From positions 1 through 64,000 of the forward strand of contig CALLUO010000015.1 in the NCBI GenBank assembly GCA_938010425.1: DNA of 64,000 nt. The letters run 5' to 3'. The notes under the pieces are model-generated. The model searched no databases, was not told where the DNA came from, and was given only the letters and a program-made list of their open reading frames with translations. Below are positions 1-64,000 of the stretch, in pieces. The stretch's first letter is position 1. Every line of letters starts with the position of its first letter. The DNA is from an uncultured Elioraea sp. GTDB taxonomy: Bacteria; Pseudomonadota; Alphaproteobacteria; Acetobacterales; Acetobacteraceae. The position numbers and the translations under genes were made by a program.

Positions 1-1458
1 CTCCTTCGTCGCCTCAGGTGTCCACAGCGGCGCACCCTGTGCCTCCTCCTTCGGCGCGGGGGTTGCCACCGCCGCTACAGCCGGGGAGGAGGCAGCCGCA
101 GCGACGGTGGCCGTCGCGCCGAGGTGGGATGGCGCGGCCTCGTCGTGGAACTCGAAGTCCTCGCGGAACATCGTAAGCAGGTGCTCCTCGAGTCCCATCA
201 TCAGGGGATGGACAAAGGTGTCGAACAGCACATTGGCACCTTCGAACCCCATGACCGGTGAGTAGCGAGCGGGAAAGTCCTCCACATGCACCGGTGCCGA
301 GATGACAGCGCAGGGGATGCGGTGCTTTTTCGCGATGTGCCGCTCCATTTGCGTGCCTAGCACGAGTTCCGGCGCGGCGTCGGCGATCTTCGCCTCGACC
401 TCGAGATAGTCGTCGGTGATCAGCGCCTGGATGCCGTAGCGCTCTGCGGCCTCGCGCACCTCGCGCGCGAACTCTCGCGAATAGGTGCCGAGCCCCACCA
501 CGGTAAAGCCCAACTCTTCGGCCGCAACGCGGGCGCAGCCGATGGCATGCGTCGCGTCGCCAAACACAAACACGCGCTTGCCCGTGAGATAGGTGCTGTC
601 GACCGAGCGACTGTACCAAGGCAGACGCGAGGCCTGCTCCTCGAGCAGTGAAGAAGGATCGATGCCGGCGAGTTCTGCCACCTCTCGGATGAACTCACGC
701 GTGGCACCAACGCCGATCGGCACTGTGCGCGTGGCCTTCTGCCCGAAGCTGCGGGCGAGCCAGGACGCTGCCTTGCCCGCGATCTCTGGATAAAGAACGA
801 TGTTGAAGTCGGCCTCGCCGAGACGCGCGATGTCGGCAGGCGAGGCGCCCAGTGGAGCAACCACGTTGACCGCGATACCAAGACGGGCGAGCAAATCCGT
901 CACTTCGCGCAGATCGTCACGGTGGCGGAAGCCGAGCGCGGTAGGACCGAGGATGTTGGCGCGCGGAGGGCGGTCGGCCGGGCGCGGCAAGCGGGGTGTG
1001 CCCGGGGGGGGTGCATGGGGCTCGGCGAAGGCGCGCACAACTCGGTAAAAAGTCTCCGCTGCGCCCCAGTTCTCCTTTTTCGAATAGGAGGGGAGATCGA
1101 GGGGCACGATCGGCACCTCAAGCCCTGCCGTGCGGGCAAGGCCCTGCGGATCGTCCTGGATGAGTTCGGCGGTGCAGGAGGCGCCGACCAGGATCGCTGC
1201 GGGATGGAAACGATCATTCGCCTCAATCAGCGCATTGCGGAAAAGGTTCGCCGTGTCGCCGCCGAGGTCGCGCGCCTGGAAGGTGGTGTAGGTGACGGGC
1301 GGACGCGAAGCGCGCCGCTCGATCATGGTGAAGAGGAGGTCGGCGTAGGTGTCGCCTTGCGGCGCGTGCAGCACGAAGTGCACGTCGCGCATGGCGGAGG
1401 CGATGCGCATCGCGCCGACATGCGGAGGCCCCTCGTAGGTCCAGACCGCGAGCTGCAT
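1..1458 (-). CDS. bchB: Light-independent protochlorophyllide reductase subunit B (3' end cut by window edge)
   Basis: BchB is half of the catalytic NB component of dark-operative protochlorophyllide reductase, which reduces ring D of protochlorophyllide in bacteriochlorophyll synthesis. The frame is open for 486 codons from ATG 1458 to base 1 with no stop, so only the last residues of a roughly 510-residue family member are missing. The N-terminus reads [13 protein letters not shown]. Asp36 is present in the stretch [13 protein letters not shown]; in this family that Asp is the unusual fourth ligand of the NB [4Fe-4S] cluster. Residues near the edge (APLWTPEA) start the small C-terminal domain shared with nitrogenase-like reductases. 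It lies 4 nt downstream of bchN in the same operon. bchH, bchL and bchM would be expected to its left, by analogy with the usual bchFNBHLM order. Confidence 0.96.
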
Positions 1459-1462
1459 CGGC

Positions 1463-3333
<1,871 letters not shown>

Positions 3334-3386
3334 TGCTTGACAAGCTCCCCCTCGGATGAGTCACGCTGACGTGAGGTTGGTTGTCG

Positions 3387-3407
3387 GGCGACCCGTTTCG
3401 GGTCGCC
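3387..3407. repeat. Perfect 8-bp hairpin between the divergent bchF and ppaA promoters
   Basis: GGCGACCC (3387-3394), loop GTTTC and GGGTCGCC (3400-3407) form an uninterrupted 8-bp inverted repeat. No T-run follows on either strand, so a Rho-independent terminator is unlikely. It lies between the two PpsR-type operator clusters. It could be an mRNA leader structure for bchF or a protein-binding dyad. Confidence 0.45.
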
Positions 3408-3520
3408 GCGTGCAGCGGGCTGGCGGAGGCGACGGCAGAGTGTTGCGGTCTCGCAGCATGTCTTCCTCCCAGCGCCCGGCGGGGCGCGCGGGGAGGAGGC
3501 TAAGGAAGGTGAGGTAGGAG

Positions 3521-3554
3521 TGTCAAGCGGGATTGACGTAACGCGCGCTTGACA
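3521..3554. promoter_or_regulatory. Two abutting near-consensus PpsR sites and -35 box at the ppaA promoter
   Basis: TGTCAAGCGGGATTGACG (3521-3538) and CGTAACGCGCGCTTGACA (3537-3554) each match TGT-N12-ACA with one mismatch, and they overlap by two bases. Seen another way, TGTCAAGCG (3521-3529) and CGCTTGACA (3546-3554) form a perfect 9-bp inverted repeat with a 16-nt gap. TTGACA at 3549-3554 is also a good -35 hexamer for the rightward ppaA operon, with a weak TAGAT-like -10 near 3574. A repressor here would cover the -35 box. The pair lies about 195 bp from the site over bchF. Confidence 0.55.
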
Positions 3555-3600
3555 GGCCGAGCGACATCACGGCTAGATGAAGCAACGGAGGAAGGGTGCC

Positions 3601-4503
3601 ATGGCCGCAGTGCAGGACAGCCAAGGAAGCGGCAGAGCCGACAGAGCCGAAGCCCTGTCCAGGCAGCGTCAGCCGCCCATTCCACCCGTCATGCTGAACG
3701 GCGCCGACCCAGACCACGCAAGGCCACTTTCTCGCACGGGCCTTGCCGCCGCCGTCGAAACCCGGGTCGTGCCCTGGATTGTGCTCGCCCACCGCACCCC
3801 AAACCACGCGGGATGCTGCTGCGACACGGCCAAAAGCGTCGAGAAGGCCGACATCGTAGCGCTGGCCGACGAAGCCCGGCGCAACGACCTCGCCGCTGCC
3901 CTCGCTCGGGTGGAGTCCTATTGGCAGGCAGGGATGCCGCTTGATCGGCTCTATCTGGAGCTGGTCGGTCCGGCCGCCGTGCAACTCGGCCAGATGTGGC
4001 ACGAAGATACGGCGAGTATGGCCGAGGTCACGGTCGGGCTCGCCTGCCTGCAGCGCCTGATCCACACCCTTGGCCCTGCTTTCCATCAGGACGACCTCAG
4101 GCCCGATCCAAAGCGCCGGATCCTGCTTGCGCCGATGCCCGGCGAACAGCACAGTTTCGCGCTGGTCATCATCGCCGAGTTCCTCCGCCGCGCCGGCTGG
4201 GACGTCGATTGCGGCCGGGTTCTGTCCCTGTCTGCCCTCTGCGCTCTCCTCAAGCGCGAGTGGTTCGCCCTGGTGGGGCTCTCCGTCAGCTGCACGGGAC
4301 GGATCGATGCCGTCAGCGGTGCAATCCACGCTCTACGCGCCGCTTCGCGCAATCGCGCTCTCGGCGTTCTGGTCGGCGGTCCGATGTTCACCGCCAACCC
4401 CGACCTCGTCGTTCAGGTCGGCGCCGACGCCATGGCGATCGATGCGCGACATGCAGTCGCCCAGGCGGAAAGCCTGCTTTCGATGCTCGCGCCCGCGAGT
4501 TGA
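3601..4503 (+). CDS. ppaA: Cobalamin-binding photosynthesis regulator, PpaA/AerR family
   Basis: PpaA/AerR proteins bind cobalamin and act as light-responsive antirepressors of PpsR/CrtJ. The 300-residue reading from ATG 3601 follows a GGAGG at 3586-3590; an ATG at 3577 lies on or just after the likely promoter and is less plausible. The middle has the helical cap segment GQMWHEDTASMAEVTVG. It is followed by a Rossmann-like B12 fold with PMPGEQHSFALVIIAEFLRR, whose His is the expected lower cobalt ligand. Later come the GLSVSC and VLVGGPMF strands of the cobalamin fold. The N-terminal 60 or so residues are not recognisable. It is the first gene of the ppaA-ppsR-bchG run, divergent from bchF. 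Choosing between the names PpaA and AerR needs a tree. Confidence 0.85.
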   Translation: MAAVQDSQGSGRADRAEALSRQRQPPIPPVMLNGADPDHARPLSRTGLAAAVETRVVPWIVLAHRTPNHAGCCCDTAKSVEKADIVALADEARRNDLAAALARVESYWQAGMPLDRLYLELVGPAAVQLGQMWHEDTASMAEVTVGLACLQRLIHTLGPAFHQDDLRPDPKRRILLAPMPGEQHSFALVIIAEFLRRAGWDVDCGRVLSLSALCALLKREWFALVGLSVSCTGRIDAVSGAIHALRAASRNRALGVLVGGPMFTANPDLVVQVGADAMAIDARHAVAQAESLLSMLAPAS

Positions 4504-4575
4504 GGATGTGCGGCACATGCCGTACGCCTCCGCCTCTCACAGAGCCCCCTGGGGCGCCATTAGAGGTCGGAGGAC

Positions 4576-5994
4576 GTGATCAGCTTCACTGCCGCCCGCG
4601 AGTCGCTGGGCATGCTCGATGCCGAAACAACGGCGCGCCTGATCACGGCCGCCGCCGATGTCACTCTCGTCGTCGATGAGGACGGCGTGATCCAGGACAT
4701 CGCTTTCTCGTCAGAGGACCTGGCGCGCGAACTCGCCGCGGCGGAGTTGGCGCGTGGCCGGCTGTGGACCGACATCGTGGCCGAGGATAGCCGCGCCAAG
4801 GTCATCGAACTGATCCGCGAGGCGCGCGCGGAGGAGGCAACGCGCTGGCGTCACGTCAACCACATTGGCGCGGGCGGCATTTCGGTGCCGGTTATGTTCT
4901 CCGCCATCAAGATCGCCAACGCCCCGCGCGCTCTCGCCTTCGGACGAGACCTCCGCCCGCTTTCTGTCCTGCAACAGAGGTTGGTCGAGGCCCAGGCCGC
5001 CATGGAGCGCGACTACTCGCGCCTGCGCCAGGCCGAGACTCGCTATCGGCTCCTCTTCCAGACCGCGGTCGAGCCGGTGTTGATCCTCGACGCCACATCG
5101 GGCCGGATTGTCGAGGCCAACCTCGCTGCTGCCTCGCTCGCGCGCGACAAGCGCCTCGTCGGGATGGCGTTCGCTGACCTGCTCGATCCGGCGAGCCACG
5201 ACACGCTCATCGCCCTCGTCGCTCAGGTGCGGGCGACAGGACGAGGTGACGACATCGCCGTTCGACTCGCTGCTGATCAGCGCGAGGTGAGGCTCTCCGC
5301 GACCTTGTTCCGCCAGGACAGTTCCCTTCTCGTTCTTGTCCGCCTCTCCGAACGCCCAGGCGCGGAGCGCGCGCCCGCCCTGCCCCAGGAAAAGACCAAG
5401 CTCCTAAAGCTGATCGAACGCGCCCCAGATGCTTTTGTCGTCACCGACACCGAAGGACGGGTGATCACCGCCAACGCCGCCTTTCTCGAAATGACCCAGA
5501 TGCCGGCGGAGGAACAGGTGCAAGGCCAGTCGCTCGACCGCTGGCTTGGCCGCTCCGCCGTTGATCTCGACGTGCTGCTCGCAACCTTACGCGGCGGTGC
5601 CCCTGTGCGACTGTTTGCTACCCAACTGCGTGGCGCACTCGGTGCGACGACAGAGGTGGAGATTTCCGCCACGACCCTGGTCAATGGCGGCAAGCCCTGC
5701 TTTGGCTTCGCTATCCGCGATGTCGGCCGCCGCTTCGCCCCCGCCCAGGCAACACAGACGCCGGCCACCCGTTCCGTCGAGCAACTCACCGAACTGATCG
5801 GCCGCGTGCCGCTCAAGGATCTGGTGCGGGAGGCGACAGACGTGATCGAGCGCCTCTGCATCGAAGCCGCTCTCGAACTCACCAACGACAACCGTGCCTC
5901 CGCCGCCGAAATGCTGGGTCTCTCGCGGCAGAGCCTGTACGTGAAGCTTCGTCGCTTCGGGCTTGTTGGCCCCGACGAAGGGGGAGAAGGCTGA
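4576..5994 (+). CDS. ppsR: Redox/light repressor of photosynthesis genes, PpsR/CrtJ family
   Basis: PpsR represses bch, crt and puc genes under oxygen. The protein has 472 residues, as expected. It has an N-terminal domain (about 15-125), a linker helix (about 130-155), two further PAS domains (about 155-265 and 275-385) and a C-terminal FIS-type helix-turn-helix (about 430-465, NRASAAEMLGLSRQSLYVKL). A Cys sits at the start of the HTH (RLCIEAALELT), matching the redox-active HTH cysteine of CrtJ. The start is GTG 4576, with GGAGGA unusually close at 4569-4574. An in-frame ATG at 4612 is possible but would trim conserved residues. The stop overlaps the bchG start (TGATG). Its own operator candidates lie upstream of ppaA and over bchF. 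Confidence 0.95.
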   Translation: MISFTAARESLGMLDAETTARLITAAADVTLVVDEDGVIQDIAFSSEDLARELAAAELARGRLWTDIVAEDSRAKVIELIREARAEEATRWRHVNHIGAGGISVPVMFSAIKIANAPRALAFGRDLRPLSVLQQRLVEAQAAMERDYSRLRQAETRYRLLFQTAVEPVLILDATSGRIVEANLAAASLARDKRLVGMAFADLLDPASHDTLIALVAQVRATGRGDDIAVRLAADQREVRLSATLFRQDSSLLVLVRLSERPGAERAPALPQEKTKLLKLIERAPDAFVVTDTEGRVITANAAFLEMTQMPAEEQVQGQSLDRWLGRSAVDLDVLLATLRGGAPVRLFATQLRGALGATTEVEISATTLVNGGKPCFGFAIRDVGRRFAPAQATQTPATRSVEQLTELIGRVPLKDLVREATDVIERLCIEAALELTNDNRASAAEMLGLSRQSLYVKLRRFGLVGPDEGGEG

Positions 5995-6938
5995 TGCCTG
6001 ACGGATCGGCCGCGCTGCGCGTGTTCGCTGCCGAGACCGCGTCGGCCGCGCCGCGCCGTCCCGACCCGCGCGCGGTGCTCGAACTCTTGAAGCCGATCAC
6101 CTGGTTCGCGCCGATGTGGGCCTTCGGCTGCGGCGTGGTTTCCGCCGGTGGTCCGTCCTGGGCCCAGCTGCCGTGGGTCCTGCTCGGCGTCATCCTTGCC
6201 GGTCCTCTCGTGTGCGCGATGAGCCAGGCGGTGAACGACTGGTTCGACCGGCACGTGGATGCGATCAACGAACCCCAAAGGCCCATTCCCTCGGGGCGCC
6301 TGCCCGGGCGATGGGGGCTGTGGATTGCGCTCGCCTGGACCGCTCTGTCGCTGGCGGCGGCGGCTCTCTTGGGCGGCTTTGTGTTCTGGGCGGGCGTGGT
6401 CGCGATCGTTGCGGCCTGGAGCTATTCTGCCCCCCCTATCCGGCTGAAGCGCGAGGGCTGGCTCTCAGCCAGCGTGTGCGCCCTCTCCTACGAGGGCCTG
6501 CCGTGGGTGACGGGGGCTGCGCTCGTCGCAGGCGGCGTGCCGGATGGACGCATCTTCGCCCTCGCCGCGCTCTACTCTGCTGGTGCCATCGGGATCATGG
6601 TCCTAAACGACTTCAAGTCGGTCGAGGGAGACCGCGCTTTAGGGCTTGCTTCCGTCCCTGCGGTGCTCGGGATCGACAATGCGGCCAATGTCGCCTGCGT
6701 GCTTATGGCGGCACCGCAGATTGGGGTGATCGCGCTGCTCAGCGACTGGGGCCGCCCCATCCATGCCGCGATTGTTGCCGCTCTCCTTGCCGCTCAGGTC
6801 GTTCTGATGGTGCGTCTTCTCGACAACCCCATCGAGCGCACCCCGTGGTACAACGCAACCGGAACGAGCCTCTACGTCCTGGGCATGCTCGCCTCCGCGT
6901 TCGCGGTTGCTCCCTTTGGAGAAGGAACCATTGGATGA
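5994..6938 (+). CDS. bchG: Bacteriochlorophyll a synthase (geranylgeranyl transferase)
   Basis: BchG esterifies bacteriochlorophyllide a with geranylgeranyl (or phytyl) diphosphate in the membrane. The protein has 314 residues with about eight or nine hydrophobic segments. The prenyltransferase motif NDWFDRHVDAINEPQRPIPS (residues 81-100) has the NDxxD...D pattern that binds Mg-diphosphate and the EPxRPIPSG signature of chlorophyll synthases. A second conserved block is NDFKSVEGDRALGLASVP. It overlaps ppsR by one base upstream and the next gene by ATGA downstream, so the run is tightly coupled. Confidence 0.96.
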   Translation: MPDGSAALRVFAAETASAAPRRPDPRAVLELLKPITWFAPMWAFGCGVVSAGGPSWAQLPWVLLGVILAGPLVCAMSQAVNDWFDRHVDAINEPQRPIPSGRLPGRWGLWIALAWTALSLAAAALLGGFVFWAGVVAIVAAWSYSAPPIRLKREGWLSASVCALSYEGLPWVTGAALVAGGVPDGRIFALAALYSAGAIGIMVLNDFKSVEGDRALGLASVPAVLGIDNAANVACVLMAAPQIGVIALLSDWGRPIHAAIVAALLAAQVVLMVRLLDNPIERTPWYNATGTSLYVLGMLASAFAVAPFGEGTIG

Positions 6939-8260
6939 CGGCACGAAGCCTCTCTTGGGCCGGCATCGTCCGCCTCGGTCTTGTGCAGACAGCACTCGGC
7001 GCCATCGTCGTGCTCACCACGTCGGCGCTCAACCGGGTCATGGTGGTCGAACTGGCGCTGCCGGCGACGCTGCCGGGTGTGCTGGTCGCGCTGCACTATG
7101 CGGTGCAGATGCTGCGCCCACGCCTTGGCTACGGCTCAGACATGGGCGGGGCGCGCACACCCTGGATTATCGGTGGCATGGCCGTGCTCGCAGCGGGCGG
7201 CACGCTCGCCGCAATCGCGACCGCATGGATGGAGACGGCGCCAGTTCCGGGCATCGCGCTTGCGGTCGTCGCCTTTTTGCTGGTTGGTATCGGTGTCGGC
7301 GCGGCTGGCACCTCTCTTCTCGTTTTGCTCGCCTCGCGGACCGTGCCGCAGCGCCGGCCGGCGGCTGCCTCCATCGTCTGGATCATGATGATCGCGGGCT
7401 TTGTGCTGACCACTGCCGCCGCTTCGCGATTCCTCGACCCCTACTCCTCAGTGCGGCTGATCACAGTGTGCGCCGTCGTGTCTCTGACGGCCTTCCTTGT
7501 GGCCTGCCTCGCTGTGTGGGGCGTGGAGCGCGCAACCGCGCCGCAGGCAGAAGAGAAAACACCACCCAAAGTACCTTTCTTCGATGCCTTGCGGGAAGTC
7601 TGGCAGGAGCCCGAGGCACGGCGGTTCACCCTGTTCGTGTTCGTCTCGATGCTTGCCTATTCGGCGCAAGACTTGATCCTCGAGCCCTTCGCCGGTGCGG
7701 TGTTCGGCCGTACCTTGGGCGAGAGCACGCAGCTGACGGCGGTGCAGAACAGCGGCGTGCTGGCGGGGATGATCCTGGTCGCCATCGCAGGTTCGGCATT
7801 TGGCGCGCATCGCGTCTCTGCCTTACGCACCATCACCATCATAGGCTGCTTCGCTGCTGCCGCGGCGATCTTTGGCCTGGCGGTCGCGGGCTATCACACT
7901 CAGGTCTGGCCGCTCGCCACCTCTTACTTTGGGCTTGGTCTTGCCAACGGCGTCTATGCCGCCGCCGCCATCGCCACCATGATGCAGCTTGTCGCGCGCG
8001 GCCGGGAGAGCCGTGAGGGCTTGCGTATGGGGCTGTGGGGCGCAGCCCAGGCAATCGCCTTCGGAGTTGGCGGACTGGCCGGTGCGGCCGCCCTCGACGT
8101 GGCACGGCTCATCACGGGATCGACCACGGGAGGTTTCGCCGCCGTGTTTATCGTCGATGGCATGCTGTTCGTGCTGTCGGCCTGGCTTGCCTCAGGTGTG
8201 GCTCGGGACCGCGCTGCCGAACCCGCGATGACCTCGATCAAGGCCGCGGCTATTCGTTGA
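6935..8260 (+). CDS. BCD-family MFS carrier (PucC/LhaA-like, between bchG and bchP)
   Basis: This is a 441-residue, 12-segment major facilitator of the bacteriochlorophyll delivery (BCD) family, the group that includes PucC and LhaA. Conserved features seen include LNRVMVVELALPATLPGVLVA and YAVQMLRPRLGYGSDMGGARTPWI near the N-terminus (about residues 28-70). A second half follows a cytoplasmic loop rich in E, K and P near residue 205. In purple bacteria a gene of this type (orf428/bch2) sits between bchG and bchP, exactly as here. Its proposed role is pigment handling or light-harvesting assembly, not classical transport. ATG 6935 overlaps the bchG stop; the reading frame is open far upstream but that part is antisense-like noise over bchG. 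Confidence 0.9.
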   Translation: MTARSLSWAGIVRLGLVQTALGAIVVLTTSALNRVMVVELALPATLPGVLVALHYAVQMLRPRLGYGSDMGGARTPWIIGGMAVLAAGGTLAAIATAWMETAPVPGIALAVVAFLLVGIGVGAAGTSLLVLLASRTVPQRRPAAASIVWIMMIAGFVLTTAAASRFLDPYSSVRLITVCAVVSLTAFLVACLAVWGVERATAPQAEEKTPPKVPFFDALREVWQEPEARRFTLFVFVSMLAYSAQDLILEPFAGAVFGRTLGESTQLTAVQNSGVLAGMILVAIAGSAFGAHRVSALRTITIIGCFAAAAAIFGLAVAGYHTQVWPLATSYFGLGLANGVYAAAAIATMMQLVARGRESREGLRMGLWGAAQAIAFGVGGLAGAAALDVARLITGSTTGGFAAVFIVDGMLFVLSAWLASGVARDRAAEPAMTSIKAAAIR

Positions 8261-8276
8261 GCGGAGGATGACGTCC

Positions 8277-9503
8277 ATGACCGGAGGCGAGTGTTTTGAT
8301 GTCGTGGTGGTCGGGGGGGGGCCTGCGGGCGCGACCGCAGCAGCCGACCTCGCTCGCTCTGGCCACCACGTTCTGCTGCTCGACAAGGCGGGGCGCATCA
8401 AACCCTGTGGCGGAGCGATACCGCCGAAGCTGATCTCCGACTTCGCGATCCCAGAGTCGCTTCTTGTCGCCAAGGTGCGCGCGGCCCGCATTGTCTCACC
8501 TTCCGCTCGCGAGGCGTCGATGCCGGTCCCGGAGGGCGGCTTCGTCGGCATGGTCGATCGCGAACATTTCGACGAATGGTTGCGCAACCGCGCCGCCCTC
8601 TTGGGGGCGGAGCGTCGGGCAGGCACCTTCGAGCGTGTCGAACGCGACGAGGATGGAGCGACACGGGTGCTCTACCGCCCGAAGGGCGCCCCGCCGGAGG
8701 CACCGCTCTCATCCGTTCGTGCGCGAGCAGTGATCGGGGCGGATGGAGCGAATTCCGCCGTCGCCCGCCAGTGCATTCCTGGCGCGGAACAGAAGCGGCT
8801 CGTCTTCGCCTACCATGAGATCGTCCGTTCGCCGCACGGTGCGCCGCGCGCCCAGTTCGATGGTGAGCGTGCCGACGTCTACTACCGCGGTTCCCTGTCG
8901 CCTGACTTCTACGCATGGATTTTCCCACATGGCGAGACGACCTCTGTCGGCACGGGGTCGGCGCACAAGGGCTTCAGCCTGAAGGGGGCGGTGCGCGACC
9001 TTCGCGCGATTGCGGGGCTCGACCAGGTGGAAACGCTCCGCCGCGAGGGCGCGCCGATCCCGCTCAAACCGCTCAAGCGTTGGGACGACGGGCAGAACAT
9101 CCTGCTTGCAGGCGATGCAGCGGGCGTTGTCGCCCCGGCCTCCGGCGAGGGCATTTACTACGCTATGCTGAGCGGGCGTTTCGCCGCCGAGGCGGTGAGC
9201 GAGTTCCTCGCCACCCGCAAGGCGGCAGCCCTCGCCCAAGCCCGCCGGCGTTTTATGCGCTTACACGGGCCGGTGTTCTGGATCCTCGGCATCATGCAGG
9301 ACTACTGGTATGGCAACGATGCTCGGCGGGAACGGTTCGTCGCGATCTGCCGCGACCCCGATGTGCAGTACCTCACCTGGGATGCGTATATGAACAAGGA
9401 GCTGGTCAAGGCCCGCCCTCTCGCCCACGTGCGCATCTTCTTTAAGAACCTCGCACATCTGTCCGGCATTGTGCCGGCTTGGTCGCGTGCGCAAACAGCC
9501 TGA
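8277..9503 (+). CDS. bchP: Geranylgeranyl (bacteriochlorophyll) diphosphate reductase
   Basis: BchP reduces the geranylgeranyl tail of bacteriochlorophyll to phytyl using NADPH and FAD. The N-terminus has the FAD dinucleotide fold (DVVVVGGGPAGATAAADLAR, residues 8-27). It is followed by the family block CGGAIPPKLISDF and later by the second FAD motif NILLAGDAAGVVAPASGEGI. Length is 408 residues. ATG 8277 was preferred over ATG 8268 because the GCGGAGG at 8261-8267 would touch the earlier start. A gap of only 16 nt follows the carrier gene. No defects were seen. Confidence 0.95.
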   Translation: MTGGECFDVVVVGGGPAGATAAADLARSGHHVLLLDKAGRIKPCGGAIPPKLISDFAIPESLLVAKVRAARIVSPSAREASMPVPEGGFVGMVDREHFDEWLRNRAALLGAERRAGTFERVERDEDGATRVLYRPKGAPPEAPLSSVRARAVIGADGANSAVARQCIPGAEQKRLVFAYHEIVRSPHGAPRAQFDGERADVYYRGSLSPDFYAWIFPHGETTSVGTGSAHKGFSLKGAVRDLRAIAGLDQVETLRREGAPIPLKPLKRWDDGQNILLAGDAAGVVAPASGEGIYYAMLSGRFAAEAVSEFLATRKAAALAQARRRFMRLHGPVFWILGIMQDYWYGNDARRERFVAICRDPDVQYLTWDAYMNKELVKARPLAHVRIFFKNLAHLSGIVPAWSRAQTA

Positions 9504-9524
9504 ACCCGCGCCTGGAGTTGGGTA

Positions 9525-10583
9525 ATGTCCTCTGTCTCCCCCGACGCTGAGATGAAACCGGTTCCCTCGCACGAGGGGCTGATCGGCCCCTGCACGCGGG
9601 GCATGCCCGACGGCGCGATGGTGCCACCGCACGGGCCGGATCTGCCCTTGCGCGTCGGCACGCGCGGCTCACCGCTTGCGCTGTGGCAGACGCGTGATTT
9701 CCTTGCCTTGGTCACACGCTTCTGCCCCCTGCTGCGCGAGTTTGACGCGTTCCGGGAGCATATCATCACCACCACCGGTGACCGCATTCAAGATAAGCGG
9801 CTGGCCGATATCGGCGGGAAGGGTCTGTTCGCGAAGGAAATCCACGAGGCGCTGCTCGATCGGCGGATCGATTTCGCCGTCCATTCTCTGAAGGATCTGG
9901 AGACGGAGTTGCCGCCCGGCATCGTGCTCGCTTGCACGCTGAAGCGTGAGGACCCCCGGGATTCTCTGATCCTCGGCCCAGGCTGCAACGCGGTCGACCC
10001 CTGCTCTCCTTGGGCCGCGCTGCCGAAAGGCGCGGTCGTCGGCACCTCTTCGGTGCGGCGGCAATCGCAATTGTTGCACGCGCGGCCCGATCTCACCGTC
10101 GTTCTTCTTCGCGGTAACGTTCAGACGAGGTTGGCGAAGGTTCGCAACCGCGCAGTTGATGCTTCCCTGCTCGCCATCGCCGGCCTGAAGCGGCTTGATC
10201 TGGCGCACGAAGCGGACTGCGTGATCGATACCGACTTGATGGTTCCCGCCGCTGGGCAGGGCATTGTTGGGGTTACCGTGCGCGAGGAAGACGAAGAACT
10301 GCGCGAACTCCTTGCCGCCATCGCTGACTGGGAATCGACGATTGTGGCCACCGCCGAGCGCGCTCTGCTCGCCACACTCGACGGCTCTTGCCGCACGCCG
10401 ATTGGTGCGCACGCGGTGATCACGGCCCAGCGCACCCTGCGCCTCACTGGCCTTGTGGCTCGCGTTGACGGATCCTTCTTGCTCAAGCGCACCATCGAGG
10501 GCTCGCCCAAAGACGCTGCCCGATTGGGGCGCGAGCTTGGACGCAGCCTAAGGCGCGACTCACCGGGGGATGTGTTTGCGTGA
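9525..10583 (+). CDS. hemC: Hydroxymethylbilane synthase (porphobilinogen deaminase)
   Basis: HemC polymerises four porphobilinogens into hydroxymethylbilane, the common precursor of heme and bacteriochlorophyll. The core begins near residue 40 (LPLRVGTRGSPLALWQT). The cofactor-attachment cysteine is Cys289 in LDGSCRTPIGAH, and the conserved TTTGDRIQDKRLADIGGKGLF block is present in shorter form at about 82-103. The 352-residue reading has about 38 extra N-terminal residues of low complexity; ATG codons at residues 27 and 32 are alternatives. It lies 21 nt after bchP, and its stop overlaps the idi start (GTGA), so it is part of the photosynthesis operon. That position is less common than a separate heme locus. 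Confidence 0.95.
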   Translation: MSSVSPDAEMKPVPSHEGLIGPCTRGMPDGAMVPPHGPDLPLRVGTRGSPLALWQTRDFLALVTRFCPLLREFDAFREHIITTTGDRIQDKRLADIGGKGLFAKEIHEALLDRRIDFAVHSLKDLETELPPGIVLACTLKREDPRDSLILGPGCNAVDPCSPWAALPKGAVVGTSSVRRQSQLLHARPDLTVVLLRGNVQTRLAKVRNRAVDASLLAIAGLKRLDLAHEADCVIDTDLMVPAAGQGIVGVTVREEDEELRELLAAIADWESTIVATAERALLATLDGSCRTPIGAHAVITAQRTLRLTGLVARVDGSFLLKRTIEGSPKDAARLGRELGRSLRRDSPGDVFA

Positions 10584-11146
10584 GCGCAGTCCGCGCCGCT
10601 TTGCTCGACACGCTAGACGCCAAGGCCGAGGATGAGCGCGTCGTCTTGGTGGATGAGCAAGATCGTGCCCTCGGCACGATGGCAAAGCTCGCCGCTCACC
10701 GCGAAGGCAAGTTGCATAGGGCGCTCTCCGTCGTTCTCCGCTCGCCAGACGGGCGGCTGCTGATGCAGCGTCGCGCTCGGAGGAAGTACCATTCGGGCGG
10801 GGTATGGACGAACACCTGCTGTTCGCATCCTCGACCTGGCGAAGACCCGGAGGCGGCAGCACGACGTCGCCTGTCAGAGGAAATGGGCATTCAGCTCGCT
10901 CGCCTCGAGCCCCTGTTCAAGACGATCTATCGCGCCGACGTCGGCGAAGGGCTCGTCGAGCACGAATTTGTTCACGTTTTCGGGGCTGTCTGGGACGGTC
11001 CGGTTGATCCCGACCCATCCGAGGTTGAGGACTGGGCCTGGGTCGACCCCTGCGCGCTTAAGGCAGACCTGACGCGCAACCCTCAGCACTACTCCGCTTG
11101 GTTCCGTCGCTACGCCGAGGTGTTCTGGGACAGGATGGTCGGCTGA
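10580..11146 (+). CDS. idi: Isopentenyl-diphosphate delta-isomerase, type I
   Basis: Idi interconverts IPP and DMAPP to feed geranylgeranyl and carotenoid synthesis. It has 188 residues and starts at GTG 10580, overlapping the hemC stop. Signatures: TNTCCSHPRPGEDPEAAARR with the catalytic Cys and a Nudix-like box (REL/RRLSEEMGI), and EHEFVHVFGAVWDG with the catalytic Glu region. It ends the rightward photosynthesis operon. No terminator-like hairpin is evident just after it. Confidence 0.94.
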   Translation: MSAVRAALLDTLDAKAEDERVVLVDEQDRALGTMAKLAAHREGKLHRALSVVLRSPDGRLLMQRRARRKYHSGGVWTNTCCSHPRPGEDPEAAARRRLSEEMGIQLARLEPLFKTIYRADVGEGLVEHEFVHVFGAVWDGPVDPDPSEVEDWAWVDPCALKADLTRNPQHYSAWFRRYAEVFWDRMVG

Positions 11147-11292
11147 CACCCTCAGCAGCTGGACAGACGAACAACACGTGGCCGATTTCGCCCTGGTCGG
11201 AACCTGCGTGGGCCGTTTCGCGCAGGCTTTGGGTAAGGCGCGCTCAGCCTTGCGCCGTGACGCGCTCGCCTGATCGCGGTTGGCCCTAAGCC

Positions 11293-11538
11293 GTGGTGTC
11301 CGACGGGTTTGGCCCTCTCCTCACGAACGGCAGCTGCATCCCGATAACACCTGTCCTGCTTGGCTTCGCCGCCGGCACGGAGGATGCGTTGCGTGAGGCC
11401 GGGGCGCACCGGGTGATCGCCTCAGCTGCCGAACTCCTGCCCGTTCTCCAGACGACTCAAACGGTGTTCGCTTGCAGTCCAAAACGTCGGGTAACACCGC
11501 AAGGTCACAGAACCGTAATACATTCGTCACGGCACTGA
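11293..11538 (+). pseudogene. Possible remnant of a HAD-superfamily hydrolase C-terminus
   Basis: A short frame contains TEDALREAGAHRVIASAAEL and a following LLPVL, which resembles the last helix and strand of HAD subfamily IA hydrolases (phosphoglycolate- and phosphonoacetaldehyde-hydrolase-like). The catalytic N-terminal motifs (DxDxT) are absent, and the flanks do not extend the match in any frame. The next gene is an importer of the aminoethylphosphonate type, whose neighbours often include a phosphonatase-like HAD protein, so a decayed phnX-like gene is possible. The call rests on about 30 residues only. A spurious frame remains possible. Confidence 0.3.
11503..11530 (+). promoter_or_regulatory. 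Weak Pho-box-like 11-nt repeats upstream of the ABC importer
   Basis: GTCAC (11504), GTAAT (11515) and GTCAC (11526) repeat with exact 11-nt spacing, the helical phase of PhoB sites. The individual units match the CTGTCAT consensus only in part (4-5 of 7). They lie about 80-105 nt upstream of the binding-protein start. Phosphate-starvation control of a phosphonate importer would make sense. Confidence 0.35.
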
Positions 11539-11608
11539 CGCGAGCAGCGTGAGAAATTGGGTGGGGGGCGGAACCAGCCGTCCGCTTTTGGCACAAAGGG
11601 AACACAGA

Positions 11609-12625
11609 ATGGTACGCCGTATCGTGCTTGTCGCAGCGCTTGTTGCCATGGCTCTGCCTGCCGAGGCGCAGCGCACGCGGATCACTGTCTACACCGCCTT
11701 CGAGAACGACCAGCTTCCTGTCTTCAAGCAGGCGGCGGAGGCCGCGTTGCGCGATGTGGAGATTGTCTGGGTGCGCGACAGCACAGGCGTAGTAACAACG
11801 CGCCTGCTTGCGGAGAAGGACAACCCACGGGCAGACCTGATCTGGGGCCTCTCTGTGTTCAGCCTGATCAGGCTTGAAGCGGAGAACATGCTCGAACCGT
11901 ACACGCCGAAGGACGCAATGGCGCTTCGCCCGCAGTTCCGTTCTCCCCGCGACCCAATGACCTGGGTCGGGCTCGACGCCTTCGTCTCCGCCGTCTGCTT
12001 CAACACCGCGGTTGCGCGCCAGCGCAACCTGCCGCGTCCTGCCACCTGGAACGATCTGCTCAATCCTGCATTCCGCGGCTTGATCGCGATGCCGAACCCT
12101 GTCTCCTCCGGCACTGGTCTGCTGACGGTGGCGGGCTGGCTGAGCACCCGCGGCGAGGAGGCGGCCTGGGACTTCATGACGCGGCTGCACGAGAATATCT
12201 CCGTCTATACGCACTCAGGCAGTGCGCCGTGCAACAATGCCGCGCGCGGCGAGTACGCAATCGGCCTCTCCTTCGACATGCGCGCGGTCGCGCTGAAGAA
12301 CCAGGGCGCGCCCATCGAGATCATCGTGCCAACTGATGGCGTCGGCTTTGACCTCGAGGCTGCTGCGATCCATCGCGGGACGCGCCATCTCGATGCGGCG
12401 AAACGGCTGATGGATTTCGCCGTCTCGAAGGAGGCGATGGCGCTCTATGGCCGCTACTACGCTCTGCTTGGGCGCGAGGATGTGCAGCCGACGGTGCAGA
12501 ACTATCCGCCCGAGTTCGCCCAGCGTCTTGCGAAGGTGGACTTTGCGAAGATCGCTGCCGATCGCGATCGCATCCTCGCCGAGTGGTCGCGACGCTTCGA
12601 CGCCAAGTCCGCACCGCGCAACTGA
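11609..12625 (+). CDS. Periplasmic binding protein of an Fbp-like ABC importer (2-aminoethylphosphonate type)
   Basis: This is a type-2 periplasmic solute-binding protein of the ferric-iron/aminoethylphosphonate family, 338 residues. A Sec signal peptide (about residues 1-20, ending AEAQ) precedes TRITVYTAFENDQLPVF, the family opening. ATG 11609 was chosen because it starts the signal peptide and follows an AAAGGGAA stretch. The family also covers iron binders; the residues I can read show no clear pair of iron-coordinating tyrosines, so the substrate is not proven. The aminoethylphosphonate call comes from overall resemblance to PhnS-type proteins and from the fused double permease and HAD remnant next to it. 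It is the first gene of a three-gene operon. Confidence 0.8.
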   Translation: MVRRIVLVAALVAMALPAEAQRTRITVYTAFENDQLPVFKQAAEAALRDVEIVWVRDSTGVVTTRLLAEKDNPRADLIWGLSVFSLIRLEAENMLEPYTPKDAMALRPQFRSPRDPMTWVGLDAFVSAVCFNTAVARQRNLPRPATWNDLLNPAFRGLIAMPNPVSSGTGLLTVAGWLSTRGEEAAWDFMTRLHENISVYTHSGSAPCNNAARGEYAIGLSFDMRAVALKNQGAPIEIIVPTDGVGFDLEAAAIHRGTRHLDAAKRLMDFAVSKEAMALYGRYYALLGREDVQPTVQNYPPEFAQRLAKVDFAKIAADRDRILAEWSRRFDAKSAPRN

Positions 12626-12653
12626 CAGAGCTCGGGTAACGGCAAGAGTCGCC

Positions 12654-13766
12654 GTGGAAGGGTCGGTCGCCCGCGCGTCAACAAAGGGGCAGGCGTGCGC
12701 GACGGAACCATCCCTAATTGTCGAGCGAGTGACGAAGCGCTTCGGTGCTTTTGTCGCCGTCGAGGACGTTTCGCTGGTTGTGGGGCGAGGCGAGTTCGTC
12801 TGCTTCCTCGGTCCCTCAGGTTGCGGAAAAACGACTTTGCTGCGCGTCATCGCTGGCCTCGATCCACAGGATGAAGGACGAATCATTCAGGACGGGCGCG
12901 ATGTCTCTGCCCTGCCGCCATCGGCGCGGGACTTCGGCATTGTCTTTCAGTCCTATGCCCTGTTTCCGAACATGACAGTGGCAGCAAATGTCGGTTACGG
13001 GCTCGTGTCGCAGCGCAAGCCCAAAGCAGAAATCGACAGGCGCGTGCGTGAGCTGCTCGATCTTGTCGGGCTCGCAGACCAGGCTTGGAAGTATCCGGCC
13101 CAACTCTCGGGCGGCCAACAGCAGCGCGTCGCGCTGGCCCGCGCGCTGGCCTTGGACCCAGGTCTTTTGTTACTTGACGAGCCGCTCTCCGCTCTCGATG
13201 CACTTGTTCGCGCTCATCTGCGCGAGGAGATCAAATCCCTGCAGCGCCGCCTCGGCATCACCACGATCATGGTCACACACGACCAGGATGAAGCTCTTTC
13301 CACCGCCGACCGAGTGGTGGTGATGAACCGGGGCCGTATCGAACAGGTCGGCACGCCAGAGGAAGTCTACCGCCATCCGCGCACCTTGTTCGTCGCCGGC
13401 TTCGTCGGTCGTATGAACAGTCTTCCCGGTATCGTGCTCGATTCGGCGCATGTGCAGGTCGGAGCGGTTCAGCTTGCCTGCCGATCTGCCGCCGAGCGCG
13501 CTGCTGGAGATGCCGTGCACATCTGCCTTCGTCCTGAGGATCTCCTTCCCGCCGCACCCGCAGAAATCGGTACCCGGCTCCCCGCGACCGTTCGGGGCGT
13601 CGAGTATTTGGGCTCGATCGCGCGGGCGATGCTCGACGCTGCGGGCCTTCCGCTGGTGATGGAGGTGCAGGACTCGGCACTGCGTCGCCTCGCGCTTCGG
13701 CCTGGTGCTGCGATCGAGATCGTCATACCGCCGGATCGGGTGCTCCTGTTCGATCGCGCGGAGTGA
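12654..13766 (+). CDS. ABC importer ATPase (FbpC/PhnT-like)
   Basis: This is the nucleotide-binding subunit of the importer. Walker A GPSGCGKTTLLR, Q-loop FQSYALFPNMTV, signature LSGGQQQRVALARAL, Walker B LLLLDEPLSALD and the switch His in VTHDQDEAL are all intact. A C-terminal TOBE-like domain (about residues 240-370) follows, as in CysA/FbpC-type ATPases. GTG 12654 is the probable start, 28 nt after the binding protein; about 25 unconserved residues precede the domain, so a later start cannot be excluded. The stop is 3 nt before the permease gene. Confidence 0.88.
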   Translation: MEGSVARASTKGQACATEPSLIVERVTKRFGAFVAVEDVSLVVGRGEFVCFLGPSGCGKTTLLRVIAGLDPQDEGRIIQDGRDVSALPPSARDFGIVFQSYALFPNMTVAANVGYGLVSQRKPKAEIDRRVRELLDLVGLADQAWKYPAQLSGGQQQRVALARALALDPGLLLLDEPLSALDALVRAHLREEIKSLQRRLGITTIMVTHDQDEALSTADRVVVMNRGRIEQVGTPEEVYRHPRTLFVAGFVGRMNSLPGIVLDSAHVQVGAVQLACRSAAERAAGDAVHICLRPEDLLPAAPAEIGTRLPATVRGVEYLGSIARAMLDAAGLPLVMEVQDSALRRLALRPGAAIEIVIPPDRVLLFDRAE

Positions 13767-13769
13767 GCC

Positions 13770-15461
13770 ATGGCGGTCGTCGCCGCCGCTCGGGTCCGCC
13801 CCATCTGGTCGGCCGATGATAAGCTGCTGTTTGCTGTGGTCGCGGCCGCCGGGCTGTTCTTCACCGTTTTCTTGCTCTTCCCGCTCGCCACCCTGTTCCT
13901 CGAGAGCTTTCGCGACCAGCGCGGCGCTTTCGTCGGTTTCGCCAACTATCTGCGCTATTTCGAGACACCCTCCCTTCTCGATAGCCTCTGGAACAGCGTC
14001 TGGACGGCCGTGGTGACGACCGTCATCGTGATCCCGACTGCGTTCATCTTCGCCTACGCGATGACGCGCAGTGCTGTCCCGGGCAAAGCGCTGTTTCGCG
14101 CGACTGCGTTAATCCCGATCCTCGCGCCGTCGCTGTTGCCGGCGCTCGCCCTAATCTACGTGTTCGGCAATCAGGGTATGCTGCGGCACCTGCTGTTCGG
14201 CCACTCTATCTATGGCCCGCTGGGCATTGTGGTAGCGCAGGTCTTTTATACCTTCCCCCACGCGTTCCTTATCCTTGCCACGGCCCTCAGCGGCGCCGAT
14301 GCGCGTCTGTACGAAGCAGCCGAGGCCTTGCGTGCTTCGAGGCTTCGGGTGTTGCGCACCGTCACCCTGCCCATGGCGCGCTACGGTATGGTGTCGGCAT
14401 CGTTTGTCGTTTTCACCCTCGTCCTGACTGATTTCGGCATTCCGAAGGTGATTGGCGGATCGTTCCCCGTGCTAGCAACCGAGGTCTACAAGCAGGTGGT
14501 CGGCCAGCAGAACTTTCAGATGGGCGCTGTGGTGGGCGTGGTACTGCTGCTGCCTGCCGTGATCGCCTTCGCTGCCGACCAATGGGCGCAGCGCCGACAG
14601 GTGGCGGTGGTCGGCGCACGCGCCGTTCCCTTTGTTCCGAAGCGGCGTCCGCTGCGCGACGGTCCGCTATTCCTGTTCTGCGTGCTCGTCTCCGCCTTGA
14701 TGATCGGTCTGGTGGGCGTTGCCGTGTGGGGCAGCCTCGTGACGTTCTGGCCATGGAACCTAACGCTGACGTTGCGCAATTACGCGTTCGGCACCTTCAT
14801 CTCCGAGGGATGGGGTACGTGGTGGACGTCCGTTCGCCTCTCCTTCTGCACGGCAGTCATCGGTGCTCCACTGATTTTCGTCTTTGCCTACGCGATGGAG
14901 CGGGCGCGCAAGGGTGCCGTCGTGGCCTCCTTCCTTCGCTTTCTCGCCATCATTCCGCTTGCGGTGCCCGGGCTTGTGCTCGGCATCGCCTATATCTTCT
15001 TTTTCAATGCTCCCGCCAACCCTCTGGGCTTCCTGTACGGCACGCTGACCATTCTCGTGCTCAATTCGATAGTGCATTTTTACACAGTAGGGCATCTCGC
15101 GAGTCTTACTCAATTGAAGAGCCTCGATCCGGAGTTCGAGTCTGTATCTGCATCGCTTAAGGTGCCGATTTTGCGCACCTTCGCCAGAGTCATTCTGCCG
15201 ATGTCCTTGCCCGTCCTGCTCGATGTGGCGGTCTATCTCTTCGTCAATGCGATGACGACCGTCTCGGCTGTGGTGTTCCTCTACGCACCAGGCATCATGC
15301 CGGCCTCGGTCGCAGTGGTGCAGATGGACGAGGCTGGCTTCGCCTCACCCGCTGCTGCCATGGCAACGGTGATCCTCCTCACCTCAGCAGCGGTGAAAGG
15401 CGTGCAAGTGGCGGTTGATGATTGGCTCTCCGCTCGTACTCAGGCCTGGAAGCGGCGCTGA
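13770..15461 (+). CDS. ABC importer permease, fused two-domain (FbpB/PhnU-V-like)
   Basis: This 563-residue protein carries two tandem copies of the binding-protein-dependent permease domain (about residues 60-270 and 340-550), roughly twelve membrane segments in all. EAA-loop-like motifs occur in both halves (YEAAEALRASRLRVLRTVTL and FESVSASLKVPILRTFARVI). A single fused permease is normal for FbpB-type and aminoethylphosphonate-type systems, where one chain takes both permease positions. It overlaps the operon logic of the two genes before it and ends the operon. Confidence 0.88.
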   Translation: MAVVAAARVRPIWSADDKLLFAVVAAAGLFFTVFLLFPLATLFLESFRDQRGAFVGFANYLRYFETPSLLDSLWNSVWTAVVTTVIVIPTAFIFAYAMTRSAVPGKALFRATALIPILAPSLLPALALIYVFGNQGMLRHLLFGHSIYGPLGIVVAQVFYTFPHAFLILATALSGADARLYEAAEALRASRLRVLRTVTLPMARYGMVSASFVVFTLVLTDFGIPKVIGGSFPVLATEVYKQVVGQQNFQMGAVVGVVLLLPAVIAFAADQWAQRRQVAVVGARAVPFVPKRRPLRDGPLFLFCVLVSALMIGLVGVAVWGSLVTFWPWNLTLTLRNYAFGTFISEGWGTWWTSVRLSFCTAVIGAPLIFVFAYAMERARKGAVVASFLRFLAIIPLAVPGLVLGIAYIFFFNAPANPLGFLYGTLTILVLNSIVHFYTVGHLASLTQLKSLDPEFESVSASLKVPILRTFARVILPMSLPVLLDVAVYLFVNAMTTVSAVVFLYAPGIMPASVAVVQMDEAGFASPAAAMATVILLTSAAVKGVQVAVDDWLSARTQAWKRR

Positions 15462-15502
15462 GGCCTAGTCCGACCCTGCGGGCTGCGCGCTAGCCTCTCG
15501 GC

Positions 15503-16497
15503 ATGGCATGGCAGCAAAGGCTCAAGCAACCGGATAAGAACGCCATCGAGGCTGCTGTGGCGGAACTGACTTTCCGCTTCGGCGACCGATGCACAACCAA
15601 TCCGGCCATCTGCGAACGGCACGGCAGCGATGAGTCTTGGCATCCACCGTCCTCGCCCGACGCGGTCGTCTTCGCCGAAACCGTCACGGAGGTTCAGACT
15701 GTCATCGGCGTGTGCGCGAGGCGCGGCGTCCCGCTCATCGCGTATGGCAGTGGAACGAGTTTGGAAGGGCACGTTGCCGCCTTGGCCGGCGGCATCTCGC
15801 TCGACCTGTCGCGGATGAACCGCGTGCTCCAGGTGCGGGTAGAGGATCTCGACTGTACGGTGGAACTCGGCGTGACGCGCCAGCAGCTGAATGCCTATCT
15901 TCGCGACATGGGGCTGTTTTTTTCTGCTCGATCCAGGGGCTAACGTGTCCCTTTGGCGGCATAGCCGCCACGCGTGCCTCAGGCACCCATGCGGTGCGCT
16001 ACGGCACCATGCGCGATGTCGTCCTCTCGCTCGGTGTGGTGCTGGCGGACGGGCGGTTTATCCGCACGGGCCGACGTGCGCGTAAGTCCGCAGCCGGCTA
16101 TGATCTCACGCGTCTCTTCGTCGGCTCAGAAGGCACGCTCGGCGTGATTGTCGAACTGACCGTTCGGCAATCGGCATTCCTGAGCGGATCGCGGCTGCGG
16201 TTCTGTCGTTTCCCACCATGGAGGGGGCGGTGCGGACCGTAATCGAGGCCGAGCAGGAACGGAACCGGCTGTGGCGCACGCGACATGAGGCCTATTACGC
16301 GGCGTTGTCGCTTCGTCCGAGAGCGAGAGGCTGGCCTATCGACGTCTGCGTGCCCATTTCGGCGGCTTGCGGAGTGCATCCTGGAGACGAAGCGCGATCT
16401 CGCGCGATCGAACCTTCTGGCCCCACTGGTGGGTCATGTCGGCGATGGCAATTTCCATCTGGTATGTCTTGTTGATCCGAACAACGCGGAGGATCAG
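15503..16497 (+). pseudogene. Broken FAD-linked D-lactate/glycolate dehydrogenase (GlcD-like)
   Basis: The reading starts well at ATG 15503 with the FAD-binding PCMH domain: the frame holds VAYGSG-like [16 protein letters not shown] and [13 protein letters not shown]. It then stops after a frameshift near 15920. The match resumes in a second frame ([21 protein letters not shown] and [20 protein letters not shown], to about 16160), in a third ([18 protein letters not shown], to about 16350) and in a fourth stretch ([20 protein letters not shown], to about 16497). At least three frame changes are needed. The C-terminal region with the usual TGEHGIG motif is missing. Intact relatives have about 460 residues. 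It lies 41 nt after the permease, facing the decayed genes to its right. Confidence 0.82.
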
Positions 16498-16812
16498 TGG
16501 ATGAGCGTGAAGGGCGATGATGATCTGCTCGAGCTCGGCCATGGCCTGGTGCATCTTAACCCTGAGGAACGGAAGCTAGAGGTCATTGCGGAATGCGCGT
16601 CCGATCCGGCCGCGCAACGCCTCAGCCGTCGGCTGCGCAGCTGGGCTCGACAAGGTCGATGAGGAGGAATTCGCCCGCTGCGACGGCAAGGTCAATCGGC
16701 GCGCTCGCTCCGCCTGCCAATTCGATCGGGAGCACCTCGCCTTCAAGCTGCAGGATCAGGTGAGTGCTTGACATTCCCGCTCATAGGACGACGGAAACGA
16801 CACGGGAAACGA
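16498..16812. other. Gap between two pseudogenes; nothing recognised
   Basis: This stretch separates the broken dehydrogenase from the broken permease. Short frames exist on both strands but none shows a domain motif. It may hold unrecognisable ends of the two flanking genes. Confidence 0.5.
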
Positions 16813-17602
16813 TCAGGACAGCGAGCAGGATATAGGCGAAACGCGCGGCACAAAGCGGGCCGGCATGCTGGAAAGCCCAGGCGCGCCAAGCGGCACCGCA
16901 CAACAAACTAGGGCGAAGACCGCGCCCATTAGCAGAGCCTTCAAAGGCAAGAGGACGAAATCGTTTTCGCTCATCGCACGTACGACCTCCTTGAGAAAGG
17001 AGGGAAGTTCGAGCGGCCAGGCGCTGAACACGACATGCATGGCTCAGAGCTCGTCAGAGCCATCGCAACGAACAGTTCGGTCAGCGCCGGTGCCGCAATC
17101 GCGAAGGCGAGCAGGCTGCGCCGGACTAGGAACAGGAGCGGATCGATGCCTCTTGCCTCGAGAAGGCACAAGCGCGCGCTGCCACGGATCTCGGCGACTT
17201 CATGAGCGTCGTAGTGCCGTTGCGTCCAGAGCTCAGGAGCTCGACTACGAGCGGAGCCACTTCGCAAATGAGCATGCCAGCAATGACTTCGTTCACGAGT
17301 ATGTCCTGTCCTGCCGCGCTGAGCCGATAAAGGGTTTGAAAGACCGTGCCGATGCCGACAAGGACCGCTCTCCCGAGAACGGGGTGCAGTGTGTGCCCCG
17401 CGGCGGTGGCGAACGGCCGGCGCAGTTCGGCGCGTACCGGTTGGCGCCAGGAGAGGGGATCGGCCGCGGTGCGCAGAACCGCGACGCCCAACGCGGCAAC
17501 GAAGCACGGCAAACGTACTCCGCTGATAACTGCTGCACCGACAGCAGCCAGCGGACGGCGTAACATCCGTGCCTGAAGCGCCGCAGCCGCTGCGATTCTC
17601 AT
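16813..17602 (-). pseudogene. Broken MlaE-type ABC permease (lipid transport)
   Basis: Three leftward frames together spell an MlaE-like permease. The first (from ATG 17602) has HTLHPVLGRAVLVGIGTVFQ and VIAGMLICEVAPLVVELLSS-GRNGT, the core of the family. The second (about 17220-17050) continues with EARGIDPLLFLVRRSLLAFA, matching the family phrase MGIDPLRYLVLPR. The third (about 17040-16813) holds FVLLPLKALLMGAVFALVCC, the last membrane helices. Two frameshifts therefore break it. The start ATG overlaps the stop of the cyclase pseudogene upstream (ATGA at 17599-17602), so the two once formed a coupled operon. No MlaF or MlaD homologue was seen nearby. Confidence 0.75.
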
Positions 17603-19606
17603 GCCCTCGCCATCAGGAAGTCGGTCGCTGTCTCGCCGCTGCCTTCAAGCCAGAACCGACCACGACGCTGAACGAGGAAATCGTCCGTGCAAAGTACGTG
17701 GATCTGCCCGCTGGTCTGGATCATTCCTTCGGCCGCGGATCCGGCGAGCGCTCTTGTCGCATCGACTGCCTTGCTCCAGGCGTCGAAGCCGAAGCTTTCT
17801 TCCTCGACGATAGCGCCGACTGCTGACCCCATTGCGAGACCGATCCGAAATGCTGACCGCTGATCCGTTTCGACAAACAGATCGGTCAAGCTCTCCTGGA
17901 CGTGGAGCGCAAACTTTCCGATGTGCCTCGCCGCTCTCACAGGGTTGCCGTCGAAGCCGGAGGCGACGGTGCCGCTCGTGCGGGAAAGGCGGAGATAACC
18001 CATGTCTTTGCGCTCGATCAGTTTGCTGATCAGCTGCACGGCCTGCGTCACGAAAGGACGGCCTTCCGCGGTGGGGGCGGCGAGCGCAACTGGATCAGTG
18101 AACACGAGCACAAGCACCGCAAGATCGGAGAACCCGTCTACATCGTATCGCTCGCGCCCGACGCCGAGCGCAGCGAGACGGCCGCCAAAAGCGTTGCTTT
18201 GTCGACGCGGCTCCGCGTCCGAACGCTCCTGCCCGATGGAGACGTGCGGGACGCTCCAGCGGAGGGGCAGAAACGGCGCGCATACGCTTCTCTTGCCTGA
18301 AGCGGTGCGCAAGGCTCGCAGCCGAAGCGTTTGGGAAGGCGATAGCGCCGGCGTCATCGGCAGCTGGATCTTCGATTCAGAGAAGGGCGACCGTCTCGCC
18401 CACAGCGCGGAGAGCAACCGGAACGAAATACGAGATTCCCCGTACCACTAAACAGTTTTGCAAGAGTGCAGAAAACCACTCGGTGGCGTGCGATGCATTG
18501 ATCTCAACCTGGCTGGTGGCGAGCATGGCTTAGGCCTCACCGATAGTTTCTTCGGTAAGGCGGACCGCTGCCGCGTGCGGGCCCATTTCGGTGTCAAACA
18601 CATCATCGGCGATCACGCTGCGCTAATCGGCACTCAAACGCCATAGGCAGACCCGGCGGGCGGAGAGAGCGCGCGCCATGGTTCCCGGTGTGCGCAGCAA
18701 CCCGCGCGACGACTGCGGGCGGTGGCCTCCTGAGCGGTGGCAAGAAAGGAAAGCGCGGCGATTTGAGCGAGAGCGTTAGGCTGGTTCCGCTCTAGACAGG
18801 AGTGCACGCATCGGCGCGCCGGCTCTCGCAAACAAGAAGCATCGCCAGAACTAGGGCGAGCAATCCGAAAAGTGAGCGCGCGGACATCGCAGTTGGGCTG
18901 GTCCGGCCCACAAAGCCAACAAGATCGGCTTCAGGCACGACCAGCATCAGCGCCCACTCGCGGCCAATAACAGCATCGAGCGGCATCGATACCACCAAGT
19001 ACTCTTGTGCCCCGATCGCCATCATGCGTTGACCCGAGCCTTCAAGGCGGAGCCTGTCAAAGGCACGCGTCAGCACCGGATCCTGAAGTTGGTCGAGCCG
19101 CACTGGCCTCAGCAACCTTGCCGTTTTGGCGAATGGTGCGATCGGCATCGCGAAAGGCAAAGAGGCGGCCGGCGAAATCTTGGATCATCGCTTTGCCGCT
19201 TTCTCCGATGCGCAACGTGGCGAGGAAGAGGCGATCTGCGGGAGTGCCGTTAGGAGACTCACGCCGAAATCGCGCACGCATCCGGCACTCGGCCGAGCGT
19301 TTCGGTGGTGTACAACTCACTCATCAGGCTTACGGCCCGTTCCGCTGGACCAAGCCAAGCCGCAACTTTGGTCGCGATCCTCTTCGCCAGAGCCGATAGC
19401 ACCGTATCAGCGAGATTTAAGGCCTCCCGCTTGTTGCCAAGAAGGCGATCGAAGACCATGCCAAGCGCGGCCACGACGAGCGAAGCAGCGGCGACACAGG
19501 GAAAGACCGTTACCACGACGCACCGACGCAACTGGTTGTGCCACGCGCACAGATCGCTCGACACATCGATCACCACCTCACCGAGGACGGCACGCCTCTC
19601 TCGCAT
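17599..19606 (-). pseudogene. Broken sensor adenylate/guanylate cyclase (Cache-like, class III)
   Basis: About 2.0 kb of leftward sequence matches a membrane-bound class III cyclase in several frames. From ATG 19606: a membrane segment (VVVTVFPCVAAASLVVAALG) and a helical stretch with AAWLGPAERAVSLMSEL. Next come two frames of periplasmic sensor (Cache-like) sequence, around 19320-18870, ending in a second membrane helix (SLFGLLALVLAMLLV). The last frame (18417-17599) has a degraded catalytic domain with FRIGLAMGSAVGAIVEEESF and DDFLVQRRGRFWLEGSGE, where intact cyclases read FRIGIATG...VNTAARME. At least three frameshifts are needed. The metal-binding aspartates cannot be found intact. It was the first gene of a pair with the MlaE pseudogene. 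Confidence 0.7.
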
Positions 19607-19650
19607 GACATAAGCTCCAGCTACTCTGCTCGACGGCGGGAATGCTCGCG

Positions 19651-21222
19651 TCAACGGCTGAACAGCGTGCGCGGCAGCCAGGTTGTCAGGGGAGGGTAGA
19701 GGGCAGTGAGCGCAAGCCCCAACAGCTGCAGTACGACAAAGGGCACGATGCCGCGGTAAATCTGCGCAGTACGCACCTCGGCCGGAGCCACGCCACGCAG
19801 ATAAAAGAGCGCAAAGCCGAAAGGGGGGGTCAGGAACGAGGTTTGTAGGTTCACCGCGATCAGCACGCCGAACCAAATCGGATCCACATCCATCTGCAGA
19901 ATGATCGGACCAACGATCGGAAGGACGATAATCGTGATCTCGACAAAGTCGAGAAAGAAACCCAAGGCGAAGATAACGGCCATCACCGCGGCGACTGCTC
20001 CTGTCACGCCACCGGGCAGGGCGGAGAGGGCGGCATGCACCATGTCGTCTCCCCCGAGGCCCCGGAAAACGAGCGTGAACAGCGTCGCCCCGATCAGCAT
20101 GGCGAAGATCATGGCGGTGATTGTCAGCGTCGAGCGGGCGACGGTGGCGAGCACCCCAGCGCTGAGGCTTTGCCACAGCGCGTGCGCGAGCGCGATGGCA
20201 AGTCCTGCCGAGGCGGCGAAGGCGGCAAGCATGGCGGCGCGTTCGGCCGCCGTAGGGTCGGCGCGACCGATCCGCAGATCAAAGGAAGAGGTGAGCGCGA
20301 CGAGGGCGACGGCGGAAAGACCAGCGAGCCAGGACGGCCAGCGCGCCGGCGAAAGGCGCCGTGCGGCGAGCAGCATCGCGCCGGCGGCACCCACAGCTGC
20401 GGCCTCAGTTGGGGTGGCGATGCCGCCGAGGATCGAACCGAGCACGGAGACAATGAGCACGATCGGCGGCGCGAGGGCGGCCAGCACCGCGCGCCGTTCG
20501 ACCTTGCCACGCGCATCGGGAGGCAGGGCGGGGGCAATCTCGGGCCGCAACCAAGCCACCATCAGCTGGTATGCGATGTAGAGGGCGACGAGTAGGAGGC
20601 CGGGGATGAGAGAGCCCGCGAAGAGCTGACCGACACTGACGGTGGTGATGGAGAACTTACCCTGGGCGAGCTGGGCTTGCTGGTACGCGGCGGAGATGAT
20701 CTCACCGAGGATCACCATAACGGTGGAGGGCGGGATAATCTGGCCCAGCGTGCCGGCAGCGCAGATCGTCCCGCAGGCGAAACTGGTATCGTACCGGTTG
20801 CGCAGCATCGCCGGCAGGGCCATCAGCCCCATCGTCACCACGGTGGCGCCGACGATCCCTGTTGAGGCAGCCAGCAGGGCACCGACCACCGAGACGGAGA
20901 CAGCAAGCCCACCCCGCACGCCGCCGAATAGCCGTCCCATAGTCTCCAGCAAGTCCTCTGCGATCTTCGACCGCTCAAGCATCATGCCCATGAAGACGAA
21001 GAGGGGGATCGCGATCAGCACCTCAGAGGTCATGATGCCGAAGATGCGCGGCGCAAGCGCGCCAAGCAAAGCTGGCGAAAACACGCCAAGCGCCCAGCCG
21101 AGCGCACCGAACAGGATGGCCGAGCCGGTGAGGATGAAGACGACTGGAAACCCTGAGAGGATGCCCACGCAGAGTGCGAGAAACATCAGGAGATCGAGAA
21201 CACCGCCTAGCCAGTGGGTCAT
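19651..21222 (-). CDS. TRAP transporter large permease, DctM family
   Basis: DctM is the main translocation channel of a tripartite ATP-independent periplasmic transporter. The protein has 523 residues with 13 or more hydrophobic segments. Family phrases seen include IPLFVFMGMMLERSKIAEDL, ICAAGTLGQIIPPSTVMVIL and, near the end, NLQTSFLTPPFGFALFYLRG. A hydrophilic insert and extra helices near residues 240-350 make it longer than the usual 430 residues; this is common in the subgroup that serves DctP proteins of the keto-acid type. It is the last gene of a leftward operon and is 3 nt from dctQ. Confidence 0.93.
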   Translation of the reverse strand: MTHWLGGVLDLLMFLALCVGILSGFPVVFILTGSAILFGALGWALGVFSPALLGALAPRIFGIMTSEVLIAIPLFVFMGMMLERSKIAEDLLETMGRLFGGVRGGLAVSVSVVGALLAASTGIVGATVVTMGLMALPAMLRNRYDTSFACGTICAAGTLGQIIPPSTVMVILGEIISAAYQQAQLAQGKFSITTVSVGQLFAGSLIPGLLLVALYIAYQLMVAWLRPEIAPALPPDARGKVERRAVLAALAPPIVLIVSVLGSILGGIATPTEAAAVGAAGAMLLAARRLSPARWPSWLAGLSAVALVALTSSFDLRIGRADPTAAERAAMLAAFAASAGLAIALAHALWQSLSAGVLATVARSTLTITAMIFAMLIGATLFTLVFRGLGGDDMVHAALSALPGGVTGAVAAVMAVIFALGFFLDFVEITIIVLPIVGPIILQMDVDPIWFGVLIAVNLQTSFLTPPFGFALFYLRGVAPAEVRTAQIYRGIVPFVVLQLLGLALTALYPPLTTWLPRTLFSR

Positions 21223-21225
21223 CGC

Positions 21226-21774
21226 TCAGCTGTCGGCGGGCGTGAACGCGGGGCCACGATGGTCTGCGCGGCGACCGGCAAGAGTCAGAGTGCAGCGACA
21301 CGCCTGCGCGATGGCCTGCAACAGAAGCAAGATGGCCATTGCCGGAATGAGGGATTTGAGGAGGTATTGGAAGGGAAGCCCGCCATAGGCAATCGCTCCC
21401 TCACGGATACGCCACGAGGCGGCAACGAAGGGCCAGGACGTCCACAGCACGAGAAGCGAGAAGGGGACCACGGCGAGAAGAACGCCCAGGAGGTCGATCA
21501 ACGCACGCCGCTTCGGCGAAAACCTCGCGTGCAGGATGTCCACGCGCACATGCCCCTCGTGCAGCATAGTATACGCGATGCCCAGCATGAACAGCGTGGC
21601 GTGGGTATACACCACGCTTTCCTGCAGCTGGATGAAGCTCGTCGAGAAACCGTAGCGCAGGAGAACAACGGCAAGCTGCAAAAAGACGAGCAGGACAGCG
21701 AGCCACATCACCACGCGCCCGACCAAATCCCCGATCCGGTCGAGGCCGCGGGCAAGAGCAGCGATCAGCCCCAC
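21226..21774 (-). CDS. TRAP transporter small permease, DctQ family
   Basis: This is a four-helix small subunit of 182 residues. It holds VGRVVMWLAVLLVFLQLAVV (helix 1) and RALIDLLGVLLAVVPFSLLV (helix 3), with the charged loop HEGHVRVDILHARFSPKRRA typical of DctQ. The start overlaps the 3' end of the upstream binding-protein gene by 10 nt. It should form the membrane complex with the DctM encoded just downstream. Confidence 0.9.
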   Translation of the reverse strand: MGLIAALARGLDRIGDLVGRVVMWLAVLLVFLQLAVVLLRYGFSTSFIQLQESVVYTHATLFMLGIAYTMLHEGHVRVDILHARFSPKRRALIDLLGVLLAVVPFSLLVLWTSWPFVAASWRIREGAIAYGGLPFQYLLKSLIPAMAILLLLQAIAQACRCTLTLAGRRADHRGPAFTPADS

Positions 21775-22847
21775 CGCTGCAACGCGCGGCCGGCGTGCAT
21801 CGGCACATAGGCGGTGCCGAAGTATTCTAAGCCTTCCTGGCGGTGGGCAATAATGCTGCGCACGATGGCACGCTCGAGAGGATCGGGCAATTCGGCGAGC
21901 TCCTGCATCACCGCCCAGGCCGCCTGCGCCATCGCGCGCACGAGGGGTTCGGGCACGCTGCGGACCTGCACGCCCTGGCGCTCGATCATTTCAGCGAGAG
22001 CGCGCGGATTCATGTGATCCCATTCCGCGAGCGACTCCTCGTTCATGCTCTCGCAGGCGAACCGCACGGCGAGCTTGAGATCCTCAGGCAGAGCATCGAA
22101 GCGCGGCTTGTGAATCACCGTCTCCAGGCTGGCCATCGGCTCCTGACCGCAGGGCTGATAGTAGAATCGCGCCACGCGGCCGAGCCCAAGAGGCCCATCA
22201 GACCACGGGCCGGCGAACTCGGCTGCGTCGATGGTGCCCGCCTGCAGGGCCTGAAACACCTCGCCCACCGGCATCTGCTGCACGGCGGCGCCAAGACGCT
22301 GGTAAACCGCGCCAATCAGTCCGCCCGCCCGGATGCGCAGGCCGCGAAAGTCCTCTGGGCCCGTGAGCTCACGGCGGAAGAAGCCCGTCCATTGCGGGCC
22401 TGAATTGCCACACAGGAAGGGCTTGAGGTTGAAACGCGCGTAGAGTTCGTCCCACTGCGCCTGCCCGCCCGCGTGGCGCAGCCAACCGACGAGTTCGCTG
22501 TTGGTGAGACCAAAGGGAAAGCTGCCGATGATGGCGGCGGCGCGCGAACGGCTAAACCAGAAGTGGGGGGTGGCGTGATAAAGATCGACCGTGCCTTGGC
22601 TCACTGCGTCGAACACGCCGAAGGGTGGCACGATTTCGCCGGCGGCGAACAAGCGCACAGTGATCCGCCCGCCCGTGAGCTGGGTGATGCGGTCCGCCAC
22701 CTTCTGCGCCTGCGTTCCAGGTCCCGGCAGATTGCGTGGCCAGGACGTGACCATGCGCCACTCTATGCGCCCTTGCGCGATGGCGGGTGTGGCGAGGGCC
22801 GCCGTCGCACTCGCAGCACCTGCCCGCAGGACCGTTCGCCGTTTCAT
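21765..22847 (-). CDS. TRAP transporter binding protein DctP, second copy
   Basis: This is a periplasmic DctP-type binding protein, 360 residues. The N-terminus MKRRTVLRAGAASATAALAT is Tat-like (RR, hydrophobic run, cleavage near AIAQG). The mature start EWRMVTSWPRNLPGPGTQAQ is typical of the keto-acid (TakP-like) branch. The ligand-region block FRRELTGPEDFRGLRIRAGG contains the conserved Arg of DctP proteins. It is about half identical by eye to the copy just upstream, sharing phrases such as LKPFLCGNSGPQW and FQALQAGTIDAAEF. It is co-transcribed with dctQ and dctM. Confidence 0.92.
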   Translation of the reverse strand: MKRRTVLRAGAASATAALATPAIAQGRIEWRMVTSWPRNLPGPGTQAQKVADRITQLTGGRITVRLFAAGEIVPPFGVFDAVSQGTVDLYHATPHFWFSRSRAAAIIGSFPFGLTNSELVGWLRHAGGQAQWDELYARFNLKPFLCGNSGPQWTGFFRRELTGPEDFRGLRIRAGGLIGAVYQRLGAAVQQMPVGEVFQALQAGTIDAAEFAGPWSDGPLGLGRVARFYYQPCGQEPMASLETVIHKPRFDALPEDLKLAVRFACESMNEESLAEWDHMNPRALAEMIERQGVQVRSVPEPLVRAMAQAAWAVMQELAELPDPLERAIVRSIIAHRQEGLEYFGTAYVPMHAGRALQRWG

Positions 22848-22894
22848 GGCCGCTGTTTCTTCCCTATTTTCGTCGCTGTTGGTCGATGTATCGC

Positions 22895-23980
22895 TCAGCC
22901 CCAGCGGATTGGCAGGTCGCGCGCGGCGAACTGGCCCGCGTAGGAGTAGCGCATGTACTCGGCTGATTGGTTGCGGAAGGCGACATAGGCCTCGGCGATG
23001 CGCCGGGTCAGCGGGTCCTGGTCCTCGCGCAGGCTCTGCAGCACTTCGCCGGCAGCGTTGCCGAGCGCGATCAAAAGGTCGCGTGGGGCTTGCCGCACCA
23101 CCACGCCGTGACGGGCAACGAGCTCGCGCAAGGCGACGGCGTGGCGATGATCATACTCTGTCACCACCTCGTCGTGCAGGCTCTGGCAGGCCATGCGGAT
23201 GGCGAGCTTCAGCTCATCCGGCAGGCGGTCGTAAGCGGCCTTGTTCACTCCGCACTCCTCAGCCGAGGAGGGCTCCTGCACACCGGGCCAGTAGTAGTTC
23301 TTCGCCACTTGGTGGAAGCCGAGCGGCGCGTCGGTCCAGGGGCCCACGAACTCCGCGGCGTCGATGGTGCCTGATTGCAGGGCCTGGAAGATCTCGCCAC
23401 CGGGTAGGGTGACGACGGTGGCCCCAACACGGCGAAACATCTCGCCGCCCAAGCCCGCGGTGCGGAATCGCAAGCCGCGGAAATCCTCCACACTCCGGAT
23501 CTCGCGGCGGAACCAGCCGAGCCACTGGGGCCCGGAGTTTCCGCAAAGAAACGGTTTGATACCAAAACGTGCATAGGCCTCGTCATAGAGCGCCTGTCCG
23601 CCACCGTGGTGGATCCAGGCTGACTGTTCTTGCGCGGTGAGACCGAACGGGAAGGAACCGAAGAAGCCGATGCCGCGCAGCTTAGAGAGCCACAGCGAAG
23701 GCACGGAATGATACATCTCCGCCGTGCCCTGGCTCACCGCATCGAACACGCCGAGTGCAGGTACGATCTGGCCTGCGCCGAACACGCGCACCGTCAGCCG
23801 CCCGCCGGAAAGCGCGGTGATGCGCTCGGCGAGCTTGTTCGCCGCTGTGCCCGGCCCGGGCAGGTTCATTGGCCAGGATGTCACCATGCGCCACTCCAGC
23901 CTGCCTTGCGCGATGGCTGGGGTGGCGAGTGTGGCGGCTGTGGCGGCCGCGGCGGCGGAGAGGACGTTCCTACGACGCAT
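22895..23980 (-). CDS. TRAP transporter binding protein DctP, first copy
   Basis: This is a paralogue of the next gene, 361 residues from ATG 23980. The frame extends 11 codons upstream, but MRRRNVLSAAAAATAATLAT starts a Tat-like signal peptide and fixes the start. The mature protein begins with EWRMVTSWPMNLPGPGTAAN. The conserved Arg region reads FRREIRSVEDFRGLRFRTAG. Differences between the two copies fall mainly in the second half (for example PGVQEPSSAEECGVNKAAYD against PCGQEPMASLETVIHKPRFD), so they may bind related but different acids. It is 47 nt before the second copy and about 80 nt after hutH. Confidence 0.92.
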   Translation of the reverse strand: MRRRNVLSAAAAATAATLATPAIAQGRLEWRMVTSWPMNLPGPGTAANKLAERITALSGGRLTVRVFGAGQIVPALGVFDAVSQGTAEMYHSVPSLWLSKLRGIGFFGSFPFGLTAQEQSAWIHHGGGQALYDEAYARFGIKPFLCGNSGPQWLGWFRREIRSVEDFRGLRFRTAGLGGEMFRRVGATVVTLPGGEIFQALQSGTIDAAEFVGPWTDAPLGFHQVAKNYYWPGVQEPSSAEECGVNKAAYDRLPDELKLAIRMACQSLHDEVVTEYDHRHAVALRELVARHGVVVRQAPRDLLIALGNAAGEVLQSLREDQDPLTRRIAEAYVAFRNQSAEYMRYSYAGQFAARDLPIRWG

Positions 23981-24063
23981 GAGGGCTACTCCTTTCGTTC
24001 GCTCGCCGTGCACTGGGATGTCTCGCGATCATAATCAAGCGCGCAGCTAGGGCCAGCCCCTGT

Positions 24064-25592
24064 TCAGCCCGCTCGCGACGGCAAGGCAACGGGTGAGAGC
24101 AAGGCCAGGCCGCCTTCCGCCACCAAGGCGCGCAGGGCGGCGATGTCGGTTGCGGCCACACGGTCTTCCTCCCAGCGGGGGGCGCGGATGCGGATGAGGC
24201 TCAGCGCCTGCTCAAGCGTCTCCGAGGAGCGGAGCGGACGATGCGCCTCCACTGCCTGCGCGGCAACCAGCGCCTCAATGGCGAGGATCGTCTCCAGCTT
24301 GTCCAGCATGGCGCCGAGGCGATGGGCTGCGGCGGTTGCCATGCTGACATGGTCCTCCTGATTGGCACTGGTTGGAATAGTGTCGGTCGAGCGCGGGGTG
24401 GCGAGCGCCTTCGTCTCCGCGGTGAGGGCGGCGGCGGTGACATGCGCCAACATGAAACCAGAATCGAGCCCGGGATCGGCAGCGAGGAAAGGCGAAAGAC
24501 CAGAGAGTGCGGGGTCCATCAGCAGAGCGATGCGACGTTCCGTCAGGTTGGCGACCTCAGCGGTGGCAAGGGCGAGGATGTCGGCGGCGAAGGCCACGGG
24601 CTCAGCGTGGAAATTCCCGCCCGAGAGGATCTCGCCGGTTTCAGCGAACACAAGGGGGTTGTCGGTGACGGCGTTTGCCTCCGTGAGCAAGGTGGCGGCG
24701 GCGAAGCGGATCAGGTCGAGCACCGCGCCCATCACTTGCGGCTGGCAGCGCAGCGAATAGGGGTCCTGGACGCGCGGGTCGCCGACACGGTGGCTGTCGC
24801 GAATCATGCTTCCTGCCAAGAGTTCGCGCAGGGCGGCAGCAACGTCCGCTTGGCCGCGATGACCCCGCAAGTCTTGGATGCGCGCATCGAAAGGCGTATC
24901 CGCCCCACGTGCGCCGTCCACGGCCATCGCGCCGGTGATGAGGGCTGTCGCGAAGCAGGTCTCGAGCCGGAACAGCGCATCGAGCGCGAGCGCGGTCGAC
25001 ACTTGCGTGCCGTTGAGCAACGCCAGCCCTTCCTTGGGCGCCAGCACGAGAGGCTCGAGGTCGGCGAAAAGGAGTGCCTCCGACCCCGCAACGATGCGCC
25101 CAGATGGAAGCTTCGCTTCGCCCTCGCCGATCAGCACCAGGGCGAGATGCGCAAGCGGGGCGAGATCCCCCGAGGCGCCGACTGAGCCTTGGGCAGGGAT
25201 CACTGGCAGCGCATCGGCGCACAGCAGACGGACAAGCGAGTCAATGACCGCGGGGCGAACGCCGGAGTAGCCACGGGCCAGAGCTGCTGCTTTCAGAGCG
25301 ATTACCAAACGAATGACAGGGTCGGGCAAGGAGGGGCCGACACCAGCGGCGTGGCTGCGCACCAAGTTAAACTGGAGCTTGGCTAACTTGTCGTCAGCGA
25401 TGCGTGTGGTGGAAAGCCGCCCGAAGCCAGTGTTGACGCCATAAGCGGGCTCGCCGCGGGCAACCACAGAAGTGACGGCGGAAGCCGACGCCTCCACGCC
25501 TTCCCGCCAGCCCTCGCAGAGCGCAACGGGCCCTGCCTGACGCAGGTCGCGCAACAGACGAAGCGGTATTGCCCCAGGAACGATGACGCGGC

Positions 25593-25596
<4 letters not shown>
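24064..25596 (-). CDS. hutH: Histidine ammonia-lyase
   Basis: HutH deaminates histidine to trans-urocanate. It has 510 residues, the expected length. The self-made MIO cofactor comes from Ala141-Ser142-Gly143 in [15 protein letters not shown]. The catalytic Tyr is in [12 protein letters not shown] (Tyr52). Other signatures are [10 protein letters not shown]-like [19 protein letters not shown] and [15 protein letters not shown]. Its start overlaps the hutU stop. The adjacent aromatic-ammonia-lyase families are excluded by the histidine-type EDHVSM block, as far as one can judge by eye. Confidence 0.95.
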
Positions 25597-27275
<1,679 letters not shown>

Positions 27276-27303
27276 CCTGTGCTCCTTGGGATAGGAAGGG
27301 GAC

Positions 27304-27341
27304 GACAACCGGGAATGGTTGTCCAGCCTGGGTCAGGACAA
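27304..27341. promoter_or_regulatory. Inverted repeats upstream of hutU, candidate operator
   Basis: GACAACC (27304-27310), six bases and GGTTGTC (27317-27323) form a perfect 7-bp inverted repeat 29 nt upstream of the hutU start. A second dyad, TTGTCC (27319-27324) and GGACAA (27336-27341), reuses its right arm. This is the only dyad I saw between the phn and hut units. The palindrome differs from the phnF-type GGTCTAGACC site, so a separate regulator would be expected. Confidence 0.4.
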
Positions 27342-27524
27342 GCCTGTGACCGAGATGTTGCGCTAAGGCTCCGCAAGAGCAGGCGAGCGGTGTGGCAAGA
27401 CTGGGCCTTTGGCCCGCCGAGTGCGCCTCATCTCGACGACTGGCAGTAGGCCGCCTTTATCCTCCTGCTCATCCTCTCACCGTCTCGCTGAGCGTTCGGG
27501 TGCCGAGGCATTTACGCAGGCGGA

Positions 27525-28220
27525 TCATGCTCCCTGGAAGGGGTAGCGGCGGAGGAGGCGAAACGGCGCGCCGGGTTCCGGCTCGACAAAAAGCGCGATT
27601 TCGCGGAAGAGAGGCGGTGTGGCGAGGGCGGGGGCGAAACGTTCGGCGAGGGCGGAGCGCAACGTCGCCACGCGCTCTTCGGGCAGGCGCGCCGTCAAGG
27701 TCATGTGGAAGCGCCACTCCTCCATGACATAGGGATAACCCCAAGTGTTGAGCAGCTCTTGCTGACGAGGGGTAAGACCGTTGCGAGAACGTTTCGCCAA
27801 CTCCCGCTCAGTTGGTGGGGCACGGAAAGATTCGAAACAGCGCACCATCTCTTCGGCGAGGGCGGATAGTGCTGGGCAGGGCTCGGCCGTGACGACGGCA
27901 AGAAAACCGGCGAGCGAGGCGACGATGAGGGGTGGAGACGAAAAGGGCGTTTGCGTTGCCGCGAAGTTCCGCAACGCTGTGTCGAGATCGTTCTCCGTCC
28001 GGCCCTCGGCCAGCCGGAAGGGAGCCTTGAGCGTGGCATGCCACCCATAGCGGGCCGCATCAGAAATTATCCGCGCATGCTCCTCGCGCGTGACGATCGG
28101 TTCCGGCTTCGGATCGATAGTCTCGCCCGTCTCGGGGTCACGCCCAAGCCACGTACAGCCGGCCAGCCAAAGCGGATGGGTGCTCGGCGGTGCCCAGTAG
28201 AGCGCATAACGATAGGCCAT
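27525..28220 (-). CDS. DUF1045 phosphonate-operon protein, 2H phosphoesterase superfamily
   Basis: This 231-residue protein belongs to the DUF1045 family found in phn operons. Two His-x-Thr motifs are visible: HATLKAPFRLA (about residue 73) and FHMTLTARL (about residue 178). Such paired HxT motifs define the 2H phosphoesterases, which cleave cyclic phosphates and related esters. ATG 28220 (MAYRYALYWAPP) was chosen as the family start; the longer frame runs into phnM. It follows phnM by 31 nt as the last gene of the operon. Since no phnP is present, it may open the cyclic ribose phosphate left by C-P lyase, but that is inference from family and context. Confidence 0.87.
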   Translation of the reverse strand: MAYRYALYWAPPSTHPLWLAGCTWLGRDPETGETIDPKPEPIVTREEHARIISDAARYGWHATLKAPFRLAEGRTENDLDTALRNFAATQTPFSSPPLIVASLAGFLAVVTAEPCPALSALAEEMVRCFESFRAPPTERELAKRSRNGLTPRQQELLNTWGYPYVMEEWRFHMTLTARLPEERVATLRSALAERFAPALATPPLFREIALFVEPEPGAPFRLLRRYPFQGA

Positions 28221-28251
28221 GCCGCCTGCTCCGACCCCTGTCCCGCCTTGC

Positions 28252-29394
28252 TCAGGCGATGCGGCGGCCTTCCCGCCAGACCTGACGGACCAGCGGGTGA
28301 CCATCGGCGAGGTGCACCTGCACGAGATCAGCCCTCAGGCCGGGCGCGATCTCACCGCGATCCGTCAGCCCCACCATGCGGGCTGGTTCGCGCGAGACAG
28401 AGGCGATCGCTGCAGCCAACGCTACGCCATGCTGTTCGTGCAATTGGATCGCAGCGGCCAGCATGGACGCAGGCACATAGTCCGAGGCGAAAACGTCGAC
28501 GAGACCGCGGCGAACGAGATCGGCCGCGGCAACATTGCCCGAGTGGCTGCCGCCGCGAACGATGTTCGGTCCGCCAGCGACCACTCCCATGCCGCGTGCC
28601 TTCGCTGCCTCCGCCGCCTCAAGGCTGACGGGGAATTCGCTGATCGTTACCCCCGCCTCGTGCCAGTGTGCGACCTCTTCGGCGGTGCGATCGTCGTGGC
28701 TCGCCACCGCGACATTGCGTCCGCGCACATGGGCAAGGATGATCTCGCGATTGCGTTCGCGCACGCGCTCACGTGTCTCCCATCGCCTCTTGGCGTAGGC
28801 GCGCGCCTCCTCCTCCGTCATGCCGTAAAGGCGGGCGTGCTTCTTCACATAGCGGTCGAGATCAGCGAACTGGCCCACCCCTGGCGTATGGTCCATCAGG
28901 CTGACCATGCGCACAAGCGGGTCGTCAGCGACCGACTCAAAAGCTTCTGCCATCGCTTCGACGGAGATCTCGCATCGCAGGTGCAGGAAATGTTCGGCAC
29001 GCAGCAAGCCGCGCGGTGCCAGCGCACGCAACTCCGCCACACCCTCGCGAAACATCTGATCGCGATGGTCCGCGTGCTCCACCTCGCCCACGCAGAGCGC
29101 ATCCAACACCGTGGTGATACCCGCTGCAGCGACCTGGGCGTCGTGTGCGAGGAGAGCCGCGCGGGCAGACCAGCGCACACCGGGCCGCGGCATCATATGC
29201 CGCTCGAGATTGTCGGTGTGCACGTCAACGAGGCCGGGCAGGAGCAAATCTCCCTCGAGATCGAGCGCTGAGCTGAGGTGGCTGCGACCACGCTCAACGG
29301 CGGCGATGCGGCCATCCCGCAGCACGACGGTGCCGGCGAACACCTCGTCGGCTGTCACCACCTGTGCATGGGTAAGGATAAGCTCGACGCTCAC
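28252..29394 (-). CDS. phnM: Alpha-D-ribose 1-methylphosphonate 5-triphosphate diphosphatase
   Basis: PhnM removes diphosphate from the ribosyl-phosphonate triphosphate made by PhnGHIL, leaving the substrate of PhnJ. It is an amidohydrolase-fold enzyme of 380 residues. The metal motif is seen as LLLPGLVDVHTDNLERHMMP, and further metal or catalytic blocks as SLMDHTPGVGQF, VASHDDRTAEEV and VFASDYVPASML. The start overlaps the phnL stop (ATGA at 29391-29394). Length and motifs are normal. Confidence 0.95.
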   Translation of the reverse strand: MSVELILTHAQVVTADEVFAGTVVLRDGRIAAVERGRSHLSSALDLEGDLLLPGLVDVHTDNLERHMMPRPGVRWSARAALLAHDAQVAAAGITTVLDALCVGEVEHADHRDQMFREGVAELRALAPRGLLRAEHFLHLRCEISVEAMAEAFESVADDPLVRMVSLMDHTPGVGQFADLDRYVKKHARLYGMTEEEARAYAKRRWETRERVRERNREIILAHVRGRNVAVASHDDRTAEEVAHWHEAGVTISEFPVSLEAAEAAKARGMGVVAGGPNIVRGGSHSGNVAAADLVRRGLVDVFASDYVPASMLAAAIQLHEQHGVALAAAIASVSREPARMVGLTDRGEIAPGLRADLVQVHLADGHPLVRQVWREGRRIA

Positions 29395-30092
29395 GCTGCC
29401 TCCGCTATTGGTGCGAGGGCAAACTCGCGCGTGGCCACGCGCGAACGCACCGCTGGGTCATGGAAAATGCCGACAATGGCGGCATTTGTCTTGCGCGCAT
29501 CTTCGATAAGCGACAGGGCGATATCAGCGTTCACCGGGTCAAGGCTCGCAGTTGGTTCGTCTATCAAAACGATAGGGTAACGCACGATAAACCCCCGGGC
29601 CAGATTTACCCGCTGCTGTTCGCCGCCCGAAAAGGTTGCGGGCGGGAGATGCCATAGCCGTTGCGGCAAGTTCAAGCGCGCAAGCATTGCATCTGCCGCG
29701 CGCAACGCTGCCTGGTGGCTCTCGCCCCTGTGAATGAGAGGTTCAGCCACGATTGCGCGCGCAGACACGCGGGGAATGACGCGCAGGAACTGCGACACGT
29801 GGCCGATCGTGTCGCGCCGGATGGCAAGAATCTGACGCGGGTCAGCGGATGCGAGGTCGACCATGCTACCATGATGACGGACACGGATGCGCCCCGCCTG
29901 CGGGACGTAGGTGCCGTAGAGCGCGCGCAAGAGCGTGCTTTTGCCCGCGCCGGAGGGACCGACGAGGGCGACGCACTCGCCTGGGAATACGGCAAGCGAA
30001 ACGTCGCGCAGCACCGGCAACCGAACACCACCCTGCAAGTGAAGGGTGAACGTTTTGGCCAAACCTTCGACGAGGAGTGCGGGCTCGCTCAT
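29391..30092 (-). CDS. phnL: C-P lyase ABC-type protein PhnL
   Basis: PhnL is an ABC ATPase-like part of the C-P lyase system, needed with PhnGHI for the nucleobase-displacement step. It has 233 residues. Walker A is GPSGAGKSTLLRALYGTYVP, the signature is FSGGEQQRVNLARGF and Walker B is PIVLIDEPTASLDPVN. The position between phnK and phnM, with overlaps on both sides, separates it from transporter ATPases such as LolD, which it resembles in sequence. Confidence 0.95.
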   Translation of the reverse strand: MSEPALLVEGLAKTFTLHLQGGVRLPVLRDVSLAVFPGECVALVGPSGAGKSTLLRALYGTYVPQAGRIRVRHHGSMVDLASADPRQILAIRRDTIGHVSQFLRVIPRVSARAIVAEPLIHRGESHQAALRAADAMLARLNLPQRLWHLPPATFSGGEQQRVNLARGFIVRYPIVLIDEPTASLDPVNADIALSLIEDARKTNAAIVGIFHDPAVRSRVATREFALAPIAEAA

Positions 30093-30865
30093 GCGGCAAG
30101 CACGGAAGAGACGAGGAGCTGGCTGTACGGATGTTGGGGATCATCGAGAACCTGGTCAGTCAGCCCCGCCTCGACCACGCGACCGCGTTGCATGACCAGG
30201 ATGCGCTGCGCGAGCAGGCGCGCGACACCGAGGTCGTGCGTAACCACGATCACGGACAGCCCAAGATCGGCGACGAGGCGCCGCAGCATGTCCAGAAGTC
30301 GTGCCTGGACGGAGACATCGAGCCCGCCTGTTGGTTCATCCATCAGCACAAGCCTCGGGTTGGTGACGAGCACGCGGGCGATCTGCAGCCTTTGTTGCAT
30401 GCCGCCCGAGAAGGTGCGTGGCAGATCGTCGATGCGAGCCACGTCGATTTCGACACGGTCGAGCCAGGCGAGCGCCTGGGCACGGATGTTGCCCCAGTGG
30501 CGCGCGCCTGCCGCCATCAGGCGCTCGCCGACATTGGCGCCGGCGGAGTAGGATAGGCGAAGCCCATCGCGCGGATTTTGGTGCACGAAGCCCCACTCGG
30601 TGCGCGCCAGCAGGCGCCGGCGCGGTTCATCGAGTCTCGTGAGCTCAATCTCGCCGAACCGGTCGGAGCGGTAGAGGATGGAGCCAGCGGTGGGCGGAAT
30701 GAAGCCGTGGATGGCCCGCAACAGCGTGGTCTTGCCCGATCCGCTCTCCCCAACGATGGCAACCACCTCGCCGGGCCAGAGCTCGAAGGAAACGCCGTCG
30801 ACGGCGGCGAGAGCACCGAAACGCACGTCCAGGCAGCGCACAGAAAGGAGAGGGAGATCGCTCAT
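30089..30865 (-). CDS. phnK: C-P lyase ABC-type protein PhnK
   Basis: PhnK docks as an ABC dimer on the PhnGHIJ core complex through PhnJ. It has 258 residues from ATG 30865, which overlaps the phnJ stop. Walker A GESGSGKTTLLRAIHGFIPP, signature FSGGMQQRLQIARVL, Walker B RLVLMDEPTGGLDVSVQARL and VVTHDLGVARLLA are intact. The oligopeptide-transporter-like C-terminal end is short, as is usual for PhnK. Confidence 0.95.
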   Translation of the reverse strand: MSDLPLLSVRCLDVRFGALAAVDGVSFELWPGEVVAIVGESGSGKTTLLRAIHGFIPPTAGSILYRSDRFGEIELTRLDEPRRRLLARTEWGFVHQNPRDGLRLSYSAGANVGERLMAAGARHWGNIRAQALAWLDRVEIDVARIDDLPRTFSGGMQQRLQIARVLVTNPRLVLMDEPTGGLDVSVQARLLDMLRRLVADLGLSVIVVTHDLGVARLLAQRILVMQRGRVVEAGLTDQVLDDPQHPYSQLLVSSVLAA

Positions 30866-31707
30866 GCCGTTTTCCCTCGTGTGCGGCGGCGTTCGCACCA
30901 ATCCGTATCGCTGCAGATGTAGCGACGTGTGCCGCGATCGTCGATGAGGATCTCGTCGAGATAAGACTCTGTGGATCCACACAGCGCGCAGGCCGCTTCC
31001 GCCTTCCAGGGCCGAAACGGATGGTCCTCAAAGGCGAGTGAGATGACATCAGTATATGGCGGCACGGCGTAGATCCGCTTCTCGCGACCCGCCCCGAAGA
31101 GGTGGATCGCGGGCGAGCGGTGCAGCTTTGGGTTGTCGAAAGCCGGAATGGGGGAGGGCGCCATCACGTAGCGACCGTGCACGAGCACGGGATAGTCGTA
31201 GGCGAGTGTAATGCGCCCGTGCTGTGCGATGTCTTCATAGAGCTTGACATGCATGATTCCGTACTCGGCGAGCGCATGAAGACGCCTCGTCTCTGCGCGC
31301 GAAGGCTCGAGCCGCCAGAGAGGCTCGGGTTGCGGCACCTGGTACACCATGATCTGGCCGGGCCTGAGCGGTGTCTCGGGAATTCGGTGACGTGTCTGGA
31401 TGAGAGTCGCCTCCTCAGTGCGCGTGGTGGTGCGCACGCCGGCAACCCGGCTGAAGAACTGGCGGATGGAGACAGCGTTGGTGGTATCGTCTGCCCCCTG
31501 GTCAATCACCTTCAGCACGTCATTGCGCCCAATGACGGCAGCCGTCACTTGCATGCCACCTGTCCCCCAGCCTCGGGCGAGCGGCATCTCGCGTGAGGCG
31601 AAAGGCACCTGATGGCCGGGGATGGCAAGCGCCTTCAGCAGGGCACGCCTAATCTCGCGTTTCGTCTGCTCGTCGAGATAGGCAAAGGTGTAACTGGTCG
31701 TGTTCAT
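30862..31707 (-). CDS. phnJ: Alpha-D-ribose 1-methylphosphonate 5-phosphate C-P lyase
   Basis: PhnJ is the radical-SAM enzyme that breaks the C-P bond. It has 281 residues. The C-terminal cysteine set is complete: Cys-x2-Cys in ACALCGS, then 21 residues to Cys in YICSDTD, then 5 residues to a final Cys (DWCERRR). That spacing equals the C241/C244/C266/C272 pattern of the E. coli enzyme, where the first three bind the [4Fe-4S] cluster and the fourth gives the thiyl radical. A conserved Gly-rich region (GTGGMQVTAAVI-like WGTGGMQVTA) is present. Overlaps on both sides show tight coupling. Confidence 0.97.
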   Translation of the reverse strand: MNTTSYTFAYLDEQTKREIRRALLKALAIPGHQVPFASREMPLARGWGTGGMQVTAAVIGRNDVLKVIDQGADDTTNAVSIRQFFSRVAGVRTTTRTEEATLIQTRHRIPETPLRPGQIMVYQVPQPEPLWRLEPSRAETRRLHALAEYGIMHVKLYEDIAQHGRITLAYDYPVLVHGRYVMAPSPIPAFDNPKLHRSPAIHLFGAGREKRIYAVPPYTDVISLAFEDHPFRPWKAEAACALCGSTESYLDEILIDDRGTRRYICSDTDWCERRRTRGKTA

Positions 31708-32798
31708 TCCGCAGCCTTAAGGGCGGTTTCCGCGCGTGCTGCCGCCTCTGCGCGCAACGAGCGGATCAGTTCAAGTTCGGACTGGAAATCGACATAGTGC
31801 GGCAGCTTCAAATGCTGCACGAAGCCAGATGCCTCGACGTGGTCGGCGTGGGAGAGGACGAACTCCTCGTCCTGGGCGGGCGCCACCACGTCCTCGCCAA
31901 GTTCGCGCGCCTGCAGGGCACGATCGACCAGCGCCATGCCCATCGCGCGGCGTTCGGCATGGCCGAAGACGAGCCCATAGCCTCGGGTGAACTGGGGCGG
32001 CTCTGTCTTTGAGCCCTTGAACTGGTTTACCATCTGGCATTCCGTCACCGTGATGTCCCCGATCTCGATTGGAAAGCCGAGCTCCTCTGGCACGATCTCG
32101 ACGGCAACGGTGCCGTAACGGATTTCTGCCGCGAATGGGTGCGTGCTGCCGTAGCCGCGCTGTGTGGAGTAGCCCATGGCGAGCAGAAAGCCCTCGTCGC
32201 CGCGAGCGAGTGCTTGCAACCTGACGGCGCGCGAAGCTGGAAACATAAGCGGCTCGCGCGTGAGATCGGGCGGCGTTCGGCCGTCATCGGGTTCGCTCGT
32301 AAGCAACCCTTCCGCCTCTAAGGCGGCGGTGGCGCGCGGCATATCGGCATCCAGCGGCGCCTCCGCGGACGGTGCGCATGGAGGCTCCTCGTTCGTGATC
32401 AGGCTGAAGTCAAGCAGGCGGTGGGTGTAGTCGACGGTGGGGCCGAGCACCTGACCGCCCGGCAGGTCCTTGTAGATGGCGCTGATCCGCCGCGCGATCG
32501 TCATGCGCGCCGTGTCGATCGGAAGACTGGCACCAAAGCGGGGTAGGGTGGTGCGAAAGGCGCGCAGGAGAAAAGCCGCCTCCTGGAGATCGCCCTGCGC
32601 CTGCTTGATGGCAAGTGCGGCAAGTTCTCGATCATAAAGGCTCGCTTCGCCCATCACGCGGTCGACAGCGAGGCCGAGCTGCTGTTCGATTTGTGCCACT
32701 TCGATTTGCGGCAGTGTCCGATCGCCACGACGGGAGGCCGCAAGAAGCGCGCGGCTGGCCTCAATCGCCGCCTCACCGCCTTTCACTGCGACGTACAT
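31704..32798 (-). CDS. phnI: C-P lyase core subunit / nucleosidase PhnI
   Basis: PhnI displaces adenine from ATP and, with PhnG, PhnH and PhnL, joins ribose to the phosphonate. It has 364 residues from ATG 32798; an upstream extension of 26 codons lies in phnH sequence and was rejected. Family phrases include MYVAVKGGEAAIEAS at the start, GYGSTHPFAAEIRYGTVAVE and QDEEFVLSHADHVEASGFVQ-HLKLPHYVDFQ. The phnH stop is 4 nt upstream. Confidence 0.96.
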   Translation of the reverse strand: MYVAVKGGEAAIEASRALLAASRRGDRTLPQIEVAQIEQQLGLAVDRVMGEASLYDRELAALAIKQAQGDLQEAAFLLRAFRTTLPRFGASLPIDTARMTIARRISAIYKDLPGGQVLGPTVDYTHRLLDFSLITNEEPPCAPSAEAPLDADMPRATAALEAEGLLTSEPDDGRTPPDLTREPLMFPASRAVRLQALARGDEGFLLAMGYSTQRGYGSTHPFAAEIRYGTVAVEIVPEELGFPIEIGDITVTECQMVNQFKGSKTEPPQFTRGYGLVFGHAERRAMGMALVDRALQARELGEDVVAPAQDEEFVLSHADHVEASGFVQHLKLPHYVDFQSELELIRSLRAEAAARAETALKAAE

Positions 32799-32802
32799 AG
32801 GC

Positions 32803-33378
32803 TTAGACCTCCTGCACGACGGTCGTCCGCGGGAGAGCGATCGCCTCTGTTCTGGTGATGAGAAGGACATCGACACCGCGCGGGTAGAGCGCGAGGTTGC
32901 GCGCGCGCCAACCTAGGAATGCCTCCGAAAGCCCATCCACCGGAATAAGTGTTGCGCTGTCGATACCAGGCCCGGAGAGGCGAAGGACACGACCCTGAAC
33001 AAATCCCTCAACGAAAAGGACCAGAGTGGCAGACCGTTCGGGCGCCTCGTCAGTGCCCGGGGTGAGCGCATCGAAGGGGGCGCTGTCGGCACACGCGAAA
33101 GCGAAGCTGGCGTCAGCGGGATCGGAAACGAGGGGGCTTGCAGTATGAAACCGCAGCCATTCGCAAACCGTTCGGGTCGCAAAGGAGGCGTCAAGCCAAA
33201 GCGGGGTGTCGCGATCGCAGAGCGCAAGCAAGATTGCAGCCGCGGCCTGAGGAAGAGGCGGCGGCGGATCGCATGGCGGCAGAGAAACGATGGTACCTGG
33301 CCGCGCTGTCGCCTCGAGCAGGGCACGAAACGCCGCCTGTGAGTCGTGGATCGGATCAGCAAAGCCGCCCGTCAACAC
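32803..33378 (-). CDS. phnH: C-P lyase core subunit PhnH
   Basis: PhnH is a non-catalytic partner in the PhnGHIJ complex. It has 191 residues. The start is GTG 33378, 3 nt after phnG. The family opening reads GFADPIHDSQAAFRALLEAT-ARPG. Another shared block is CDRDTPLWLDASF. A region that is often variable (about 115-140) is present and in frame. Nothing odd was seen. Confidence 0.93.
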   Translation of the reverse strand: MLTGGFADPIHDSQAAFRALLEATARPGTIVSLPPCDPPPPLPQAAAAILLALCDRDTPLWLDASFATRTVCEWLRFHTASPLVSDPADASFAFACADSAPFDALTPGTDEAPERSATLVLFVEGFVQGRVLRLSGPGIDSATLIPVDGLSEAFLGWRARNLALYPRGVDVLLITRTEAIALPRTTVVQEV

Positions 33379-33381
33379 CGC

Positions 33382-33855
33382 TCACCCCATGCGAACCAGC
33401 GTCTGGAAATCAACGCGAGTGGCTGCCGACTGGCGCAGCATCTCGTCCCGTTCCGCCGCCTGGCGGCGTTGCTCAGGGCCGATCAAAGCCTGGTTCAGCT
33501 GGGCGAACAGCGAAGTCTGCAGCAGACAGTCAAAGAGTGCGGCAAGTTCCGCGCGCCGATGGTCGCGTCCGGCGATATAGGCGTGGCCGATGGTGCCGCA
33601 GGGCAAGGTGACGGAGCAGCGGGTAACCGTCATCTCGCCGAGATTAAACGAAGCGCCGTCACCGCCAATACGTCCGCGCACCATGACCATGCCCGTTTCC
33701 GGCCCACGCAATCGAGTCCAGGCCGGAACAGGGTCGAGGGTGCTGAGTGCAGCCTCCAGCGTCTCGCGTGGCGTGCGGGCGAGCACACTGAGCCAAAGCC
33801 GGCGTGACGCCAGACTGTTGGGCGATGCCTCTGGGAGGTGGGGTTGGAGACTCAT
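33382..33855 (-). CDS. phnG: C-P lyase core subunit PhnG
   Basis: PhnG is the first gene of the C-P lyase operon, 157 residues. It shows RRLWLSVLARTPRETLEAAL near the N-terminus, then the block LRGPETGMVMVRGRIGGDGA and GEMTVTRCSVTLPCGTIGHA-Y, all typical of PhnG. The 5' end is close to the phnF operator: the start codon is 26 nt from the palindrome. Expression therefore probably depends directly on PhnF. Confidence 0.95.
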   Translation of the reverse strand: MSLQPHLPEASPNSLASRRLWLSVLARTPRETLEAALSTLDPVPAWTRLRGPETGMVMVRGRIGGDGASFNLGEMTVTRCSVTLPCGTIGHAYIAGRDHRRAELAALFDCLLQTSLFAQLNQALIGPEQRRQAAERDEMLRQSAATRVDFQTLVRMG

Positions 33856-33880
33856 GGTTGATCGCGTGACACGCCAAGTA

Positions 33881-33892
33881 AGGTCTAGACCT
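33881..33892. promoter_or_regulatory. Perfect GntR/HutC-family palindrome between phnG and phnF
   Basis: AGGTCTAGACCT is a perfect 12-bp palindrome matching the HutC-subfamily pattern GT-N-TA-N-AC. It lies between the divergent phnG and phnF genes, where one site could control both. PhnF belongs to that same subfamily and is the obvious ligand. No second copy was noticed near it. Confidence 0.75.
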
Positions 33893-33960
33893 CTCTACAT
33901 TTGCACGACTATGATGGCGCGACAATAGCCGAGGCACCGCTGGAGGCACGTGACCATCTC

Positions 33961-34746
33961 GTGACGCTGGTCCCCAACGATCCCACAGCACCACAACGTT
34001 TTGGCGGGAACGTCGCCAGCACTGCACTTGCGCGGCGTGCGGGTGTTGCGCTTTGGCGTCAAATCGAAGCCGTTCTGGCAAGCGAACTCGCTTCCGGCGT
34101 CATTAAGCCAGGCCAAAAACTCCCCACGGAACAACAACTTTCGGTCCGCTTCCGCGTCAACCGCCATACCGTGCGCCGTGCGATGGAAGAGTTGGAACGG
34201 CGTGGGCTGATTCGCATCGACCATGGCCGCGGCACCTTCGCTGCCTCAGCCTTAATCGACTACGCGCTCAGCCCGCGGACCCGTTTTTCCGAAATCATCG
34301 CTCGGCAAAACCGTGAACCTACGGGGCGAATCCTGCGCGTGTCTGAGGTGCCGGCCGACCAGGCGGCGGCAAAAGCGCTCGCTGTGCGGCGAGGCGTGCT
34401 GCTGTGGCGTGTGGATCGTCTTGGGTACGCCGATGGCAGGCCGGTCAGCTTCACGCAGCATCACTTTCTGCGCAGCCGATTTCCTGGCTTGGCCGAGGCG
34501 GTATACAGCTCGCGCGGGTCCATTACCCGCGCCCTCGCTGCTTGCGGCGTGACGGAATATTTCCGCCGTTCCAGTCGTATCAGCGCCAGGCTGCCTTCGG
34601 CTGAGGAGGCGGACTTGCTCGACCATCCACGCAATCACGCGGTGCTGGTGACCGAAGCGGTGAACGTTGATGTCGAGGGCGTGCCAATGGAGTATGGTGT
34701 TGGTGTATACCCGGCTGGCCGGGTACAGATTTCGGTTGAGTTCTAA
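33961..34746 (+). CDS. phnF: Phosphonate-operon regulator, GntR/HutC family with UTRA domain
   Basis: PhnF is a ligand-controlled repressor. The N-terminal winged helix (about residues 20-85) has LPTEQQLSVRFRVNRHTVRR and the wing IDHGRGTFA. A UTRA effector domain follows (about 105-255, with VSEVPADQAAAKALAVRRG and RLPSAEEADLLDHPRNHAVL). The frame opens at TTG 33901; I chose in-frame GTG 33961 (261 residues), which has GGAGG about 14 nt upstream. Neither start is strong. It is divergent from the C-P lyase operon and probably represses it, and itself, through the palindrome at 33881-33892. Confidence 0.92.
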   Translation: MTLVPNDPTAPQRFGGNVASTALARRAGVALWRQIEAVLASELASGVIKPGQKLPTEQQLSVRFRVNRHTVRRAMEELERRGLIRIDHGRGTFAASALIDYALSPRTRFSEIIARQNREPTGRILRVSEVPADQAAAKALAVRRGVLLWRVDRLGYADGRPVSFTQHHFLRSRFPGLAEAVYSSRGSITRALAACGVTEYFRRSSRISARLPSAEEADLLDHPRNHAVLVTEAVNVDVEGVPMEYGVGVYPAGRVQISVEF

Positions 34747-36306
34747 TATGTCGTTTCGGGCGATCATCGCCCATGTTGTGAAATCGACCTTCTATCGCCG
34801 TGCATTGCCTCGGGCGCTTTCGTGTTGCGGCTGAGCACGCTCTGGCGCGTGCTGTGCTTTGCTGGTTAGGGCCGACGTCGCTGACCGCATTCCCGTCTAT
34901 GCGATGTCGTTTCTGGCACCGCAGCAGGCGATGATCGGCGCTTCCGGTGACTCTTGAGCCTGCCAGACGGGAAAGTGACACGAGAGGTTCTGGGGGGAGA
35001 CACGGCGAATAGGAGCGAACAGTGCCGCACGCCTCGCCCATGTTCGATACCTCTTGGCAGGACTGCGATCTCCCTCTCGGCACGAGACCAAGGCCGTGCG
35101 GAGTGCCGCGGCGTGCTCGCGCAACTTGCATCGAAGATGGTGCGCGTCATGTCGCGCGTCACAGAGCAAGAACACGATGTGGAAAAGAGCGTGAATGGCA
35201 TGCCATGTGCAGTAGATGTGCGACGCATCGCGGCAGCGTAGCGGCGTCGCCTAAGAAGCGTTGCGTCCTTAACCAGCAACGCGTGCCTTCGTAAGCGCAT
35301 CACCCTCGCAGAACGGGTAGCCAAGGAGGCACACCTGCGGTCACTTGCTCGACAGCGCTGTCTCGGGCGTTACCGCTCGCCCCAATGTTACGCGTGCGGG
35401 TTTGCTGTCCTCAGCACGCCAGAGGCTTAAGATCGTCGTGGATTTACACAGCGGTCATGACCAACCGCAAGGTTCGGCCTGTGACAGCAGTGGCGCGGGG
35501 CGAATCCAGCCATGGCGTTCACAGGACCGCTTGCGCTTTTCCTGCTGGCAACCGAGCAGAGCTGATGCGAGGCGTTTCTGCGCGCCCCGTGCGAGATTGC
35601 GTATCGCGGCTTGTTTGCCTCTGCAGACATTCGCTGCCCCATTTAGGGCGACATCGAACCTCTCGTTCTGACGCATGAATTCCCTAGCAGGATCGTCAAG
35701 TGCTCTGCGGCGGACGTGCGTGTCACAAGTTTCATCGCCAAAATCGGGCTTACTCGCGGGCAGAGTGTTGGCGGGTGCTGAGGTGCTTTCGCCGCCCGGT
35801 TCCCATGCGCTGCGCCGTTAACTGCGGCCACCCCTGCGCCGATGAACCCCTAGACGGAAAGAGCTGTCGCAGACGTTCCAGGATAATAAACGTGAGTCAC
35901 ATTCCTGCTTGGCGACGAAGCCTGTTGAACCTGTCCACTGATCGGTCACAGCTGTGCCGTGGCACAAGCGGTGGCAAGCGACAAGAGCGATGAGCTGACC
36001 ATCTCGATATGCTCCGCCTCCTGCGCCCGCTGCGTCGCCTCGGCCCAAGCGCCTAATTCCGCACAGGTCGATGGCTGAGCGCGCTCATCGCTCTCCTCGT
36101 CTTATGGCACGCTTGCTTCAGCAGGGGTTGGGATGAGTTGTCGCGTACCCTGACTTCGTAGCAAAAACGTTGAACTGGGGTGGTCGCTCTTAGTGTTGTC
36201 GTCGCTGCTCACGCCGGTTTCGGCCTCATCGGTTGGGTAGATGTCACATTGGCCTGTCCACCGGCGTAACCTCTCTTGCTGCCGAGCGCTTCTGCTGGAA
36301 GGATTG
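34747..36306. other. 1.5-kb stretch with no supportable gene
   Basis: Frames here are short, overlap one another on both strands and show no domain signature or convincing ribosome site. Bias toward G/C in third positions, clear in the neighbouring genes, is not seen. It could hold badly decayed genes or old mobile DNA. No inverted or direct repeats long enough to mark an insertion sequence were noticed. Confidence 0.6.
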
Positions 36307-36327
36307 ATGACCAACTGGGAGAGAGCG

Positions 36328-37077
36328 ATGGGTGGCCGGCTGGTTGGCAAGCGCGCGTTCGTCACGGCGGCAGGGAAGGGGATTGGGCGGGCGGTTGCCG
36401 TTGCCTTCGCAGCCGAAGAGGCTGAAGTCATCGCCACCGACATTGACGAACAGTGCCTTGCCGAGATCGCCGGCGGCAGGATCACCACCCGACGGCTTGA
36501 TGTTCTCGATGCGTCTGCCATCACCCGCGTCGCTGCAGAGACCGGTGCGATCGACGTGCTTGTCAACTGCGCCGGCTACGTACACCAGAACACAATCGAG
36601 ACCTGCTCGGAGGAGGATTGGAGCTTCGCGTTCGACCTCAACGTCCGCAGCGCCTTCCGCGTCACCAAGGCCTTTCTGCCGGGAATGCTGGAGAAGGGCG
36701 GAGGCTCGATCATTGTCATCTCCTCGGCCGCCTCATCGATTAAGGGCGTACCAAATCGCTTCGTCTACGCAACGACAAAAGCCGCCTTGCTCGGTTTTGT
36801 TAAAAGCATCGCGACCGACTATGTCCGGCGCGGTATCCGGGCAAACGCGATTTGTCCCGGCACCATCGACACACCATCCCTTGCCGACCGGATCGCTGCC
36901 AATGCGGCAGAGGCCGGCAGTGTGGAGGCAGCGCGGGCTGCCTTCGTTGCGCGCCAAGCGATGGGCCGACTTGGACGGCCAGAGGAGGTCGCTGCCCTCG
37001 CTGTTTATCTCGCCGCCGACGAGAGCGCCTTTCTCACTGGCCAAGCCATCGTGATTGATGGTGGATGGACTCTCTGA
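36328..37077 (+). CDS. SDR oxidoreductase, 2-keto-3-deoxy-L-fuconate dehydrogenase-like
   Basis: This is a classical short-chain dehydrogenase of 249 residues. The NAD-binding motif is TAAGKGIGRAVAVAFA, the structural Asn lies in NCAGYVHQNTI, and the catalytic set is Ser in VISSAASSIKG and Tyr-x3-Lys in FVYATTKAALLG. The tail FLTGQAIVIDGGWTL is typical. Overall it resembles 2-keto-3-deoxy-L-fuconate dehydrogenases. ATG 36328 fits the family length; ATG 36307, with AAGGA just before it, would add seven residues. The next gene, an FAH-fold hydrolase, is the usual partner: the SDR oxidises the sugar acid and the hydrolase cleaves the diketo product. Other parts of such a pathway are not nearby. 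Confidence 0.85.
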   Translation: MGGRLVGKRAFVTAAGKGIGRAVAVAFAAEEAEVIATDIDEQCLAEIAGGRITTRRLDVLDASAITRVAAETGAIDVLVNCAGYVHQNTIETCSEEDWSFAFDLNVRSAFRVTKAFLPGMLEKGGGSIIVISSAASSIKGVPNRFVYATTKAALLGFVKSIATDYVRRGIRANAICPGTIDTPSLADRIAANAAEAGSVEAARAAFVARQAMGRLGRPEEVAALAVYLAADESAFLTGQAIVIDGGWTL

Positions 37078-37100
37078 GCACGGAGCAGGAAACAGAGGCC

Positions 37101-37946
37101 ATGAAACTTGTGCGTTTCGGACCGCGCGGTCTGGAAAAGCCAGGCATCGTTGATGCGGAGGGCCGGGTGCGCGATCTCGCTGGCATCGTCGAAGAGATCG
37201 GACCTGAGGAGCTGTCGCCCGCCGGTCTCGCCCGCCTCGCCACTGTCGATGTCTCTGCCCTACCGTTCGCCGACCCGGAAGCCCGTCTCGGCGTGCCGTT
37301 CACTGGCACCCGGAACTTCGTCTGTATTGGTCTCAACTACGCCGACCACGCGGCGGAGAGCGGTGCAACGGTACCGACCGAACCGATCATTTTCCTGAAG
37401 GCGCTGACCGCGCTCTCTGGCCCTAACGACCCGGTCGAGATCCCCCGTGGCTCGACAAAGACAGACTGGGAAGTCGAACTCGGCGTGGTAATCGGATCGC
37501 GCGCGAAATATGTCAGTGAGGCGGAAGCGCTTGACTACGTTGCCGGATATGTTATTGTCAACGATGTTTCGGAACGTTCGTTTCAGCTTGAACGCGGCGG
37601 CACGTGGGACAAGGGCAAGGGCCACGAGACCTTCGGCCCGGTCGGGCCTTGGCTCGTGACGAAGGACGAGATTCCTGACCCGCAGGACCTCGAGATGGGT
37701 CTCGAGGTCGATGGGCAGGTCATGCAGCGTGGCTCGACCAAAACCATGATCTTCGGCGTGCGCACGCTCGTCTCATACGTGTCGCAGTTCATCACCCTGA
37801 TGCCGGGCGACATCATCTCCACCGGTACCCCACCCGGCGTGGGCATGGGCAAGAAGCCCGCCCCGATTTACCTGCGACCAGGGCAGGAGATGCGCGCTTG
37901 GATCACAAGGCTCGGCGAGCAAAGGCAGAAGACGATCGCCTCCTGA
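37101..37946 (+). CDS. Fumarylacetoacetate hydrolase family protein (2,4-diketo-3-deoxy-L-fuconate hydrolase-like)
   Basis: This 281-residue protein has the FAH fold. The substrate-pocket and metal blocks are FVCIGLNYADHAAESGA, EPIIFLKALTALSGPNDPVE, KTDWEVELGVVIG (metal Glu residues) and NDVSERSFQLERGGTWDKGK. It also has GDIISTGTPPGVGMGKKP. The sequence style is that of the ureidoglycolate-lyase-like/2,4-diketo-3-deoxy-L-fuconate hydrolase branch. ATG 37101 follows the SDR gene by 23 nt. Exact substrate is inferred from the SDR neighbour. Confidence 0.87.
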   Translation: MKLVRFGPRGLEKPGIVDAEGRVRDLAGIVEEIGPEELSPAGLARLATVDVSALPFADPEARLGVPFTGTRNFVCIGLNYADHAAESGATVPTEPIIFLKALTALSGPNDPVEIPRGSTKTDWEVELGVVIGSRAKYVSEAEALDYVAGYVIVNDVSERSFQLERGGTWDKGKGHETFGPVGPWLVTKDEIPDPQDLEMGLEVDGQVMQRGSTKTMIFGVRTLVSYVSQFITLMPGDIISTGTPPGVGMGKKPAPIYLRPGQEMRAWITRLGEQRQKTIAS

Positions 37947-38483
37947 AACGTAGGAACAAAACACGTTCTTTCGGACGGGGGGATCGTTCATATTGTTGAC
38001 GGAGAGCGACGCGGGCGGCCGTCACGATAAACGGGGCGGAGGGAAGCTGATATCCGTCGCATTCCTGCTCGCCCCGCCCGCGATGCGGTGCTTTGGGCCG
38101 CCTAGTCCGCTCTGTCGCCGCATTCCGCGCGTGCACCGCCGTTTCGTCCTCAGCGGTATTTGTCCCGTGAACGTCAGCCAGATCTTCGCAGCACTGGCAG
38201 GCGAGCCAGGCCGGCCGGGTTATTATCGCGACCGTCAAGCCCTTTGGGGAAGACAGCACGCAGCTAAAGGCGCACCGCAGGGCAGCCAGGCTTCTCAAAA
38301 ACGGGCGCGTACTCGGTGCCTTGGCCGTGCCAGGAGCGGGCTGACCTGCAACCTGCAAGGCGCGGGCGATGGACACAGTCGCCTCGTCGTCACGATGCAC
38401 TCCGCGGAGGAGATGAACGACCAGAAGGGCGACACCATCCCTGCCACCATCGTCAATTGCGACTCGAACACCGAGTGTTAAGC
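37947..38483. other. Intergenic region, no gene recognised
   Basis: The region lies between the FAH gene and the 3' end of an ABC operon on the other strand. A frame running to 38481 gives no known motif. It should hold the terminators of both units, but no clear hairpin followed by T residues was found. Confidence 0.5.
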
Positions 38484-40178
38484 CTAAACCCAGCCGACAA
38501 CGCGGTCACGCCGCCCGCGTGCGGCGATGAGAAAGATGAACAAACCGGTTGCGGCAATGCCGACGAGCACGGTCGAATACGCTGCAGCCATGCCGAAATC
38601 GCCGGTGGCAGCCTGCTGATAGGCTGCAATAGGCAAGGTGCGCGTTGGGCCGGTGTACAGCACGATTGAGGCCGAGAGTTCGGAGAACACTTCTACCCAG
38701 GCGATCGCAGCACCGGCCACGATACCTGGGCGCATCAGCGGCAAGACAATGCGCCGGAAGCCCGCGAGTGGTGGGCGCCCGAGCGAGAGCGATGCATCTT
38801 CCAGCCCGCGGTCGATCTGGAAGACAATCGCAGCGCAGGAGCGTGTCATGTAGGGCAAACGGCGGATGACATACACGATTGCGATAATGGCGTAGGTGCC
38901 GGTGAGGAGAAGCGGTGGCTCGTTGAAGACCCTTGCGTAACCAATGCCGAGCACCGTACCCGGAACAACGAACGGAACCATGATGAGGAGATCGAGCGCA
39001 CGCGGAAGAAGCCCGGAGCGTCGGCTGATGTAATAGCCAACACCGGCCCCCACCATGATGATGAGTGCGAGCGCGATGGCGGCTAACATGAGACTGTTCC
39101 ACAGTGCGTTGCCCATAGCGGCCATCGCGTTGTGGTAGTTCGCCAAGGTGAGCACAGGCTGGAAGACGGCGCCGCGCACCTCGAGGAAGGAGGAAACGAC
39201 GACAACAATCGTGGGCATGTTCGCCGTCAGCACAAGCAGCGCCACGCCCGCCGTCATCACCCATTTCTTGCTGCCGGCGAGAGCTCGCAGGGCGAGGTCG
39301 CTCGCAGTGTCGGAGGCTACTGACCGTCTGCTGGAGAGAAACCGAACCCCGAGCACCAGGACAAGCGTAATAGCAAGCAGGATCATACACGTGGTTGCGG
39401 CCATCCCTGGCTCGGCGCCGATTTCCGAGAGGTAAAGTGAATAAGCGAGAGTCGCGAGCACTGGAAAACGTTCGCCTTCGCCTAAAATCCCGGGTGTGCC
39501 GAAATCAGACACCACGCCGAGGAACACGAGGAGGGCTGCCGTCAGAAGTGCGGGCAGCACAAGCGGCAGCGTGATTGTGAACATGACACCGAAGCGCCCT
39601 CGGCCAAGGCTGTAGGCCGCCTCCTCGAGGCTTCGATTCACGCGCGCAAGGCCGCTGCGCACAACCAGAAACACCAGCGGATAAAGGCCGAAAGCACAGG
39701 CCATCGAGATGCCGAACGCGCCATAGATCGGCGGCAGGTCTATGCCAAAGCCGCGCGCGAATTCACTGACCCAGCCAGACCGTCCGAACATCAAGATCCA
39801 TGCATAAGCCCCAACAAAAGGCGGCGAGAGCATGGACAGCAGAATCCCGACCTCGATTGTGTCGCGGCCTGGGAAGTCGAAGCGGGCGTAGGCGAATGCC
39901 AGCGGCACCCCGATACAAAGTGCGATGAATGTGCCAAGCGCACCGATCGTTAAGCTGTTGAACAGAGCGCGCCGAAAATAGGACGATGCAAAGAACGTCG
40001 CATAGTTTTCGAAGCCGAGCCGCTGGCTCTCCTGGCCGATGAAGGACTCCAGCGCCAGCTCACTCAGCGGCCAGGCGACGAACACGACCACTGTGAAGAA
40101 CGCTGCCGTGCCAAGCCACGGCCAAGGATCCAGCCGAGCCAAGGCGCCCTTGGGCGGCAAGTCATATGCACGTTTCAC
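38484..40178 (-). CDS. ABC importer permease, fused two-domain FbpB type (second system)
   Basis: This protein has 564 residues and about twelve membrane segments in two permease domains (about 60-280 and 340-550). EAA-like loops occur at LEEAAYSLGRGRFGVMFTIT and LEDASLSLGRPPLAGFRRIV. It resembles the permease at 13770-15461 in design but differs in sequence throughout. The gene order here is binding protein, ATPase, permease, the same as in the first system. ATG 40178 overlaps the ATPase stop (ATGA). Confidence 0.9.
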   Translation of the reverse strand: MKRAYDLPPKGALARLDPWPWLGTAAFFTVVVFVAWPLSELALESFIGQESQRLGFENYATFFASSYFRRALFNSLTIGALGTFIALCIGVPLAFAYARFDFPGRDTIEVGILLSMLSPPFVGAYAWILMFGRSGWVSEFARGFGIDLPPIYGAFGISMACAFGLYPLVFLVVRSGLARVNRSLEEAAYSLGRGRFGVMFTITLPLVLPALLTAALLVFLGVVSDFGTPGILGEGERFPVLATLAYSLYLSEIGAEPGMAATTCMILLAITLVLVLGVRFLSSRRSVASDTASDLALRALAGSKKWVMTAGVALLVLTANMPTIVVVVSSFLEVRGAVFQPVLTLANYHNAMAAMGNALWNSLMLAAIALALIIMVGAGVGYYISRRSGLLPRALDLLIMVPFVVPGTVLGIGYARVFNEPPLLLTGTYAIIAIVYVIRRLPYMTRSCAAIVFQIDRGLEDASLSLGRPPLAGFRRIVLPLMRPGIVAGAAIAWVEVFSELSASIVLYTGPTRTLPIAAYQQAATGDFGMAAAYSTVLVGIAATGLFIFLIAARGRRDRVVGWV

Positions 40179-41248
40179 AGCAGACGCTTGCCGTCGGTAG
40201 CGAAGACGCGGGCCCTCTGCGGGTCGAAGGCGAAGAGGGCAATCGTGCCCTCGGCAGGCAGCTCACCATAACTCGGTAGGTCGGCGTGAAGCTCAGTCCC
40301 GTCTTCGCACGCACGAAGATGGAGCCGGACGCGATGCCCAAGATACGAAACGATGCTAACGCGCGCGGCCAGGCAATGCTGCGGAGGATCCGTTTGCATG
40401 GCTGGCCGCAGATCCTCCCATCGCAGCGCAAGGCGCGCCGTCTGCGGCGCAGCTGAGCAGGCGAGCCGAGGCCCTGCGCCGAGACGAAGCTCGCCGTTCG
40501 AGACCGTGCCCTCAAACCAGTTACAGCCGCCGATGAAGTCGGCCACGAAGGCATGCGCTGGCTGTTCGTAAATGTCCCTGGGACTACCGACTTGCAGGAC
40601 CCGTCCCCTGTCCATCACGGCAATTCGGTCTGAGATCGCCAGTGCCTCCTCCTGATCATGCGTGACGTAGACCGTGGTGATGCCAAGCTCACGCTGCATC
40701 AGGCGTATCTCCTGCCGCATCTCGATGCGTAACTTCGCGTCCAGGTTTGACAGCGGCTCGTCCAGAAGCAGCAGTTCAGGCTCGATGACCATGGCTCGCG
40801 CTAGCCCAACGCGCTGTTTCTGGCCGCCTGAGAGAGCGTCGGGGAACCGGTCTGCAAATCCAGCAAGCCGAACGCGCGCCAGTGCATCAGCGACCCGACG
40901 GGCGATTTCACTCGAGGCGATGCCGCGCGCGCGAAGGCCGTAGGCGACATTATCTGCGACGGATAGGTGCGGGAAGATGGCGTAGTTTTGAAACACCATG
41001 CCCAAGTTGCGGGCGTTGGGAGGAACCTTGTTCAAGCTTCTCCCCGCGACCGACACTTCACCGGAATCCGGCTGCAGGAAGCCAGCGATGATGCGGAGCA
41101 AGGTTGTCTTGCCGCAACCCGACGGTCCGAGAAGCGTCAATAACTCTCCGCGTGAGGCGCTAAGGGTAACGCCGTCCAGAGCGGTAAAACTGCCGTACCG
41201 CTTGACGATACCCTCAATCGAAAGATGCGGTGCAGGCCCGCTATTCAC
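40175..41248 (-). CDS. ABC importer ATPase, FbpC type (second system)
   Basis: The protein has 357 residues from GTG 41248, whose GTG overlaps the TGA of the binding-protein gene. Intact motifs: Walker A GPSGCGKTTLLRIIAGF, Q-loop FQNYAIFPHLSV, signature LSGGQKQRVGLARAM, Walker B LLLLDEPLSNLDAKL and VTHDQEEALAISD. A C-terminal TOBE-like domain follows (about 245-350). An open frame extends 19 codons further upstream but lies within the binding-protein gene. It pairs with the fused permease next to it. Confidence 0.92.
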   Translation of the reverse strand: MNSGPAPHLSIEGIVKRYGSFTALDGVTLSASRGELLTLLGPSGCGKTTLLRIIAGFLQPDSGEVSVAGRSLNKVPPNARNLGMVFQNYAIFPHLSVADNVAYGLRARGIASSEIARRVADALARVRLAGFADRFPDALSGGQKQRVGLARAMVIEPELLLLDEPLSNLDAKLRIEMRQEIRLMQRELGITTVYVTHDQEEALAISDRIAVMDRGRVLQVGSPRDIYEQPAHAFVADFIGGCNWFEGTVSNGELRLGAGPRLACSAAPQTARLALRWEDLRPAMQTDPPQHCLAARVSIVSYLGHRVRLHLRACEDGTELHADLPSYGELPAEGTIALFAFDPQRARVFATDGKRLL

Positions 41249-42225
41249 CGACGCACAAGGCGGGTGTAGCGAGCGAGATAATCGCGCTGGCGCGCCACGG
41301 ACCAATCGTTTGGCACGTTGTTGATCGGTAGGGCCGACGCCTCGGGCAGGCCTGGCGGCGCGTCGACATCAGGCCGGATCGGTCGCCGGCCGAAGCGTTC
41401 GACAATCAGGCGCTGCGCTTCAGCCGAAACGATGAAGTCGAGCAAAGCGCGGCCGCCATCAGGATTGGGGCCTCCCTTCACCAGCGCCATCGCGTCAGCC
41501 GAAAGGGTAATCCCTTCGCGTGGGTAGACAATGCGTGCAGGCGACCCGCCGATGATGTATCGCTGAGCGGAATCCTCGAGCGTAAGCCCGATCGCGTATT
41601 CTCCCTGCGCGACGCCGCGCGGCACTGCACCGGAGGATCCAGTGATGACAAAGTTGGTCAGCATGGCTTCGAACAGGCGCCAACCTTCCTCCTCGCCGAA
41701 ATTATAAATGATCTGCATCATCTGCCACAGCGCCGATCCGGAGCGATCGGCAGCGGCGAAAGCAATCCGGCCCCGCCACTTTGGGTCAGCCAATTCGCGC
41801 CATGTCGTCGGGATTTCGGCCTCAGGAACGAGGCGCGTATTGACCATAAGCACCGTCGGAATGGTAACGGAAAACGGTATCCAGATCCGGCTAACCTTCA
41901 GCGCCGGCAGGATCATGCCGTCCTCTCGCGGTGTATACGCTGTGAAGACGTCCGGGTTAGCGTCAATCGCATCGCCGCCGATCGAAATCACGCAGTCTGC
42001 AAGCGGGCGGGCGCGCTCTGCCACAATGCGACGCACGAGTTCACCGGAGCCAGCGGCCACCTGAGAAACCTCGATACCGGTCCGCTCGCGAAAGGGGCCG
42101 GCCAAAGCCGTCATCGCATCGGCGAAGGCTGTGTAGGCCACCACTTGCCTGGCCTGAGCACGAGCGGCGGTCAGGGGCAGGGCAAGAAGTCCGCTGACGA
42201 GCATCATGGCATCACGGCGCTTCAT
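41245..42225 (-). CDS. Periplasmic binding protein of an Fbp-like ABC importer (second system)
   Basis: This is an extracellular binding protein of 326 residues. The signal peptide starts at ATG 42225 with MKRRDAMMLVSGLLALPLTA and is cleaved near ARAQA; the open frame continues far upstream but has no signal there. The mature start is VVAYTAFADAMTALAGPFRE. Family phrases include VLMVNTRLVPEAEIPTTWRE and RGVAQGEYAIGLTLEDSAQR. By homology alone it would be labelled a ferric-iron binding protein. The strong Pho-box-like site upstream instead suggests a phosphonate or other phosphorus compound. Confidence 0.85.
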   Translation of the reverse strand: MKRRDAMMLVSGLLALPLTAARAQARQVVAYTAFADAMTALAGPFRERTGIEVSQVAAGSGELVRRIVAERARPLADCVISIGGDAIDANPDVFTAYTPREDGMILPALKVSRIWIPFSVTIPTVLMVNTRLVPEAEIPTTWRELADPKWRGRIAFAAADRSGSALWQMMQIIYNFGEEEGWRLFEAMLTNFVITGSSGAVPRGVAQGEYAIGLTLEDSAQRYIIGGSPARIVYPREGITLSADAMALVKGGPNPDGGRALLDFIVSAEAQRLIVERFGRRPIRPDVDAPPGLPEASALPINNVPNDWSVARQRDYLARYTRLVRR

Positions 42226-42287
42226 GGCTGGGCTCCCTAAAGGCTTGACGAGGCTGAGGGTAATAACCGAACTCAGTTTGGCGTTCC

Positions 42288-42305
42288 ACGACAAATCCGT
42301 GACAA
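42288..42305 (-). promoter_or_regulatory. Candidate Pho box upstream of the second Fbp-like importer
   Basis: On the minus strand TTGTCACGGATTTGTCGT holds two TTGTC units exactly 11 nt apart, close to the PhoB consensus CTGTCAT-N4-CTGTCAT (10 of 14 defined positions). A further TGTCG lies 9 nt before it. The site is 63 nt upstream of the binding-protein start. It is the best Pho-box match I noticed in the window. Confidence 0.5.
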
Positions 42306-43070
42306 GCGCGACACCGCGCGGGATCGGGTGACAGCTGTTCGTGCGGCACGCGTGGCCAGGCTGTCCCCCGTTGCGTCCAGATGGGGCTGCGTTCGCATCG
42401 ACCGGCAGTTTGGGGCTCGCTGGCTCGGAATGAGCGGCGAGAATGGCAAGTCTTGGGCGAACTACGGGGTCCTTTGTTGCGAGCAGTCCTCGGGTTGCGC
42501 ACGCTTTTGGCGCCAAGGCGAGGCGCCGCACCTCTTTCAGCCGAAGAACAGCGGCTGAGGCGGAATGTCCAGGCCTCAAAGATGCGTCAGTCGCAGAGCA
42601 GAACCGTGCCGCGTCGTTGCGGATGGTCCAACCACAGGCAAGTTTCTGTACAGTGAGGGCGCTCTGGCCGGTGCGACAGGCGCTACGGCACGGTGGAGCT
42701 CAGGCGTTTGCGGGCGTGTCGCGCGAGGCTTGACGCTACCGGTGGTAGGCCAAGGCCGTCGTCACCGGCGCTCAGCCGCTGCGGCAGCTGTTCCAAGGCC
42801 CAGCTCCGCGCGCCAGACACAACAATAGATAGATCAAGTCGAAGGCGCTGCCGCTCTCACGGCTTTCGGCATACAGCCCCTCTCTGTTTTGGAGACGTTG
42901 CCGCGGCTTGAGAGACACAGTGCGCGCCGAGTGCGAGTGCGCAGGCTTCAGTGATAGCCGAAATGGGCATGGAGGGCCTCGCAACGGCCGTGCATGCCGT
43001 GCCCCGCAAGCCTGGGATGACCTCACAGTGCGACCAAACGGGCGCGCCGTTGCAAAGCTGAGCGCAACCC
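42306..43070. other. Intergenic region before tRNA-Ser, no gene recognised
   Basis: Short frames on both strands carry no motifs. The right end adjoins the 3' CCA end of the tRNA gene. No integrase gene or direct repeat of the tRNA 3' end was seen, so there is no sign that the tRNA was used as an integration site on this side. Confidence 0.5.
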
Positions 43071-43160
43071 TGGCGGAGGGAGTGGGATTCGAACCCACGA
43101 CACGGTCGCCCGTGTACGCGCTCTCCAGGCGCGCGCCTTAGACCACTCGGCCATCCCTCC
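43071..43160 (-). tRNA. tRNA-Ser (anticodon GGA)
   Basis: The minus strand folds as a class II tRNA. The acceptor GGAGGGA pairs with TCCCTCC, the anticodon stem is CGCGC/GCGCG with loop CTGGAGA (anticodon GGA), a long variable arm follows (TACACGGGCGACCGTGTC), and the T arm is GTGGG-TTCGAAT-CCCAC. The discriminator base is G, as in serine tRNAs, and CCA (complement of 43071-43073) is encoded. It reads UCC and UCU codons. Confidence 0.95.
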
Positions 43161-43358
43161 CTGTAGCAGGGACAATCGCAGCACCGGCGCAACCGGACAA
43201 GAGGATCAGACGCAGTCAGGCCTTGTGTGGCACCGCAAAAGCGTGCACCTCCCCTTTCGCGGGCCCCTTCGCTTCGGCTAGTGTCCGCCCCAGATATCAC
43301 AATGTGGTCTGGGAAGCACCCGGCTGCCGCCATCTACTTCGGGACGGACGAACACGCG

Positions 43359-43616
43359 ATGGGTACGTTCAGCATCTGGCACTGGCTTGTCGTCCTGCTG
43401 GTCATCCTGCTGTTGTTCGGCAGCGGCAAGATCAGCGGGCTCATGGGAGACTTGGCCAAGGGCATCAAGTCCTTCCGGCAGAATCTGAAGGACGAGAAGG
43501 AAGAAACGACGACGGCCGAAGGGCAGGCGAGACCCTCCGGAACTCTGCCTGGACCGGAGAGTCAGACGGCCTCCCGCCAGACGGAGCCTGCCTCGTCTTC
43601 CGCTCCGCGCGGTTGA
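43359..43616 (+). CDS. tatA: Twin-arginine translocase subunit TatA/E
   Basis: This 85-residue protein has one N-terminal membrane helix ([19 protein letters not shown]), the FG motif, an amphipathic helix ([20 protein letters not shown]) and a polar tail, the TatA plan. ATG 43359 was preferred to an upstream start of the same frame because it begins at the family N-terminus MGTFSIWHW. tatB and tatC are not next to it, although those genes commonly cluster. The two DctP proteins in this window have Tat-like signals and could be its cargo. A short GAGGC-AAAA-GCCTC hairpin lies downstream (43639-43652). Confidence 0.92.
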
Positions 43617-43813
43617 GGCGAAAGGGCGGGTCCAAACCGAGGCAAAAGCCTCACAGCGCCACCCGTCTGCAGCCGCTCTCTCTTCGCACGATGGCGTTTG
43701 GCCCGGCCTTCCGCTAGCCAGAAAGCTTGACATAGGCTCCAAACTCACGGCGCCGCGAGGCGGAGAGTATTCAGCGTGGTCTGCCCTTCCACAGGGCGGG
43801 CGGGGGAGACAAA

Positions 43814-45790
43814 ATGGCGCAGGCGACGGCGCAGGAGGCCGATCAGGCTAACCGCATTCTGGACCTCGAGGCAGCGTCCCTGCGCAGACGTCTCGGCGGT
43901 TGGCGTGCTTGGGGCTTCCGCTGGCTCGGGATTGGCTTCGTCCTCTTTCACCTTTGGGTGCTGCTTGTCTCGCCAATCGATCCAACGATCGGGCGCCCCA
44001 TTCACGTCTTTCTTGGCGCCGTACTCGGGCTCGGACTGTTCGCTGCGCATCGGCGCCGCAGGCCAGATCGTATCCCATGGTATGATTGGGCTCTGATCAC
44101 AACATCAATCGGAGTTGTTGCCCACTTCGTCCTTGACGCCGACGGCATCGAGTTGCGCGCCTTCATGGGCGCGAACTGGCGCGATACGGCGGTCGGGCTC
44201 GCGGCGCTGCTGATCCTGCTCGAGTTCGCGCGGCGAACGGCTGGCGTCGCGATGCCGGTCATCGCGCTTGTCTTCATCGCCTACATTTTCGCCGGCCCTT
44301 GGCTGCCCGGCGTGCTTTATCACCGCGGTGTGCCGTGGCGCGAGGCGGTGAACTTCCTCGTCGGCACCGAGGGCATCTTTGGCATCACCACCTCGGTCTC
44401 CGCAACGTTCATCATCATGTTCGTCACGTTTGCCGCATTCCTGCAAACCTCGCGGGCAGGCGATTTCTTCAACGACCTGGCGATGGCCCTTGTTGGCGGA
44501 ACGCGCGGCGGTCCCGCCAAGGTGGCGGTGGTGGCGAGTTCATTGTTCGGCACCGTTTCCGGCTCATCGGTCGCCAATGTCGTCGCCTCGGGCACCTTTA
44601 CCATTCCGATGATGAAACGGGCTGGCTACGACCCAAACACCGCCGGCGCCATAGAAGCGACCGCATCTACCGGTGGCCAGCTCGCGCCCCCGGTGATGGG
44701 CGCTGGCGCCTTCATCATGGCCGAGATCCTCGGTGTTCGATACACGGAGATTCTGGTCGCCGGCATCATCCCGGCCCTGCTCTATTATGTCGCCTGCTTC
44801 ATCCATGCCGACCTGCACGCCTTGAAGGCAGGTCTTCGGGGCCTTCCTCGCTCCGAGTTGCCTCGGTTCGGTTCGCTTCTGTTCAGGGCTTACCTGTTCG
44901 CCCCACTCGCGATCCTCATTGCGACCTTGTTGTCGGGTTTCTCACCGTTCCGTGCCGCCGGTCTCGGCATCGCCGCAACCATTGTCATCATGGCTGGGAC
45001 GTTCCTTGCCCATCGGTTGTTGCTGCATCGCGAGGGCATGGTCGCTGCGGTGCGTAGCACGGCGATCCAACTCTCGGAGGCAATCTGCGAGGCGCTGTGG
45101 GTTGGCGCGCGCGAGGCGCTGCAACTCATCGCCGTCTGCGCCACAGCCGGCATTGTTGCCGGCGTGATCGGGCTGACGGGTATCGGCGGCCGCTTCGCCA
45201 ATATCCTGCTTCAGCTTGGTGGATCGATGCCGGTTCTGGCCCTCACCTTCGCCGCCATCGTTGCCCTAATCCTCGGCATGGGCGTGCCAACCACCGCGGC
45301 CTACGCGATCGCCGCCGCCGTCGTCGCGCCGGGGCTCATCCAGATGAAGGTGGAGCCGCTCGTCGCGCACATGTTCATTTTCTACTACGCTGTTCTGTCG
45401 GCGATCACGCCGCCGGTGGCGCTCGCCTCCTTCGCTGCTGCCGGGCTTGCCGGCGGCAACCTCTGGCGAACCAGCCTCACAGCGCTCAAGTTCGGCATGG
45501 CCACCTTCATTGTTCCGTACATGTTCTATTTGAACCCTGCCCTGTTGGCGCAGGGGCCACTCGTCGCGGTTGCCCAGGCCTTCCTCACGGCGTTCCTCGG
45601 CGTGGTGCTGCTGGCCTGTGCAACAGAGGGGTGGCTGGCCGGGCGCCTTGCCCTGCCGCTTCGGCTCGCGTGCGGCGCGGCGGCAGTGCTTTGTATCATT
45701 CCCGAAGCCTATACGGATGTGTTGGGTGTCGCCCTCGGCGCCGGCCTTGCCCTGTGGCAGCGCGTCCGCCACGGTCGTGCCTTGGCATGA
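43814..45790 (+). CDS. TRAP transporter fused permease (DctQM, TAXI type)
   Basis: This 658-residue protein joins the small (four-helix, about residues 40-185) and large (about 190-650) TRAP permease parts. The large part has GSSVANVVASGTFTIPMMKR, ATASTGGQLAPPVMGAGAFI and YAVLSAITPPVALASFAAAG, the hallmarks of the 4TM/12TM fused family. Such permeases normally work with a TAXI-type binding protein, but none is encoded on either side here. The binding protein must lie elsewhere or be lost. ATG 43814 has GGGGGAG about 6 nt upstream. Confidence 0.92.
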   Translation: MAQATAQEADQANRILDLEAASLRRRLGGWRAWGFRWLGIGFVLFHLWVLLVSPIDPTIGRPIHVFLGAVLGLGLFAAHRRRRPDRIPWYDWALITTSIGVVAHFVLDADGIELRAFMGANWRDTAVGLAALLILLEFARRTAGVAMPVIALVFIAYIFAGPWLPGVLYHRGVPWREAVNFLVGTEGIFGITTSVSATFIIMFVTFAAFLQTSRAGDFFNDLAMALVGGTRGGPAKVAVVASSLFGTVSGSSVANVVASGTFTIPMMKRAGYDPNTAGAIEATASTGGQLAPPVMGAGAFIMAEILGVRYTEILVAGIIPALLYYVACFIHADLHALKAGLRGLPRSELPRFGSLLFRAYLFAPLAILIATLLSGFSPFRAAGLGIAATIVIMAGTFLAHRLLLHREGMVAAVRSTAIQLSEAICEALWVGAREALQLIAVCATAGIVAGVIGLTGIGGRFANILLQLGGSMPVLALTFAAIVALILGMGVPTTAAYAIAAAVVAPGLIQMKVEPLVAHMFIFYYAVLSAITPPVALASFAAAGLAGGNLWRTSLTALKFGMATFIVPYMFYLNPALLAQGPLVAVAQAFLTAFLGVVLLACATEGWLAGRLALPLRLACGAAAVLCIIPEAYTDVLGVALGAGLALWQRVRHGRALA

Positions 45791-45862
45791 TGCCGCCCGG
45801 TTGCCTCATGGCTGCCCGGCTGGCAGGGTCACGCGCGACTCGTGGAGTGGCGCGAGCAAGCG

Positions 45863-46501
45863 ATGCTGAGCCCAGAACCGCCGGGCATGGCCCAGCGCGA
45901 ACGCAAGCGCGCCTCCGACCTCCTGCTCGATCTCTGCCGCGCTTGGCCCACTGAGCGGATCGCAATCGGCGATCTGCTGACCGCGCTTGGCGATCGCGGC
46001 TACGGCTTGCTGATGCTCATGCTCGCCTTGCCGAACCTGATCCCTGCTCCGATTCCGGGCCTGTCCGGCGTGCTGGGCACGCCCATCATCCTGCTCGCGC
46101 TGATGATGCTGGCAGGCTACCCCCAGCCCGTGCTGCCGAAGGTGATCCGCGAACGCAGCGTTCCGCGAGCCGCCCTCGAAGCCGTACTCGTGCGCGCCAA
46201 GCCATGGCTTGCTCGGCTAGAAGCACGGGTTCGCCCTGGTACGCTGCCTCTGCCAAACCGAATCGTCGAGGTGGTCGCCGCAATCCTTCTTTCGATCAAT
46301 GCCACCTTGCTTGCCCTTCCCATCCCCTTCGGCAACCCCGCCCCGGCTTTGGCCATCGTCGTCATGTCGGTCGCCCTGATCGAGGCGGATCGGCGCCTGT
46401 TCCTTATCTCGATTGTTGTGCTGCTGGTCGCGATCGCGATCGACATCGCCATTGTCCTTGTTATCGTGGGTCTCGGTGCGCGGCTCTTAGGCTACGTGTG
46501 A
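45863..46501 (+). CDS. exoD: ExoD family membrane protein
   Basis: This protein has 212 residues. It opens with SDLLLDLCRAWPTERIAIGD-LLTALGDRGYG and holds the conserved GLSGVLGTPIILLALMMLAG and INATLLALPIPFGNPAPALA, typical of the ExoD exopolysaccharide-synthesis/alkali-tolerance family. About four or five membrane segments are seen. Starts at 45842, 45863 and 45887 are all in frame; I used 45863, but none has a strong ribosome site. The next gene (corA) follows by 74 nt. Confidence 0.82.
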   Translation: MLSPEPPGMAQRERKRASDLLLDLCRAWPTERIAIGDLLTALGDRGYGLLMLMLALPNLIPAPIPGLSGVLGTPIILLALMMLAGYPQPVLPKVIRERSVPRAALEAVLVRAKPWLARLEARVRPGTLPLPNRIVEVVAAILLSINATLLALPIPFGNPAPALAIVVMSVALIEADRRLFLISIVVLLVAIAIDIAIVLVIVGLGARLLGYV

Positions 46502-46575
46502 GCCGGTTTGGGCTTCTGGAAGCAGGGGCCGCTTCGCTACAAGGCGAGGCAGCAAGCAATTGGCGGGGCGCCCGG

Positions 46576-47595
46576 ATGATCACCACCTACCGTGTCGAAG
46601 CTGGCCAGTTGATCGTCAGCGAAGCGCTGCCGGCGCTGGCCTACGTTCCGGCGGCACTGCCCGATCAGCCGCCTCCGCCGGTCAGCCTCCCAGTGTGGAT
46701 CGATCTCCTGCAACCAACGGAAGCGGAGGAGCGTTTGGTCGAGCGGCTGATCGGGGCCGAATTGCCAACGCGCGAGGAGCAACAGGAGATCGAGACCTCC
46801 TCGCGCCTCTATCGCGAGGGCGACGTGCTGTTCCTCACCGCGCCGTTCATGTACGGGTCGGAAACCGGCGAACTCGGCTCAGCGGCGATCACCTTCGTGC
46901 TCACGGGCCAGACCCTCGTCACTGTGCGCCACGCCACGCCAAAGGCGTTTGGCATGTTCGCCGCGCGGGCGCAGAAAAACCCCGCCATGCTCGCCACCCC
47001 CGATGGCGTTATGCTCGGGCTGTTCGAGCACGTGGTCGATCGCCTTGCCGACATTCTCGAACGCGTGGGCGCAGAGATGGATCGCCGCAGCCATGCTGCC
47101 TTTCAGCTTGCGAAGAGCCGCGAAACGGCCTCCGCCAAGGACGCCGCGTTGAAGGACGCGCTGATTGCGCTTGGCCAGGTGGGTGAAACCACCGCGCGCG
47201 CTTCTGACACCCTCGTCGGGCTCTCGCGCATCCTCGCCTTCATCGCCGCGGAGAAGGAGACGGCGATCCGCAAAGAGAACAAGACTCGCATCAAAACCCT
47301 CGCGCGCGATGTGCGCGGGCTGCAGGAGCACGCGCACTTCCTGAACGAGAAGGCGACTTTCCTGCTTGATGCTGTCTTGGGCCTGATAAACATCGAGCAG
47401 ACGGCGGTAATCAAAACCTTTTCCGTGGTCGCGGTTGCCCTGATGCCCCCGACACTGATTGCCTCCATCTACGGCATGAACTTTCAGTTCATGCCGGAGC
47501 TGGAATGGGGATTCGGCTATCCGCTTGCGCTCGTGCTCATGGTGATATCGGCCGTGCTTCCCGTGCTCTACTTTCGCCGCAAAGGCTGGCTGTAG
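46576..47595 (+). CDS. corA: CorA-family divalent cation transporter
   Basis: CorA imports Mg2+ (or Co2+/Ni2+) as a membrane pentamer. It has 339 residues. A long cytoplasmic domain (about 1-275) with helical stalk leads to two C-terminal membrane helices and the signature Gly300-Met301-Asn302 in ASIYGMNFQFMPELEWGFGY. The C-terminus ends with the basic FRRKGWL typical of the family. The ATG at 46576 agrees with the family start; the open frame begins much further upstream inside exoD. Confidence 0.93.
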   Translation: MITTYRVEAGQLIVSEALPALAYVPAALPDQPPPPVSLPVWIDLLQPTEAEERLVERLIGAELPTREEQQEIETSSRLYREGDVLFLTAPFMYGSETGELGSAAITFVLTGQTLVTVRHATPKAFGMFAARAQKNPAMLATPDGVMLGLFEHVVDRLADILERVGAEMDRRSHAAFQLAKSRETASAKDAALKDALIALGQVGETTARASDTLVGLSRILAFIAAEKETAIRKENKTRIKTLARDVRGLQEHAHFLNEKATFLLDAVLGLINIEQTAVIKTFSVVAVALMPPTLIASIYGMNFQFMPELEWGFGYPLALVLMVISAVLPVLYFRRKGWL

Positions 47596-47638
47596 CGGCG
47601 ACGGGCGCCAGAACGGTTCGTGACAATCAAGGGGTTGC

Positions 47639-48571
47639 TCAAACGCGCATCAGCGCGCGGACGTGCGCGGTGGCGCATTCGCCGAGCGCCAAGAGGTCAT
47701 AGCCCCCCTCTAGCAACGACAGGATGCGCCCGCCGCACACCTCGTCTGCGAGTTCGACCAAAGAGCGGCTGAGCCAGGAGAAATCCGCCGTCTGCACCTG
47801 CAGAGTGGCGAGAGGGTCGCGCTCGTGCGCATCGAACCCAGCGGAGAGGATGATCAGATCCGGCCGCCAGGCGCGTACCGCCGGAATGATCGCATCTGCC
47901 CAGGCGGCGCGGAACTCCGGCCCGCCGGTCAGCGGTGCGAGCGGGACGTTCAGCACATTGTCCGCCACCCCGCGCTCGTGCGGATGGCCGGTGCCAGGGA
48001 AAAGCGGCATCTCGTGGGTGGAGGCGTAGAAGAAGTTTGCGTCATCCTCCAGGATGGATTGGGTGCCGTTGCCGTGGTGGACGTCAAAGTCGAGCACGGC
48101 CACACGCTCGACCCCCCATTGTGCGCGCGCATGATATGCGGCAACCGCCGCATTGCAAAACAGGCAGAAGCCCATGGGGCGTGCCGCCTCGGCATGATGG
48201 CCGGGTGGGCGGGTGACGCAGAACGCCGCCCGCGCCCAACCCTCCATCACCGCATCGACAGCGGCGATCGCAGCCCCGGCCGACCGCAGCGCCGCCTCGC
48301 GCGACCCCGCACTCATGACTGTGTCGCCATCGAGCATCACGCGTTCGCCGATCGGCGGCGCGATGGCGAGGATCGCCTCGACATAGCGCGGGGTGTGGGC
48401 GCGCGCGAGTTGCTTCACCGTCGCACGCGGCGCCTGCTCGCGGGCGAGAGGGGCGAATTCTTCCGCCTCCAATGCGCGTGCGATGGCGCGGATCCGCTCT
48501 GGCCGCTCTGGGTGCCCGGGCCCGGTGTCGTGGTCGAGGCAGGCCGGATGTGTGAAGAGGGCTACCGTCAT
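47639..48571 (-). CDS. Histone deacetylase-family (acetoin utilisation type) amidohydrolase
   Basis: This 310-residue enzyme has the arginase/deacetylase fold. Zinc and catalytic motifs are visible: TRPPGHHAEAARPMGFCLFC (His-His dyad), VLDFDVHHGNGTQSILEDDA (Asp and His ligands) and IILSAGFDAHERDPLATLQV. Bacterial relatives act on acetylated polyamines or lysines. ATG 48571 overlaps the tusA stop (ATGA), which links the two genes. Confidence 0.92.
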   Translation of the reverse strand: MTVALFTHPACLDHDTGPGHPERPERIRAIARALEAEEFAPLAREQAPRATVKQLARAHTPRYVEAILAIAPPIGERVMLDGDTVMSAGSREAALRSAGAAIAAVDAVMEGWARAAFCVTRPPGHHAEAARPMGFCLFCNAAVAAYHARAQWGVERVAVLDFDVHHGNGTQSILEDDANFFYASTHEMPLFPGTGHPHERGVADNVLNVPLAPLTGGPEFRAAWADAIIPAVRAWRPDLIILSAGFDAHERDPLATLQVQTADFSWLSRSLVELADEVCGGRILSLLEGGYDLLALGECATAHVRALMRV

Positions 48572-48816
48572 AGTGCGCCCTCTTTCGGTCGCCCACGCTT
48601 CTGGATGACGAACGAATAGACACCTTGCGTCTCGCTCACCGCCACCAGCGCGTGCCCGGTCGTTTCGCAATAGTTGCGGAAATCCGCCACCGCAGCCGGG
48701 TCGGTCGCCAGCACGCGAAGCCGGGCCCCCTCGGGGAGCGCGCGCAGCGCCTTGTTGGCGCGCAAGACGGGCAGGGGGCAGGTCAGGCCCTTGAGGTCGA
48801 GGGTTGCTTCCTCCAT
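48568..48816 (-). CDS. TusA/SirA-family sulfur carrier protein
   Basis: This is an 82-residue TusA-fold protein. The active cysteine is Cys13 in DLKGLTCPLPVLRANKALRA, the CPxP motif of the family. The C-terminal half (DFRNYCETTGHALVAVSE) matches the usual fold. ATG 48816 is the only start that puts the motif in its normal position; the longer open frame overlaps noise. Pairing with the HDAC-like gene is conserved enough here to be translationally coupled. Confidence 0.9.
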   Translation of the reverse strand: MEEATLDLKGLTCPLPVLRANKALRALPEGARLRVLATDPAAVADFRNYCETTGHALVAVSETQGVYSFVIQKRGRPKEGAL

Positions 48817-48932
48817 GCCCCGATGGTGCGCAGCTGGTGAGCGGTCGGCAAGCCTGACGTCTTGCCGCCGGCCTCCTGGTCGTGGCACGTCGGGGAAAAA
48901 CCGCGGGCTCATCCGCCGCATGGGGAGGGGAG

Positions 48933-50141
48933 ATGGACTTTGCTCTGCCAGCCGAACTCGAGGACCTGCGTGCCCGCCTCGCCCGCTTCGTCGAGGAGCG
49001 GTTGATCCCCCTCGAGGCCGATCCAGCCTCCTACGACGAGCACGAAAACATCGCCCCCCCCGTGCTGGCGCGCTTGCGTGAGGAGGCGAAGCGCGAGGGG
49101 CTGTGGGCGCTCGCGATGCCGAAGGCGCGCGGGGGCGGCGGGCTCTCGCGCGTCGGCATGGCGGTCGCCTATGAGGAGATGAACCGCTCCATCTTCGGCC
49201 CCGTGGTCTTCAACGCCGCCGCTCCTGACGACGGCAACATGATCCTGCTTGAGCGCATCCTACCGGAGGAGATGAAGGAGCGCTGGTTGCAGCCGATCAT
49301 CGACGGGCGTGTGCAGTCGGCCTTTGCGATGACAGAGCCGGACGGCTGCGGGTCGGACCCCTCGCTCACCTACACCCGTGCCGAACGGGTGGGTGAGGCC
49401 TGGCGCATCACCGGGCGTAAGTGGTTCATTACCGGTGCGGGGAACGCCAAAATCTTTATCCTCATTGCGCGCACCTCGGACGATGAGCGCAAGGGACTCA
49501 CCGCTTTTTTGTTCGATGCGGAAAGCCCTGGCTGGTCGATTGTGCGCCGCATCCCCATCATGGGGCCCGAGGAACATGGCGGGCACTGCGAACTGGTTTT
49601 CGACGGACTGCTCATCCCGGAGTCGCAGCGCCTGCTGGGAGTGGGCGATGGTCTGAAGGTGACGCAGATTCGCCTCGGCACGGCGCGCCTAACCCATTGC
49701 ATGCGCTGGCTTGGCCTCGCCCGCCGGTGCCTCGAGATCGCGACCGATCATGTCTCCCGTCGGCGCTCCTTCGGCATGTTGCTGATCGATCGCGAGAGTG
49801 TGCAGGGCTTACTTGCCCAAGCCGCCATGGAGATCGAGATCGGCCGACACCTGGTCATGCGCGCGGCCTGGGCGCTCGATCAAGGGAGTTTCGCGCGCAA
49901 GGAAATATCCATGGCCAAGGTGGTGGTGGCCGATGCCTTGCAGCGCGCGGCAGATACGGCACTGCAGCTCCTCGGCGCCAAAGGCTATTCGAAGGACACC
50001 CCGGTGGAGTGGATCTATCGCTACGCCCGCCAGGCGCGCCTTGTCGACGGCGCTTCTGAGGTGCATCGCATGGTGCTGGCAGGTTTCCTTCGCCGCGAAG
50101 GGCGCGATTTCTTCGCCTGGGGAGCGCGCCGCGATGGATGA
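48933..50141 (+). CDS. Acyl-CoA dehydrogenase, ACAD11/LvaC-like
   Basis: The protein has 402 residues with the three-domain acyl-CoA dehydrogenase layout: AFAMTEPDGCGSDPSLT (FAD-binding beta domain), KWFITGAGNAKIFILIARTS and the C-terminal helical domain ending RMVLAGFLRREGRDFF. Together with the next two genes it resembles ACAD10/11 systems, where the dehydrogenase fold removes phosphate from a 4-phosphoacyl-CoA and produces an enoyl- or 3-hydroxyacyl-CoA. ATG 48933 follows GGAGGGGAG. It overlaps the kinase gene by 8 nt. Confidence 0.9.
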   Translation: MDFALPAELEDLRARLARFVEERLIPLEADPASYDEHENIAPPVLARLREEAKREGLWALAMPKARGGGGLSRVGMAVAYEEMNRSIFGPVVFNAAAPDDGNMILLERILPEEMKERWLQPIIDGRVQSAFAMTEPDGCGSDPSLTYTRAERVGEAWRITGRKWFITGAGNAKIFILIARTSDDERKGLTAFLFDAESPGWSIVRRIPIMGPEEHGGHCELVFDGLLIPESQRLLGVGDGLKVTQIRLGTARLTHCMRWLGLARRCLEIATDHVSRRRSFGMLLIDRESVQGLLAQAAMEIEIGRHLVMRAAWALDQGSFARKEISMAKVVVADALQRAADTALQLLGAKGYSKDTPVEWIYRYARQARLVDGASEVHRMVLAGFLRREGRDFFAWGARRDG

Positions 50142-51159
50142 GGCTCGCTGCGAGCGGCTCCGAGATTGGCTCGCGCGGGCGGCTGACGACGCAGGCCTTG
50201 CTATCACCGCGATCGAGCGACTTGTGGGCGGCGCCATCCAGCAAAACTGGAGGCTCACCCTGCGCCGCGGTGATGGGCGGGAGGAACGCTGGGTTCTGCG
50301 TACCGACAACCCGGCCACGCTCGCGGTCTCGCACGGTCGGATCGAGGAGTTTGCGCTGCTTCGTGCCGCCCATGCCGCTGGTGTCACGGTCGCCGAACCG
50401 CTCTTCGTCTGCGAGGATTCGGGCGTGATCGGTGCACCGTTCCTCGTCATGCGTCACGTCGCTGGCATCGCTGCCGCGCACCGCGTGGTGAAATGGGATG
50501 CGATTGCTGGCGGGCGGGAGGCCGCCTCCCGCGCTCTAAGGCGCGAGCTCGCCCGCATTCACCGCATACGCCCACCCCGCTCCGATCTTGCTTTTCTCGG
50601 TGATCCACCGGCCGACCCGTGCTTGGCCTTCTGTGCCGAACAAGAACGCGCGCTCGATGCTGCTGGCCCGCACCCGATCCTGGAGTGGGGCTTGCGCCAC
50701 CTTCGTCGCACCGCGCCTCCCCCTATTGCGCCGTCGCTTTGCCACAACGACTTCCGTACCGGGAACATTCTTTGGACCGAACAAGGCCTCGCCGCGGTTC
50801 TTGATTGGGAGTTCGCCGGGTGGGGCGATCCGCATGCCGATCTCGGTTGGCTCTGCGCCCGCTGCTGGCGGTTCGGCAATCTCGCGATGGAGGCGGGAGG
50901 TATCGGCACGCGCGCTGCCCTTTACGCAGGCTATGTGGAGGCTGGTGGCGCGGTGCCAGACGCTGCACGTGTCGCCTGGTGGGAACTTGCCGCCCATCTG
51001 CGCTGGGCGAGCATCGCTTTGGCGCAGGGTGCCCGTCATCTCTCCGGTCGCGAGCCTTCGCTCGAACTCGCCCTCACCCCGCACATCGTGCCGGAGCTTG
51101 AGTGGCACATCCTGCGCGAGGTGGCGTCGCGTGAAGCGGGCCTGGAGCGCGCGGCATGA
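50134..51159 (+). CDS. APH-type kinase (phosphotransferase family), LvaA/ACAD11-kinase-like
   Basis: This protein has 341 residues and the aminoglycoside-phosphotransferase fold. The catalytic motif is HNDFRTGNILW (HxDxxxxN) and the metal Asp is in AVLDWEFAGWGDPHADLGWL. An N-lobe nucleotide region (VGGAIQQNWRLTL, WVLRTDNPATLAVS) is present. In mammals an equivalent kinase is fused to the dehydrogenase (ACAD10/11); here the two genes overlap instead. It probably phosphorylates a 4-hydroxyacyl-CoA, not an antibiotic. The stop overlaps the DUF6285 start. Confidence 0.88.
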   Translation: MDEARCERLRDWLARAADDAGLAITAIERLVGGAIQQNWRLTLRRGDGREERWVLRTDNPATLAVSHGRIEEFALLRAAHAAGVTVAEPLFVCEDSGVIGAPFLVMRHVAGIAAAHRVVKWDAIAGGREAASRALRRELARIHRIRPPRSDLAFLGDPPADPCLAFCAEQERALDAAGPHPILEWGLRHLRRTAPPPIAPSLCHNDFRTGNILWTEQGLAAVLDWEFAGWGDPHADLGWLCARCWRFGNLAMEAGGIGTRAALYAGYVEAGGAVPDAARVAWWELAAHLRWASIALAQGARHLSGREPSLELALTPHIVPELEWHILREVASREAGLERAA

Positions 51160-51521
51160 GCGGCGTGCTCGAACATCCGGACGCTGCTGCGCTGCTCACC
51201 ATTGCGCGCACGACCGTGCTGGAGGAGATCCTGCCCGCTTTGCCCGAGACGCATCGGCTGACGGCACGCATGGTGGCGAATGCGCTCGGCATTGCGCAAC
51301 GCATGATCGCCGTCGATCCGTCTCGTCTCACCGCCCTCGAGGCGCGCGCCACTGCACTTGTGCGCAGCGGGCAAGACCCTTGGGCCGCACTTTGCGCGCT
51401 CATCCGCTCCGGTCAAGCGGACCCGGGGACCGAGTGTCACGCTGCCGTAGCCAGTCTCCTGTCCGATCTCGCTCAGCTGAGATGTGAAACGAGCGCACCG
51501 AAGACGCTCGCTGGAGGATAA
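51156..51521 (+). CDS. DUF6285 protein, candidate LvaB-like partner of the kinase
   Basis: This 121-residue, mainly helical soluble protein resembles DUF6285 members, which accompany APH-type kinases. Conserved-looking parts are EHPDAAALLTIARTTVLEEI and RLTARMVANALGIAQRMI. It has no enzymatic motif. In the Pseudomonas levulinate operon a similarly small protein (LvaB) is required with the kinase LvaA; equating the two is inference. ATGA overlap with the kinase gene and a 4-nt gap to the synthetase. Confidence 0.8.
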   Translation: MSGVLEHPDAAALLTIARTTVLEEILPALPETHRLTARMVANALGIAQRMIAVDPSRLTALEARATALVRSGQDPWAALCALIRSGQADPGTECHAAVASLLSDLAQLRCETSAPKTLAGG

Positions 51522-51525
51522 CGCC

Positions 51526-53163
51526 ATGGAAGACGACCTGCCGAAGAACGCGGCGAACTACGTGCCGTTGAGCCCGATTTCGTTCCTCAAACGCGCGGCG
51601 CATGTGTGGGGGGGACGTCCTGCCGTCTTGTACGGACGCCGCCAGTACACCTATGCGCAACTCCTCGAACGGTCGCGCCGCCTGGCCTCCGCGCTTGTTG
51701 GTCTTGGCGTCAGCCGGGGTGATGTGGTCGCCGCCCTGATGCCGAACATCCCGGAGATGCTGGAGGCGCACTACGGCGTGCCGATGGCGCATGCGGTGCT
51801 CTGCCCGATCAACATCCGGCTTGATGCGGCGACGATCCGCTTCATCCTTGCCCACTCGGGGGCGAAGGTGCTGATCATCGACCGCGAGCATGCGGTGGTC
51901 GCGGCGCGAGCGACCGAAGGGCTCGAGGCTCGGCCGATCGTCGTCGTCGTTGACGATCCGGAGGGCCCCGGCGGGGCGGAGGTCGACGCCAGGCCTTATG
52001 AAGACCTTCTGGCTTCCGGCGACCCACGCTTTCCCGTCTCGCCGCCAGCCGATGAGTGGGACGCGATCAGTCTCTCCTACACCTCAGGCACGACGGGCGA
52101 TCCCAAGGGCGTGGTCGTGCACCATCGCGGGGCGTACCTCAACGCCTGCGGCAACGCGCTCGCCTTGGGCCTGTCACCGCGCAGCGTCTATCTCTGGACC
52201 TTGCCGATGTTCCACTGCAACGGCTGGACCTACACCTGGGCTGTGACCCTGCAGGGTGGTGTGCATGTCTGCCTGCGCAAGGTTGAGCCCTCGCGCGTGT
52301 TTGCCCTGATCGCCGACCATGGGGTGACGCATCTCTGTGCCGCCCCCGTTGTGCTGACCATGCTGATCAACGCCTCGCCCAACGCTCGTCGAAGCTTTCC
52401 GCACCGCGTGACGGCGGCGACGGGAGGGGCCGCTCCGCCCTCGCCAGTGATCGCCGCTATGGAGGCACTGGGCTTCGACGTCGTGCACCTCTATGGGCTG
52501 ACGGAATGTTACGGGCCCAGTCTGATGAACGCCTGGCAGCCTGGGATCGACGCCAAGCCGCTTCCCGAACGTGCGGCTTTTCTCGCACGCCAGGGGGTTG
52601 GGCTGCCGACTTTGGAGGAGGTCGCGGTGATCGCCCGTAACGGAACGGACCGCGTGCCGGCGGATGGGACGACGATCGGTGAAATCGCCATCCGCGGCAA
52701 CACGATCATGAAGGGCTACCTGCGCAACCCAAAGGCCAATGCGGCGGTGTTCGACCACAGCTGGTTCCGCACCGGCGATCTCGGCGTGATGCACGCGGAC
52801 GGCTATGTCGAGGTCAAGGATCGCGCGAAGGACATCGTCATCTCGGGCGGCGAGAATATCTCGACCTTGGAGGTCGAGGAGGTTTTGTATGCCCATCCAA
52901 AGGTGATGGAGGCAGCTGTTGTTGCGCATCCTGATCCATTCTGGGGCGAGGTGCCGCACGCCTTCATCTCGCCCAAACCCGGCTTCGAGGACACCATCAC
53001 CGCCGAGGAGATTGTTGCGTTCTGCCGCGACCGCCTGGCCCACTTCAAGGTGCCGAAGCACGTCAGCTTCGGCCCTTTGCCGAAGACAGCGACGGGGAAA
53101 ATTCAGAAATTCGCCCTCCGCGCGCGTGTGCGTGGGGAGGCGACGGCGGAGATGGGCGGATGA
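51526..53163 (+). CDS. Acyl-CoA synthetase (AMP-binding), LvaE-like
   Basis: This enzyme activates a carboxylic acid to its CoA ester. It has 545 residues. Signatures: the phosphate loop SYTSGTTGDPKGVVVHHRG, YGLTECYGPSLMNAW, GWFRTGDLGV-like HSWFRTGDLGVMHADGYVEV and the C-terminal Lys loop PKTATGKIQKFALR. ATG 51526 follows GGAGG at a good distance; an earlier in-frame ATG lies inside the DUF6285 gene. It has the medium-chain/short-chain pattern but the substrate cannot be read from the sequence. It overlaps the ROK gene (ATGA). Confidence 0.92.
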   Translation: MEDDLPKNAANYVPLSPISFLKRAAHVWGGRPAVLYGRRQYTYAQLLERSRRLASALVGLGVSRGDVVAALMPNIPEMLEAHYGVPMAHAVLCPINIRLDAATIRFILAHSGAKVLIIDREHAVVAARATEGLEARPIVVVVDDPEGPGGAEVDARPYEDLLASGDPRFPVSPPADEWDAISLSYTSGTTGDPKGVVVHHRGAYLNACGNALALGLSPRSVYLWTLPMFHCNGWTYTWAVTLQGGVHVCLRKVEPSRVFALIADHGVTHLCAAPVVLTMLINASPNARRSFPHRVTAATGGAAPPSPVIAAMEALGFDVVHLYGLTECYGPSLMNAWQPGIDAKPLPERAAFLARQGVGLPTLEEVAVIARNGTDRVPADGTTIGEIAIRGNTIMKGYLRNPKANAAVFDHSWFRTGDLGVMHADGYVEVKDRAKDIVISGGENISTLEVEEVLYAHPKVMEAAVVAHPDPFWGEVPHAFISPKPGFEDTITAEEIVAFCRDRLAHFKVPKHVSFGPLPKTATGKIQKFALRARVRGEATAEMGG

Positions 53164-54059
53164 TCCGCCATGGCATCGATCTCGGTGGGACAAAGACCGA
53201 GATCATCGCCCTTGATGCGGGAGGTGAGGAACGGTTTCGGCGCCGCACCGCCACGCCCGGCGACTATGAGGGCGTGGTGCGCTTGATTGCCGAACTCGTC
53301 GCCGCGGCCGACGACGCCACCCAAGACCGTGGCACCGTCGGCATCGGCATGCCGGGCTGCCTCAGCCCGGCGACGGGCCTGGTGAAGGGCGCCAACTCCA
53401 CCTTCCTGAACGGCCGCCCCTTCGACCGCGATCTCGAGGCGGCTCTCGGTCGCCCCGTCCGCATCGCCAACGACGCCAACTGTTTCGCCCTGTCGGAAGC
53501 AACCGACGGTGCGGCCGCCGGGGCGCGCGTCGTGTTCGGTGTCATCCTGGGCACTGGCTGCGGCGGTGGGGTGGTGGTGGAGGGGCGCGTGCTCACCGGC
53601 CCGCATGCCATCGCCGGCGAGTGGGGCCATACGCCTCTGCCCTGGCCCTCTGCTATCGAGACCCCCGGGCCGCGCTGCTGGTGCGGCCGTCGTGGTTGCC
53701 TCGAGACCTGGATTAGCGGCACTGGCCTCGCCCAGGATTGCGATGGGCCCGGCGCGCGTGACGCCTCCTCCATCCCGGCCCGGGCCGCAGCCGGCGAGGA
53801 ACGCGCTCGGGCTGCCTTGGCCCGCCATGCTGATCGTCTCGCGCGCGGGCTCGCGGTGGTGATCGATCTGATCGATCCTGATGCGATCGTGCTCGGCGGG
53901 GGGCTCTCCAACATGGATCACCTGTACGAGGTGGTGCCCCGTCTTCTCCAGCCCTACGTGTTCTCTGATGTGGTGACAACGCCGATCCTTAAGGCCAAGC
54001 ACGGCGATTCCTCAGGAGTGCGGGGTGCTGCCTGGCTTTGGGGGCCAGGCGAGGGCTGA
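53160..54059 (+). CDS. ROK-family sugar kinase (fructokinase-like)
   Basis: This protein has 299 residues. The ATP motif is GIDLGGTKTEIIALD. The sugar-binding block is NDANCFALSEA, followed by VILGTGCGGGVVVEGRVLTG, the zinc motif CWCGRRGCLETW and VLGGGLSNMDHLYE. This is the ROK fructokinase/N-acetylglucosamine kinase pattern. It is translationally coupled to the acyl-CoA synthetase gene although it has no obvious part in acid catabolism. Confidence 0.92.
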   Translation: MIRHGIDLGGTKTEIIALDAGGEERFRRRTATPGDYEGVVRLIAELVAAADDATQDRGTVGIGMPGCLSPATGLVKGANSTFLNGRPFDRDLEAALGRPVRIANDANCFALSEATDGAAAGARVVFGVILGTGCGGGVVVEGRVLTGPHAIAGEWGHTPLPWPSAIETPGPRCWCGRRGCLETWISGTGLAQDCDGPGARDASSIPARAAAGEERARAALARHADRLARGLAVVIDLIDPDAIVLGGGLSNMDHLYEVVPRLLQPYVFSDVVTTPILKAKHGDSSGVRGAAWLWGPGEG

Positions 54060-54087
54060 GCGGACCAGGGTGGGGCGAGGAGAGGGC

Positions 54088-55347
54088 ATGCCCTGGCTGT
54101 GTCGAGACTGTTCGTGCTTCGGCGACAGCGATGACGTTAGGCGGTGCCCTGGCTGCGGCTCAGCCTCCGTTGTCGCGCATCAGGAACTGTTTCGGCTCAC
54201 CATCGCTCATATCGATGCCGATGCGTTCTATGCCGCCATCGAGAAGCGGGACCGGCCCGATCTCGCCGACCGGCCTGTCATCGTCGGCGGAGGGTCTCGC
54301 GGTGTCGTTACCGCTGCCTGCTACGTGGCGCGGCGCTTTGGCGTCCGCTCCGCCATGCCGATGTTCAAGGCGCTGCGGCTCTGCCCCGAGGCGGTGGTGA
54401 TCCGCCCCGACGTCGCGAAGTACGCGGCCGTTGGGCGGGCTTTGCGAGAGCGCATGCTGGCGCTGACTCCACTGGTCGAGCCCTTGTCCATCGATGAGGC
54501 GGTGCTTGATCTGACAGGCACTGAGGCCGTGCATCGAGCTCCGCCTGCGGTGGCGCTGGCGCGGTTTGCGCGAGCGGTGGAGGGTGAGCTGAGCCTTTCC
54601 GTCTCCATCGGTCTCGCGCCTAATCGCCTGCTGGCCAAGCTTGCGGCGGAGCACGGCAAGCCGAGGGGGTTCTCCGTCCTTGGGGCCGGAGAGGCGCGGT
54701 CGGTGCTCGCTCCCTTGCCGGTTTCCGCCTTGCCCGGTGTCGGGCCGAAAGCGGCGGCCCGCCTTGCCACTCTCGGGGTCACCACCCTCGGCGCGCTCGC
54801 TGCGATGGGCCGCGACGAGGCGGAGGCTCGGCTTGGTGCGCATGGGCCGGCGCTGGTGCGGCTTGCCCGCGGCGAGGACGACCGTGCGGTCACGCCCGAG
54901 CGGCGGCCGAAATCGATCTCGACGGAAACGACTTTCGCACACGACCTCGCAGACCTTCCCTCGTTGGAAAAGGCGCTGTGGCGCCTCTCTGACACGCTGT
55001 CCGCCCGTCTCAACGCGAAAGGGTACGCTGCAGCGGGGGTGGTGCTAAAGCTGAAGACGCACCGCTTCGTCACCCACACTCGGCACGTGCGGCTTGCTTT
55101 TCCCACCCAACTTGCTGAGGTGCTGTTCGAGGCCGCGCGAGCTCTGCTTCTGCGGGTGGCCGGGATGGGCGAGGCGCGCTATCGCCTGGTCGGGCTCGGG
55201 GCGGCCCCGCTTGCCCCGGCTGAAGCAGCCGACCCGCCCGATCTCGCAGACCCGGAGCGGGCGCGTCGCAAGGCGCGGGCTGAAGCCATCGCCAGCGTGC
55301 GCGCGCGCTTTGGGCCGGGAGCAGTGCGGCGAGGGCGCGAGCTTTAG
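54088..55347 (+). CDS. dinB: DNA polymerase IV with N-terminal zinc ribbon
   Basis: This Y-family translesion polymerase has 419 residues. The first 30 residues carry two Cys pairs, WLCRDCSCF and RRCPGCGSA, which should form a small zinc ribbon. The palm starts with AHIDADAFYAAIEKRDRPDL; the catalytic acids continue in PLSIDEAVLDLTG. The helix-hairpin segment SALPGVGPKAAARLATLGVT and a C-terminal little-finger domain follow. ATG 54088, with GGAGAGGG upstream, starts the zinc-ribbon form; starting at the usual polymerase N-terminus would leave a shorter protein. It ends 12 nt from the converging eipB gene. Confidence 0.92.
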   Translation: MPWLCRDCSCFGDSDDVRRCPGCGSASVVAHQELFRLTIAHIDADAFYAAIEKRDRPDLADRPVIVGGGSRGVVTAACYVARRFGVRSAMPMFKALRLCPEAVVIRPDVAKYAAVGRALRERMLALTPLVEPLSIDEAVLDLTGTEAVHRAPPAVALARFARAVEGELSLSVSIGLAPNRLLAKLAAEHGKPRGFSVLGAGEARSVLAPLPVSALPGVGPKAAARLATLGVTTLGALAAMGRDEAEARLGAHGPALVRLARGEDDRAVTPERRPKSISTETTFAHDLADLPSLEKALWRLSDTLSARLNAKGYAAAGVVLKLKTHRFVTHTRHVRLAFPTQLAEVLFEAARALLLRVAGMGEARYRLVGLGAAPLAPAEAADPPDLADPERARRKARAEAIASVRARFGPGAVRRGREL

Positions 55348-55359
55348 GCGCAGGCGCTG

Positions 55360-56151
55360 TTAGTTGCAGCCATCCGGACGCTCCTCGTACTCGACGAGGT
55401 CTCCACGCACCGCGAACTCGCCGAAATCCATTCGCAGGTCATCCGCGACACCGTTAGCGAAATAGCGAATGCCGACCTCATACTCCGGTTGGCCGCTGCC
55501 TAGGGGGTCGAAGAAGGCGATGCGCACACGGAACGATGGCAGGGCGCGGAGTTTCGGCTGAGCGTGCGAGGCATCGGGGGCGAGGCGAGCGATGATCACC
55601 GTGTTGGTCTCGCGTGCCCCGTCCTCTTCCGTACCGTCGAAGAGGGGGGCGGGAAAGACGCGGGCGCCGCGCTCTGCTTCCTCGAGCAGGCGCCGCGTAT
55701 GCAGCATCGGGAACATCGTCCCGCGGGGGAGGGCGATCGTCTGCTGGTCAGGTGCGGTGTAGCGCGCTTCCCCCTGGCCGGTCGCAGGATCAAGCCGCGC
55801 CTCGCCGATCAGCATCTGCACGACCGTTCCGTCAGAGGCCTGGCGGAGGCGGAAGCGAAACCGGCTGCCGTCCTTCTCCTCCCAGGTCACGTAGTCCGAG
55901 GTCATCTCATAGGTTTGGCCGTTGCGCGAGACGAGCTGCAGCGTGAAGCGTTGCTGCACCGTCCAGCCCTCGCAGCGGTCGATTACCTCATAAAACATCG
56001 CCCCGGCCGCGCTTTCCACGTCCTGGCTCGGACGGGAGCTGTCAAGGGTGAGGCGGTAGCCAGCGCGGTGCGAGATCAGCGAGACGGCCTCGGTCGGGGC
56101 CGGCAGCGTCAGAATGGCCGCGAGTGCGGTAAGAGCAACCAGTCGTCGCAT
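55360..56151 (-). CDS. eipB: Cell-envelope integrity protein EipB/DUF1849
   Basis: This exported protein has 263 residues. A signal peptide (MRRLVALTALAAILTLPAPT-EAV) is followed by the family opening SLISHRAGYRLTLDSSRP. The motif WTVQQRFTLQLVSRNGQTYE and the paired cysteines (one in DRCEGWTV, one in the last residues PDGCN) fit the EipB beta-spiral fold with its disulfide. EipB of Brucella supports envelope integrity in the periplasm. ATG 56151 fixes the signal peptide; a longer open frame upstream has none. Confidence 0.88.
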   Translation of the reverse strand: MRRLVALTALAAILTLPAPTEAVSLISHRAGYRLTLDSSRPSQDVESAAGAMFYEVIDRCEGWTVQQRFTLQLVSRNGQTYEMTSDYVTWEEKDGSRFRFRLRQASDGTVVQMLIGEARLDPATGQGEARYTAPDQQTIALPRGTMFPMLHTRRLLEEAERGARVFPAPLFDGTEEDGARETNTVIIARLAPDASHAQPKLRALPSFRVRIAFFDPLGSGQPEYEVGIRYFANGVADDLRMDFGEFAVRGDLVEYEERPDGCN

Positions 56152-56395
56152 GATGCGTATGGGTCTCTCGAGCAGCCATGGCGTGCAAGCGGTGAAGATA
56201 TGGCGGCACCTGCCCATGGCTTCCACATGGACCGGGCGGGTTTTGCCCGGTGGAGGGGCGCTGAGGGCGGCAGGATTTGCCGGGAAGCGGTGGATCTCCT
56301 GCGATGCTCCGCTCTTTCTTGACCGCCTCGGGCTTGGCACGCGCATTGCTCTCCAGCTGTTGCACGTGTCTGCTGCTAGCCGCTGATCGCCAACC

Positions 56396-57094
56396 ATGAC
56401 GATGCACGCGAGGACGACCATGCCCCTGGATGGCGCCAACACCACAGCCTTCGCCAAGGATCTGCCCGATCCGATTGCAGCACTCTTCGCCGACACCGCC
56501 GCCACGTTGCCCGAAGGCGACCCGCGACGTTTGCTGCTTGCCCGCGCCGAGCGCATCGCGCAGCGCGCGAGTGCGGTGATACGCGCTCAGGCGGAGCGGA
56601 TTCGCGAGCTGGAAAGATTGGCTGAGGCCGACCCGCTGACGGGCCTTCTCAACCGGCGCGGTCTCGCCCGTCGGTTGGCCGAACGGCTCGCCGAGGCCGC
56701 CCGCCATCGAGAGCCAGGCGTGCTGATGTTCTGCGACATGGATGGGCTTAAGGCGATCAACGATCGCTTTGGCCATGCCGCCGGGGATGCCGCTATCCTC
56801 GCCACCGCGCGCGCCATCCGCGATGCTGTGCGCGCCACGGACACCGTCGCGCGCATCGGCGGCGACGAGTTCGCGGTCGTCATGGCGCGCGTCGATGCCG
56901 AGCAGGGCCTGGCCCTTGCCGCACGCCTTTCCGCAGCGGTGCGCCGCACCGCGTTTGCCTGGCAAGGCGAGCCTGTGCCACTCGGACTTTCCGTTGGCCT
57001 CGCCCCCTTCACTGGGGAGGAAGAGGCGGAGGCCCTGCTTATGCTGGCAGATCGTGCCATGTACGCCGAAAAGCGGGCCGGTCGCGCCTGCTAA
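56396..57094 (+). CDS. Diguanylate cyclase (GGDEF)
   Basis: This cytoplasmic protein has 232 residues. A short helical N-terminus (about 1-70) leads to a GGDEF domain (about 75-230): ADPLTGLLNRRGLARRLAER, the active-site loop ARIGGDEFAVVMARVDAEQG and the tail ALLMLADRAMYAEKRAGR. An RATD inhibitory site lies five residues before GGDEF, so product inhibition is expected. No sensor domain is present. It is divergent from eipB and convergent with aspS. Confidence 0.92.
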   Translation: MTMHARTTMPLDGANTTAFAKDLPDPIAALFADTAATLPEGDPRRLLLARAERIAQRASAVIRAQAERIRELERLAEADPLTGLLNRRGLARRLAERLAEAARHREPGVLMFCDMDGLKAINDRFGHAAGDAAILATARAIRDAVRATDTVARIGGDEFAVVMARVDAEQGLALAARLSAAVRRTAFAWQGEPVPLGLSVGLAPFTGEEEAEALLMLADRAMYAEKRAGRAC

Positions 57095-57125
57095 CCAGGC
57101 CGGCCCTCGCCGTGCCTTGTCTTCG

Positions 57126-58910
57126 TCAGCGCGGCTTCGGTGGCGGCAAATCAAGCGCGATGTGCAGTTCTTTCAACCGTTCGGGTGGCACTGGGGCGGG
57201 AGCGCCCATCATCAGGTCTTCGGCCTGCTGGTTCATCGGGAACAGGATCACCTCGCGGATGTTCGGCTCGTCCGCCAGCAGCATGACGATGCGGTCGATG
57301 CCCGGGGCGGAGCCGCCGTGCGGCGGGGCGCCGTAACGGAAGGCGTTGAGCATACCGCCGAACCGCGCCTCCACCTCTTCACGGCTGTAACCTGCGATTG
57401 CGAAGGCGCGCAGCATGATCTCCGGGTCATGGTTGCGGATCGCACCCGAGGAGAGCTCTACCCCGTTGCACACAATGTCGTACTGGTAGGCCTTGATGGA
57501 GAGGGGATCCTGCGTGTTCAACGCCTCTAGCCCCCCCTGCGGCATTGAGAACGGGTTATGGCTGAACTCGATCGCGCCGGTCTCCTCGTTCCGTTCGTAC
57601 ATTGGAAAATCCGTGATCCAACAGAAACGGAACGCATTCCGCTCGACGAGGTCGAGGTCGGTGCCAAGACGGGTGCGCACCTTGCCAGCGAAGGCGGCTG
57701 CTTCCTTCGGTGGGGCGCAGACGAAGAACACCGCATCGCCATCTGCCAGGTCGAACCGCTGGCGGATCGCCGCACTCCGCTCGGGCTCGAGGTTCTTAGC
57801 GATTGGCCCTTTCGCCTCGCCCCCCTCGAACACGATGTAGCCGAGGCCGCCCGCACTTTCCGCCTTCGCCCATTCATTGAGCCGATCGAAAAAGCTCCTC
57901 GGCTTGTTGCCAGCCCCGGGGGCGGGGATGGCGCGCACCACTGCCCCCTTTTCGATTGCGCGCGCAAAAAGGCCAAAGCCGCCACCAGAGAAATGTTCGG
58001 TGACGTCGGCGATACGCAGAGGGTTGCGCAGATCGGGCTTGTCAGTGCCGTAGGCGAGCAGGGCCTCATCATAGGCGATGCGTGGAAAAGGGGGCGGGGT
58101 GACGCTGCGCCCGTTCGCGAACTCCTCGAACACGCCGGCCAGAACGGGTTCGATCGCGGCGAACACATCCTCCTGGGTGACGAAGCTCATCTCGAAGTCG
58201 AGCTGATAGAACTCGCCTGGCGAACGATCCGCCCGCGCATCCTCGTCGCGGAAGCACGGTGCGATCTGGAAGTAGCGATCGAATCCCGCAACCATGCAGA
58301 GCTGCTTGAACTGCTGGGGCGCCTGCGGCAGGGCATAGAATTTTCCAGGATGAAGCCGCGATGGCACGAGAAAGTCGCGCGCTCCTTCGGGGCTCGAAGC
58401 GGTCAAGATGGGCGTTTGGAACTCGATGAAACCGGCGTCGATCATGCGCCGCCGAATGGAGCTGATCACTTGCGAACGGAGAATAATGTTGCGGTGCTGG
58501 CGTTCGCGCCTGAGATCGAGAAAACGGTAACGCAGACGAAGCTCCTCCGGGAATTCGGCCTCGCCCGCGACCTGGATCGGCAGCACCTCAGCCACCGACT
58601 GCACCGTGATCGCCTCTGCGCGCAGTTCGATCTCGCCGGTGGGGATCTTTTGGTTCACTGTATCAGGGGTGCGCCGCACCACGGTTCCGGTGACCGTGAT
58701 CACGCTCTCGGGGCGAATTCGTTCCGCCTGCTCGAGCAGGGGAGAGTGAGCGTCGATCACCACCTGGGTGATGCCGTAATGGTCGCGCAGATCGATAAAC
58801 AGCAGGCCGCCATGGTCTCGCTTACGGTGCACCCAGCCGGAGAGGCGGACGGTCTGGCCGGCATGGTCGGCGCGAAGCGCGCCGCAAGTGTGCGTGCGGT
58901 AGGGGTGCAT
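57126..58910 (-). CDS. aspS: Aspartate-tRNA ligase
   Basis: AspRS of the bacterial type, 594 residues. Order: OB-fold anticodon domain (about 1-110, [20 protein letters not shown]-like [20 protein letters not shown]), class II motif 2 ([20 protein letters not shown]), the bacterial insertion GAD domain (about 290-420) and motif 3 ([20 protein letters not shown]). The protein ends with the basic run DLPPPKPR. It could be discriminating or not; that cannot be judged here. It is divergent from rnd. Confidence 0.96.
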
Positions 58911-59017
58911 GGCTCGGTCTGGGCTGAATATGGAAGCGGGAGGGAAACGGCAGGGGCGTGGGAAGTCAAGCCGCCCGCTTGGTGCCCGCGCAGCACGGGT
59001 GTAGAAGCGCGGCGCCC

Positions 59018-60208
59018 ATGAGCCAGCGAGCCAAGCCGGCCTTTCCCGACCCCGTGCTGATCGAGACCTCGGACGCGCTCGCCGCCCTCTGTGCCAGGCT
59101 TACTGCCGCGGAGTTCGTGACCGTAGACACCGAGTTTATGCGTGAGCGCACCTACTGGCCGGAGCTCTGCGTGGTACAGATCGCCGGCCCTGACGATGTG
59201 GCGGTGATCGACGCTCTTGCTCCGGGGCTCGACCTCGGCCCGCTCTATGCGCTGTTGGACGATGAGCGGGTGACCAAGGTGTTCCACGCCGCGCGACAGG
59301 ATTTGGAGATCTTCTACCACCGTACCGGCCGGCTGCCCAAGCCGCTGTTCGACACCCAAGTGGCGGCCATGGTCGCGGGGTTTGGCGACCAAGTCGGTTA
59401 CGACGCGTTGATCGCGGCGCTGACGGGGGCGTCGATCGACAAGGCGTTCCGCTTCTCGGATTGGTCAGCCCGTCCACTCACCCCGCAACAGATCGCCTAC
59501 GCAGCGGCCGACGTCACCCACCTCCGCTGCGCTTATGTCAAGCTGCGCGCGCGGCTCGAGCGCAACGGGCGGCTTGCCTGGGTGGCTGAGGAGATGGCCG
59601 CGCTTTCGGATCCGGCGACCTACCGGCTCGAGCCGGAGGAGGCCTGGCAACGGCTCAAGCCGAAAAGCACCAACCGCCGCTTTCTTGCCGTGCTGCGCGC
59701 GGTGGCAGCTTGGCGCGAGCGTGAGGCGCAGCGCCTCAACATCCCCCGCCAGCGTGTGGTGAAAGATGAGACGGTGCTGGAGGTCGCCGCCCAGGCTCCC
59801 TCCGACGTCGCCGGCTTGCTGCGCGCGCGGGGCTTTCCGCGCTCCCTCGCGGAAGGCAGATCAGGAGCTGCACTTCTGGCCGCGATCGCGCAGGCGAAGG
59901 CGTTGCCAGAGGATGCCTTGCCCAAAACCGAGGATAGGCGGAACGGCGCCCGCGCCTCTCCCGCGCTCGTTGCGCTGTTGAAAGTCTTGCTCGCAGCGAA
60001 ATGCGAGGAGCACGACGTCGCACAGCGGCTTGTTGCCTCTTCCGAAGAGCTCGACCGGCTGGCCGTCGAAGAGCACGAGGATCTTCCCTGCCTTCATGGC
60101 TGGCGCCGCGCCGTGTTCGGCGAAGCTGCCTTGGCGTTAAAGTCAGGCAAGGTTGCGCTGACCGCGTCCGGGCGTCGAGTACGACTGGTACCGCTGGTTG
60201 GCGACTGA
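59018..60208 (+). CDS. rnd: Ribonuclease D
   Basis: This 3'-5' exonuclease trims tRNA precursors. It has 396 residues. The DEDD motifs are [20 protein letters not shown] (Exo I), [15 protein letters not shown] (Exo II) and [18 protein letters not shown] (Exo III). An HRDC domain (about 205-290) and a second helical domain follow. ATG 59018 is favoured over an upstream in-frame start inside the divergent promoter region. It is the last recognisable gene before a long empty stretch. Confidence 0.93.
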
Positions 60209-63200
60209 ACGATGCCGTGCACGTCACGGTTTTCGGAGAACGCGTCACGCCTCGGTCAAAATCTGCGCGTTGAGGTGAGCGAAACGCGCCGACAATGAAA
60301 TCGAGCGATCTGACGTCGCGTTCCACCAAATAGCTAGCGATCAAGGCCAGGGCGGAATGTCCGAGGGTTTTCCGTGGTAGGACCACGCCAGGTAGGCGTG
60401 GTGCCCTCCAGCGGGAGGAGATGACCGATCACGCCTCCGAACATTATCCGAAGAGCAAGACGGAGCATGACCTCGCGCGTTTCCGTCCTGTCGCGTATGC
60501 CTCTTTGGACCTTCTTCGTCCGCCGTCGACACACGACCGCGGCAGCACACAGAAACCTGGAGAGCTGCAGATGAAGGCAAGAAGCTTTTTGATGCAGCAG
60601 GCAACTGCTCGCTTGCTGACGCCGAGCACATCACCGGATCGTCAGCGGTAGGGCGTGTCGTGGATGTCACGCGAGACTAAACCTTACGCAAAGACGGTCG
60701 ACTCAACGATGTCAGTTCAGCATGCGCGATTTGTTGATGCTGACGCGTCGCAAGCGATCGTTCTGAACCTCTCACTAAGTGAGCTGATTGGGATTGGGGA
60801 AGGCGCGGACATAACGAGGTACACACCCCGTAGGCAGCCAAATTGAATGAGACTGTTTCATAGTTAGGGGCGCCATTTGTTCCTGGACTCCGTGTTCGTG
60901 GTGCCTGGGAAGACGGCGGCAGGCAGAGGTGCCTCGATCCGAACCATCTGGTCATTTACGCTGCCGACCTCGCCGCGAATGGCTTGATTATCCAGGGCGA
61001 ATCTCCATCCATGAAGTGAAACATGTGAGAGATGGCTCACATCAGCGAGCAAGAACAAGGCGAGGATCGCGATTGCGCGCGCGCTCCACTTCGTGTTCAG
61101 TCTCTCACGAGTCGAAACCGAAAAGTTCCGTTTTCGCGCACCAATTTTCGATGCGTTGTGCACTGCACGAGCGTGCGGTCAGGCGGAGTGTGTCGCAGAA
61201 GCAAGGGTGGCGGGAGCGTTCGAAGCAGGGGTGGCGGGTGAATTTAGCGCATTTTCGGCTCGCCTCTCGTCGGCAGAGGCTCTTTCCGAGTGAAAAGCGT
61301 TCCAAGCGGTGTTGCCTGCAACTCCGCGCCGCGGAAGAGGATATGCTCACAGGGGGCGAAGAGATGATGGTCAGGGATCGCAGCCCTGCCAATCGCTTCA
61401 GCCTAGCAACGGTCGCTTCGGGCAGACCACATACCAAGGAGCATCTCAAGTTCGTCGAGCCATCCGCGCACCATCGTGACCAGGGCAGGAATCGATAGCT
61501 GGGCTAGCCGTGCGGACAGGGGTAGACTTGACCAAGTCTGCGGGCATGGCGCTCCAATCCGCTGTGGTCCATCTTGTCTTGCCGCTCCGCTTTTGCAGTG
61601 GCCGCACGATTGTCTTGCGTCATGGAGTGATCGTAATCACAGGGAAGTCGGAAGCTGTGCGGCGGTGCACGACCCAGGCTTGCTTAACGGAGTGAGCGGC
61701 CGCCCGAGGCTTTGCTTGGCGCTCGGTTCGTCCCTCGGCTTTAGAGCGCGGTTTGAGCGAGGGGTCGGGTGCATATTGGTTCGGCGAGGGCGGCGGTGGC
61801 AGCTGTGGTTGGAGCGACCGGCGTGAGAGGGCGCAGCTAGGGAAGAGGACATCAATGGCGTCCTTTGCAGAGATCGAGTTTCTGTCGCCGGCGCAGCCGC
61901 TGGGGAGTGTGCACGTTCCGCCACAAGCCTAGGGCATGAAGTAGGAACAGGTTCGTGACGGCGCGTGACCTGCGTCATGATGATGGGCGAACGGTGAAGA
62001 CCGTCGATGTGGGAGCGAGACGGCACGTGCGGGCGACGGACGCGGCTGCTCAGTGTCGGTCCGAGATGGTATGCGTCCTCGCTTTTCAACGCCTAAGGAG
62101 GCGGGTCTCAGCGAGCTCGCCGCTGATGGCTGCCGCGGATGACGCTTCGACGCGGGTTTCCACACAGCAGAACACGACGAGGGCGCTGGCCTGCCCTCGC
62201 CGAGGGTGTCACCTTGCGACGTTGCGCGCCCTATTCAGATTTCAGCGATCGTTTGCAGCAGGCGGTTTTCGCGCAAGGGATTGTTACCGGTCGCCTAAAC
62301 CAAAGGCCGCTCCTCTCATGCAGGTCTCTGATGTGATGAAGGCTGTCGTGGCTGTGCCTTTCAGCTTGGGGATGGAGTAGCCCCTGCCTGGCCGCGCGAC
62401 GTGCTCCTGTAGCCCGACCTGGGCATGGATCATCTTTGTTCTGTCACCGCGATAGTTTGCCACGCGCCGAGACGGTTTCCGCGCGGGCCGGCTGCCTTGC
62501 ACGTCTCCCTAGCTCCGCCGTTCCCCCGTGCTGAGGACCATGGATCGTTCGAAGAAGGTTTTCCGCTTGCGTGTTGCAGCGGTCGAAGCGTGCGTTTGCA
62601 GATGCAGATGCCTTGGCCTTTCCTAGCAGGTCCAGAAATGCACTGAGTTCCTCTGGCGGGGATGCTGCGTGCGCAGATCGAAGACATTCTTTTGCTCCCG
62701 CAGGCAAAAGCGGGTTTGATCACCAGCGAAGGAAGACTATTGCGGCTTGACCTGCGTGGCGTTTTGTAAGCGAAACACGTTGCCCGCAGGGGAGACAGCC
62801 GCGCTGCTGCTTAAAACCCAAGGAACGCAGTATCGAAACGCAGTATGGTGCAATGTTTTCAGCTGAGCCCCCGTGCGGCGGAGCGGCCATGGTCTCAAGC
62901 GCACCATCAGGAGGCGGATCCACGCGCGGGAGCCAGACTGCAAGTAACAGGGGGAACTCTGCTCTTATGTCGACCTGATGTCTCGTCGCGCAACGCACCT
63001 GAGAGGCGGAAGCCGCGGCAGCATACACCGAACCTCGTGGGTGCGCTGGTGCGTTCGCGATCGAATCCGACACCGTCGGCACTGGGCCAAACATGCAACT
63101 GCGGGTCGAGAAAGGCGCAACGCCGCCAGGTGCGACGAACTCAATTCTCTGCCTTCGTCCTAGAGAAAGGCCTGCGGCGACGGGTTCAAATTGTCGGCCG

Positions 63201-64000
63201 GGCGTAGAGCGCCGCGGCGATCGATCACCGCGTTACGCGCGTGCACGCTAACGACATTCTTCATGTCCGGCTGCTACGCTAGACGCGAGTGATCATCTCC
63301 CCGGATCGCGCGCTTGTGGCGTGCCGTGCCCTCTCTGCTTTCGCATCAGCGAATGCTTTGGCTGGTGGTTGAGGCTGGTCAGGCGGTTCGGCCAAATGAA
63401 GCGGAAGCCACTCATTCAGAGACGTTCCGGTCGCTTGCGTCTTGCACCTTCGCGTTTCGGGGTGGGCTGTCTGGTCGTCCTCGGCCTCCTGGCAGCCGAG
63501 CCAGCGACTCTCTGCACGCGTTTCATCAAATACTGCTCTCTCCGCAACTAAGTGTTCTGAGACTGGCCGAAGAGTGCGGCCGTAAGGGTGCACGCGAAAG
63601 TTTTTCTTTAGAAAGCCGCTGGCGGCACAGCATGAACTGCAGCTTGACGCTACGCGCAGCGGAAGGGGGCGGCCGCTATGTTTGCGACCAAGGGCGGCAG
63701 GGCGCAGGACAGACGATTCCCTGTCGACAGAGGATGAAGAACCGTGCCTTCACGTCACCGCTCGCGTTAGGCGCGCGCACCGTCTTTATCAGTCAATTCA
63801 GCTGGGCATATCTGTCATCGTCCTGTCGGAGCGGATTGCCCGAAATTCTCTTTGCAGTGTTGCGCGAAGCTGAGCAAGTCGCGCCGACTGGGACGGGCGT
63901 TCAACGGCCCGACTTTGCGTTTGCGTTATCGGTTCGTGTCCGGTCCTCGTGGCGCATGACAGGGAGTGTCATCACGCCACAGCCGCGTCCCCTTGCCGCC
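60209..64000. other. 3.8-kb gene desert at the right end
   Basis: Frames on both strands are short, overlap one another and lack motifs, ribosome sites and third-position GC bias. One leftward frame of 99 residues (60864-61163) has a single hydrophobic segment (AIAILALFLLADVSHLSHVS) and could be a small membrane protein, but nothing else supports it. No tRNA, transposase, phage integrase, CRISPR repeat or long repeat was recognised. The region may be heavily decayed DNA, like that at 34.7-36.3 kb. Confidence 0.6.

Follow-up and report, generated by a model that had tools for sequence, protein, structure and literature searches.

Genomic context of the DUF1045 gene

The window analysed here is a 64,000-nt stretch from an Elioraea MAG (G000) of 2.39 Mb and 88.6% completeness. 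Its minus strand carries genes in the order phnG-H-I-J-K-L-M-DUF1045, with phnF divergent upstream. The features of the locus are as follows.

27525..28220, minus strand: DUF1045/TIGR03223 2H phosphoesterase, proposed 5-phosphoribosyl 1,2-cyclic phosphate (PRcP) phosphodiesterase (TIGR03223, PF06299, 2H fold)
27699..27707, minus strand: second HxT motif, H172-M-T174 (HMTLT, 172-176); H invariant, T replaced by S in one homologue
28032..28040, minus strand: first HxT motif, H61-A-T63, followed by L-K65 (HATLK, 61-65); invariant in 38 homologues
28252..29394, minus strand: phnM, ribosyl triphosphate diphosphatase, ending 31 nt before DUF1045 (TIGR02318, 453.9 bits; NF011984, 517.8 bits)
29391..30092, minus strand: phnL (TIGR02324, 319.5 bits)
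30089..30865, minus strand: phnK, in an ORF extending to 30982 (TIGR02323, 364 bits, residues 44-295 of the long ORF)
30862..31707, minus strand: phnJ, C-P bond cleavage (PF06007, E 1.1e-143)
31704..32798, minus strand: phnI, with the start at 32798 inferred (operon place and homology to the annotated PhnI in L140)
32803..33378, minus strand: phnH (TIGR03292, 177.9 bits)
33382..33855, minus strand: phnG (TIGR03293, 162.2 bits)
33901..34746, plus strand: phnF regulator, divergent (TIGR02325, 244.1 bits)

The DUF1045 gene is a real ORF of 231 aa; its mechanical start lies at 28304, and the family alignment favours the ATG at 28220. The phnK start at 30865 is the one suggested by the profile match. 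PhnI passes no NCBIfam model and was identified by its place and its homology to annotated PhnI. Downstream of DUF1045 lie hutU and hutH, named by similarity. Within the genome collection, the closest relative is another uncultured Elioraea (L145, genome G397), with 96% PhnJ identity, 186 of 231 DUF1045 residues identical and the same gene order on both sides.

As an earlier note on this DNA had described, DUF1045 is the last gene of the phnGHIJKLM unit, and the unit contains neither phnP nor phnN. The note proposed that DUF1045 replaces PhnP. We searched for a phnP gene elsewhere in the source genome; none was found at 88.6% completeness, with no match to PhnP (TIGR03307) even at E 0.001 either there or in the genome of the nearest relative. 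PhnN was likewise absent from both of these genomes, the source genome being 88.6% complete. The best match to the PhnN model (E 1.5e-7) is probably a guanylate kinase.

DUF1045 is a predicted 2H phosphoesterase

The DUF1045 protein scores 282.6 bits against TIGR03223 (cut-off 248.95 bits), its sole NCBIfam match, and 199.7 bits over the full domain of PF06299 (DUF1045; cut-off 24.3 bits). As a member of this known family the protein is unremarkable, and the role of the family has so far been put forward in print as a proposal. Both HxT motifs, H61-T63 and H172-T174, are present and conserved family-wide. Across the 38 aligned homologues there is no variation at H61, T63 or H172, and residue 174 is T or S, so the motifs are not a chance occurrence; all 38 keep the two Hx[TS] motifs of the 2H superfamily. 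The protein has no match to PhnP, which has a different fold, and no PHP domain, the Pfam search returning DUF1045, 2_5_RNA_ligase2 and a weak GGDEF_2 match only. PhnPP of Eggerthella is a PHP-type cyclic phosphodiesterase.

An AlphaFold2 model built with 38 homologues has a mean pLDDT of 96.5. Its best structural matches in the PDB are all of the 2H fold, namely Bacillus YjcG (2D4G, Z 15.4), E. coli LigT (Z 13.7) and the Arabidopsis cyclic phosphodiesterase (CPDase; 1FSI/1JH6, Z 13.1), with Usb1 and AKAP18 also among them. Sequence searches against solved structures gave only matches at E 0.4-0.8, so the assignment to the 2H fold rests on the predicted model; a profile search lined up the two HxT motifs with those of YjcG, at a weak E-value. 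By predicted structure, then, the DUF1045 protein is a 2H phosphoesterase.

YjcG and LigT are not known as phosphonate enzymes and are shorter (~170 residues vs 231). The plant CPDase acts on a ribose 1,2-cyclic phosphate and produces the 1-phosphate from it (PMC5283653; Genschik 1997, as cited in PMC8968299), which is the chemistry that DUF1045 would have to perform on PRcP, although its substrate is ADP-ribose cyclic phosphate and it shares only ~10% identity with DUF1045. In our analysis this makes the plant enzyme a better precedent for PRcP opening than 2',3'-cyclic nucleotide hydrolysis. E. coli PhnP (TIGR03307), a metallo-beta-lactamase type PRcP phosphodiesterase, has the same reaction and pathway step as proposed for DUF1045 but is non-homologous and of another fold.

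DUF1045 and PhnP exclude each other in C-P lyase genomes

In a sample of 397 Pseudomonadota genomes, 96 had PhnJ above cut-off (PF06007). DUF1045 (E < 1e-30) was present in 70 of these 96 vs 9 of the 301 genomes lacking PhnJ, in statistics that ignore relatedness, and every PhnJ-positive alphaproteobacterium sampled carried it (66/66). Co-occurrence with PhnP was counted in 80 PhnJ-positive Pseudomonadota: 58 had DUF1045, 20 had PhnP above cut-off, two had neither and none had both, vs 14.5 expected to have both (Fisher p 7e-17, uncorrected for relatedness). Mapped on the PhnJ tree, the DUF1045 and PhnP states require no more than about two changes, so the mutual exclusion across genomes, which the earlier note had suggested looking for, reflects few independent swaps. 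Low-scoring metallo-beta-lactamase matches elsewhere in other genomes, mostly of 20-120 bits vs a PhnP cut-off of 272, were not counted as PhnP.

A second set comprised 80 further phn loci from several phyla, picked by similarity to the PhnJ of the window. DUF1045 accompanies phn genes there in alpha-, beta- and gammaproteobacteria, Actinomycetes, Desulfovibrionia and Acidithiobacillia; PhnP was found in a minority of the loci and together with DUF1045 in none. Within the Alcaligenaceae, one Bordetella species carries DUF1045, and Pollutimonas, Advenella and Allopusillimonas carry PhnP.

The genomes with neither gene bear on a different reading, in which DUF1045 serves the phn cluster in an accessory or repair capacity, as a phosphoesterase for PhnI/PhnM side products or a different cyclic nucleotide, for example, and the opening of PRcP falls to a promiscuous housekeeping phosphodiesterase. 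Two PhnJ-positive genomes, and three cyanobacteria with phnGHIJKLM, manage without PhnP and DUF1045, and DUF1045 also occurs in genomes lacking PhnJ, three times beside phnM, as such a reading would allow. It leaves unexplained, however, both the absence of any co-occurrence with PhnP (0/80) and the presence of DUF1045 in every PhnJ-positive alphaproteobacterium sampled, and we consider it improbable.

The two PhnJ-positive genomes are gammaproteobacteria (G339, locus L086; G342, locus L087) with phnF-G-H-I-J-K-L-M-N and no PhnP or DUF1045 in the genome; they are nested among PhnP-bearing relatives. At two cyanobacterial loci without PhnP, DUF1045 or PhnN (L190:14834-16218; L203:16118-17538), an HD-domain protein and a calcineurin-like phosphoesterase directly follow phnM and may represent a third type of cyclic phosphodiesterase. 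The phn region of Mesorhizobium pMLa also contains a similar metallophosphoesterase (L141:3171-4028). Several alphaproteobacterial loci have a second phnM-like gene after phnF (L089:12320-13483, L099:11889-13022, L133:13561-14694).

DUF1045 copies away from the phn locus

Among the genomes whose phn locus has neither gene are eight in which both were searched for elsewhere (Acidiphilium, Pararoseomonas, Roseomonas, Ochrobactrum, Brucella, Bradyrhizobium, Affinirhizobium and Agrobacterium). All eight carry DUF1045 elsewhere in the genome and have no PhnP above cut-off. This in-trans copy adjoins phnM in seven of the eight, sometimes with phnN or phnCDE as well, and 16 signature residues are kept in every one. 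Where a standalone copy is the only DUF1045 of a PhnJ-positive genome, the signature is unchanged in four of five cases, the fifth having K65V.

DUF1045 also occurs in nine genomes lacking PhnJ, beside phnM in three and standalone in the rest. Several of these copies have no phn neighbours, which indicates that some DUF1045 proteins act outside C-P lyase or are remnants. The three copies beside phnM (L101 in G095, L106 in G374 and L108 in G287), two of them also with phnN, are in genomes with no PhnJ match. Standalone copies could not be treated as a single separate clade, as the label needs ~10 changes on the tree.

Second DUF1045 copies in the Rhizobiaceae (L119-L122) lie beside genes for OHCU decarboxylase and ureidoglycolate lyase, of purine breakdown. 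These copies, by contrast, group as a clade, and their motif residues have changed: Y162 and R144 are altered in 4/4, and 2/4 no longer have the Thr in either HxT motif. The change of T63 to V was seen only in two diverged paralogues.

Standalone copies far from phn genes, together with the fold shared with LigT and YjcG, would also fit a role of DUF1045 in RNA or nucleotide metabolism, as a LigT-like 2',3'-cyclic phosphodiesterase merely travelling with phn genes. The association with PhnJ is nevertheless far above chance (70/96 vs 9/301) and DUF1045 copies split from the main locus still sit beside phnM, so that we give this explanation very little credence.

PhnN and the product of the reaction

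PhnN, the enzyme of the following step, was found in all 20 PhnP genomes and in 55 of the 58 DUF1045 genomes, a distribution that speaks for ribose 1,5-bisphosphate as the product of DUF1045 too. The three DUF1045 genomes without PhnN are the source genome, G016 and G032. In the second set PhnN is absent from two more Elioraea MAGs (G397/L145 and G398/L146), making three Elioraea MAGs without it, and from Acidiphilium, all with DUF1045. By genome, those with a C-P lyase operon, DUF1045 and no PhnN anywhere are G000, G397, G398, G016, G032 and G401; the lack of PhnN in three Elioraea MAGs is the odd feature here. Elioraea bin.267 (L158) retains a convergent phnN adjoining DUF1045, and PhnN was therefore likely lost within Elioraea, the gap in the other members of the genus being secondary. 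As a possible bypass of PhnN, ribose 1,5-bisphosphate isomerase received no support: matches to TIGR00511 were below cut-off, occurred both with and without PhnN and are probably MtnA-like.

These genomes raise the possibility that DUF1045 opens the ring to give ribose 2,5-bisphosphate, or cuts both ester bonds and leaves ribose 5-phosphate and Pi, so that PhnN is not needed. PhnN is missing from the source genome, two more Elioraea MAGs, Acidiphilium, G016 and G032, each of which has DUF1045, while all of the PhnP genomes sampled have PhnN (20/20), and the products that most 2H enzymes form from 2',3'-cyclic substrates carry the phosphate at the 2' oxygen (PMC5283653). Yet 55/58 DUF1045 genomes have kept PhnN, often adjacent, the gap in Elioraea looks like secondary loss given the phnN next to DUF1045 in bin.267, and the plant 2H enzyme acting on a 1,2-cyclic phosphate produces the 1-phosphate. 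A different product is thus unlikely. It is similarly doubtful that in the Elioraea lineage, Acidiphilium, G016 and G032 DUF1045 concludes C-P lyase without PhnN, by another product or a non-PhnN route, in an end game unlike that of E. coli.

Proposed role of DUF1045 and its significance

Taken together, the exclusion of PhnP, the association with PhnJ, the in-trans copies, the predicted 2H fold and the CPDase precedent support the earlier note's proposal of a non-homologous replacement of PhnP, and DUF1045 is very probably a 2H cyclic phosphodiesterase that performs the PhnP step of the C-P lyase pathway. The protein would bind PRcP between its two lobes, where H61-T63 and H172-T174 would hold the cyclic phosphate and, in the roles of general base and acid, let water open the ring. 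R133, R144 and Y162, which are conserved family-wide and found within or next to an additional helical segment, may recognise the 5-phosphate. The analysis establishes family membership, the predicted fold, conservation of the motifs, the place in the operon and the pattern of co-occurrence, and from there we infer the substrate, the product, the catalytic steps and the part given to the three residues. Our literature search found no published enzyme assay or knockout of DUF1045.

The idea that DUF1045 replaces PhnP is already in print and is more than 10 years old. In a 2023 review (PMC10574752), citing Podzelinska 2009, phnP is given for 27/54 operons and rcsF, of the 2H superfamily, for 16 operons lacking phnP, with the suggestion that it could process PRcP. 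The same PRcP role was proposed for marine clusters in 2013 (PMC3840354), and a 2021 paper (PMC8235418), citing Hove-Jensen 2014, names DUF1045 as a putative phosphoribosyl cyclic phosphodiesterase. In Phaeobacter, P starvation strongly increased the DUF1045 protein along with PhnI, J, L and M (PMC10132767). The rcsF of the SEED-based papers (PMC10574752, PMC3840354, PMC5649143) is probably DUF1045/TIGR03223 because the gene order matches in Rhodobacterales, an equation that is our own and absent from those papers. As in Elioraea, the rcsF/DUF1045 systems have a member of the same family next to phnM with phnP absent, and nothing categorical sets the two apart, although the Elioraea lineage is also without phnN. 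What the present analysis contributes beyond these papers is counts on a larger scale, the evidence from copies in trans, the fold together with the CPDase precedent, and the gap at PhnN.

The pathway that frees methane from methylphosphonate and degrades glyphosate-type compounds includes the opening of PRcP. If DUF1045 performs this step, the majority of alphaproteobacterial and many betaproteobacterial C-P lyase systems would rely on a 2H enzyme for a reaction that in E. coli falls to an unrelated metallo-enzyme. This would be a clean non-homologous replacement, and the DUF family could be renamed. The lineages lacking PhnN are where the textbook route may fail.
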